DNA from: Nitrospirota bacterium
GTDB lineage: Bacteria; Nitrospirota; Thermodesulfovibrionia; Thermodesulfovibrionales; UBA6898
Assembly: GCA_021811105.1 (NCBI GenBank)
Contig: JAJZPM010000043.1
Coordinates: 1 to 34,024 of the forward strand
DNA length: 34,024 bases
Reading direction: 5' to 3'
Part shown: one piece after another, positions 1 to 34,024 of the stretch
How the letters are laid out: each line of letters starts with the position of its first letter
How positions within the stretch are numbered: position 1 is the stretch's first letter
Program-made: the position numbers and the translations under genes
Notes under the pieces: model-generated
What the model saw: the letters and a program-made list of their open reading frames with translations, nothing else
Database searches by the model: none
Told to the model about the DNA's origin: nothing

Positions 1-247
1 GGGTTTTCTGCACTACATTTGCTTTTTCAGCATAAGGCGCTCGCCGATCACGTACTGACGCGGAGTCGCCGCACGCTTATGGCATTTTTTTGCAGATCGT
101 ACGGTCCAACTGCGGAACATGGGCTAATTGTGTCCGACAATCGCGCCGGTACATACACCAACGCAGGATGTCCGTTTTCCCCTTTTGCAGGACCCGTTAC
201 ACGCAGCACTCAGAGAAGGACGAGGCAGGGGCCGAAGGGCGGATACT
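1..247. other. Left-edge stretch with no supported gene
   Basis: This stretch lies downstream of the GH57 gene stop codon. The open frames in it are short, low in recognisable protein character and lack a clear ribosome binding site. I see no tRNA, terminator with a T-run, or repeat. It may hold the end of a neighbouring gene outside the window, but nothing supports a call. Confidence 0.5.
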
Positions 248-2425
248 CTAGTACCACATCAAAGCCTCAAAGTCCTCCGTCGGCACGGAAACGCTGATAT
301 GTCCTCTCCATGGGCAACGCTCGATCTCTTCATCGTCTTTCCTGATCGACATAAAGAGATTGATTTCGTCTTTTTCCTTGGCGAGAAGATCGGCAAAGGG
401 AATACCTATCTCGAAGACATCGACTGCCGCAACGTCCAACAGGTCTTTCACCTTTTTCCACTCTTCATTTACCTTCTCGAAAAGTGCCGCGCTCACCTTG
501 CCGCCCCGCAACGGACAGGCTATCTTTCTTTCCGCCGGCCGTGACGTTATGATCGCAAACTCAACGCCTTCCTCAAACTCGGCAAAGGGGACCTTCGGAT
601 CGATCCTCAAAAAAAGATTGTCTTTATTGAACCCGTAATAGATTGAGGAAATGAGACTCTCCGACTTATGCATGCTCCCGCCGGACTTCTTCACGTCAAG
701 CTGGGCGCCCTGATACCACTCGTAATAACTGGTCACGATACCGTCGATTCTCGGCTTTATAAACCCCCTGATCATCAGGGTCGGAGGGACCCCCCTGTCA
801 TGCCGGAGAATCGGCACAAAAAGCTGGGGCGGCGCCTCTTTGCCCAGTTCCCGAAAAACCTTCATGAGATTGGACCTGAAAAGCTCGTCGAATTCTTCCT
901 GGGTCTCGGTGGTGTGGTCATCGCCGTACCACCAGTTCCAATCGCTCCCCTCGGCAATGTACAGCGAACGCCATGCATCCCCGGTAGCTGCGCCCGGGTT
1001 ATGCTTCTGGTACTCCGCAAGTTTCTCCCGCGTTTCCGCAAGATAGTCCCATGCAAGATTGTCCTCTTCATGCCCTATCCAGATGCCGAAATTGGAGTTT
1101 ATCCAAGATCCGGGATGCAGACGGCCCAGTCTTTCTCCTTTTCCGAAAATATCGAGGAAATCCGAGACCGTGACCGTCTTCAGCCTCTCTTCCCGCGAAA
1201 GGCCCTCATAAAGATAGAGGAAAAAATCCCGGCCGTCGTTCCGGTAGTGCTCCCAGGCATTCTCGCCGTCGAGGATGATCGGGACAAGACGCGGCCCCCT
1301 GTCAGGCAGTGCCCGCCGGATCCCCTTCAGTCTCTCTATCAGGTCATCAGCCGCCCGTTTGGGGTCCCATTGCGAGTATGTGAACCCGATCAGGTCCGAA
1401 AGCGCATGGTCTCTGAACACGATCGAAACATCTTCGAAGAGGTAAGGTCTGTAAAGTGCATCCGGCTCTGTCACGTTGCCGGCATTGTCCCGCAGACGCC
1501 TGTTCAGCGAATTCGAGAGGACACCCTCATCCGTAGCGATCCATCGGACTCCGTTCCTGGATGCAAGGCGGACTGCTTCCTCGCTGACCGAGCCCTCGGA
1601 AGGCCACATGCCGGCCGGTCTGATGCCGAAGACCTTTTCGAAAAATGCCATTCCGCTGCGTATCTGGCTGTCGGCGTCTTCCGGATGCATAAACCTCTGT
1701 CTCGGCAGCCGGACTCCCGGCATCGCTGTTCTGGCAATGTCCGTATCGCAGAGAAGCGGAAGAATCGGATGGCAAAAGGGCGAGAAAGAAAGTTCGATCT
1801 GACCGCGGGAAGCCATCTCCCTGTATGCCGGGATAATCTTGCCGACGATCTCGTGCTGTTTCTCCAGAAGGAGCCTTTTGTCATCTTCCGTAAAATTCCT
1901 CCCCTTTTCGCAGAGCATCTTCAGAAATGAGTCCCTTTCCCTGAAGATGGGGTCGATCCAGCAGAGGTTGAAAAAGACCTGAAGATCGAGAAAGTCACCG
2001 TGGGTGAAATAATGTGCAGCGCGCACAAGATCGCTCCTGATAAGGTGTGTCCCCCTCTTAACAAGGAGCTCGTAGTACCTGGGGAAAGGCTTGATCATAT
2101 TGTCCCAGTTTGCGAGGAAGAAGTTTTCGAGGATGAAGAGTTTATCATCCTGGGTCAGGTCTTTCGCGTCTTTCCCGCTGATTTCGAGAAAAAGGTCCTT
2201 TGCACTCCCCTCGCTGTAGTCTATGACCTGCTCGATCAGGGAAGGGACCAGGTTGAAGTTCTGTCTGATTGCCGGGAACTCCTTGAGTATCTCGACCATA
2301 TCGAGATAGTCTTTTGTCCCGTGCAGTCTCACCCAGGGAAGGCGGTAGTAGCCCGTCAGCGGGTCTTTGTAATAAGGCTGGTGCATATGCCAGACGAACG
2401 AGACAAAAAGGGGACTACCGGTCAT
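248..2425 (-). CDS. Glycoside hydrolase family 57 protein
   Basis: Predicted GH57 retaining alpha-glucan hydrolase or transferase (amylase, pullulanase or glucanotransferase class; the exact substrate cannot be read from sequence), about 725 aa. Three family hallmarks are visible: the N-terminal WHMHQP motif at residues 12-17 (conserved region 1), GMWPSEGS near residue 273 (region 3, with the nucleophile Glu), and DGENAWEH near residue 385 (region 4, with the acid/base Asp). The C-terminal ~170 residues look like a beta-rich accessory domain. There is no signal peptide, so it is probably cytoplasmic and acts on glycogen-like polymer. The frame is open 17 codons further upstream, but the ATG at 2423-2425 puts the WHMHQP strand at the usual N-terminal position. 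Translation from there overlaps the end of ftsB by 11 bases, which suggests coupling. Being last in a run after eno fits a central carbon/storage role. Confidence 0.85.
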   Translation of the reverse strand: MTGSPLFVSFVWHMHQPYYKDPLTGYYRLPWVRLHGTKDYLDMVEILKEFPAIRQNFNLVPSLIEQVIDYSEGSAKDLFLEISGKDAKDLTQDDKLFILENFFLANWDNMIKPFPRYYELLVKRGTHLIRSDLVRAAHYFTHGDFLDLQVFFNLCWIDPIFRERDSFLKMLCEKGRNFTEDDKRLLLEKQHEIVGKIIPAYREMASRGQIELSFSPFCHPILPLLCDTDIARTAMPGVRLPRQRFMHPEDADSQIRSGMAFFEKVFGIRPAGMWPSEGSVSEEAVRLASRNGVRWIATDEGVLSNSLNRRLRDNAGNVTEPDALYRPYLFEDVSIVFRDHALSDLIGFTYSQWDPKRAADDLIERLKGIRRALPDRGPRLVPIILDGENAWEHYRNDGRDFFLYLYEGLSREERLKTVTVSDFLDIFGKGERLGRLHPGSWINSNFGIWIGHEEDNLAWDYLAETREKLAEYQKHNPGAATGDAWRSLYIAEGSDWNWWYGDDHTTETQEEFDELFRSNLMKVFRELGKEAPPQLFVPILRHDRGVPPTLMIRGFIKPRIDGIVTSYYEWYQGAQLDVKKSGGSMHKSESLISSIYYGFNKDNLFLRIDPKVPFAEFEEGVEFAIITSRPAERKIACPLRGGKVSAALFEKVNEEWKKVKDLLDVAAVDVFEIGIPFADLLAKEKDEINLFMSIRKDDEEIERCPWRGHISVSVPTEDFEALMWY

Positions 2426-2737
2426 ACTGGAAAATATATTCGTCGGGCTTCGCCAGGCCGAACTCCTCGCGTGCAAGCTTCTCCCGATAAAAGGGGTCTT
2501 CCTTCAGAAGTTTGATCTGCAGTCTGATCTGCTCGTTCTGCCTGTTGATCTCTACCAGCTGTCGTTCGAGGTTCAGTTTCGTCCTGTGCAGTTCGAGATA
2601 CCGGAACAATCCCGCGTCCCCGAAAAGAAGGCTGACCAGGAGGTATACAAAGCTCAGCACGGCAACGGTAAAAAATATGAGCCTCCTCTTCTTGACTTCC
2701 GATACGACCTGCTTCCTTAAGAGATTATGCGCGCTCA

Positions 2738-2738
<1 letters not shown>
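2415..2738 (-). CDS. ftsB: Septum formation initiator, FtsB/DivIC family
   Basis: Small bitopic cell-division protein, 107 aa. FtsB/DivIC partners with FtsL and FtsQ to activate septal peptidoglycan synthesis at the inner membrane. The sequence shows a basic cytoplasmic N-terminus (residues 1-18), one transmembrane helix (about 19-40, LIFFTVAVLSFVYLLVSLLF), and then a periplasmic coiled coil (about 45-85, rich in Leu, Glu, Gln, Ile). It ends with the family-like KLAREEFGLAKPDEYIFQ segment. The start ATG overlaps the eno stop by one base (TAATG), the classic eno-ftsB arrangement found across many bacteria, and the 3' end overlaps the GH57 start. FtsL/FtsQ are not in the window. Confidence 0.88.
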
Positions 2739-4021
<1,283 letters not shown>

Positions 4022-4047
4022 CTAGGAATTATCAGATGTTATCGCTC

Positions 4048-5427
4048 TTACAGGTACTGCCGGATCAGACTCTCCACCCTTTCCATGTCTATGGATTTAT
4101 CGTTCAGTTCAGACCTGTTACCGATATGCCTCAGCGTCGTCTCCAGGTAGATCCTGAAATGACGTATCCTTTCGAACAGCTTCTTGAAGTCCGCCCCGGT
4201 CACCGCCTCTTTTTTCGCCGTGTTGATCTCGTTGAAGAACACGGCAAATTCCTCGTAATCATCATGCCTCAACAACCTGAACGTAAAACTCTCAAAATAT
4301 AACATATAGTTCCTGAGGGATTCAAAGACCTTGAGCCGCCCGCGGACGTTCCCCGCCTTTTCTTCGAGGATCGAGATAAACCGGTGAAGCACGAAAATGT
4401 CCTCCCGGAGGCGAATGGACTGCTGCAGCCTCGTCACGAAACTGGCAAATACCTCTTCTCCGGGGATTTCGGGCCTGAAGTACTGCGTCAGCTGGACAAT
4501 GCTCTGTTCGGTCAGGTTCTTCAGTATGCCGTGGCAGTTCTCTATCTTCCCCCGGAAGTGGGGGGAAGCCTTCTTGCGCAGGATATCGCGCATTTCCTGG
4601 AGATAGACACGCCGGTTCTCCATCGTGAACTGATAGGCGATCGATTTCAGGAGCATCTCGAGTTCAGGGTCCCCTATCTTTCGCAGCGCTTTTTCGATAT
4701 ACCCCTGAAAGGCGCCGATCTCGGACTTCATCAGGATAAGTATTACCAGGGAAGAGTTGAGTGAAACGGGGCGCTGCGTCTCGATATCGATACACCTCAT
4801 GAAACGCAGGAGTCTGAAGAGATACACGTAGATGACCGATATCTGTTTTTTCACTTCGGGCCTGTCAATCGACCTGACGACTTCCGAAACAATTAAATGG
4901 GTTATCGTATCGAATTCAGGGTTCAGGCCCTTGCTGAAAGGGTTGAAACACCGGTTTTCCCTGATCTCCTTGCCGATCATATGGCCTATGTTCATAAAAC
5001 CCATATAAGAGATATTCCCCGTGCGGACGAGATCGGAGATGACACCCTTGAGGTTTATGAAGGAATCGTAGAGAAGGTAAAGCCCTTTTTCCGGCGTATC
5101 CTGCCGGTAGAGGGTCTCGCGGAAGTCGTCCCTTTTTCGCGCGGTGAGGAGCTCTGTCTCGGCGAATTTCTGGAACCAGTACGCGTTCTTCCTGCTTTCC
5201 GGGATGACCACTTCGAGTATGCCGAGCACCCGAAGGATGGTATCCCGCGCCGTCACCAGTTCTTCATAGAAGTTCTTGTTTGTCAGGTCCTCCTTGGAAA
5301 AGGGGAGGTTTTCGACATTGAAGAAACGGTCAAGGGCGCGCAGAAGGACGTCGAGTTCGGAAAAAAGCGGATGATTCGCATTTCTTGCTTCCCGGGCCCA
5401 ATCCTCTGTCTCCTCTTTCCTCAGCAT
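4048..5427 (-). CDS. Uncharacterised 459-aa helical protein
   Basis: I do not recognise this protein. It is 459 aa, without a signal peptide or obvious transmembrane helices, and appears almost entirely alpha-helical with many charged residues; long amphipathic stretches are broken by few Gly/Pro. No P-loop, zinc-finger or other catalytic signature was found. The start ATG has GGAG about six bases upstream. It sits 18 bases after lpdA and 35 bases before eno on the same strand, so it is probably co-transcribed with them. Its placement among core metabolic genes and intact length argue that it is a real conserved gene rather than a spurious frame. A cytoplasmic scaffold or regulatory role is possible, but the sequence does not show one. 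Confidence 0.85.
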   Translation of the reverse strand: MLRKEETEDWAREARNANHPLFSELDVLLRALDRFFNVENLPFSKEDLTNKNFYEELVTARDTILRVLGILEVVIPESRKNAYWFQKFAETELLTARKRDDFRETLYRQDTPEKGLYLLYDSFINLKGVISDLVRTGNISYMGFMNIGHMIGKEIRENRCFNPFSKGLNPEFDTITHLIVSEVVRSIDRPEVKKQISVIYVYLFRLLRFMRCIDIETQRPVSLNSSLVILILMKSEIGAFQGYIEKALRKIGDPELEMLLKSIAYQFTMENRRVYLQEMRDILRKKASPHFRGKIENCHGILKNLTEQSIVQLTQYFRPEIPGEEVFASFVTRLQQSIRLREDIFVLHRFISILEEKAGNVRGRLKVFESLRNYMLYFESFTFRLLRHDDYEEFAVFFNEINTAKKEAVTGADFKKLFERIRHFRIYLETTLRHIGNRSELNDKSIDMERVESLIRQYL

Positions 5428-5445
5428 AGGATCTCCGCCTTATGC

Positions 5446-6831
5446 TCATTTCTTCGGCACATGGATCGCTTCACCGTGCAGTTCCTCAGCGGCCTCCATG
5501 ATGCCCTCCGACAGCGTCGGGTGGGCATGGATCGTCCCGGCCACCTCCCTGACCGTGCGCCCGGTCCTCATCGCCACTGCGATCTCGTGGATCAGGTCCG
5601 AGGCATGAGGGCCGATGATATGACCGCCCACGATCCTGTCCGTCTGCTCCTCCGCGATAATCTTCACCAACCCGGCAATCTCTCCTATAGCGTGGGCCTT
5701 CCCGAGCGCCCTGAATTCGAAATGCCCGGTCCGGATCCTGAGACCTTTCTCATCTGCTTCCTGCTCCCGCAGCCCCACCGATGCGATTTCAGGAGAAGTG
5801 AAGATAGCAGACGGCACGACATCGTAATCCATGGCGCCCTCCATCCCGATCACATTCCCTGCTGCGACGATGCCCTCCCTGGATGCCTTATGGGCCAGCA
5901 GCATGCCGCCGGTCACATCGCCTATCGCGTAGATTCCGGGAACGCTCGTTTCCATCCTGTGGTTGACCGGGATCTCCCCCCGCTTCCCCTTTACGATACC
6001 GACGTTCTCGAGACCGATACGGTCGCTGTTGAACGTCCTGCCGATCGAGACGAGCATCTTTTCGGCAACCAGTTCCCTGCCGTCTCCGAGGAAGGCATAC
6101 ACGCCGTCTTCCCGGACTTCGGTCTTCTCGACCCGCACCCGGGTGATCAGCTTGATTTTCTTCTTTTTCAGCTCCTTTTCGAGCAGTGCGGATATCTCGG
6201 AATCCTCGGTCGCCACCGCCCGGTCCATCATCTCGACCATCGTGATCTCAGAGCCGAGTTCCCGGTAAATGCATGCGAACTCGCAGCCGATGACGCCCGC
6301 ACCCACGATAAGCAGGCTCTTCGGGATTTCGGTAAGCTGCAGCATGTCCGAAGAGGACAGGATATGCCTGCCGTCGAAGGGGAGAGCCGGTATCCGGGCG
6401 GGCCGCGATCCGGTGGCGAGAATCACGCTGTCGGTATCGATCCTCTCCCTGCCTCCGTCTTTCAGCGTCACCTCGATCTCTTTCGGCGACATGAGCACGC
6501 CTCTGCCTTCAATAAGGCCGATGCCCCAGCTCTTAAAGAGGGCCCTGATCCCCTTTACCTGGATCCCCACGACTTTGTCCTTTCTCTCGATGATCTTCGC
6601 GAGATTGGGCACGACACTCCCGCTGAGTTCCAGCCCGAATTTCTCGAGCTCCCTCGTTTTGGCCAGTACGTCGCACGAGGCGATCATCGTCTTTGTGGGT
6701 ATGCAGCCCCGGTTCAGGCAGGTCCCCCCTACCTCGTCGTCCTCGATCACCGTCACCTGCGCTCCCAGCTGGGCTGCCTTGATCGCAGCCACGTAACCGC
6801 CGGGACCGGAGCCGATCACGGCCAGTTTCAT
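5446..6831 (-). CDS. lpdA: Dihydrolipoyl dehydrogenase
   Basis: FAD-dependent disulfide oxidoreductase of 461 aa that reoxidises the dihydrolipoyl arm of lipoylated carriers with NAD+ (the E3/L protein). It shows the N-terminal dinucleotide fold GSGPGGYVAA (residues 8-17), the redox-active disulfide in GGTCLNRGCIP (Cys38 and Cys43), and the second nucleotide-binding fold GAGVIGCEFA. Also visible are the FAD-contacting YAIGDVTGGMLLAHKA and the C-terminal catalytic His-Glu region HAHPTLSE. The ATG overlaps the gcvH stop by four bases (ATGA), so it is translationally coupled to gcvH. This makes the H protein of the glycine cleavage system its likely main partner, although it could also serve a 2-oxoacid dehydrogenase encoded elsewhere. 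Confidence 0.95.
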   Translation of the reverse strand: MKLAVIGSGPGGYVAAIKAAQLGAQVTVIEDDEVGGTCLNRGCIPTKTMIASCDVLAKTRELEKFGLELSGSVVPNLAKIIERKDKVVGIQVKGIRALFKSWGIGLIEGRGVLMSPKEIEVTLKDGGRERIDTDSVILATGSRPARIPALPFDGRHILSSSDMLQLTEIPKSLLIVGAGVIGCEFACIYRELGSEITMVEMMDRAVATEDSEISALLEKELKKKKIKLITRVRVEKTEVREDGVYAFLGDGRELVAEKMLVSIGRTFNSDRIGLENVGIVKGKRGEIPVNHRMETSVPGIYAIGDVTGGMLLAHKASREGIVAAGNVIGMEGAMDYDVVPSAIFTSPEIASVGLREQEADEKGLRIRTGHFEFRALGKAHAIGEIAGLVKIIAEEQTDRIVGGHIIGPHASDLIHEIAVAMRTGRTVREVAGTIHAHPTLSEGIMEAAEELHGEAIHVPKK

Positions 6832-7214
6832 TTGGCTTCCTCTTCGATATACTTCTCATACTCGGTCGCGTCCATCAGATCATCCACCTCGGACGGGTTT
6901 TCGAGTTCAATGACCGCGATCCATCCCTTGCCATACGGGTCTTCGTTGATGACCTCCGGAGACTCGGAAAGTTCCTCATTCACCTTGAGTATCTTCCCGC
7001 TTACAGGCGATATCACCGCCGATGTGGCCTTCGTGGACTCTATCTCGGAGATCTCGCTGTTCGCCTCCACGTCATCCTCCACCTCAGGCAAGTCGATATA
7101 CACGATGTCACCCAGAGCGTCCTGCGCGTATTCCGTGATTCCGATGGTCCCTTTTTTTCCTGATACCTTCACCCATGTGTGTTCCTTGTGGTACCTGACG
7201 TCATCGGGGTTCAT
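6828..7214 (-). CDS. gcvH: Glycine cleavage system H protein
   Basis: Lipoyl carrier protein of the glycine cleavage system, shuttling the aminomethyl group between P, T and L proteins (128 aa, cytoplasmic). The biotin/lipoyl fold is clear, with HTWV near the N-terminus, the GITEYAQDALGDIVYIDLP segment and the lipoylation site in the loop IESTKATS (Lys62). The acidic C-terminus with GKGWIAVIEL is typical. I chose the ATG at 7212-7214 because a GGAGGAG sits seven bases upstream; an ATG seven codons further out lacks this and adds residues unlike the family. gcvT and gcvP are not nearby. The partner downstream is lpdA, overlapping by four bases. Confidence 0.94.
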   Translation of the reverse strand: MNPDDVRYHKEHTWVKVSGKKGTIGITEYAQDALGDIVYIDLPEVEDDVEANSEISEIESTKATSAVISPVSGKILKVNEELSESPEVINEDPYGKGWIAVIELENPSEVDDLMDATEYEKYIEEEAK

Positions 7215-7375
7215 TGTCTCCTCCTTTGTGCTCACTTTCTCAGTGGTGATTTCTTTTCACAGCGTTTTGTTGCCGTCAAAAATCTGCATAGTTCCGCAAC
7301 CATGTCCCGCAGGAAGACCTTTGTCACCCCCCGAGCGGGTAAATTTACTATACCATTAAAATCTCTCCCGCGAAA
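7215..7375. other. Leader region between mutS and gcvH
   Basis: This 161-base non-coding stretch should carry the promoter and 5' leader of gcvH. I looked for the conserved pieces of a glycine riboswitch on the minus strand and did not see them. Only a weak promoter candidate is visible (separate entry). Confidence 0.5.
7347..7375 (-). promoter_or_regulatory. Possible promoter for the gcvH run
   Basis: On the minus strand, TATAGT (7347-7352) lies 17 bases from a poor -35-like TTTCGC (7370-7375), immediately after the mutS stop. The -10 is good but the -35 is weak, so the call is tentative. The leader to gcvH would be about 130 nt. Confidence 0.3.
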
Positions 7376-9952
7376 TCAAAATTTCAACTTCTTCCGCAGC
7401 TCGATAATTTTTTCGAGCGCCGCTTCCGGGGTAAGCCCGTCAGGCTCGATATTCATGATCTCGTTGACGACCGAGTCCCTGGCCGAGGAGAAGAGATCGA
7501 GCTGCTCCCTCTTGCGTTTTGCCTTGCCGCTGGCAAGCTTGGGTTTGCCGGCTTCGTTGAGTTCCTCGTTCTCGAGATTGTGAAGCACTTCCTTCGACCG
7601 TCTGATGATGCTTTCGGGAATGCCGGCAAGCCTCGCGACCTGAATCCCGTAGCTCTTGTCGGCCGGTCCCTCTTCGATCTTCCTGAGAAAGATGATCTCA
7701 TCCCCCCACTCCCGCACCGACACATTGAAATTCTTCACCCCGTCCAGCGTCAGGGCCAGTTCGGTCAGCTCGTTGTAATGCGTCGCGAAGAGTGTGCGCG
7801 CCCTGATTTTGGAAACGATATGTTCGGCGATCGCCCAGGCTATGCTTATCCCGTCAAACGTGCTCGTCCCCCTGCCTACTTCGTCGAGTATGATAAGGCT
7901 CCCTGAAGTCGCATTGTTCATAATATTGGCCGCCTCGATCATTTCGACCATGAACGTGCTCTGTCCCCTCGACAGGAAATCCGACGCGCCGATGCGGGTA
8001 AATATCCGGTCCGTGATCCCGATCTTTGCGGCCGAGGCCGGGACGAAACTCCCCATCTGGGCCATCAGCACGATAAGAGCGACCTGTCTCATATAGGTCG
8101 ACTTCCCCGCCATATTCGGCCCGGTCAGGATATGCAGCATGGTGTCGCGGGTGTCGATGAGGGTGCTGTTCGGAATAAACCGCTCATCGGAAAGGACGCG
8201 TTCGAGGACCGGGTGCCTCCCATCGGCGATTTCGATCAGCGGCTCTTCACAGATCTCCGGCTTCACATAATTATATCGTTTGGCGACCACAGCGATGGCC
8301 GCAAGGAAATCCACAGCCGCGAGCGCGTTCGCCGTCTTCATCAGCGCATCGGATTCTTCCTTCACGGATCCCAGGACCCGCCTGAATACCTCGTATTCCA
8401 GGTTCTTGAGCCTCTCTTCGGACCCGAGGACCTTGCTCTCGTATTCTTTCAGCTCCGCGGTGATGAACCGTTCACTGCCGACGAGGGTCTGTTTCCGCAC
8501 ATAGTCTTCGGGCACCAGTTCGAGGTTCGCCTTGGTGACCTCGATATAATAGCCGAAGATCCTGTTATAACCGATCTTCAGGGAGGAAATGCCTGTCCTC
8601 TTCTTCTCCCTCATCTCCATCTCCGCGATGAAGTCCTTGCCCCTCGTCGAAATGCCCCTCAGCGAATCGATCTCCGGGTGATGGCCGTCTTTTATGATTC
8701 CGCCGTCCCTTACGCCGGGAGGCGGGCTGTCGACTATGCTCTTTTCGATCAGCTCCCTGAGCAGGGAAAACTCTCCGACGTCGGCGGCAAGGGTCTTCAA
8801 AGAAAATTCAGTCGAACGTTCAAGCGATTTCCTGAGTTTCGGGAGACTGACAAGAGAATGTTTGATCGCAATCAGGTCGCGCGCATTCGCCGCCCCGGAA
8901 GACACCCTCGATGCGAGCCTCTCGATGTCCTGCACTTTCCTGAGGAGCGTCCGCAGCGATTCGAGGAGTTCGAAGTCCGTCACAAGGTATTCGACCGCAT
9001 CGAGCCGTGCCGAGATCTCCGCGGCCTCGGTCTGCGGCCTCAATATTCCGGACCTGAGAAACCTCCCCCCCATCGGGGTCAGCGTTTCGTCGAGCACCTG
9101 AAGAAGCGTCCCGTCGCGGGCGCCGTCCTTCAGGTTGTGGGTCAGTTCAAGGTTCCTCTGGGTCGGCGCGTCGAGAAACATGTTTGCGGTCTGCTTGAGC
9201 GTTGTGATCTTCTTGAATCCGACCATTTCCTTCTGTGCGGCGTCCAGGTAAGCGATCAACGCACCGGCCGCAGAGATCGCCGCGGTAAGCCCCTCGCATC
9301 CGTAGCCTTCCAAAGAGGAGACCCCGAAGTGGCCGAGAAGAAGACGATAAGCCTCCGCGTAATCGAACAGCCAGTCCCCGGCGCCGGAGAGGTAAAAACC
9401 GGCGAGCGCCTCGCGGTAATGAATATTGTCTTTAATGCTGTCGGGCAGAAGCACTTCCTTCGGCTCGAACCTGTTCACCTCGTCCTCTATGCTCTCCGCC
9501 GTCTCGAAAACGACGAACTCACCGGTCGAGATGTCCGCCGCCGCGATCCCGTGCCTGCCCCCCTGCGGAAAGACACTGAGGATATACGTGTTCTCCTTCG
9601 GGTTTTCAGGGGTGTGGGTGCCGGGCGTGATGATCCTCACCACATCCCGCGTCACAATTCCTTTTGCCTCTTTCGGGTCTTCCATCTGCTCGCAGACCGC
9701 TACTTTGTGACCTGCCTTGATCAGCTTGGCGATGTACGATTCGGCCGCGAAATAAGGCACCCCGCACATCGGGATCGGATTGTCCCTCGACTTTTCCCTC
9801 GTGGTGAGCGCGATCTGGAGAACCTTCGAGGCGGTCTCGGCGTCCTCGCCGAACATCTCGTAGAAATCCCCGAGCCGGAAGAGGACTATGGCGTCGCCGT
9901 ATTTTTCCTTGATGCCGAAATACTGCTTCATCAGCGGCGTGAGTTCTGACAT
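7376..9952 (-). CDS. mutS: DNA mismatch repair protein MutS
   Basis: MutS1-type mismatch recognition ATPase, 858 aa, the usual full length. The mismatch-reading Phe-X-Glu is present as GDFYEMF (Phe30, Glu32). The Walker A is GPNMAGKST near residue 612 and the Walker B/signature is LIILDEVGRGTSTFDG. The FATHYNELTELA switch and a C-terminal segment like the MutS dimer/tetramer region follow. It recognises mismatches after replication and recruits MutL (not in this window). The ATG at 9950-9952 has no visible Shine-Dalgarno sequence. A TTGCAC/TTTAAT promoter would place the transcription start almost on it, so translation may be leaderless or the -10 may be misassigned. It is divergent from yceD. 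Confidence 0.97.
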   Translation of the reverse strand: MSELTPLMKQYFGIKEKYGDAIVLFRLGDFYEMFGEDAETASKVLQIALTTREKSRDNPIPMCGVPYFAAESYIAKLIKAGHKVAVCEQMEDPKEAKGIVTRDVVRIITPGTHTPENPKENTYILSVFPQGGRHGIAAADISTGEFVVFETAESIEDEVNRFEPKEVLLPDSIKDNIHYREALAGFYLSGAGDWLFDYAEAYRLLLGHFGVSSLEGYGCEGLTAAISAAGALIAYLDAAQKEMVGFKKITTLKQTANMFLDAPTQRNLELTHNLKDGARDGTLLQVLDETLTPMGGRFLRSGILRPQTEAAEISARLDAVEYLVTDFELLESLRTLLRKVQDIERLASRVSSGAANARDLIAIKHSLVSLPKLRKSLERSTEFSLKTLAADVGEFSLLRELIEKSIVDSPPPGVRDGGIIKDGHHPEIDSLRGISTRGKDFIAEMEMREKKRTGISSLKIGYNRIFGYYIEVTKANLELVPEDYVRKQTLVGSERFITAELKEYESKVLGSEERLKNLEYEVFRRVLGSVKEESDALMKTANALAAVDFLAAIAVVAKRYNYVKPEICEEPLIEIADGRHPVLERVLSDERFIPNSTLIDTRDTMLHILTGPNMAGKSTYMRQVALIVLMAQMGSFVPASAAKIGITDRIFTRIGASDFLSRGQSTFMVEMIEAANIMNNATSGSLIILDEVGRGTSTFDGISIAWAIAEHIVSKIRARTLFATHYNELTELALTLDGVKNFNVSVREWGDEIIFLRKIEEGPADKSYGIQVARLAGIPESIIRRSKEVLHNLENEELNEAGKPKLASGKAKRKREQLDLFSSARDSVVNEIMNIEPDGLTPEAALEKIIELRKKLKF

Positions 9953-9959
9953 ACCAGAT

Positions 9960-9989
9960 ATTAAATAATATCGCGCGGGTAAAGTGCAA
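9960..9989 (-). promoter_or_regulatory. Candidate mutS promoter
   Basis: On the minus strand, TTGCAC (9984-9989) and TTTAAT (9960-9965) are separated by 18 bases. The -10 overlaps a near-perfect AT-rich palindrome at 9956-9971 (GATATTA, two bases, TAATATC), which could be an operator or simply base composition. Start of transcription would be at about 9953. Confidence 0.4.
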
Positions 9990-10135
9990 CAGATGAGACT
10001 GTCAGCCCTTCGTAAGATGAAGTCTTACGGAAAAAAGGGCCCTTGCGGTGCTATGCCTGATAAGATAGTGTCATTTTTCTTTAATCTATAAGCCCTTGCG
10101 GGCGGCTCGCCGGGGCTCGGCCCTGGCCGTTTTCC
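9990..10135. repeat. Hairpin and direct-repeat block in the mutS-yceD spacer
   Basis: This spacer holds a 7-bp hairpin (CGTAAGA at 10011-10017, loop TGAAG, TCTTACG at 10023-10029) followed by GAAAAAAGGG, which can extend pairing with the preceding CCCTT. It also holds two direct copies of GCCCTTGCGG (10039-10048 and 10092-10101) and a GC-rich block (10092-10131) able to form short hairpins. The GC-rich and AT-rich patches differ sharply from the flanking genes. It is not coding in any convincing frame. It may be a dispersed intergenic repeat or a decayed miniature element; I cannot verify copies elsewhere. Confidence 0.45.
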
Positions 10136-10165
10136 TTGACTTATTTCCCTGATTCTCTTTATAAT
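10136..10165 (+). promoter_or_regulatory. Sigma70-type promoter for yceD-rpmF-plsX-fabH
   Basis: TTGACT (10136-10141) and a consensus TATAAT (10160-10165) are 18 bases apart. Transcription would start near 10172, about 20 bases before the yceD ATG. Confidence 0.75.
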
Positions 10166-10190
10166 TCTAGATACTTTTCGGTCTTTAAAA

Positions 10191-10691
10191 ATGAAAATCG
10201 TCATTGCAGATATACCCGACGAGGGCCTGATTGTAGATCTTGAGGAAAAGCTGACCCCGGAAGAAGTTTCGCTCTCGTGCACGGCCAGGTCCAGGCTTTC
10301 CCTGAATAAGGTCGGCAGCGAGATCGTGATCACCGGCAGGCTGAAGGCCGATATGGACCTTCAGTGCAGCAGGTGCCTGAAGGATTTCAGACAGACCCTC
10401 GACATCCCGGTGAACGTCGTCTACCACCCGATCGAAGACGCCGGCGACGAAAGACACGCCCTGAAGGATGACGAGATGGACATGGGATTTTATAAAGGCG
10501 AGGAACTCGACCTGCGTGAACTGCTGAAGGAACAGGTGCTCCTGAACGAACAGATGAAGCCCCTCTGTAGTGAGCACTGCAGAGGCATCTGTCCGAAATG
10601 CGGAACGGACCTGAATACCGGACAATGCGACTGCGGCAGGAAAGAGATTGATCCGAGACTGGAAGCACTCAAGAATTTTTTCGAAAAATGA
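10191..10691 (+). CDS. yceD: YceD/DUF177 family protein
   Basis: Small protein of the DUF177 (YceD) family, 166 aa. Family members are encoded next to rpmF and have been linked to 23S rRNA accumulation; that role is family knowledge, not shown here. The sequence has the characteristic CSRCLKDF pair near residues 63-66. A C-terminal cysteine cluster (CSEHCRGICPKCGTDLNTG, then CDCGRKE) probably binds metal, and the usual DPRLEALKNFF ending is present. No clear ribosome binding site precedes the ATG; the predicted leader is only about 20 nt. It leads the yceD-rpmF-plsX-fabH operon, 12 bases before rpmF. Confidence 0.9.
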   Translation: MKIVIADIPDEGLIVDLEEKLTPEEVSLSCTARSRLSLNKVGSEIVITGRLKADMDLQCSRCLKDFRQTLDIPVNVVYHPIEDAGDERHALKDDEMDMGFYKGEELDLRELLKEQVLLNEQMKPLCSEHCRGICPKCGTDLNTGQCDCGRKEIDPRLEALKNFFEK

Positions 10692-10703
10692 AAGGAGCGT
10701 AAA

Positions 10704-10886
10704 TTGGCAAACCCAACACACAGGCATTCGAGGGCAAGGAGAGACAAGAGGAGGGCGAACTGGAAGGGACAGACGCCGAACCTCGGCCAGTGCCCCGAAT
10801 GCAAGGAACTGAAGCAGCCCCACCGGGCCTGCTCGAGCTGCGGCACATACAACGGCAACAAGATACTAGAAATCATCGAAAAATAG
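10704..10886 (+). CDS. rpmF: 50S ribosomal protein L32
   Basis: Ribosomal protein L32 (bL32), 60 aa, a structural component of the large subunit. The N-terminal basic tail (HRHSRARRDKRRANWK) and a CPEC...CSSC zinc-binding pair identify it. The start is TTG at 10704-10706, supported by AAAGGAG seven bases upstream; an ATG is not available in frame. The four-cysteine (zinc-containing) form is used rather than the zinc-independent one. It lies between yceD and plsX, the widely conserved order. Confidence 0.95.
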   Translation: MANPTHRHSRARRDKRRANWKGQTPNLGQCPECKELKQPHRACSSCGTYNGNKILEIIEK

Positions 10887-10889
10887 AAG

Positions 10890-11900
10890 ATGAAAGTCGC
10901 TCTTGACGCCATGGGTGGAGACTACGCCCCCTCCGTAAACGTGGAAGGGGCGGTCGAAACCGTCAACGAGCATGACGACATTGAGATAGTCCTGGTCGGG
11001 AACGAGCCGCTTATCAAGCGGGAACTTGAGAACAAAAGGTATCCTTCACACCGCATCTCTCTGGTCCACGCCTCCCAGGTGATCGAGATGCACGAGCCCC
11101 CGACAGCCGCACTCAGGAAAAAAAAAGACTCCTCAATCAGGGTCGGCATAGACCTCGTCAAGGCAGGCAACGCCGACGCGTTCGTCAGCGCCGGTCACTC
11201 GGGGGTGGTGATGGCGACCTCCCTGCTTCTCCTCGGCACGTCTAAAGGCGTCGACCGGCCGGCCATCGCCACGGTCATGCCGACGCTGAAAGATACGTTC
11301 ATCCTTCTTGACGCAGGGGCGAACGTCGACTGCAAACCGGAAAACCTGCTCCAGTTCGCGCTCATGGGCAACACTTACTGCAAGCTCCTGCTCGGCAAAA
11401 ACAGCCCTAAGGTGGCGCTCCTCAGCATCGGCGAAGAAGACACCAAGGGGAACGAACTCACCAAGGAGGCATTTAAGCTCCTGAAACGGACCCGTCTGAA
11501 CTTCATCGGCAACATCGAGGGCAAGGACATGTTTACCGGCAAGGCTGACGTGATCGTCTGCGACGGCTTCATCGGCAATATCGCCCTGAAAATCAGCGAA
11601 GGCCTCGCCGAGACGATCATCAAGATGCTGAAAAGGGAGATCACCTCCGTCTCTACCGGCAGGATCGGTTATCTCATGATGAAACCGGCGATCAGAAACT
11701 TCAAGAAGAGGACCGACTATGACGAATACGGCGGCGCACCGCTCTTAGGCATCAACGGCGCATGCATTATCAGCCACGGAAGGTCTACGGCGAAGGCCAT
11801 CAAAAACGCGCTGAGGGTCGCATCGGATTACGCCGGCAAGAGGGTCTTCGAGGCAATCTCGACCGATATAGAAAACGACCTTATCGGCAGGGTGGCCTGA
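10890..11900 (+). CDS. plsX: Phosphate acyltransferase PlsX
   Basis: Acyl-ACP:phosphate acyltransferase, 336 aa, making acyl-phosphate for the PlsY step of phosphatidic acid synthesis; a peripheral inner-membrane enzyme. Recognisable stretches are the N-terminal VALDAMGGDYAP, SAGHSGVVMA, LLDAGANVDCKPENLLQFA, ALLSIGEEDTKGNE and DGFIGNIALKISEG. The length is normal. The start ATG follows the rpmF stop by three bases and has no strong ribosome binding site, so it is likely translated by coupling. fabH begins two bases after its stop. This links membrane lipid synthesis with ribosome assembly genes as in many bacteria. Confidence 0.97.
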   Translation: MKVALDAMGGDYAPSVNVEGAVETVNEHDDIEIVLVGNEPLIKRELENKRYPSHRISLVHASQVIEMHEPPTAALRKKKDSSIRVGIDLVKAGNADAFVSAGHSGVVMATSLLLLGTSKGVDRPAIATVMPTLKDTFILLDAGANVDCKPENLLQFALMGNTYCKLLLGKNSPKVALLSIGEEDTKGNELTKEAFKLLKRTRLNFIGNIEGKDMFTGKADVIVCDGFIGNIALKISEGLAETIIKMLKREITSVSTGRIGYLMMKPAIRNFKKRTDYDEYGGAPLLGINGACIISHGRSTAKAIKNALRVASDYAGKRVFEAISTDIENDLIGRVA

Positions 11901-11902
11901 CC

Positions 11903-12883
11903 ATGCTCAGAGGGCGGATCGTCGCCACGGGCTCCTATGTTCCCGAAAATGTCGTAACGAACCATGACCTCGAAAAGATCATCGACACCTCGGACGAATG
12001 GATAACCGAAAGGACAGGAATTAAGGAGCGCAGGGTCGTCAACGGAGACCAGGCCACTTCCGACCTCGCGTTTGAGGCTGCCTCGATCGCGCTGAAAAGG
12101 GCGCATCTCAGGCCAAAGGACATCGATCTTATCATAGTCGCCACGATCACTGCCGACATGGCATTTCCGTCGACCGCCTGCATCCTTCAAGACAGGCTCG
12201 GCGCGAAAAATGCAGCTGCCTTCGACATAAACGCTGCCTGCTCGGGTTTCATTTACGGTCTTCACATCGCAAACGGACTCATTAGATCGGGGATACACAC
12301 TAAGGTCCTGCTCGTCGGCGCGGAGGTGCTCTCAAAGGTCACCGACTGGCAAGACCGCACCACCTGCATCCTCTTCGGCGATGGCGCGGGGGCCGCGATC
12401 CTCGAAGCTACAAAAGAAAAAAGGGGGGTCTGCTCTACCCATATCAGCTCGGATGGAAGCCTGGGAGACCTGATACGTCTTCCCGGGGGGGGATCTAGAA
12501 ACCCCTGTTCGAAGGAGACGATCCTCAAGAGACTGAACTACATCAAGATGAAAGGCAACGAGACCTTCAAGGTCGCGGTAAGAACGCTTGAAGAACTGGT
12601 GACCAGGACGCTCGCAGACAACAGCCTGGAGCCGTCTCAGCTCTCGCTGCTGATACCCCATCAGGCGAACATCAGGATCATCCAGGCGACCGCGAAACGT
12701 CTCGGCATGCCGATAGAAAAGGTCTTCGTGAACATCGACAAATACGGCAACACCTCGGCCGCCTCGGTCCCGATCGCGCTGGACGAAGCTGTGCAGACAG
12801 GAAGGATACAGGACGGAGATTACATACTCCTCGAGGCGTTCGGGGGCGGTCTCACCTGGGCATCTTCCCTGGTCAGGTGGTAA
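11903..12883 (+). CDS. fabH: Beta-ketoacyl-ACP synthase III
   Basis: KAS III, 326 aa, condensing acetyl-CoA (or another short acyl-CoA) with malonyl-ACP to begin fatty acid synthesis. The Cys-His-Asn triad is visible: Cys113 in NAACSGF, His253 in PHQANIR and Asn283 in GNTSAAS. The N-terminus RGRIVATGSYVPENVVTN is standard. The ATG at 11903 follows the plsX stop directly; the frame is open further upstream only because it runs through plsX. It is the last gene of the operon; a hairpin follows the stop. fabD, fabG and acpP do not follow, unlike in many genomes. Confidence 0.97.
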   Translation: MLRGRIVATGSYVPENVVTNHDLEKIIDTSDEWITERTGIKERRVVNGDQATSDLAFEAASIALKRAHLRPKDIDLIIVATITADMAFPSTACILQDRLGAKNAAAFDINAACSGFIYGLHIANGLIRSGIHTKVLLVGAEVLSKVTDWQDRTTCILFGDGAGAAILEATKEKRGVCSTHISSDGSLGDLIRLPGGGSRNPCSKETILKRLNYIKMKGNETFKVAVRTLEELVTRTLADNSLEPSQLSLLIPHQANIRIIQATAKRLGMPIEKVFVNIDKYGNTSAASVPIALDEAVQTGRIQDGDYILLEAFGGGLTWASSLVRW

Positions 12884-12899
12884 GTCCCGCCACGGGACT
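12883..12899. terminator. Hairpin between convergent fabH and the TVP38-like gene
   Basis: AGTCCC (12883-12888), a five-base loop and GGGACT (12894-12899) form a 6-bp stem, followed on the plus strand by a T-rich tract (CTTCTTTTT) that already lies in the end of the convergent gene. It plausibly ends the fabH transcript. Confidence 0.5.
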
Positions 12900-12901
12900 G
12901 T

Positions 12902-13537
12902 CTACTTCTTTTTCGCTTTTCCCCTCGATCTCGCGTGCCAGAAGCGAAACATTTTTTCGAGTCTGTCCTTGTATACCATCGAGAGGAAGACCAGGATGAT
13001 CGCGATGCCGAGGAGGATAAAAAAACGATAGTACTGATGGTGGTGGATAAAATTCCCGCCTAAAGTCAGAAGGACGGTCCCGCCGAACCTGCCGACTGTG
13101 CTGATCACAAAAAACTCCTTTGTACTCAGATGCCCGAGACCCAGGATATAGCAGAGAAGGTCCTTCGGCGTCCCGGGTATCAGAAAGAGGAGAAAAACGA
13201 GAAAGGCACCCTTGTGGTGCAGAAGGTAGTCGTATTTTGCCATCGTCTCCTTCTTCACAAATTTTTCGACAAAGGGCCTTCCGAAGGTCCTCGACAGAGA
13301 AAACGCGATCAGAGAGCCGAGCGTGAGCCCCACCGTGGAGAGGAAAATGCCGAGCGCAGGACCGTACAGATACCCGCCGATGAAACCGGTCACCTCTCCC
13401 GGAATCGGTGCTGCAACGACCTGCATCATCTGCAGGAGGATAAAGCCGATGAAACCTGCGGGACCGAGCGAACCGATGAACGCGAGCAGTTTCTGCCTGT
13501 CCATGAAGAACCGGAACGTCCCGGTCCTGTAAAGCAC
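12902..13537 (-). CDS. TVP38/TMEM64 (DedA-like) membrane protein
   Basis: Polytopic inner-membrane protein of the SNARE-associated/VTT (TVP38, DedA-like) superfamily. Family members are linked to lipid scrambling or membrane homeostasis; the exact substrate is unknown. Typical features are APIPGEVTGFIGGYLYGPALG followed by GSLIAFSLSRTFGRPFVEKF, then FLLFLIPGTPKDLLCYILGL and a final helix near the C-terminus with a basic tail. The first standard start is GTG at 13535-13537, but it falls inside a hydrophobic stretch. The frame stays open upstream to a TGA at 13622-13624. Adding those 27 codons restores a normal N-terminal transmembrane helix, yet offers only ATA (13616-13618, after AGGTG) or CTG starts. 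It is last in the nfeD-slipin operon. Confidence 0.8.
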   Translation of the reverse strand: MLYRTGTFRFFMDRQKLLAFIGSLGPAGFIGFILLQMMQVVAAPIPGEVTGFIGGYLYGPALGIFLSTVGLTLGSLIAFSLSRTFGRPFVEKFVKKETMAKYDYLLHHKGAFLVFLLFLIPGTPKDLLCYILGLGHLSTKEFFVISTVGRFGGTVLLTLGGNFIHHHQYYRFFILLGIAIILVFLSMVYKDRLEKMFRFWHARSRGKAKKK

Positions 13538-13686
13538 GAAGACGGCAAGAAGAAACAGTAGTAGCAGGCCTATTTTAATCCATACCAGATTGCTCTTTTT
13601 ATCGCCCTGATGGTCTATGTCTCACCTCCGCACGAAGCCGGGCCGCCTGCTTTCATACCGCGGAAGGCAACCTTTTCACGGGAAAC

Positions 13687-14457
13687 TCAGGACTTTTTCT
13701 CACCTTTCTCCATAAAGGGCTTGAGCAGATCTATCGGTATCGGAAACAGAATCGTCGAATTTTTTTCCGTTGCGATCTCGGTCAGGGTCTGGAGGAACCT
13801 CAACACCACGGCTACCGGCTGCGTCGCAATTATGGCAGCCGCCTCGGAGAGCCTCTGAGAAGCCTGGAACTCCCCTTCCGCATTGATGATCTTCGCCCTT
13901 CTCTCCCTTTCGGCTTCAGCCTGTTTCGCAATGGCCCGCTGCATTTCAACAGGAAGATCAACGTTCTTGACCTCCACCGCCGAGACCTTTATGCCCCAGG
14001 GTTCGGTCTGGAAATCGATCACCTTCTGGAGCTCGGCATTCAGTTCTTCCCGCTTTGACAGGAGGTCGTCGAGCTGGCCCTGCCCCAGAATACTCCTGAG
14101 GGTGGTCTGTGCGATCTGGGAAGTGGCAAAATAGAAATCCTCGACCTCGGTGATTGCCTTCACCGGATCAATAGGCCTGAAATAAATGACCGCATTGACC
14201 TTCACCGTTACGTTGTCTTTGGTGATGACATCCTGAGAAGGCACATCCATCGTGACAGTCCTGAGACTTACCCTCACCAGTTTGTCGATGATAGGCCATA
14301 TAATCACCAGTCCGGGTCCCTTCACCGGGATGATTCTCCCCAGCCTGAAGACAACGCCCCTTTCGTACTCCTTAAGGATTTTTATGGCACTGCTGAGAAA
14401 ATAGATTACCAGGACCATAACAAAGACAAACCCTGTAAATGCCGGTGTAAGTAACAT
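13687..14457 (-). CDS. Slipin/SPFH (band 7) membrane protein
   Basis: Stomatin-like SPFH protein (slipin), 256 aa, forming oligomers on the membrane and usually partnered with an NfeD protease. An N-terminal hydrophobic segment (about residues 5-26) is followed by the band 7 domain with [48 protein letters not shown] and [19 protein letters not shown] coiled-coil region follows ([20 protein letters not shown]). The ribosome binding site GGAGG overlaps the nfeD stop, and the ATG is only four bases after it. The pairing with nfeD is the standard arrangement and suggests a joint role in membrane-protein quality control or microdomain organisation. Confidence 0.93.
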
Positions 14458-14461
14458 TTCG

Positions 14462-15823
14462 CTACCTCCTTTTTTTGACCTTTATTTTCAAACCCGAGAC
14501 GGATAAGACCATAACCTTCTCGCCCTTGCCGATCGCCTCGTCGGAATATGCCGACCAAACTTCTCCCCTCACCATGACCATCCCGCCCTCAGGCGTGATC
14601 TCCGATGATGTCGTTCCCTCCAGGCCGACGAGACCCTCGCTGCCTGTCATCGGCTTTCGTCTTTGCGCCTTGTATACTAGACTGAAGGTCACCGAAAAGA
14701 AAAGCGCAGTGAAGATCACCGCGGGCAGGATAAGATAGAGCGACAGCCTGAGCATCGGCTCGGGAGATTCGAAGAGCATAAGGGAGCCGATCACCATCGA
14801 TATGATGCCGCCGACGGTCAGTGCCCCGTGAGAGATAATCTTGATCTCAAGAATAAACATCACCAGACCCAGTATGATAAGAAGCAGCCCCGCATAGTTC
14901 ACGGGCAGGGTCTGAAAAGAATAGAAGGCCAGTATGAGGAAGATCGCCCCGGCGACCCCGGGGAATATCACCCCAGGGTTTGTAAGTTCGAAGAAGATGC
15001 CGTAAAAGCCGAGCAGCATGAGCATATACGCAACACTCGGGTCGGAGATGAAGTTCAATATGCGGTATCTCCACCCCATCTTCTCCCTCACGACCTCCGC
15101 CCCTGCCGTCCTGAGCGTCTTTTCGCCGAGCACCGTCATGACCTTTCTCCCGTCGACTTCCCTGAGAAGTGACTCCAGGTCGGGACTGACAAGGTCGATG
15201 ACGTGCTTTTTCAGTGCTTCGCTATCAGTGATCGAAACGCTCTGCCGCACCGCCTCTTCCGCCCATTCGGCGTTTCTTCCGTTTTTTTCAGCCAGGGACC
15301 TGATATACGCCGCCGCATCGTTCGTCACCTTTTCGGCCATCGTTTTATCCATCTTCCCTCCGGTCGACACCGGATGGGCCGCGCCGATGTTCGTTCCGGG
15401 TGCCATTGCCGCGATATGGGCAGCCATGGTGATGAAGACCCCCGCCGACGCGTCCCTGGCGCCGCTCGGAGAAACGTATACGATGACCGGCACCCTGCTG
15501 CTTATGATGGCCTTCACGATGCTCCGCATGGAGGTATCCAGTCCGCCGGGCGTGTCGAGTTCTATGACGAAGGCAGCGGCGTTCATCCCGGACGCCCTGT
15601 CGATGTTTTTTTCGATAAACTCGGCCGAGACCGGATTAATTACACCGTCGACCGTGATCACCAGCACCTTGGCTTTCTGCTCGGACGGAAAGGCCTGAGA
15701 TAAGAAAAGCGCAATCGATATGCACAGAACTGCGGCGGGAATGATCCCCCTTACGATATCCGGAATCGTCCTTTTCGCACGGCGTTTTTCAGGTCCTGGA
15801 TCAATCCTCATTATTGCTAGCAT
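14462..15823 (-). CDS. nfeD: NfeD-type membrane serine protease
   Basis: Long-form NfeD, 453 aa: a signal/anchor helix (about residues 22-45) is followed by a ClpP-like serine protease domain (about 50-245). The motifs [14 protein letters not shown] and [33 protein letters not shown] are visible; the Ser in ASAG and a Lys about 40 residues on would form the expected Ser-Lys dyad. Four to five membrane helices (about 255-390) come next, then a C-terminal OB-fold domain ([12 protein letters not shown]...GEVWSAYS). Known homologues cleave hydrophobic stretches of slipin. The ATG at 15821-15823 has AAGG upstream; a second in-frame ATG four codons on is possible. Confidence 0.93.
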
Positions 15824-15837
15824 AATACCTTATGCAT

Positions 15838-15866
15838 AGTATAATATGAAACGTTCCGGGCAACAA
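15838..15866 (-). promoter_or_regulatory. Promoter for the nfeD-slipin operon
   Basis: On the minus strand TTGTTG (15861-15866) and TATACT (15838-15843) are 17 bases apart, giving a start just upstream of the nfeD ATG. It is back-to-back with the tRNA-side promoter. Confidence 0.55.
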
Positions 15867-15880
15867 AGTCCTCAGTTTCG

Positions 15881-15910
15881 TTGACAAACAACAGCAATTT
15901 CTGATATAAA
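15881..15910 (+). promoter_or_regulatory. Strong sigma70-type promoter facing the tRNA-Asn region
   Basis: Consensus TTGACA (15881-15886) and TATAAA (15905-15910) with an 18-base spacer. The transcript would run through both tandem repeats before reaching the intact tRNA-Asn about 220 bases downstream. Confidence 0.65.
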
Positions 15911-15956
15911 AAAAGGCTCACTGAATCAGCATGTTTCTTAGCGAGACCGTATATTC

Positions 15957-16164
15957 TCCCGAATGCCTTCGGGATTAACCACCCTGCCTGGGATGGTGTT
16001 ACGGTGTAATTGAATAGATTTGTTATTTGAGATGTTCCCGGGTAGCTCAGTCGGCAGAGTCCCGAATGCCTTCGGGATTAACCACCCTGCCTGGGAAACA
16101 GTGTTACGGTGTAATTGAATAGAGTTGTTATTTGAGATGTTCCCGGGTAGCTCAGTCGGCAGAG
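15957..16164 (+). repeat. Tandem duplication carrying tRNA-Asn 5' halves
   Basis: Two near-identical units, 15957-16059 (103 bp) and 16060-16164 (105 bp). They differ by a small indel after TGCCTGGGA and by one substitution (ATAGATTTG versus ATAGAGTTG). Each unit begins with the hairpin TCCCGAATGCCTTCGGGA, continues with TTAACCACCCTG (identical to the 3' side of the tRNA-Asn anticodon arm), and then about 55 bases of spacer. It ends with the first 24 bases of tRNA-Asn up to GGCAGAG. In the first unit this 5' half is a dead copy; in the second it is the real start of the functional tRNA. Confidence 0.85.
16036..16059 (+). pseudogene. tRNA-Asn 5'-half copy
   Basis: These 24 bases are identical to bases 1-24 of the intact tRNA-Asn at 16141. 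The rest of the tRNA is replaced by a palindrome and then TTAACCACCCTG. The anticodon stem's 5' strand, the anticodon's first bases, the T arm and the acceptor 3' strand are missing, so it cannot fold as a tRNA. Confidence 0.8.
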
Positions 16165-16216
16165 CAGGTGGCTGTTAACCACCCTGTCGGGGGTTCGAAT
16201 CCCTCCCCGGGAGCCA
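16141..16216 (+). tRNA. tRNA-Asn (GTT anticodon), CCA encoded
   Basis: A complete cloverleaf can be drawn by eye. The acceptor TCCCGGG pairs with CCCGGGA, the D arm is GCTC/GAGC, and the anticodon arm is GGTGG-CTGTTAA-CCACC with anticodon GTT. The T arm GGGGG-TTCGAAT-CCCTC has one G-T wobble. The discriminator is G, and CCA is encoded at 16214-16216. It decodes Asn AAC/AAU. Confidence 0.96.
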
Positions 16217-16240
16217 ATTCTTTGGGGGGTCATTTCAGCA

Positions 16241-16525
16241 ATGCCGTCCTTCGTCTATATTCTTCGCAGCGAATCAACCGGTCGCTACTACGTCGGCCAT
16301 ACGGACGATTTGCCGCGCAGAATATCACGGCACAACGATCCCACCTATCACGGCTCGAAATATACTAAACGCAACCAAGGCCCCTGGACATGCGTTTTCA
16401 GCGAACAATGTGAGACTCGTTCTACGGCCGTGAACCGCGAACAAGAAATCAAGGCAAAGAAAAGCAAAAAATACATAGAGTTCCTGATTGCGGATCGGCA
16501 GAGTCCCGAAAGCTTTCGGGATTAA
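16241..16525 (+). CDS. Small GIY-YIG nuclease-family protein
   Basis: Single-domain GIY-YIG (URI-type) protein, 94 aa. It shows VYIL (residues 5-8) ten residues before YYVG (16-19), the catalytic-type Arg in LPRRISRHN, and the Glu in NREQEIKAKKSKK. Solo GIY-YIG proteins of this size are common but mostly unassigned; the fold cuts DNA in homing and repair nucleases. It starts 24 bases after the tRNA-Asn CCA, with a GGGGGG tract upstream. The last ten or so residues (ADRQSPESFRD) are not domain-derived. They translate a tRNA-like TCGGCAGAG followed by the palindrome TCCCGAAAGCTTTCGGGA, and the stop TAA is part of TTAACCACC. So the gene's 3' end is made from the same module seen upstream of the tRNA. 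Confidence 0.85.
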   Translation: MPSFVYILRSESTGRYYVGHTDDLPRRISRHNDPTYHGSKYTKRNQGPWTCVFSEQCETRSTAVNREQEIKAKKSKKYIEFLIADRQSPESFRD

Positions 16526-16575
16526 CCACCCTGCCCCGCCAGCAGGCGGGGACCCCTCCCCGGGGGCCAATTCTT
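16495..16575 (+). repeat. Third hairpin module with tRNA-Asn 3' relic
   Basis: TCGGCAGAG (16495-16503) is followed by the perfect 18-bp palindrome TCCCGAAAGCTTTCGGGA (16504-16521) and TTAACCACCCTG (16522-16533). A second hairpin comes next (CCCCGCC, loop AGCA, GGCGGGG at 16534-16551), then 16554-16575, which matches the tRNA-Asn 3' end and its immediate flank (CCCTCCCCGGG, GCCAATTCTT) with one mismatch. The second hairpin occupies the place of the T arm. The relic ends in the same trailing AATTCTT as the real tRNA, so GIY-YIG plus this relic looks like an insertion that duplicated the tRNA end. Confidence 0.75.
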
Positions 16576-16710
16576 CACCGCTTATCTAGTCTTAGCCTTT
16601 GCCGTTGCATACCTTTATCTTCAGTCTTCCACTATAGCCTATTGAGATTATCTTCACAATGAAGGACAATATGAGCAGGCTGGTGTGTATAAACCCAGGA
16701 GGGTTTTTTG
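16576..16710 (+). other. Upstream region of the cytochrome gene
   Basis: About 135 AT-richer bases with no gene. I see no convincing -35/-10 pair; TATAGC and TATTGAG stretches near 16630-16645 are weak candidates. A strong AGGAGGG (16697-16703) precedes the cytochrome ATG. Confidence 0.4.
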
Positions 16711-17196
16711 ATGGCCTGTTTCTTCGGGTCCTTGTCAAGAAGAGTGTGCCTCTCTTTTTTGCTGTTCCTGTTTGTACTACCCATGCCCGCCTCTCATGCC
16801 GCGCCTACATCAGCACGCTATGTCGGGTCCTTGGCCTGCAAGCCCTGCCACGAAAAAGAATACATCAGTTTTATTACCTACGCAAAAAAGAGCAGGTCGT
16901 TCCAAAGCATCGAGAGGGTGAGAAAGGGCCTGACTGAAGAGGAAACCAGAAGATGTTATTTCTGCCACACGACGGGATATGGGAAACCCGGCGGCTTTAT
17001 CAGCACCGAAAAAACCCCCGGCCTGAAAAATGCAGGTTGCGAGGTGTGTCACGGACCCGGCGGATCGCATGCCCGGACGAAGAGCCGGGACGATATAAGG
17101 AGGCATCTGACGATGAAAGACTGTGAAGCCTGTCATACGTCTGAAAGGGTAAAAGCGTTCAGGTTTAAGCCGCTGATTCACGGCGGCGCGCATTAG
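16711..17196 (+). CDS. Periplasmic tetraheme c-type cytochrome
   Basis: Secreted multiheme cytochrome c, 161 aa, resembling the cytochrome c554 family. A signal peptide (RRVCLSFLLFLFVLPMPASHA, probable cleavage after SHA) is followed by four CXXCH heme-attachment motifs: CKPCH, CYFCH, CEVCH and CEACH. Additional His residues could serve as distal ligands. It probably carries electrons in the periplasm; the substrate is unknown. The ATG at 16711 is seven bases after AGGAGGG; a TTG one codon upstream is less likely. It lies 31 bases before the heme-binding histidine kinase gene, so the cytochrome and sensor are likely co-expressed. Confidence 0.88.
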   Translation: MACFFGSLSRRVCLSFLLFLFVLPMPASHAAPTSARYVGSLACKPCHEKEYISFITYAKKSRSFQSIERVRKGLTEEETRRCYFCHTTGYGKPGGFISTEKTPGLKNAGCEVCHGPGGSHARTKSRDDIRRHLTMKDCEACHTSERVKAFRFKPLIHGGAH

Positions 17197-17227
17197 TATC
17201 GGAGTCGTTGGGTATAGGAGACGGAAC

Positions 17228-19738
17228 TTGGCAGTTTTTATCAGAAAAAGCCTGAGCAGAACGATCCTGACCGTCATTGCGGCCAGCGTAGCCGTAGTCA
17301 TGACTGCGGAGATTTATCTGCGCTTCTCCCGGGGCATCGACGACAGGATAGCGATGATGACGCTCTTCGGGAAAGAACTGGCGGCCTCGATTTATGAAGG
17401 GATAAAGTATCCCATGTCGGTCGGTGACAGTGAAGCTGTGAAAAGACAGTTGCTGGACCTGCGGGGAAAAAAGGGCCTCGAGGTTTTTATATGCGATTAC
17501 AGTCAGCAAATTATCTATGCGACACAAGAAGATAAGATCAACTCGCAAGTCAAAGATTTCCTTTCCAACAAAGCGGCGATGAAGACCCTGGATGAGGTGT
17601 CACAATCCGGACTCGTTCCGGAGAAGGCCTTTGAAGAACAGGCCAACGGGAAGAGGTCCCTCATCACCATATCCCCTATTCTGAACCATCCGAACTGCTA
17701 TCACTGCCACGGCTCCTTCCGCAGAGTGCTCGGGAGTATGGTAATCAAAATGAGCATGGCGCAACTCTATTCGACGATCGCCTCGGCGAGAAACTACAGC
17801 ATCATGATATCCCTTTTCGGAATAGCCGCGATAATAGCTTTGTCCTATGCCCTTATGTCCGGACTGGTAAGCCGTCCCATTGAGATCCTCGCGGACAAGG
17901 CCAGGAAGTTTGGGGAGGGAGATATGTCGGTCTCTGTTGATGTAAAAACAAAAAATGAGGTGGGGGTCCTCGGGAACACATTTAACTTTATGGTCAAGAG
18001 CATCAAGGACCAGATAGAGTATGCAAACAGCATAAAAGATGCGATCTGCGACCCTCTATTTATGGTCGATAACAACAAAATCATTACATTCATGAATGAC
18101 GCATGCGCCCGCCTGACCGGCTATAAAAAGTCCGAGGTTGAGGGCAAAATGACTTGCAGGGAGATCTTGAAAAGCGACATATGCGAGACCACATGTCCGG
18201 TGCAGTACTGCTCCGATAAAGGGGAGCCCGTTGAAGGTATCAGGGCGAATATCACCGGCAGAGAGGGCCGGCAGATACCCATTATGACCAGTGCAAGCCC
18301 TTTGAGGAACGCCCGCGGTGAACTGATCGGGGCCATAGAAATATGTAAGGACATAACGATGGTGCTCGAGGCGGAGAGGCTTCAGTATGTAAGAAAGACC
18401 GCAGAGAGCGAAGAGGAGCAGAGGAAATACCTGGAGGGGAGAGGCGAAAATCTCCTTAACATTCTGACACAGGTATCACAGGGGGATCTTCATGTCAGGG
18501 CGGAGGTCCTTCAAAAAAATGATGTCATGGATGAGATCGCAAACCATACGAACCTCATGCTGGACAACCTTGCGCAGCTATATGAAAAAATCTCGTCGTT
18601 CAGCAGGGAACTGGAAGTAGAAGTGGCGAGAAGGACCACGATGTTAAGGGAGAAGACCCTCCTCCTTGAACGGGCGAACAGGGAACTCAGGGAACTCGAC
18701 AGACTGAAATCTTCATTTCTTGCAAATATGTCTCATGAGCTCCGCACCCCGATGAACTCGATCATCGGCTATACGGAACTGCTCGCCGACGGTATCGATG
18801 GACCCGTCAACGAGGAACAAACAAAGAGCCTTCGTAAGGTCGAAAGCAACGCGAGACATCTCCTGCAGCTGATAAACGACATCCTCGATATGTCGAAGAT
18901 CGAATCTGGGAAAATAGAGCTGGACGTAAGGGAACTGTTTTTAAAAAATGTGGTCGAGTCGGTGACTTCGACCCTTGAGCCTTCGATAGCCAAGAAGGGG
19001 CTGGCGCTTCGCCTTGATTTTGATCAAAGTTTGCCGCATGTCTATGCGGATGAGGACAAGATCAGACAGGTGCTGATGAATCTCTTGTCTAACGCGATCA
19101 AGTTTACAAACAGGGGCGTTGTCACCATAAGCGCCAAGCCTTCGGAGCGCGGTATCAAACCCGGCGAAAAGCCCCTTTTCGTTGAACTCTGCGTTGAGGA
19201 CACGGGCATCGGCATAAAGGAAGAAGACATTCACAAGCTTTTTGACAAATTCAGCCAGCTGGATATCTCGACTATCCGCCAGTACGAAGGGACAGGCCTC
19301 GGCCTGAGCATTGCACGGGGCTTCGTAGTGCTGCACAAAGGCGTCATATGGGCAACGAGCAAATACGGGTCCGGCAGCAGATTCTGCTTCACACTGCCTG
19401 TGAGAAAGGAGATTCTCGAGAAAACTGCGGAGCCCATTCTTGAGCCGATGATGGCCGAGGGACTGGCGGAATATTTCAACAAGCCGGCCGATACTTTTTC
19501 GGGGGAACCCCATTATGCGGGCAGACTGATAAAATGCTGGGAATATGTCCACTGCGGGCAAACGAGCTGCCCTGCTTACGGCAGCGCAGAACACAGATGC
19601 TGGTTAATACTCGGGACCCACTGCAAAGGCACAAAGGTGGCATCATATCCGGAAAAAGTGGACTTCTGCAAGGGATGCGAGATCATCGAGCGGCTGCTCC
19701 TCGAGTCAGAGGAGTTTGCGGAAGGCGATCATGGATAA
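17228..19738 (+). CDS. Membrane histidine kinase with periplasmic heme-c motif, PAS and Cys-rich tail
   Basis: Sensor kinase of 836 aa. Order: N-terminal membrane helix (about 12-30); periplasmic domain with a CYHCH heme-c motif (Cys157-His161, preceded by NHPN); second helix (about 190-212); HAMP; PAS domain with several extra cysteines (about 270-380). A further linker/HAMP-like segment and coiled coil follow, then HisKA with His503 in SHELRTP and a HATPase domain (NLLSNAIKF, DTGIGI, GTGLGLSIA). The tail (about 765-826) has a cysteine pattern CWEYVHCGQTSCPAYG...CW...GTHCKG...CKGC. The start is TTG at 17228-17230 with GGAG seven bases before; no better start gives the membrane helix. It may sense periplasmic redox state or a heme ligand via covalent heme; the signal is inference. 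Confidence 0.92.
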   Translation: MAVFIRKSLSRTILTVIAASVAVVMTAEIYLRFSRGIDDRIAMMTLFGKELAASIYEGIKYPMSVGDSEAVKRQLLDLRGKKGLEVFICDYSQQIIYATQEDKINSQVKDFLSNKAAMKTLDEVSQSGLVPEKAFEEQANGKRSLITISPILNHPNCYHCHGSFRRVLGSMVIKMSMAQLYSTIASARNYSIMISLFGIAAIIALSYALMSGLVSRPIEILADKARKFGEGDMSVSVDVKTKNEVGVLGNTFNFMVKSIKDQIEYANSIKDAICDPLFMVDNNKIITFMNDACARLTGYKKSEVEGKMTCREILKSDICETTCPVQYCSDKGEPVEGIRANITGREGRQIPIMTSASPLRNARGELIGAIEICKDITMVLEAERLQYVRKTAESEEEQRKYLEGRGENLLNILTQVSQGDLHVRAEVLQKNDVMDEIANHTNLMLDNLAQLYEKISSFSRELEVEVARRTTMLREKTLLLERANRELRELDRLKSSFLANMSHELRTPMNSIIGYTELLADGIDGPVNEEQTKSLRKVESNARHLLQLINDILDMSKIESGKIELDVRELFLKNVVESVTSTLEPSIAKKGLALRLDFDQSLPHVYADEDKIRQVLMNLLSNAIKFTNRGVVTISAKPSERGIKPGEKPLFVELCVEDTGIGIKEEDIHKLFDKFSQLDISTIRQYEGTGLGLSIARGFVVLHKGVIWATSKYGSGSRFCFTLPVRKEILEKTAEPILEPMMAEGLAEYFNKPADTFSGEPHYAGRLIKCWEYVHCGQTSCPAYGSAEHRCWLILGTHCKGTKVASYPEKVDFCKGCEIIERLLLESEEFAEGDHG

Positions 19739-20798
19739 GAAAATCACGATTCTGATAGTCGACGACAATATTGACACAGTAGAACTTTTAAAAAAAAGGC
19801 TTCTCAGGGAAGGCTATAACACCGCTGAGGCATTTGATGGAGAAGAATGCCTCTCACAGGTCGATGCATGCAATCCGGATCTGATCGTGCTTGACCTCAT
19901 GATGCCGAAATTGAACGGACTGGAGGTCTGCCGAAGGCTGAAATCAGAGGAAAATACAAGATACATCCCTGTAATCATGCTCACCGCCAAAGGCGAGGTG
20001 GAAGATAAAGTCAAAGGACTTGAGACAGGGGCTGACGACTATCTGGCAAAACCATTCGATTACAAAGAACTTTCCGCACGTGTCAGGTCCCTGCTGGCAA
20101 TGAAAGAATCCAGAGAAAAACTGGCGGAGGAAGAAAAGTCAGAGGCCCTCGGCCAGATGATCGACGAGGTTGCGCATGAAGTGAGAAATCCCCTCGTCTC
20201 AATAGGAGGATTCGCACGGAGGGTCTATCAAAACCTCCCTGAAGGTAATCCTAACAGGAAATACATGGAGATGATTATCGAGGATGTTGCGAGAATTGAA
20301 AACATGGTCAGGCAGCTTGTCGAGTTACAAACCAGCTCTATATCCTATCTGGAGCCGGTAGATATAAATGAAATCATCACGAATGTCCTCCGTCTGTTTG
20401 ACCGGGAATTCGAGGAAAAAGCGATCGACGTAGATACCGAACTCATGGAAAATGCGCCCGTTATGCGTGCCGACAGGGAACAGATGGGAAAGGCGATCGC
20501 GAACCTCGTAAAGAATGCCATTGAGGCCATGGACGGCGATACCAGGGTATTAAAGGTCGCCACCGGGACAGGCGAAGGCCGTCTGGAGATACGGATATCG
20601 GATACCGGCAGGGGCATATCACGCGACAAACTCAAAAACATCTTCGATCCTTTTTACACCTCAAAAATCTACGGGCCCGGTCTCGGCCTGACCTTCACTC
20701 TGAAGATCATAGAGGAGCACAGGGGGACCATTTCCGTGGAGAGCGAGCCGGGAAAAGGGACTGAGGTTACGGTTCGTCTGCCTCTGAAGAAGGGCTGA
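19731..20798 (+). CDS. Receiver-histidine kinase fusion
   Basis: Cytoplasmic signalling protein, 355 aa, with an N-terminal receiver (DD at 11-12, phospho-acceptor Asp55 in LDLMMPK, MLTAKGE, KPFDYKEL). It is joined by a short helix to a HisKA domain (His149 in EVAHEVRNP) and a HATPase domain (NLVKNAIEAM, DTGRGIS, GPGLGLTFT). The ATG at 19731 overlaps the preceding kinase gene by eight bases, so the two are translated together. The first kinase is therefore the likely phosphodonor for this receiver, which would in turn control its own kinase. No DNA-binding output domain is present, and the final response regulator must be elsewhere. Confidence 0.93.
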   Translation: MDKKITILIVDDNIDTVELLKKRLLREGYNTAEAFDGEECLSQVDACNPDLIVLDLMMPKLNGLEVCRRLKSEENTRYIPVIMLTAKGEVEDKVKGLETGADDYLAKPFDYKELSARVRSLLAMKESREKLAEEEKSEALGQMIDEVAHEVRNPLVSIGGFARRVYQNLPEGNPNRKYMEMIIEDVARIENMVRQLVELQTSSISYLEPVDINEIITNVLRLFDREFEEKAIDVDTELMENAPVMRADREQMGKAIANLVKNAIEAMDGDTRVLKVATGTGEGRLEIRISDTGRGISRDKLKNIFDPFYTSKIYGPGLGLTFTLKIIEEHRGTISVESEPGKGTEVTVRLPLKKG

Positions 20799-20801
20799 AG
20801 A

Positions 20802-20923
20802 TGGCAAAGAGATTACATATTCCCCTGCGATGACGAGAAGCGCAAGAACGCCTGTAACAAAACCGGGGTACGTCACCGTAGGCAGTGGTCCCTCCTCCCA
20901 GGCTTCGCAATCTCTTTTTTGCC
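20802..20923 (+). other. Long-range inverted repeat in the kinase-hpnG spacer
   Basis: AAAGAGATT (20806-20814) is complementary to AATCTCTTT (20909-20917), which continues into TTT. GGC just outside the left arm can pair with GCC after the T-run. About 95 bases lie between, including CCCC/GGGG and TGACG/CGTCA pairs that could form inner stems. It could be a terminator with a large head, a structured RNA, or chance. I matched it to no riboswitch class I know. Confidence 0.4.
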
Positions 20924-20970
20924 GATAATCCTGCCCACGCAACATTATATCGTATCTGCTTCGCCAATAC

Positions 20971-20979
20971 TGTTATAAT
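20971..20979 (+). promoter_or_regulatory. Extended -10 promoter for hpnG
   Basis: TGTTATAAT combines an extended -10 TG with a consensus TATAAT (20974-20979). The -35 region (about 20951-20956, CGTATC) is poor, as is usual for extended -10 promoters. The predicted leader is about 22 nt. Confidence 0.6.
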
Positions 20980-21007
20980 TTTTAGAGGACGCACAACCGG
21001 AAATACG

Positions 21008-21781
21008 ATGAGACTGGCGATATTCGGAGCGCTCCCGCGCGAGCTGAAATATGTGATCAGGGACCTTGGGGCGACAAAAAGCTCCGAAGGGTGGCCCTTC
21101 CCTGTCCACACGGTCGCCATGGGTAGACACAATATTACCGTCGTGCAGACCGGGATGGGCATGCGTCGTGCTGTGGCGGCTTTGCATGCAGTCCTCGACA
21201 AAAAAAGGCCGGGGCTCGTCGTCTCGATCGGTTTCTGCGGCGCACTGTATGAGCAGGCCGAAGCAGGGGACCTTGTCCGGGCTTCGCAATTCTTGTTCCT
21301 TACGCCAACCATAGGCCGGAAAATATCGTTTTCCTCCCTCGGCACGACCGGTCATGGTTCGGACGTCCCCGAAATCGAGCAGACGATGGAGAGACTTTCG
21401 GGAACGATCGCCATGCGCAAGGGCGCTATTATTACCTTTGAGCGGCAGATGAAAAAGCGCGTCCTCGCGAAACAAATTCCCGCGGGGCTGGAGTTCCCCG
21501 TCTGCGACATGGAGACCTTCGGAATCGCCGGCTTGTCACGCGAAAGGAATGTCCCCTTCCTCGCATTCCGCGCGGTCAGCGACACCCTGGATGTAGAGGT
21601 CCCGCCGGAACTGGTCGGCGTTGTCGACGACAACGGAGAGCCGCGTCTGGGACGGCTCTTTACCGCGGTCACGACTAATCCCGCTCTAGTAACAGACGTC
21701 CTCAGATTGAGGAGGGATTCCGAAACTGCGGCGCGAAACCTCGGTATGCTGATAGAACAATTATCCGGAGCGTTGTATTAA
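21008..21781 (+). CDS. hpnG: Hopanoid-associated nucleosidase/phosphorylase HpnG
   Basis: Purine-nucleoside phosphorylase-superfamily protein, 257 aa. HpnG homologues remove adenine from adenosylhopane to give ribosylhopane (or its phosphate), the second step of side-chain formation. Visible marks are the N-terminal MRLAIFGALPRELKYV, GMGMRRAVAAL, VVSIGFCGAL, EFPVCDMETFGIA (the ribose-binding ME motif) and FRAVSDTLD (purine-site Asp). The ATG at 21008 aligns with the family N-terminus although the frame is open to 20885. It is the only plus-strand gene of the side-chain pathway here, converging on the minus-strand operon that encodes its presumed substrate supplier HpnH, and has its own promoter. 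Confidence 0.88.
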   Translation: MRLAIFGALPRELKYVIRDLGATKSSEGWPFPVHTVAMGRHNITVVQTGMGMRRAVAALHAVLDKKRPGLVVSIGFCGALYEQAEAGDLVRASQFLFLTPTIGRKISFSSLGTTGHGSDVPEIEQTMERLSGTIAMRKGAIITFERQMKKRVLAKQIPAGLEFPVCDMETFGIAGLSRERNVPFLAFRAVSDTLDVEVPPELVGVVDDNGEPRLGRLFTAVTTNPALVTDVLRLRRDSETAARNLGMLIEQLSGALY

Positions 21782-21803
21782 CCTTCCTGTCGCAAAAGAA
21801 GAT

Positions 21804-22658
21804 TTATGAACCTGGGACCATCGCCTCCGGAAAGTCTTTGCGATGCGCTTCAATTGCATTGGCCACCGGACCGGCAAGCTTCATCTTCACGATAGAAGCC
21901 ACAAGAACCGCAGGGAGGAGAAATATGAAAAACGACGTCCAGGCCGTATGATATTCTCCGATATAAAAAGTCATGAATATGTTGAACGCCGCTACGCCAA
22001 GATACAAACCGGGCCCGATAAGATATCTCCAGGGATAGCGAAAGCCTGCAAAATCTTTTTTGCCTGCGAGCCGGGCATCGATTTCCTGGAGAAGCCGGAT
22101 AAGGACAAATCCGACGAGCGTCCAGCCCGCAAAGTTCGATATGGGAATGCCGAAATAGACCCCGCCCCCGGGATATTCATAAATACGGCCGAGGAACCAT
22201 TTTTCACCCTGCAGTGCAACGGGATCAACGATGATGTCGAGATACACCATAAAGAATGCACCAAGCACCGCCGCAAAAAAAGACCTTCTGATCTTCTTCG
22301 TCTCGAGGAAGTACCACAGACCCTTATAGCGGCACATGGGAGAAACGACCAGAAGGGCAAGCGAGTAGCTCGCATAGGCGAGGAATACATAGCTGAGCGA
22401 ATCCATGAAGGGGACCCCGAATACCCAGAGCTCCCGCGTCCTTGTAGTATCCAGATACCGGTACCAGCCGTAGGGGAACCCGTTATGGATCGAAGAGTAT
22501 TCGGACAACCAGGTGACCGCGTAACCGGCGACGCAGAAAAAAACCGCCCTCTTCAGACCGAGATGCAGGGAGCAGCCGATCAGATAGATAAGCAAAAAAA
22601 TAAATACATAGGGCCTGAGGAGAATCGTGCCCAGCAGAAGAGCGGGAGCCGAATCCAT
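21804..22658 (-). CDS. CruF-like (PF04240-type) polytopic membrane protein in the hopanoid operon
   Basis: Integral membrane protein, 284 aa, about seven hydrophobic helices, resembling the carotenoid hydratase family (CruF/bisanhydrobacterioruberin hydratase, DUF422). Family-like stretches are GYAVTWLSEYSSIHNGFPYGWYRY (with conserved Glu, His, Tyr), VFGVPFMDSLSYVFLAYASY, MVYLDIIVDPVALQGEKWFLGRIYEYP and YFGIPISNFAGW. The acidic pairs are candidate catalytic residues. In carotenoid pathways the family adds water to a terminal isoprenoid double bond. Here no carotenoid gene is present, and the ATG overlaps the hpnH stop by one base (TGATG), so it is translationally coupled to hopanoid synthesis. 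A role on hopanoid, squalene or another polyprenoid is inference. A frame extension upstream exists, but the coupled ATG is preferred. Confidence 0.85.
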   Translation of the reverse strand: MDSAPALLLGTILLRPYVFIFLLIYLIGCSLHLGLKRAVFFCVAGYAVTWLSEYSSIHNGFPYGWYRYLDTTRTRELWVFGVPFMDSLSYVFLAYASYSLALLVVSPMCRYKGLWYFLETKKIRRSFFAAVLGAFFMVYLDIIVDPVALQGEKWFLGRIYEYPGGGVYFGIPISNFAGWTLVGFVLIRLLQEIDARLAGKKDFAGFRYPWRYLIGPGLYLGVAAFNIFMTFYIGEYHTAWTSFFIFLLPAVLVASIVKMKLAGPVANAIEAHRKDFPEAMVPGS

Positions 22659-23662
22659 CAGTTCTTCTTCAGGTTCCAGACAAGAAGCCGGAGGAGGTCT
22701 CTGGGGCTCGAAAAGGCGCACCTCATCGACGTCGCCTCATAACCGCTGTGGACCATGCAGTCCCGGCAGCGCGGATCGGCACCGGTCCCGTAGCGCTCCC
22801 ATTCCGTCTTCTCCATCATCTCCCCGAAAGACCTGTAGTAGCGGTCCGTGATAAGGTAACAGGGCGATTTCCAGCCGAGAGGGTTCCGCGTCGGATTCCC
22901 CCAAGGCGTACAGCGCATCTGTCTTTCCCCTCTTAGAAAATCGACGTAGAGGGGAGAGTTAAGGAACGGGAAGCGCCGGAAGAAATCCGTCATCTCCCGG
23001 AACTTCGCGACCGCCTCTTCCCGGCTGAGGAATATATTGTCCGCGACGCTTTCGTAACTGAATGCGGGAGATATCAGCGTCCCGTCGACGCCGAGATCCG
23101 TCAGGGTGCGGAACAGCGTCTCGAGCTCTTTCAGGCCGGAATTCTTGTAGACAGAGGTGTTCGTGCTCACCCTGAAGCCCCGCTCTTTTGCCCTTCCGAT
23201 ATTTTCGAGGGCCTTTCTGAACGTCCCTGGCCTGTTTGCAATCCCGTCATGGGTAACTTCGAGTCCGTCGAGATGAAAATTGAGTGTGAGCCTCTGCTGC
23301 GGCCTGAACTCATCGATGAAGGACTCCGTCAGCAGGCCATTCGTGCAGAGATAGACGTGTCTCTTCATCTCAAGAAGTTCCCCGACCAGAGATTTCAGAT
23401 GGGGATACAACATTGGTTCGCCTCCGGTGACCGTCACCACCGGGGCCCCGGATTCCGTTACCGCACCGATGCATTCATCGAGGGTCAGGTCTTCGCTCTG
23501 TGCCTCGTTATGAAGCCGTATCCTGTCGCATCCGGCACAGGCAAGGTTACAGCGGTGCGTCGGTTCCAGCATCAGGACAAGAGGGAATTTCCTCCGTCCC
23601 TTGAGCAGATTCCTCATAAAGAAGGCGGTCAGTGAAGAGTAGAGCGCAATCGGGAAACGCAT
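22658..23662 (-). CDS. hpnH: Radical SAM adenosylhopane synthase HpnH
   Basis: Radical SAM enzyme, 334 aa, that attaches the 5'-deoxyadenosyl group to diploptene to form adenosylhopane, the first step of the C35 side chain. The CX3CX2C cluster motif is CNLACAGC (Cys38, Cys42, Cys45). TVTGGEPMLYPHL supplies the GGE-type SAM motif. A C-terminal cysteine-bearing domain (CTPWGNPTRNPLGWKSPCYL and CRDCMVHSGYEA) matches HpnH family members. The start ATG is about seven bases after a GGGGGGAG that overlaps the end of the preceding small ORF. It is followed by the CruF-like gene. Confidence 0.94.
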   Translation of the reverse strand: MRFPIALYSSLTAFFMRNLLKGRRKFPLVLMLEPTHRCNLACAGCDRIRLHNEAQSEDLTLDECIGAVTESGAPVVTVTGGEPMLYPHLKSLVGELLEMKRHVYLCTNGLLTESFIDEFRPQQRLTLNFHLDGLEVTHDGIANRPGTFRKALENIGRAKERGFRVSTNTSVYKNSGLKELETLFRTLTDLGVDGTLISPAFSYESVADNIFLSREEAVAKFREMTDFFRRFPFLNSPLYVDFLRGERQMRCTPWGNPTRNPLGWKSPCYLITDRYYRSFGEMMEKTEWERYGTGADPRCRDCMVHSGYEATSMRCAFSSPRDLLRLLVWNLKKN

Positions 23663-23666
23663 GCGC

Positions 23667-23813
23667 TTACTCCCCCCCCGAAGGTTTCCGGCCCCTTCGC
23701 TCCCTGATGAAATTCATCGCGTCATCGAGTTCATCAAGCGAAAAGTCGGTATTCCTGCATGGCCCTTCAGGCCGTTTGTTCGCTACGGCAAGTACCGGCA
23801 CCCTGCTCTCCAT
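23667..23813 (-). CDS. 48-aa ORF between hpnA and hpnH
   Basis: Unrecognised small protein, 48 aa. Its ATG (23811-23813) overlaps the hpnA stop by one base (TGATG), and its stop lies four bases before the hpnH ATG, so it fills the gap exactly. The C-terminal half (DFSLDELDDAMNFIRERRG) reads as an acidic-to-basic amphipathic helix; there are no transmembrane segments and one cysteine. The position and coupling favour a translated gene, possibly a small partner of HpnA or HpnH. It could instead be a leader whose translation exposes the hpnH ribosome binding site, which lies inside its last codons. Confidence 0.5.
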   Translation of the reverse strand: MESRVPVLAVANKRPEGPCRNTDFSLDELDDAMNFIRERRGRKPSGGE

Positions 23814-24814
23814 CAACCACGTCCCGCTTTCACATACCCGTTTTCCGTAAACCAGGCCGCAGCCCTTGCAATCGCCCTGTCGACCGGGCTCTGCGGAATA
23901 TTGAGTTCCCTGAGCGCCTTCGAAACATCGAAGAACATAAATTTTCCCGCCATTCTGACACCCGCCAGTGGAATCGCCGGACATCTCCCCGGAATCATTT
24001 TCGATATCGCCTCGTCGAAATAGGCGGCGATCAGCACCGGCAGATATGGAAGCCTCACCTTCGGTGCGCTGCGGCCCACCGTTCTGCCCAGGCTCTCAAA
24101 GAAATCCTTCAGCGTGAGATTGCTGTTGCCGAGTATATACCTTTCTCCGATGCGCCCCCGTTCCGCCGCGAGCCAGTGCCCTGCCGCCACGTCTTCCACG
24201 TCTACGAAGTTTAGCCCCGTATCCAGATATGCCGGCATTCGGCCGTTAAGAAAATCGACGATCATTTTGCCGGTAGGCGTGGGCCTGCGGTCCATCGGAC
24301 CGACAGGGGTGGAGGGGTTTACGATCACTACGGGCAAACCTTTTTCTGCAGCGCCGCGCACCTCTTTTTCGGCGATGAACTTGGAGCGCTTATAATGTCC
24401 CACCATTTCTTCGATGCCGACAGGCGTCTCTTCGTTCGCCGGCCTGCGGTCGGAACCGGCGGTCAACGCCCCTACCGTGCTGGTGTAGACCACCTTTTCA
24501 ACACCGCGTCTCAACGCCGCTTCCATCACGTTCTTTGTGCCCCGGACATTGATCTCGTACATCGTCGCGGGATCGGGGACCCAAAGCCGGTAATCCGCGG
24601 CAAGATGATAGAGTTGGCTGCATCCGTCAAGCGCCCGGTCTACGGAGTCATAATCTCTTACATCACCCGTGACAATTTCAACGCCTAGTGAATCAAGCGC
24701 TTTCCGGTCGCTTCCTTTTCTGACGAGGGCGCTGACGCGGACACCCCTCCCCAGCAAAAACCTGACCACATGGTACCCGACAAAACCAGTCGCACCGGTC
24801 ACCAGCGCCTTCAT
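23813..24814 (-). CDS. hpnA: Hopanoid-associated sugar epimerase-like HpnA
   Basis: Extended short-chain dehydrogenase/epimerase, 333 aa. NAD(P)-binding GATGFVGYHV (Gly7, Gly10, Gly13 pattern) opens the protein, with a catalytic YKRSK (Tyr-X3-Lys) and the upstream YTSTVGAL Ser/Thr region. The C-terminus shows the family-like YFDEAISKMIPGRCPAIPLAGVRMA. The biochemical step of HpnA is not firmly established; it is a hallmark of hopanoid operons and may act on the ribose-derived head group. The ATG at 24812-24814 overlaps the shc stop by four bases and puts the nucleotide-binding motif at the N-terminus. It is followed by the 48-aa ORF with a one-base overlap. Confidence 0.93.
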   Translation of the reverse strand: MKALVTGATGFVGYHVVRFLLGRGVRVSALVRKGSDRKALDSLGVEIVTGDVRDYDSVDRALDGCSQLYHLAADYRLWVPDPATMYEINVRGTKNVMEAALRRGVEKVVYTSTVGALTAGSDRRPANEETPVGIEEMVGHYKRSKFIAEKEVRGAAEKGLPVVIVNPSTPVGPMDRRPTPTGKMIVDFLNGRMPAYLDTGLNFVDVEDVAAGHWLAAERGRIGERYILGNSNLTLKDFFESLGRTVGRSAPKVRLPYLPVLIAAYFDEAISKMIPGRCPAIPLAGVRMAGKFMFFDVSKALRELNIPQSPVDRAIARAAAWFTENGYVKAGRG

Positions 24815-26820
24815 TTTCCGGGCCCCTGCCCCCTGAACCTCGAAGCAAATTTTCCGAGCGCCATCAATGGGAAACAATTCCTGTAATTATGATATCTCAG
24901 CATGAAATACTTCGGGAAACCGGTGCCGGTGAACCACTCTTCATCCCAGGTACCGTCCTGACCCTGACGCTTGAGAAGGTAGCGTATACCTTTGATCGTC
25001 TTGTCCGAGCTCTCCTCTCCCGCGGCCATCAGTGCCAGGAGCGCCCATGCGGTCTGCGAAGGGGTACTCGCCCCGCTGCATTTAAGCGCAGGATCACTAT
25101 ATGACTCGCAGCACTCGCCCCAGCCCCCGTCAGGCCGCTGGCTTTTTTTGAGCCAATCGACGGACTTTCTTACATAGACGCTTCCCATGTCCTCGCCGAC
25201 GGACCTGAGTCCCGAAAGCACAATGCTCGTTCCATAAATAAAATTTACTCCCCATCTTCCCCACCACGTCCCGTCTTCCTCCTGCGCCTTCCTGAGAAAC
25301 TCGATGGCCCTGCGCACCGCCTCGTTTTTCCTGTCATATCCTATCATACCCAGCAGTTCCAGCACCCGGCCGGTAATGTCCGGGGTACTCGGATCTATCA
25401 TCGCCTCGAGGTCTCCGAAGGGGAGTTGATTCAGCATCTTCATGTTATTGTCGACGTCGAACGCGCCCCATCCCCCGTCTCTTCCCTGCATGCCGAGCAC
25501 CCACCGCACACCTCTGTCGATGTCCGGACGGCTTACGAAAGCCCTGTCCGCGTACCGGCTGAGCAGCATTAGAACTACAGCAGTGTCGTCCACGTCCGGA
25601 TACCAGCTGTTGTCGAACTCGAAGGCCCACCCTCCCGCTTCTAGTTTCGGCCTCTTGACGCTCCAGTCGCCTTTCGTGGATATCTGCCTTGAAACGAGCC
25701 ACTTGCAGGCCTCTATGATCGAGGGATGTTGCTCTTCCATTCCCGACTGGAGCAGCGCCAGGGCGGTAAGGGCCGTATCCCAGACAGGGGATATACACGA
25801 CTGGAGCAGGAGTTCGTCCTCCCTTTCGATCGTAAACCTCTCGAGCGCCTCCAACCCCTTTCTTATCGCATCGTCCGAAACGTCGTGCCCTCTGGCCGCA
25901 AGGGCAAGGATCGAATTGACCATGGCGGGCTGGATCCCTCCCCAGTCGCCTGTAGGGTCCTGATGCTCTCTGATCCACCTTTCGGTATGGTCCATCGCCT
26001 TATTTCTGAAGATGCGGAGTGAAGAATTCTCCGTCTTCTTGAGCATTCCGTCCAGGGCGATGAAGAACCTCTTCCACGAAAAGATCGGCAGCCTCTTGGT
26101 GGTCAGCGCAGGTTTCTTATCCTGCGACGCATAGAGTTCGCGGACACCGGGGAATTCCGGCACGGTCTTGACCGGCTTCATCTCCAGCACTACGGAAAGG
26201 GGAACGATCGTCGATCTCGCCCAGCTCGACAAATTATAAATATTGACAGGAAACCAGACGGGAAGGAGATTGATTTCGACAGGGATGGATGGTATCGCCT
26301 TCCAGTCGAACTCTCCGAACACGGCGAGGAATATCTTCGTAAAGACCCTCGCCTCTTCCACCCCACCCTTATCGAGCACAAAGGCCCTCGCCCTGCAGAG
26401 AGGTTCCTCTTCAGCGGAATGTCCGGCAAGTTTAAGCGCAAAGTAGGCCTCGATGGTCGTACTGAGGTCTCCGTCTCCGCCCCAGTGGATCGCCCAGGTT
26501 CCGTCCGTCCTCTGGTTTCTCAGTATGTGCCGGGCCATCTTCCTGTCGCGGGCTTCATCTTTCATGCCGAGGAAATGAAGAAGCATCATATATTCGGCGG
26601 TAATCGTCACATTCGCCTCGAGCTCGTACCACCAGAACCCCTCCTTCTCCTGACGGTCGAGATAGTGAGACTGTGTTTTTTTGATAGCCTCGAAGGCATT
26701 CTCGATAAGGCCGGAAGTCCGGGGGCAGGACAGTCCTCCCGTCCCGGTAGTCGCCACACGGGGATGAGCCCTCATATTTCCATGGAGGATATTGCTATTT
26801 TCTCCGTTTATTATCTCCAT
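24811..26820 (-). CDS. shc: Squalene-hopene cyclase
   Basis: Squalene-hopene cyclase (hpnF), 669 aa, cyclising squalene to hopene/hopanol on the membrane. The catalytic DXDD motif is PDVDDTAVV near residue 408. Repeated QW motifs such as QEDGTWWGRW, QRPDGGWGE, QGRDGGWGAF and QGQDGTWDEEWFTGTGFP stabilise the alpha-barrels. The C-terminus FPKYFMLRYHNYRNCFPLMALGKF is typical. The length is normal, and GGAGGG precedes the ATG. It lies mid-operon, 82 bases after the EamA-like gene (the largest gap in the run) and overlapping hpnA by four bases. The squalene-forming genes (hpnC/D/E or sqs) are not in the window. Confidence 0.97.
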   Translation of the reverse strand: MEIINGENSNILHGNMRAHPRVATTGTGGLSCPRTSGLIENAFEAIKKTQSHYLDRQEKEGFWWYELEANVTITAEYMMLLHFLGMKDEARDRKMARHILRNQRTDGTWAIHWGGDGDLSTTIEAYFALKLAGHSAEEEPLCRARAFVLDKGGVEEARVFTKIFLAVFGEFDWKAIPSIPVEINLLPVWFPVNIYNLSSWARSTIVPLSVVLEMKPVKTVPEFPGVRELYASQDKKPALTTKRLPIFSWKRFFIALDGMLKKTENSSLRIFRNKAMDHTERWIREHQDPTGDWGGIQPAMVNSILALAARGHDVSDDAIRKGLEALERFTIEREDELLLQSCISPVWDTALTALALLQSGMEEQHPSIIEACKWLVSRQISTKGDWSVKRPKLEAGGWAFEFDNSWYPDVDDTAVVLMLLSRYADRAFVSRPDIDRGVRWVLGMQGRDGGWGAFDVDNNMKMLNQLPFGDLEAMIDPSTPDITGRVLELLGMIGYDRKNEAVRRAIEFLRKAQEEDGTWWGRWGVNFIYGTSIVLSGLRSVGEDMGSVYVRKSVDWLKKSQRPDGGWGECCESYSDPALKCSGASTPSQTAWALLALMAAGEESSDKTIKGIRYLLKRQGQDGTWDEEWFTGTGFPKYFMLRYHNYRNCFPLMALGKFASRFRGQGPGK

Positions 26821-26902
26821 CTTCCCTCCATCATTATCAAATCATACGCGGTCCCGGGCCGAAAGGGAATAAGATTACAGGCCTCATCACATACATGCCC
26901 GT

Positions 26903-27346
26903 CTACCTGCCCGTCCCCGCCGCAGGCTCCTCTTGGCTTTGCGTCCCGCGGTGCCGATCGTCCGACGTTCGCTGTTTTCCGTCAAACGCCACAAGTGTGA
27001 TGCCCACAAGGATGACGATCGTGCCCGCCCACCGAAGCCACGATACATCCTCGCCGAGAAAGTACTTTGCCAAGAATGCCGCACAGAAATACGATACCGC
27101 AGTAAGCGGCAGGACGAAACTGAGGTCGGCCCATGAGAGGGCGACGAGATAAAGAAAAAAGTAAACGCCCAAAAACAGCACTCCCGCAAAGATGTATGGA
27201 TTCCGCACGACCGAAAAGACAAGATTAATCCACTGGGACGCTTCCGTCACGTCCACCTGCCCGCTCCTCTTCATCGCATAACTCAATATTGTCTCGCCGA
27301 CCGCGGCGCTCAGGGCGGCAAGAAAGGCAAGAATGATCGTCTTCAT
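26903..27346 (-). CDS. Small EamA/DMT-type membrane protein in the hopanoid operon
   Basis: Inner-membrane protein, 147 aa, with four to five helices and a hydrophilic, low-complexity C-terminal tail (about residues 120-147). It belongs to the drug/metabolite transporter (EamA or SMR-like) superfamily: GETILSYAMKRSG near the N-terminus, LVALSWADLSFVLPLTAVSYFCAAFLAKYFLGEDVSWLRWAGTIVILVGITLVA typical of a half-size EamA unit. Its size and layout resemble ArnE/ArnF, which flip aminoarabinose-lipid. The ATG at 27344-27346 overlaps the hpnK stop by four bases and has GGAG upstream. A role in flipping a hopanoid or its head-group donor is inference from position. It probably functions as a dimer. 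Confidence 0.8.
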   Translation of the reverse strand: MKTIILAFLAALSAAVGETILSYAMKRSGQVDVTEASQWINLVFSVVRNPYIFAGVLFLGVYFFLYLVALSWADLSFVLPLTAVSYFCAAFLAKYFLGEDVSWLRWAGTIVILVGITLVAFDGKQRTSDDRHRGTQSQEEPAAGTGR

Positions 27347-28227
27347 AGTTTCTCCCATAACGAACTGAACGTTGCCTGCGTGCCGGCCAGTTCCCTGTAT
27401 CCGGCAACAGTAAGGCCTAGTGAGGCTATCCTTTCGCGTACCGCTTGGGAAGTAAAAGCCCCGAGATCTCTTCTTCCTTCTTCGTTCGATACGTCGGGAT
27501 GTGCAAAGAACTCATCGACGGGTCCGCTTACCCGCTCAAGCACGCGAAGAAGATATCCCTCATCGATGGAACCCGTCCGTGAAAGTCCGAACACATGTCC
27601 AGGCGAGTACAAGCCGATGCGGCCGGCCTTTTTTTTGTGAAAAGCCCTGAGAAGACCGAAGACCGCCCATTCCAGAAAAGGCATGGTGCCCCGTTGCGAT
27701 GACCGCATCCGCAGCATGGCTGACAGTGGTTCTTTCGGCATCCGTATCCAGCGGATTCCCCTGGTCTCTGCCTCCCGACATAGGATGTCGAATATCGCGG
27801 GATGCATCTGAAGATGATGGTGGCCGTCGATATGTGTAGGGTGGATTCCTGCCTCCTCCAGCCGGTTGAACTGTGCCTTTACCTCCCGCTCTATCTGCGG
27901 ACGGAGACGCCGTCCCGAGTATCGCAGCCAGGCCTTCACAGGATTTCTCTCAAAAAAGCCGTCGGCAGCGGCAAGACCGGGTATCGCGGAGGGCGTCGAA
28001 ACGGCCTTGCCGTCGCAGAGCGTGACGTGAATGCCGACCGAAAGCGCCTTTCGTTCCTGCAGGGTCTTTACCGCATCGTCGAAGGCACCACCCGCCGCCA
28101 TAAGACTCGCGGAAGTCAGGATACCCCGGTCGTGTGCTTCCGCAACCGCAGCATTGACCGATGGAGTTTTTCCGAAGTCATCCGCGACGGTCACGATAAA
28201 TCTCCGGTCATGGGAGAAATTGCTCAT
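27343..28227 (-). CDS. hpnK: Hopanoid-associated deacetylase HpnK
   Basis: YdjC/ChbG-like carbohydrate deacetylase, 294 aa. HpnK removes the acetyl group from N-acetylglucosaminyl-bacteriohopanetetrol in the pathway to cyclitol-ether hopanoids. The metal site is indicated by VADDFG (Asp16, Asp17), GIHVTLCDG and HIDGHHHLQMHP (about 131-142). The start ATG overlaps the hpnJ stop by four bases (28224-28227). The glycosyltransferase HpnI that normally acts before it is not found in this window. Confidence 0.9.
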   Translation of the reverse strand: MSNFSHDRRFIVTVADDFGKTPSVNAAVAEAHDRGILTSASLMAAGGAFDDAVKTLQERKALSVGIHVTLCDGKAVSTPSAIPGLAAADGFFERNPVKAWLRYSGRRLRPQIEREVKAQFNRLEEAGIHPTHIDGHHHLQMHPAIFDILCREAETRGIRWIRMPKEPLSAMLRMRSSQRGTMPFLEWAVFGLLRAFHKKKAGRIGLYSPGHVFGLSRTGSIDEGYLLRVLERVSGPVDEFFAHPDVSNEEGRRDLGAFTSQAVRERIASLGLTVAGYRELAGTQATFSSLWEKL

Positions 28228-29651
28228 CGTGTCCCGGCAATTTCTTTCCTTTTCGCCATAAAAGAAAAGAACTCCTTTCCCTCCCTGATCCTCCGGCCGA
28301 ATTCATCCTTGTCCTGCAACATCTCCTTCAAAATCCTGAGGATCGGCCGGGGCCGCAGATAATAGCGCCGGTAGAACCTCTCGACCGCACAGAAGATCTC
28401 TTCTTTTGAAAGACCGTCGTATGCGATAGCGGCACTCTGGATCCCGTCTCTGGTCAGACCGTCTCCTTCACGCACGATCCATCCCTCTTTCAGGCCCTGC
28501 GCATGCAACTCGGTGCCCGGATAGGGAGCCACAAGCGAAACCTGAATACTGTAGAGATCGAGCGCAAGTGCGTAGCGCATTGTTGCTTCGATCGTCTCCG
28601 GCGTTTCTCCCGGCAGGCCGAGAATGAAGGCACCATGGACGAGTATCCCGAGTTCCCTGGTCGCTTTTACGAACTCTCTCGCCTGTTCTACGCGGATGCC
28701 CTTCCTGATGTTGTTCAGGATCTTCTGGCTGCCTGATTCGAAGCCTACCGTAAGAAGGCGCAGTCCCGAATCCTTCAGTTCCTTCAGCGTCTCCTTCGAA
28801 CCGTTCGCCCTCGAGTTGCACGACCATGTCAGGCCGAGTCCCCTTATACGCCGCGCGATCTCGACCGCACGGGCGGGGTTGTCGGTAAAGGTGTCATCGT
28901 CGAAAAAGAGCTCCTTCATCTCCGGGAAAAGTTCCTTCGTAAGGGCAACCTCTTCGTAAACATTATCGACACTTCTTACTCTGTAGGCATGTCCTGAAAT
29001 CGTATGGGGCCAGAGGCAGAAGGTGCACCGCGCACGACAGCCCCTTCCAGTATAAAACGACACGTACGGATGTTTAAGATAACCGTTGTAGTAATGTTCT
29101 ATTTCAAGGTCTCTTTTATATATCCGCGTCACGAAAGGAAGAGAGTCCAGGTCTTCGATTGGGGGTCTGTCCTCCGTCCGGTAAATCTCGCCGTTCTTTC
29201 TGAAGACGATGCCGGCCACCCTCTCGAAAGGCACGCCCTGTGAGATTTCGGTCACCGGGTAATCGAATTCGCCGGTCGTCACAAAATCTATTGCCTTTGA
29301 AGAGTCCAGTGTCTCGAACGGCCGGACCACGGTATGAGGCCCGACAAGCCCTATCTTGAGACCGGGGTAACTATCTTTCAGCAAACCGGCAACGCGGGCG
29401 TCATGGCCGACAGTCGGCGTGCTGGTGCTCATGACAATAAGATCATAGCCCCGGGCCGTTTTTATCACTGCGTCTATGTCCATGTCAGCTGGCGGGGCAT
29501 CCAGAAGCCGGCTCCCGGGAATCATTCCCGCCGGATAGGCAAGCCAGGTAGGATACCAGAAAGAACGGACCTCCCGCCTGGCCTGATACCTGGCCCCAGC
29601 GCCGCCGTCGAACCCCCCGAACGAGGGAGGATTAAGGAACAAGGTTTTCAT
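28224..29651 (-). CDS. hpnJ: B12-binding radical SAM protein HpnJ
   Basis: Cobalamin-binding-domain radical SAM enzyme, 475 aa. The N-terminal B12-type domain (about 1-150: VMSTSTPTVGHDARVAGL, GLVGPHTVV) is followed by the radical SAM domain with CRARCTFC near residue 207. HpnJ acts late in cyclitol-ether hopanoid synthesis in Burkholderia, converting the aminosugar-type head group. The C-terminus has KARFYRRYYLRP-like family features (VERFYRRYYLRPRP). AAGGAG is seven bases before the ATG. It is the first gene of the minus-strand hopanoid operon, downstream of a promoter and hairpin. Confidence 0.92.
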   Translation of the reverse strand: MKTLFLNPPSFGGFDGGAGARYQARREVRSFWYPTWLAYPAGMIPGSRLLDAPPADMDIDAVIKTARGYDLIVMSTSTPTVGHDARVAGLLKDSYPGLKIGLVGPHTVVRPFETLDSSKAIDFVTTGEFDYPVTEISQGVPFERVAGIVFRKNGEIYRTEDRPPIEDLDSLPFVTRIYKRDLEIEHYYNGYLKHPYVSFYTGRGCRARCTFCLWPHTISGHAYRVRSVDNVYEEVALTKELFPEMKELFFDDDTFTDNPARAVEIARRIRGLGLTWSCNSRANGSKETLKELKDSGLRLLTVGFESGSQKILNNIRKGIRVEQAREFVKATRELGILVHGAFILGLPGETPETIEATMRYALALDLYSIQVSLVAPYPGTELHAQGLKEGWIVREGDGLTRDGIQSAAIAYDGLSKEEIFCAVERFYRRYYLRPRPILRILKEMLQDKDEFGRRIREGKEFFSFMAKRKEIAGTR

Positions 29652-29685
29652 CTGTCTCCTTCCGGAAATAATTGGACAGCCATAA

Positions 29686-29702
29686 CGGAGGTCGCACCTC
29701 CG
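29686..29702 (-). promoter_or_regulatory. Leader hairpin of the hpnJ operon
   Basis: On the minus strand CGGAGGT, a three-base loop, then ACCTCCG form a 7-bp stem in the predicted 5' leader, about 40 bases before the hpnJ ATG. There is no T-run, so it is not a terminator. It could stabilise the RNA or sequester ribosome-binding sequence. Confidence 0.4.
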
Positions 29703-29722
29703 GCGTCCGCCTAAATATTTTC

Positions 29723-29750
29723 ATTGTAACAGATCGCCCCCCTATTTCAA
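29723..29750 (-). promoter_or_regulatory. Promoter of the hpnJ-to-CruF operon
   Basis: On the minus strand TTGAAA (29745-29750) and TACAAT (29723-29728) are 16 bases apart, with an extended -10 TG (TGTTACAAT). This is the only good promoter I see in front of the eight-gene run, consistent with one transcript. Confidence 0.65.
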
Positions 29751-29754
29751 GCAG

Positions 29755-29783
29755 AAACAACCCCTTTCGTCAAAATAAAGGGG
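29755..29783 (-). terminator. Terminator of hpnN
   Basis: On the minus strand CCCCTTT (29777-29783), a nine-base loop and AAAGGGG (29761-29767) form a stem followed by TTGTTT. It lies just after the hpnN stop and before the hpnJ promoter. Confidence 0.7.
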
Positions 29784-29789
29784 CCGGGC

Positions 29790-32441
29790 TCAGGTGAAAT
29801 CTTCGTCCCTAACGCGCCTTTCGGACAACTTGAGTAACGCCGGCAGAAGGACGAGCGTCGAAAATATCAGGAAACCGAGGCAGAGCGTCAGGAGTATCCC
29901 TATGCTCGAAATACCTTTGTGGGCCGAAAAAGACAGGCTGCCGGTGCTGACCATGGTCGCAAGATTACTGAATAGCGCTGCCCTGGCATTACTGGTAGTC
30001 AGCATATTCCCGCCCGGGGGCGGCTCTGTTTCGTAACGGACGATGAATATGATCCCGCTGTGCACGCCGATACCGAGTAAGAGCGGGACTACAATGACGT
30101 TCGCAAAGTTCAGAGGGATGCCGAGCAGTACCGAGGCGGCCCCTGTCATGACCGTCACGAGAATCAGCGGCGTAAGGATGAGGGCGGTGACAAAAAACCT
30201 CCTCAGTTCTATCAGCAGGTAGAGGGTGATTGCGATCATCGCATAGAGGGTGGCCTCCCTGAAGGAAGAAATGATCGCCATGCCGGATTCGTAGATCGAG
30301 ACCGGTGAATCCGTGGCACCGGGCGCGACGGCTTGCACTGACTTCACGAAACGTGCAAGGGCATTTCTGTCCAGGATATTTTCGCTAGGCAGTACCTGTA
30401 TCCTGTAACGTCCGTCATTCGACCGGTACAGTGAAACCAGATCTTTCGGAAGCCCGGCCAGATCGATATTCGAAGCCTGAAGCGAAAGATCAAGCCTTCG
30501 AAAAAGCGGGGGAAGAGGAGATAACAGATCATCTTCGAGCGCGCCAAATGCCTTTTCCCTGGTTTCAGGCTTCCTAAGGAGAATTTTGAATTTCAGGATG
30601 CCTTCATAAAGCCCCCGGAGGGCATCGTTCTGCCTCCCGGCTGACAACGAGAGCGACTCTTTCACTCTCCTTTCAAGGCCGCCGAAGGACCTGACATTTT
30701 GCCGATAAGACAATTTCTTTATTGAAGCGCGGTCGAGCCCGGGAGGCATGAAAAGTCTGATATCGGATATGATACCGAGTTTTTCGCTCTGCTTCTCGGG
30801 GATGAAATCGAAGAGCGTTATCACCGTCTTCACCTCTTTCAGCCGGCGCAATTTCTCCGTGAGCCGTTCCACTTCTTTTTTGCTCGTACTCAGGACCGAG
30901 ATGGTCCACGGCGTGGTCTCGGGGTCCCTGAAAAGTTCCTTTATGACAGCGACCGCCTCTGACTTCTGATCGTACAGATCCAGCGGATTATAATCGAAAT
31001 ACACCTTAGGCAGAAGGACCGCCGATGCCATCCCCAAAACTAAGGTGACGGCAACAATACTGCGAGGATAACGGTATGGTACCTTCACGATCGCCGTCAC
31101 TGCGTCTGAGCCCGCAGACTTCTTTGCTTCGACGGGCAACAATTCGATCAGCGCCGGGAGCACGGTAAGATTCATGATAAAACTGATGAACATACCCGTG
31201 CCGGAAATCAGGCCGAGTTCGGCAACTCCGGCGTAGGCCGTCGGCAGGAACGCATAGAAACCGATCGCAGTCGTTATGCAGCTCAGAAGGAGGCTCCTTC
31301 CTACGCCCTTTGACGTGGTAGCCAGGCTCTCATCGTGACTGAGGCCGGATTCGAGCAGTTCCTTGTGCCGAAGACAAAATTGGATACTGTAATCAATGCC
31401 GAGACCGATGAAAAGGACCGCAAACGTGATGGATATCATGTTGAGGCTGCCGATAAAGGCGATCGCAAAGCCGGTAGTCCACACAAGACCGATTATTAGG
31501 GTCAGGAGGCCGGCGATCATGAGACGCATATACCCTCCAAGCCCTATGAAAAGGATAACGGCTACCAGGACAAGGGAGGCGAATGTCGCTACGCCGACGC
31601 TGTTTCTCACCTCCGAAAGATTCTCGCTCGCCAATGCAATGTCACCGGTAATACGGACCGCCACCCCGTTTGACCTGATCAGACCCAGTTCCTTTGCGGC
31701 ACTCCGCACCTTTTCAAGCGCCGCCTCCCCTCCCGAAAGACTGCCTTCATTGAGATATGGTTGCGCGATGATGAACTGGCGCCGCTGCCGGGCAGCCTCC
31801 CTATCGCCTAGCATGAGTTCCTGCCATGACATGCGGAACGGCCGGCCCGACGCGATATTATCAAACGCCTGTCCCATCATTTTATAAAGAAGGGTGATCC
31901 TCGCCTCATCCGCGCCGGCCTCCTTCGCATGCTCCAATGTCTGGCCGACTACCGAAAATAATCCCCTCAGGCTCATGTCTTCTGAAAGGAACCCGATTAA
32001 TGGCTGTGCTGCCGCCATATTATCCGCAAAGTCTTCGAGTTCGTTCACGGAGAGATAGAGCAGTCCGTTCTTGTAAAAAAATCCCCCCCCTCCAGGCTCA
32101 TAGACGTTCTTGAAGAGCTTGGGCTCATTCTTCAGTACCGAGCCGAGGCTGTTCCTGGCCTTCTCCGCAAGTTCGGGCGTATCGGCGTCGATCACCACGA
32201 CGATTGTGTCGGAAAGCTGGGGGAAGGCCCGTGTAAATTCGTTCTCCAGCCTGCGGAAACCGAGCTTCTCCGAGATCATACCGTTCATGTCGGTGTTAAT
32301 CTTAAAATTGGTCAAAGAGTAATAGAGAATACCTGCGGTCATGAAAATCGTGCAGACAATGACCGCACTGGCATGATTATGCACGTATTTGACCCACCAG
32401 CCGAGAAGTCTCTTTGCCCGTCCCTCCGGCCTATCCGCCAT
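29790..32441 (-). CDS. hpnN: Hopanoid transporter HpnN (RND/MMPL family)
   Basis: RND-type MMPL transporter, 883 aa, with the 1+5 and 1+5 transmembrane layout and two large periplasmic loops (about residues 45-265 and 495-735). HpnN homologues carry hopanoids from the inner to the outer membrane. FAVLFIGLGIDYSIQFCLRH and the equivalent VPLLLGIGVHSGIIFIVRYE are the conserved helix-4/10 motifs. The ATG at 32439-32441 is preceded by GAAGGG at a slightly long distance. It is divergent from hpnM, 57 bases apart, and has a terminator at its 3' end, so it is transcribed apart from the hpnJ operon. Confidence 0.92.
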   Translation of the reverse strand: MADRPEGRAKRLLGWWVKYVHNHASAVIVCTIFMTAGILYYSLTNFKINTDMNGMISEKLGFRRLENEFTRAFPQLSDTIVVVIDADTPELAEKARNSLGSVLKNEPKLFKNVYEPGGGGFFYKNGLLYLSVNELEDFADNMAAAQPLIGFLSEDMSLRGLFSVVGQTLEHAKEAGADEARITLLYKMMGQAFDNIASGRPFRMSWQELMLGDREAARQRRQFIIAQPYLNEGSLSGGEAALEKVRSAAKELGLIRSNGVAVRITGDIALASENLSEVRNSVGVATFASLVLVAVILFIGLGGYMRLMIAGLLTLIIGLVWTTGFAIAFIGSLNMISITFAVLFIGLGIDYSIQFCLRHKELLESGLSHDESLATTSKGVGRSLLLSCITTAIGFYAFLPTAYAGVAELGLISGTGMFISFIMNLTVLPALIELLPVEAKKSAGSDAVTAIVKVPYRYPRSIVAVTLVLGMASAVLLPKVYFDYNPLDLYDQKSEAVAVIKELFRDPETTPWTISVLSTSKKEVERLTEKLRRLKEVKTVITLFDFIPEKQSEKLGIISDIRLFMPPGLDRASIKKLSYRQNVRSFGGLERRVKESLSLSAGRQNDALRGLYEGILKFKILLRKPETREKAFGALEDDLLSPLPPLFRRLDLSLQASNIDLAGLPKDLVSLYRSNDGRYRIQVLPSENILDRNALARFVKSVQAVAPGATDSPVSIYESGMAIISSFREATLYAMIAITLYLLIELRRFFVTALILTPLILVTVMTGAASVLLGIPLNFANVIVVPLLLGIGVHSGIIFIVRYETEPPPGGNMLTTSNARAALFSNLATMVSTGSLSFSAHKGISSIGILLTLCLGFLIFSTLVLLPALLKLSERRVRDEDFT

Positions 32442-32498
32442 CTATGGATGACCCTTCAACGTATTTCCAAATTCTCCGGTTTCGGTTATCATTAGTAC

Positions 32499-33140
32499 AT
32501 GATATCAAAAAGAAGTATCATTATTCACAGCCTGTTGTCTGTCTTCCCGCTTTTTGTCCTCTGTTTTTTAGCGCCTCCAACAATCGCCTCCGTGCAGCCC
32601 TCCCCCGCAGGCGTAATCAAGACCTTCAATGCCGCACTCCTCGAAGCAATGAAGAAGGCCGATGAACTCGGGTACCGGGGACGGTACAAACTCCTTGAGC
32701 CGGTAATCAGGGACACCTACGCCCTGTCCTTTATGGCCGGGCAGTCCACTGGCAGGTACTGGAAGAGGCTCACGAATGACGAGCGTGAGTCGGTAGCAAA
32801 GGCATATAGGGACTGGACCATCGCGACCTATGCGGGGCGCTTCGACGGCTGGTCCGGAGAAAAATTCGAAGTTGTCTCGGAGAGCAGGCCGCAACAGGGC
32901 ATCGTTACCGTGATCAGCAAACTCCTAAAGTCAAATGGAGAAGAGGTGAGCTTTCACTATCTTCTCCGGAAAGCAGAGGGCTCCTGGCGCGTGGTGGATA
33001 TTCAGATCTCCGGCGTCAGCCAGTTGGCGCTCACCCGGGCACAGTTCACCAGCGTCATTAAGACGAAAGGGATAAAGGGCCTGATCGAGATGCTCGATGA
33101 GAAGATAAGGGCATTCGAAAGGGGAGGGAAGAAAGAGTAA
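32499..33140 (+). CDS. hpnM: HpnM, periplasmic Ttg2D/MlaC-like lipid carrier
   Basis: MlaC/Ttg2D-family (toluene tolerance, PF05494-type) periplasmic protein, 213 aa. A signal peptide (RSIIIHSLLSVFPLFVLCFLAPPTIA) is followed by the lipid-binding fold: PAGVIKTFNAALLEAMKKAD, RYKLLEPVIRDTYAL, RFDGWSGEKFEVV, LLRKAEGSWRVVDIQISGVS and an SVIKTKGIKGLIEMLDEKI tail. HpnM is thought to carry hopanoids across the periplasm with the HpnN pump. There is no strong ribosome binding site before the ATG at 32499; no alternative start preserves the signal peptide. It is divergent from hpnN, so the shared 57-base spacer must hold both promoters; I see only weak candidates there. Confidence 0.9.
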   Translation: MISKRSIIIHSLLSVFPLFVLCFLAPPTIASVQPSPAGVIKTFNAALLEAMKKADELGYRGRYKLLEPVIRDTYALSFMAGQSTGRYWKRLTNDERESVAKAYRDWTIATYAGRFDGWSGEKFEVVSESRPQQGIVTVISKLLKSNGEEVSFHYLLRKAEGSWRVVDIQISGVSQLALTRAQFTSVIKTKGIKGLIEMLDEKIRAFERGGKKE

Positions 33141-33173
33141 CAGACGCTTTCCTTTCTGACGTCGTGATGGTTT

Positions 33174-33698
33174 TCATAAAAACCCGTTCTCGCGCATGCG
33201 CTCCACGGCAATGATCAGCCACGGCGTATAGATGTCTCTGCTGCCCGCCATCTCGCCGATCAACAGCCCCGGGGCAATTGTCCTGATTTCCGAAATCTCA
33301 TCAGGGTCCGGGAAAATCCAGCCGGACTCGATCCCTCTCACCTCAGTGATCGCGCATATTTCATTTTCCGCGCCGATGTCCCTGTATCCGACCCTGTAAT
33401 GAAACTTAAACAGATACTGCACCTGGGCCGTTGTAAGCCCGATCTCCTGTCTTAATCTCCGCTTCGATGCCTGTTCGTAATCCTCGCCTTTTTTCAGATG
33501 GCTTGCAACGGTGCCGTCCCAAAAACCGGGCCAGAGCCTCTTTTTCCGGCTTCGCCGCGTCAGAAAAAGCTCGCCGTCCCGGTTGAAAACCATCGCAAGG
33601 AAACCGCGGTGGAGAATGCCACCACCGTCATGACATTTCTCCTTCTCCTCCTCCCCGATATAATTATCGTTCTCGTCGACTATCACGATCTGCTCCAT
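33174..33698 (-). CDS. NUDIX hydrolase, isopentenyl-diphosphate isomerase-like
   Basis: NUDIX-fold protein, 174 aa, closest by eye to type 1 isopentenyl-diphosphate isomerase/YfcD-type proteins: ILHRGFLAMVFNRDGELFLTRRSRKKRLWPGFWDGTVASHLKKGE...ASKRRLRQEIGL (Nudix box region). In true Idi the stretch after W is a Cys-Gly-His site; here the equivalent reads VASH, so the catalytic Cys seems absent. It may therefore be a divergent isomerase or a diphosphohydrolase of a prenyl or nucleotide substrate. I chose ATG at 33696-33698 (EQIVIVDENDNYIG matches the family start); an ATG 13 codons upstream is also open. It is convergent with hpnM, and the location fits isoprenoid supply, but this is inference. 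Confidence 0.75.
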   Translation of the reverse strand: MEQIVIVDENDNYIGEEEKEKCHDGGGILHRGFLAMVFNRDGELFLTRRSRKKRLWPGFWDGTVASHLKKGEDYEQASKRRLRQEIGLTTAQVQYLFKFHYRVGYRDIGAENEICAITEVRGIESGWIFPDPDEISEIRTIAPGLLIGEMAGSRDIYTPWLIIAVERMRENGFL

Positions 33699-33737
33699 CT
33701 TCCGCCATCGACCTCCGTATTTTAAGATGACCGTCAC

Positions 33738-34024
33738 CCCGCCGGATGCGCATTTTTTACATCTTATCCGACATGGTACGGTCTGTCAAAGAGATTTTTT
33801 CACGATATAAGACAGCAGAAGAACGCTGCCGAATAAGAATCTTGCTTCGATGTATGGCCTTTGCGTTGCGGTCGATTGACTCAACGGAGAAGCAGGGTAA
33901 ACTCTCCAGTTGCATAAATTTCTCATAAAAAATGGTATTAAGCCCACGCAAAACGGCCTCCTGATTGGTTAAAATTGATGTGTCGAGCAGCAAAATCAAC
34001 CAAAGCAGGAGGCCACTGAAAGTG
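33738..34024. other. Right-edge non-coding stretch with large imperfect inverted repeat
   Basis: AT-richer than its surroundings. An open minus-strand frame of about 80 codons (33757-33999) lacks a ribosome binding site and recognisable domains. Near the edge GGCCTCCTGATTGGTT (33955-33970) and AACC...CAGGAGGCC (33998-34014) form a 16-17-bp inverted repeat with one irregularity and a 27-base loop. It could be an insertion-sequence end, attachment-like site or strong terminator for a gene beyond the window. Confidence 0.45.

Follow-up and report, generated by a model that had tools for sequence, protein, structure and literature searches.

Hairpins in place of tRNA arms and a small GIY-YIG nuclease: a minimal, probably selfish element nested in bacterial tRNA genes

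In the window, i.e., the whole 34,024-nucleotide stretch of Nitrospirota DNA that was analyzed, a gene for a small GIY-YIG nuclease is found between an intact tRNA-Asn gene and a relic of the 3′ part of that tRNA, and in the partial tRNA copies around this gene, arms of the tRNA are replaced by palindromic hairpins. The best explanation is that the locus holds a minimal and probably selfish element, lodged within a tRNA gene and composed of a single-domain GIY-YIG nuclease and its cognate hairpins, which inserted with partial duplication of the tRNA; the probability of this reading is estimated to be about 0.6.

The element is located downstream of a sigma-70-like promoter and is composed of two tandem units, the intact tRNA-Asn, the nuclease open reading frame (ORF) and the tRNA-Asn 3′ relic, in this order (Table 1). 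The palindrome TCCCGAAnnnnTTCGGGA is found at positions 15957, 16060 and 16504, where chance is rejected as an explanation (none of 100 shuffled sequences reached three matches), and all three copies are directly followed by TTAACCACCCTG; GGCAGAG stands before the copies at 16060 and 16504. In the intact tRNA-Asn, GGCAGAG is followed by CAGGTGGCTG (nt 25−34) and then by TTAACCACCCTG, i.e., in the modules that have the left tRNA flank, GGCAGAG-CAGGTGGCTG-TTAACC has become GGCAGAG-hairpin-TTAACC by a swap of CAGGTGGCTG for TCCCGAAnnnnTTCGGGA. The T arm of the 3′ relic is also swapped, for a second hairpin, CCCCGCCAGCAGGCGGGG, and the relic ends with AATTCTT at 16575. The ORF reads through a D-arm fragment and the third hairpin, and its stop codon (TAA, 16523−16525) is found in the anticodon loop of the relic, so that this hairpin is translated, as SPESFRD, to form the C-terminus of the protein. 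An earlier, sequence-only reading had described three palindrome-containing copies around one tRNA-Asn, two of them joined to GGCAGAG and the third forming the 3′ end of the nuclease gene and leading into a relic with the flank AATTCTT, and each of these features was recovered. Where it placed the hairpins beside the tRNA, they are instead found to replace tRNA arms, and the modules that it noted upstream are present as tandem amplifications, which bear tRNA nt 1−24 and reside between the promoter and the intact tRNA.

Table 1. Positions of the tRNA-Asn-associated features in the window
Feature	Positions	Strand	Basis
Sigma-70-like promoter TTGACA-N18-TATAAA, drives tRNA; arrays and element downstream	15881−15910	+	Read from sequence; same promoter before intact tRNA-Asn in element-free relatives
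Hairpin copy 1, TCCCGAATGCCTTCGGGA; 5′ tRNA half absent	15957−15974	+	
tRNA-Asn nt 35−46 after hairpin 1	15975−15986	+	
tRNA-Asn 5′ half, nt 1−24	16036−16059	+	
Hairpin copy 2, in place of tRNA nt 25−34	16060−16077	+	
tRNA-Asn nt 35−46 after hairpin 2	16078−16089	+	
Two tandem units, ~103−105 bp, 98% identical over 64 nt; unit 2 overlaps 5′ half of intact tRNA	15957−16164	+	
Intact tRNA-Asn (GTT)	16141−16216	+	ARAGORN; Rfam tRNA, 65.9 bits
94-aa single-domain GIY-YIG nuclease ORF; stop TAA in relic anticodon loop	16241−16525	+	
tRNA-Asn D-arm fragment TCGGCAGAG (nt 16−24), in frame within ORF	16495−16503	+	
Hairpin copy 3, TCCCGAAAGCTTTCGGGA, in place of tRNA nt 25−34	16504−16521	+	
Relic tRNA-Asn nt 35−46	16522−16533	+	
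Second hairpin CCCCGCCAGCAGGCGGGG, in place of relic T arm	16534−16551	+	
Relic tRNA 3′ end (nt 61−76 matched) and duplicated trailing flank ATTCTT	16552−16575	+	

The encoded protein matches the GIY-YIG family (Pfam PF01541, E = 1.5e-16) over residues 4−78 of 94, and the catalytic-type residues Y6, Y17, G19, R27, H31 and E67 are invariant in 11 sequences. The nearest solved structures are those of UPF0213 proteins and of the structure-specific nuclease SLX1. The ORF is under purifying selection (dN/dS 0.07−0.26 among related ORFs, in close pairs where measurable), and several related ORFs contain stop codons. A group I intron or IStron was rejected, since the tRNA is uninterrupted and Rfam identified tRNA but no other RNA family in the element. 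No integrase gene is found between the tRNA and the relic. A role of the hairpins as terminators was also rejected, no T runs being found after the hairpins inspected.

Comparison of the tRNA-Asn genes located beside nfeD in relatives revealed empty, full and remnant states at one orthologous site. The tRNA is intact and the site empty in six relatives, one of which (G002) belongs to the same genus as the window genome, while a full element is found in G000 and in G007, a genome of another genus with seven tandem 84-bp units at this locus. In G005, the ORF is deleted and what is left is a remnant (AAGAAGTATATTGAGTTTTTGATA, reading KKYIEFLI) together with a hairpin relic; the contig of G004 breaks off within the first of the tandem units. 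A truncated copy of the tRNA and ORF is found elsewhere in the G002 genome. The intact tRNA-Asn of the occupied loci in G000 and G007 is identical to that of the empty loci in G002 and G016. The sequence-only reading had named a lack of other copies or empty sites, or a locus conserved by vertical inheritance, as outcomes that would speak against a mobile element; with these patchy states, neither is what is found at the nfeD-tRNA-Asn locus. The empty, occupied and decayed states, and the copies at many tRNAs and in other phyla, lend good support to its proposal of a mini-element that targets tRNA genes and duplicates the end of the tRNA.

The spread of the layout was surveyed in 396 genomes of Nitrospirota, in a scan of one named collection and, as an independent sample, in 198 genomes of the Bacteroidota class to which Niabella belongs. 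It recurs at tRNA-Asn, Ala, Asp, Ser, Val, Leu, Met, Lys and other tRNA genes, i.e., it is not a single-locus oddity, and it is found in at least ten phyla (Nitrospirota, Thermodesulfobacteriota, Myxococcota, Bacteroidota, Chlorobiota, Ignavibacteriota, Verrucomicrobiota, Planctomycetota, Armatimonadota and Omnitrophota). Two arrangements are found: a 5′ relic followed by the ORF and the intact tRNA (layout A), or the intact tRNA followed by the ORF and a 3′ relic (layout B, as in the window). In layout A, the ORF often stops at the tRNA’s own T8-A9-G10 or, in tRNA-Ser, at a TGA in the D loop; in ten loci the ORF overlaps the downstream intact tRNA by 10 nt, with T8-A9-G10 as the stop codon. 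The relics, where found, derive from the neighboring tRNA. Because the layout is also found in two isolates, Niabella ginsengisoli and Thermaurantimonas aggregans, as well as in a complete Phycisphaerales chromosome, an artefact of metagenome assembly is unlikely. A phage or plasmid vehicle was rejected as well (three weak phage matches, no plasmid match and one viral contig).

Linkage to tRNA grows with similarity to the nuclease family of the window. Among non-redundant ORFs, a same-strand tRNA adjoins 60 of the 63 that score at least 86 bits; by score band, the fractions are 37/37 (at least 100 bits), 23/26 (86−100), 17/34 in the next band and 8/36 (70−76), and at least two of the three unlinked ORFs in the 86−100 band are located at contig ends. 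In the independent sample, the nuclease is matched at E ≤ 1e-15 in nearly half of the genomes (95/198), and 28 of the 30 best matches are tRNA-linked, 26 of them with a relic of that same tRNA; the tRNAs are Phe, Asn, Arg, Met, Leu, Ala, Ser, Asp, Lys, Glu, Pro and Val. The tRNA isotype clusters on the nuclease tree (35 changes compared to 85.7 after shuffling, with none of 200 shuffles as low), where the Asn clade includes sequences from Nitrospirota, Desulfobulbaceae and Myxococcota. This tree was calculated from 87 alignment columns and many of its forks are open; therefore, counts of clustering rather than single branches are relied upon.

The hairpins are found in the relics far more often than expected. 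The non-redundant set includes 89 linked loci with a relic. A perfect stem of 6 or more is present in the relic of 70 of these loci (19.6 expected), and 45 have a hairpin of the form [TC]CCCG..CGGG[AG] (2.3 expected). The inner stem pairs vary, yet stay complementary (93% compared to 58% shuffled, and 88% compared to 35% shuffled). The stretch that is replaced is typically the anticodon arm, then the T arm and then the D arm; for the anticodon arm, the borders are at nt 24|35 (Asn), 26|44 (Ala) and 27|45 (Asp), and TCCCG hairpins are found at the same arm positions across phyla. When the four hairpin classes are mapped onto the nuclease tree, three changes are required (shuffled mean 16.5, lowest 13), and for tRNA-Ala elements considered by themselves, a single change accounts for the GTCG and TCCCG classes (shuffled 7.0, lowest 4); GTCG-N-CGAC is found at the same place in 10/10 Ala-B elements, one of which is from Myxococcota. 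In these comparisons, hairpin class goes with the nuclease rather than with the tRNA. Lineage-specific neutral palindromes alone are disfavored, because the hairpin class follows the nuclease clade. Inheritance of whole elements as blocks could make hairpin class and isotype co-vary without any recognition, but in both cases the hairpin is part of the element of the nuclease rather than of the host or of the tRNA. The simple TCCCG-type pattern is found in only 8 of the 30 best loci of the 198-genome sample, and the hairpin classes are therefore more varied in these Bacteroidota.

Variants of the relics were also observed. At a tRNA-Ala locus in G034, a hairpin is present in the 5′ relic but not in the 3′ copy, which forms a perfect repeat of 62 nt; this locus is possibly a recent insertion. 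Tandem 3′ relics with a hairpin instead of the T arm are found at two loci, in one as four copies of ~60 bp (L101) and in the other as 62-bp repeats (L172).

Amplification in tandem is seen at several levels. Modules are repeated as 7 × 84 bp (L049), 3 × 92 bp (L173) and 3 × 85 bp (L189), one genome (G587) harbors an array of ~8 × 364 bp, and at each of two loci (L120 and L127) the ORF is duplicated. In G530 (C9:905000−911500), whole elements form 10.2 repeats of 457 bp that match at 99%, i.e., ten near-identical copies composed of a tRNA-Met 3′ half, a GIY-YIG ORF and a hairpin reside beside one intact tRNA-Met. Gain, amplification and decay are in line with a selfish element. In another genome (G411), which also holds the locus L195, palindrome arrays with periods of 45 and 69 bp are found at C11:22853−23093 and in C54/C75, which are possibly further arrays of tRNA halves.

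The palindromes are also dispersed. In the host genome, 28 copies of the window palindrome are found, most of them not within tRNAs, and TCCCGAnnnnnnTCGGGA, a candidate target repeat, is found there in 34 copies compared to 0 for the control. The median copy number of TCCCGAnnnnnnTCGGGA is 4.5 in 28 genomes of the order with a linked nuclease and 0 in 106 unlinked genomes (p = 3e-8, or 4e-4 after subtraction of the element’s three own copies, both uncorrected for relatedness), and 21 genomes of other groups contain 252 copies compared to 5 for the control. Genomes rich in TCCCGAnnnnnnTCGGGA without a strongly matching tRNA-linked nuclease are also found (G288, G297 and G043, with 135, 39 and 35 copies, respectively). 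In some copies of a MITE-like repeat of the window genome (~47 matches), the TCCCG palindrome replaces GGGTGGATTCCTCCC between two hairpins, and in other copies a second palindrome, CCTGCCTACCGGCAGGCAGG, is found at another fixed place. The swap between the MITE hairpins resembles that in the tRNA, which hints at a hairpin-directed exchange.

In the proposed mechanism, the nuclease would recognize a hairpin, either its cognate one and/or arms of the tRNA, in single-stranded or cruciform DNA, and make a cut there or right next to it. The break would be repaired through the tRNA homology, by annealing or recombination, and in the course of this repair the ORF would be inserted and part of the tRNA duplicated, such that one copy keeps its function and a hairpin-bearing half is what remains of the other. 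Further rounds of breakage, with unequal exchange, would amplify the modules in tandem. The analysis establishes the architecture, its recurrence, the match of the nuclease with tRNA isotype and hairpin class, the variable occupancy of one orthologous site, the tandem amplification and the purifying selection acting on the ORF. Cleavage, the form of the DNA that is cut, the route of insertion and transposition are steps that we infer, as is the ability of the nuclease to move the hairpins or itself. A more far-reaching formulation is offered tentatively, at somewhat less than even odds: that these loci represent an undescribed, phylum-spanning mobile element, defined by the GIY-YIG domain and a clade-specific hairpin, which passes from one tRNA gene to another through hairpin-for-hairpin replacement in single-stranded or cruciform DNA and always leaves one tRNA intact.

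The abundance of the palindrome outside tRNAs may also be taken to indicate two independent processes, where an ORF once landed beside a tRNA with partial duplication, and mobile TCCCG palindromes that prefer hairpin-forming DNA later hit the unconstrained relic. The 28 copies in the host genome, the replacement of GGGTGGATTCCTCCC within one MITE family and the palindrome-rich genomes without a strong linked nuclease are all in line with this scenario, which is nevertheless considered unlikely, because at one and the same tRNA the class of hairpin still goes with the clade of the nuclease, the Ala-B hairpin is constant in position even in Myxococcota, and the same arm positions take TCCCG hairpins in different phyla.

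Slightly less probable still is classical free-standing homing of the SegB type, in which an empty tRNA gene is cut as double-stranded DNA, the gene is copied in by break repair and the hairpins serve only to block re-cutting or recombination. There is precedent in phage T4, where segB is a free-standing GIY-YIG gene in a tRNA region (PMC2988022), and in T6, where SegB drives tandem amplification, with an exchange in which the 5′ region of the tRNA and the 3′ end of segB take part (PMC13096335); empty and occupied alleles, as expected for homing, exist at the nfeD-tRNA-Asn locus. However, the occupied alleles keep an intact tRNA, i.e., the presumed target of a tRNA-cutting nuclease, and the protection that is part of classical homing is therefore missing. 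Furthermore, the GIY-YIG domain fills the ~94-aa protein, in which a separate domain for the binding of a long DNA recognition site does not fit, and the NCBIfam model for group I intron endonucleases (TIGR01453) scores 22.3 bits on the window nuclease compared to a cut-off of 56.05. Much further down in probability is a domesticated device that acts at the RNA level, where hairpin-bearing tRNA halves transcribed from the tRNA promoter would act in tRNA processing, as decoys or in defense, and the nuclease would act on RNA. The position of the modules between the promoter and the tRNA and the retention of exact tRNA 5′ halves are compatible with such a role, but presence is patchy and decay is seen at the orthologous locus, ORF and tRNA occur in both orders, and a known RNA family or defense system was rejected (tRNA alone in Rfam; no convincing PADLOC match, the best at 12.2 bits and E = 0.017).

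The preferred reading, a selfish tRNA-nested element, shares features with several known systems. We know of no family that matches the tRNA-nested, arm-replacing architecture; there are precedents for a nuclease with cognate repeats and for a GIY-YIG gene in a tRNA region. A full-text literature search, with most subscription journals outside its coverage, returned no description of a tRNA-nested nuclease element. The Ssn proteins are reportedly site-specific GIY-YIG nucleases that act on single-stranded DNA, such as Neisseria SsnA with its NTS repeats. To our knowledge, they are the only relatives with such hairpins as substrate, and are not known to be tRNA-nested or mobile. They too are small single-domain GIY-YIG proteins in genomes with dispersed repeats, which are the target in Ssn and a candidate target here, and the two nuclease families may be related. 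The Rickettsia palindromic elements (RPE) are found inside genes, where the hairpin is translated in frame, as is that of the window ORF; unlike RPE, the hairpins discussed here are restricted to partial copies of a tRNA and go together with a clade of nucleases. The TCCCG..CGGGA hairpin also resembles the Neisseria repeat dRS3, ATTCCC(N8)GGGAAT (PMC3898611).

With REP/RAYT and IS200/IS605, the element has in common a small nuclease with cognate hairpins that flank the gene and are dispersed in the genome. The likeness to REP elements and their transposase drawn in the sequence-only reading holds in that hairpin class follows nuclease clade and TCCCG palindromes are dispersed in host genomes, but not for the enzyme: the sole nuclease ORF in the unit is GIY-YIG, with no Y1 HUH transposase, and the hairpins are embedded in tRNA halves. 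Phage SegB likewise involves an intron-free GIY-YIG gene among tRNA genes and tandem amplification, which in SegB goes through repeats common to the tRNA and the nuclease 3′ end. In contrast to SegB, the element described here is found in bacterial chromosomes, has one ~94-aa domain, carries hairpins in place of tRNA arms and partial tRNA copies on both sides, and keeps an intact tRNA in the occupied allele. Integrase-borne islands at tRNA genes also leave a partial tRNA copy beside one restored, intact tRNA (PMC9897764), but the present element lacks an integrase, spans only ~300 bp in all, has hairpins for tRNA arms and has an ORF fused to tRNA sequence.

If the preferred reading is right, a widespread and apparently overlooked selfish element of ~300 bp uses tRNA genes as safe sites. 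It would account for truncated tRNA genes and for GIY-YIG proteins with tRNA-derived tails in annotations, and would provide a natural library of nuclease-hairpin-tRNA triples from which specificity can be directly read and tested. It further suggests a concrete way in which palindromic repeats could spread.
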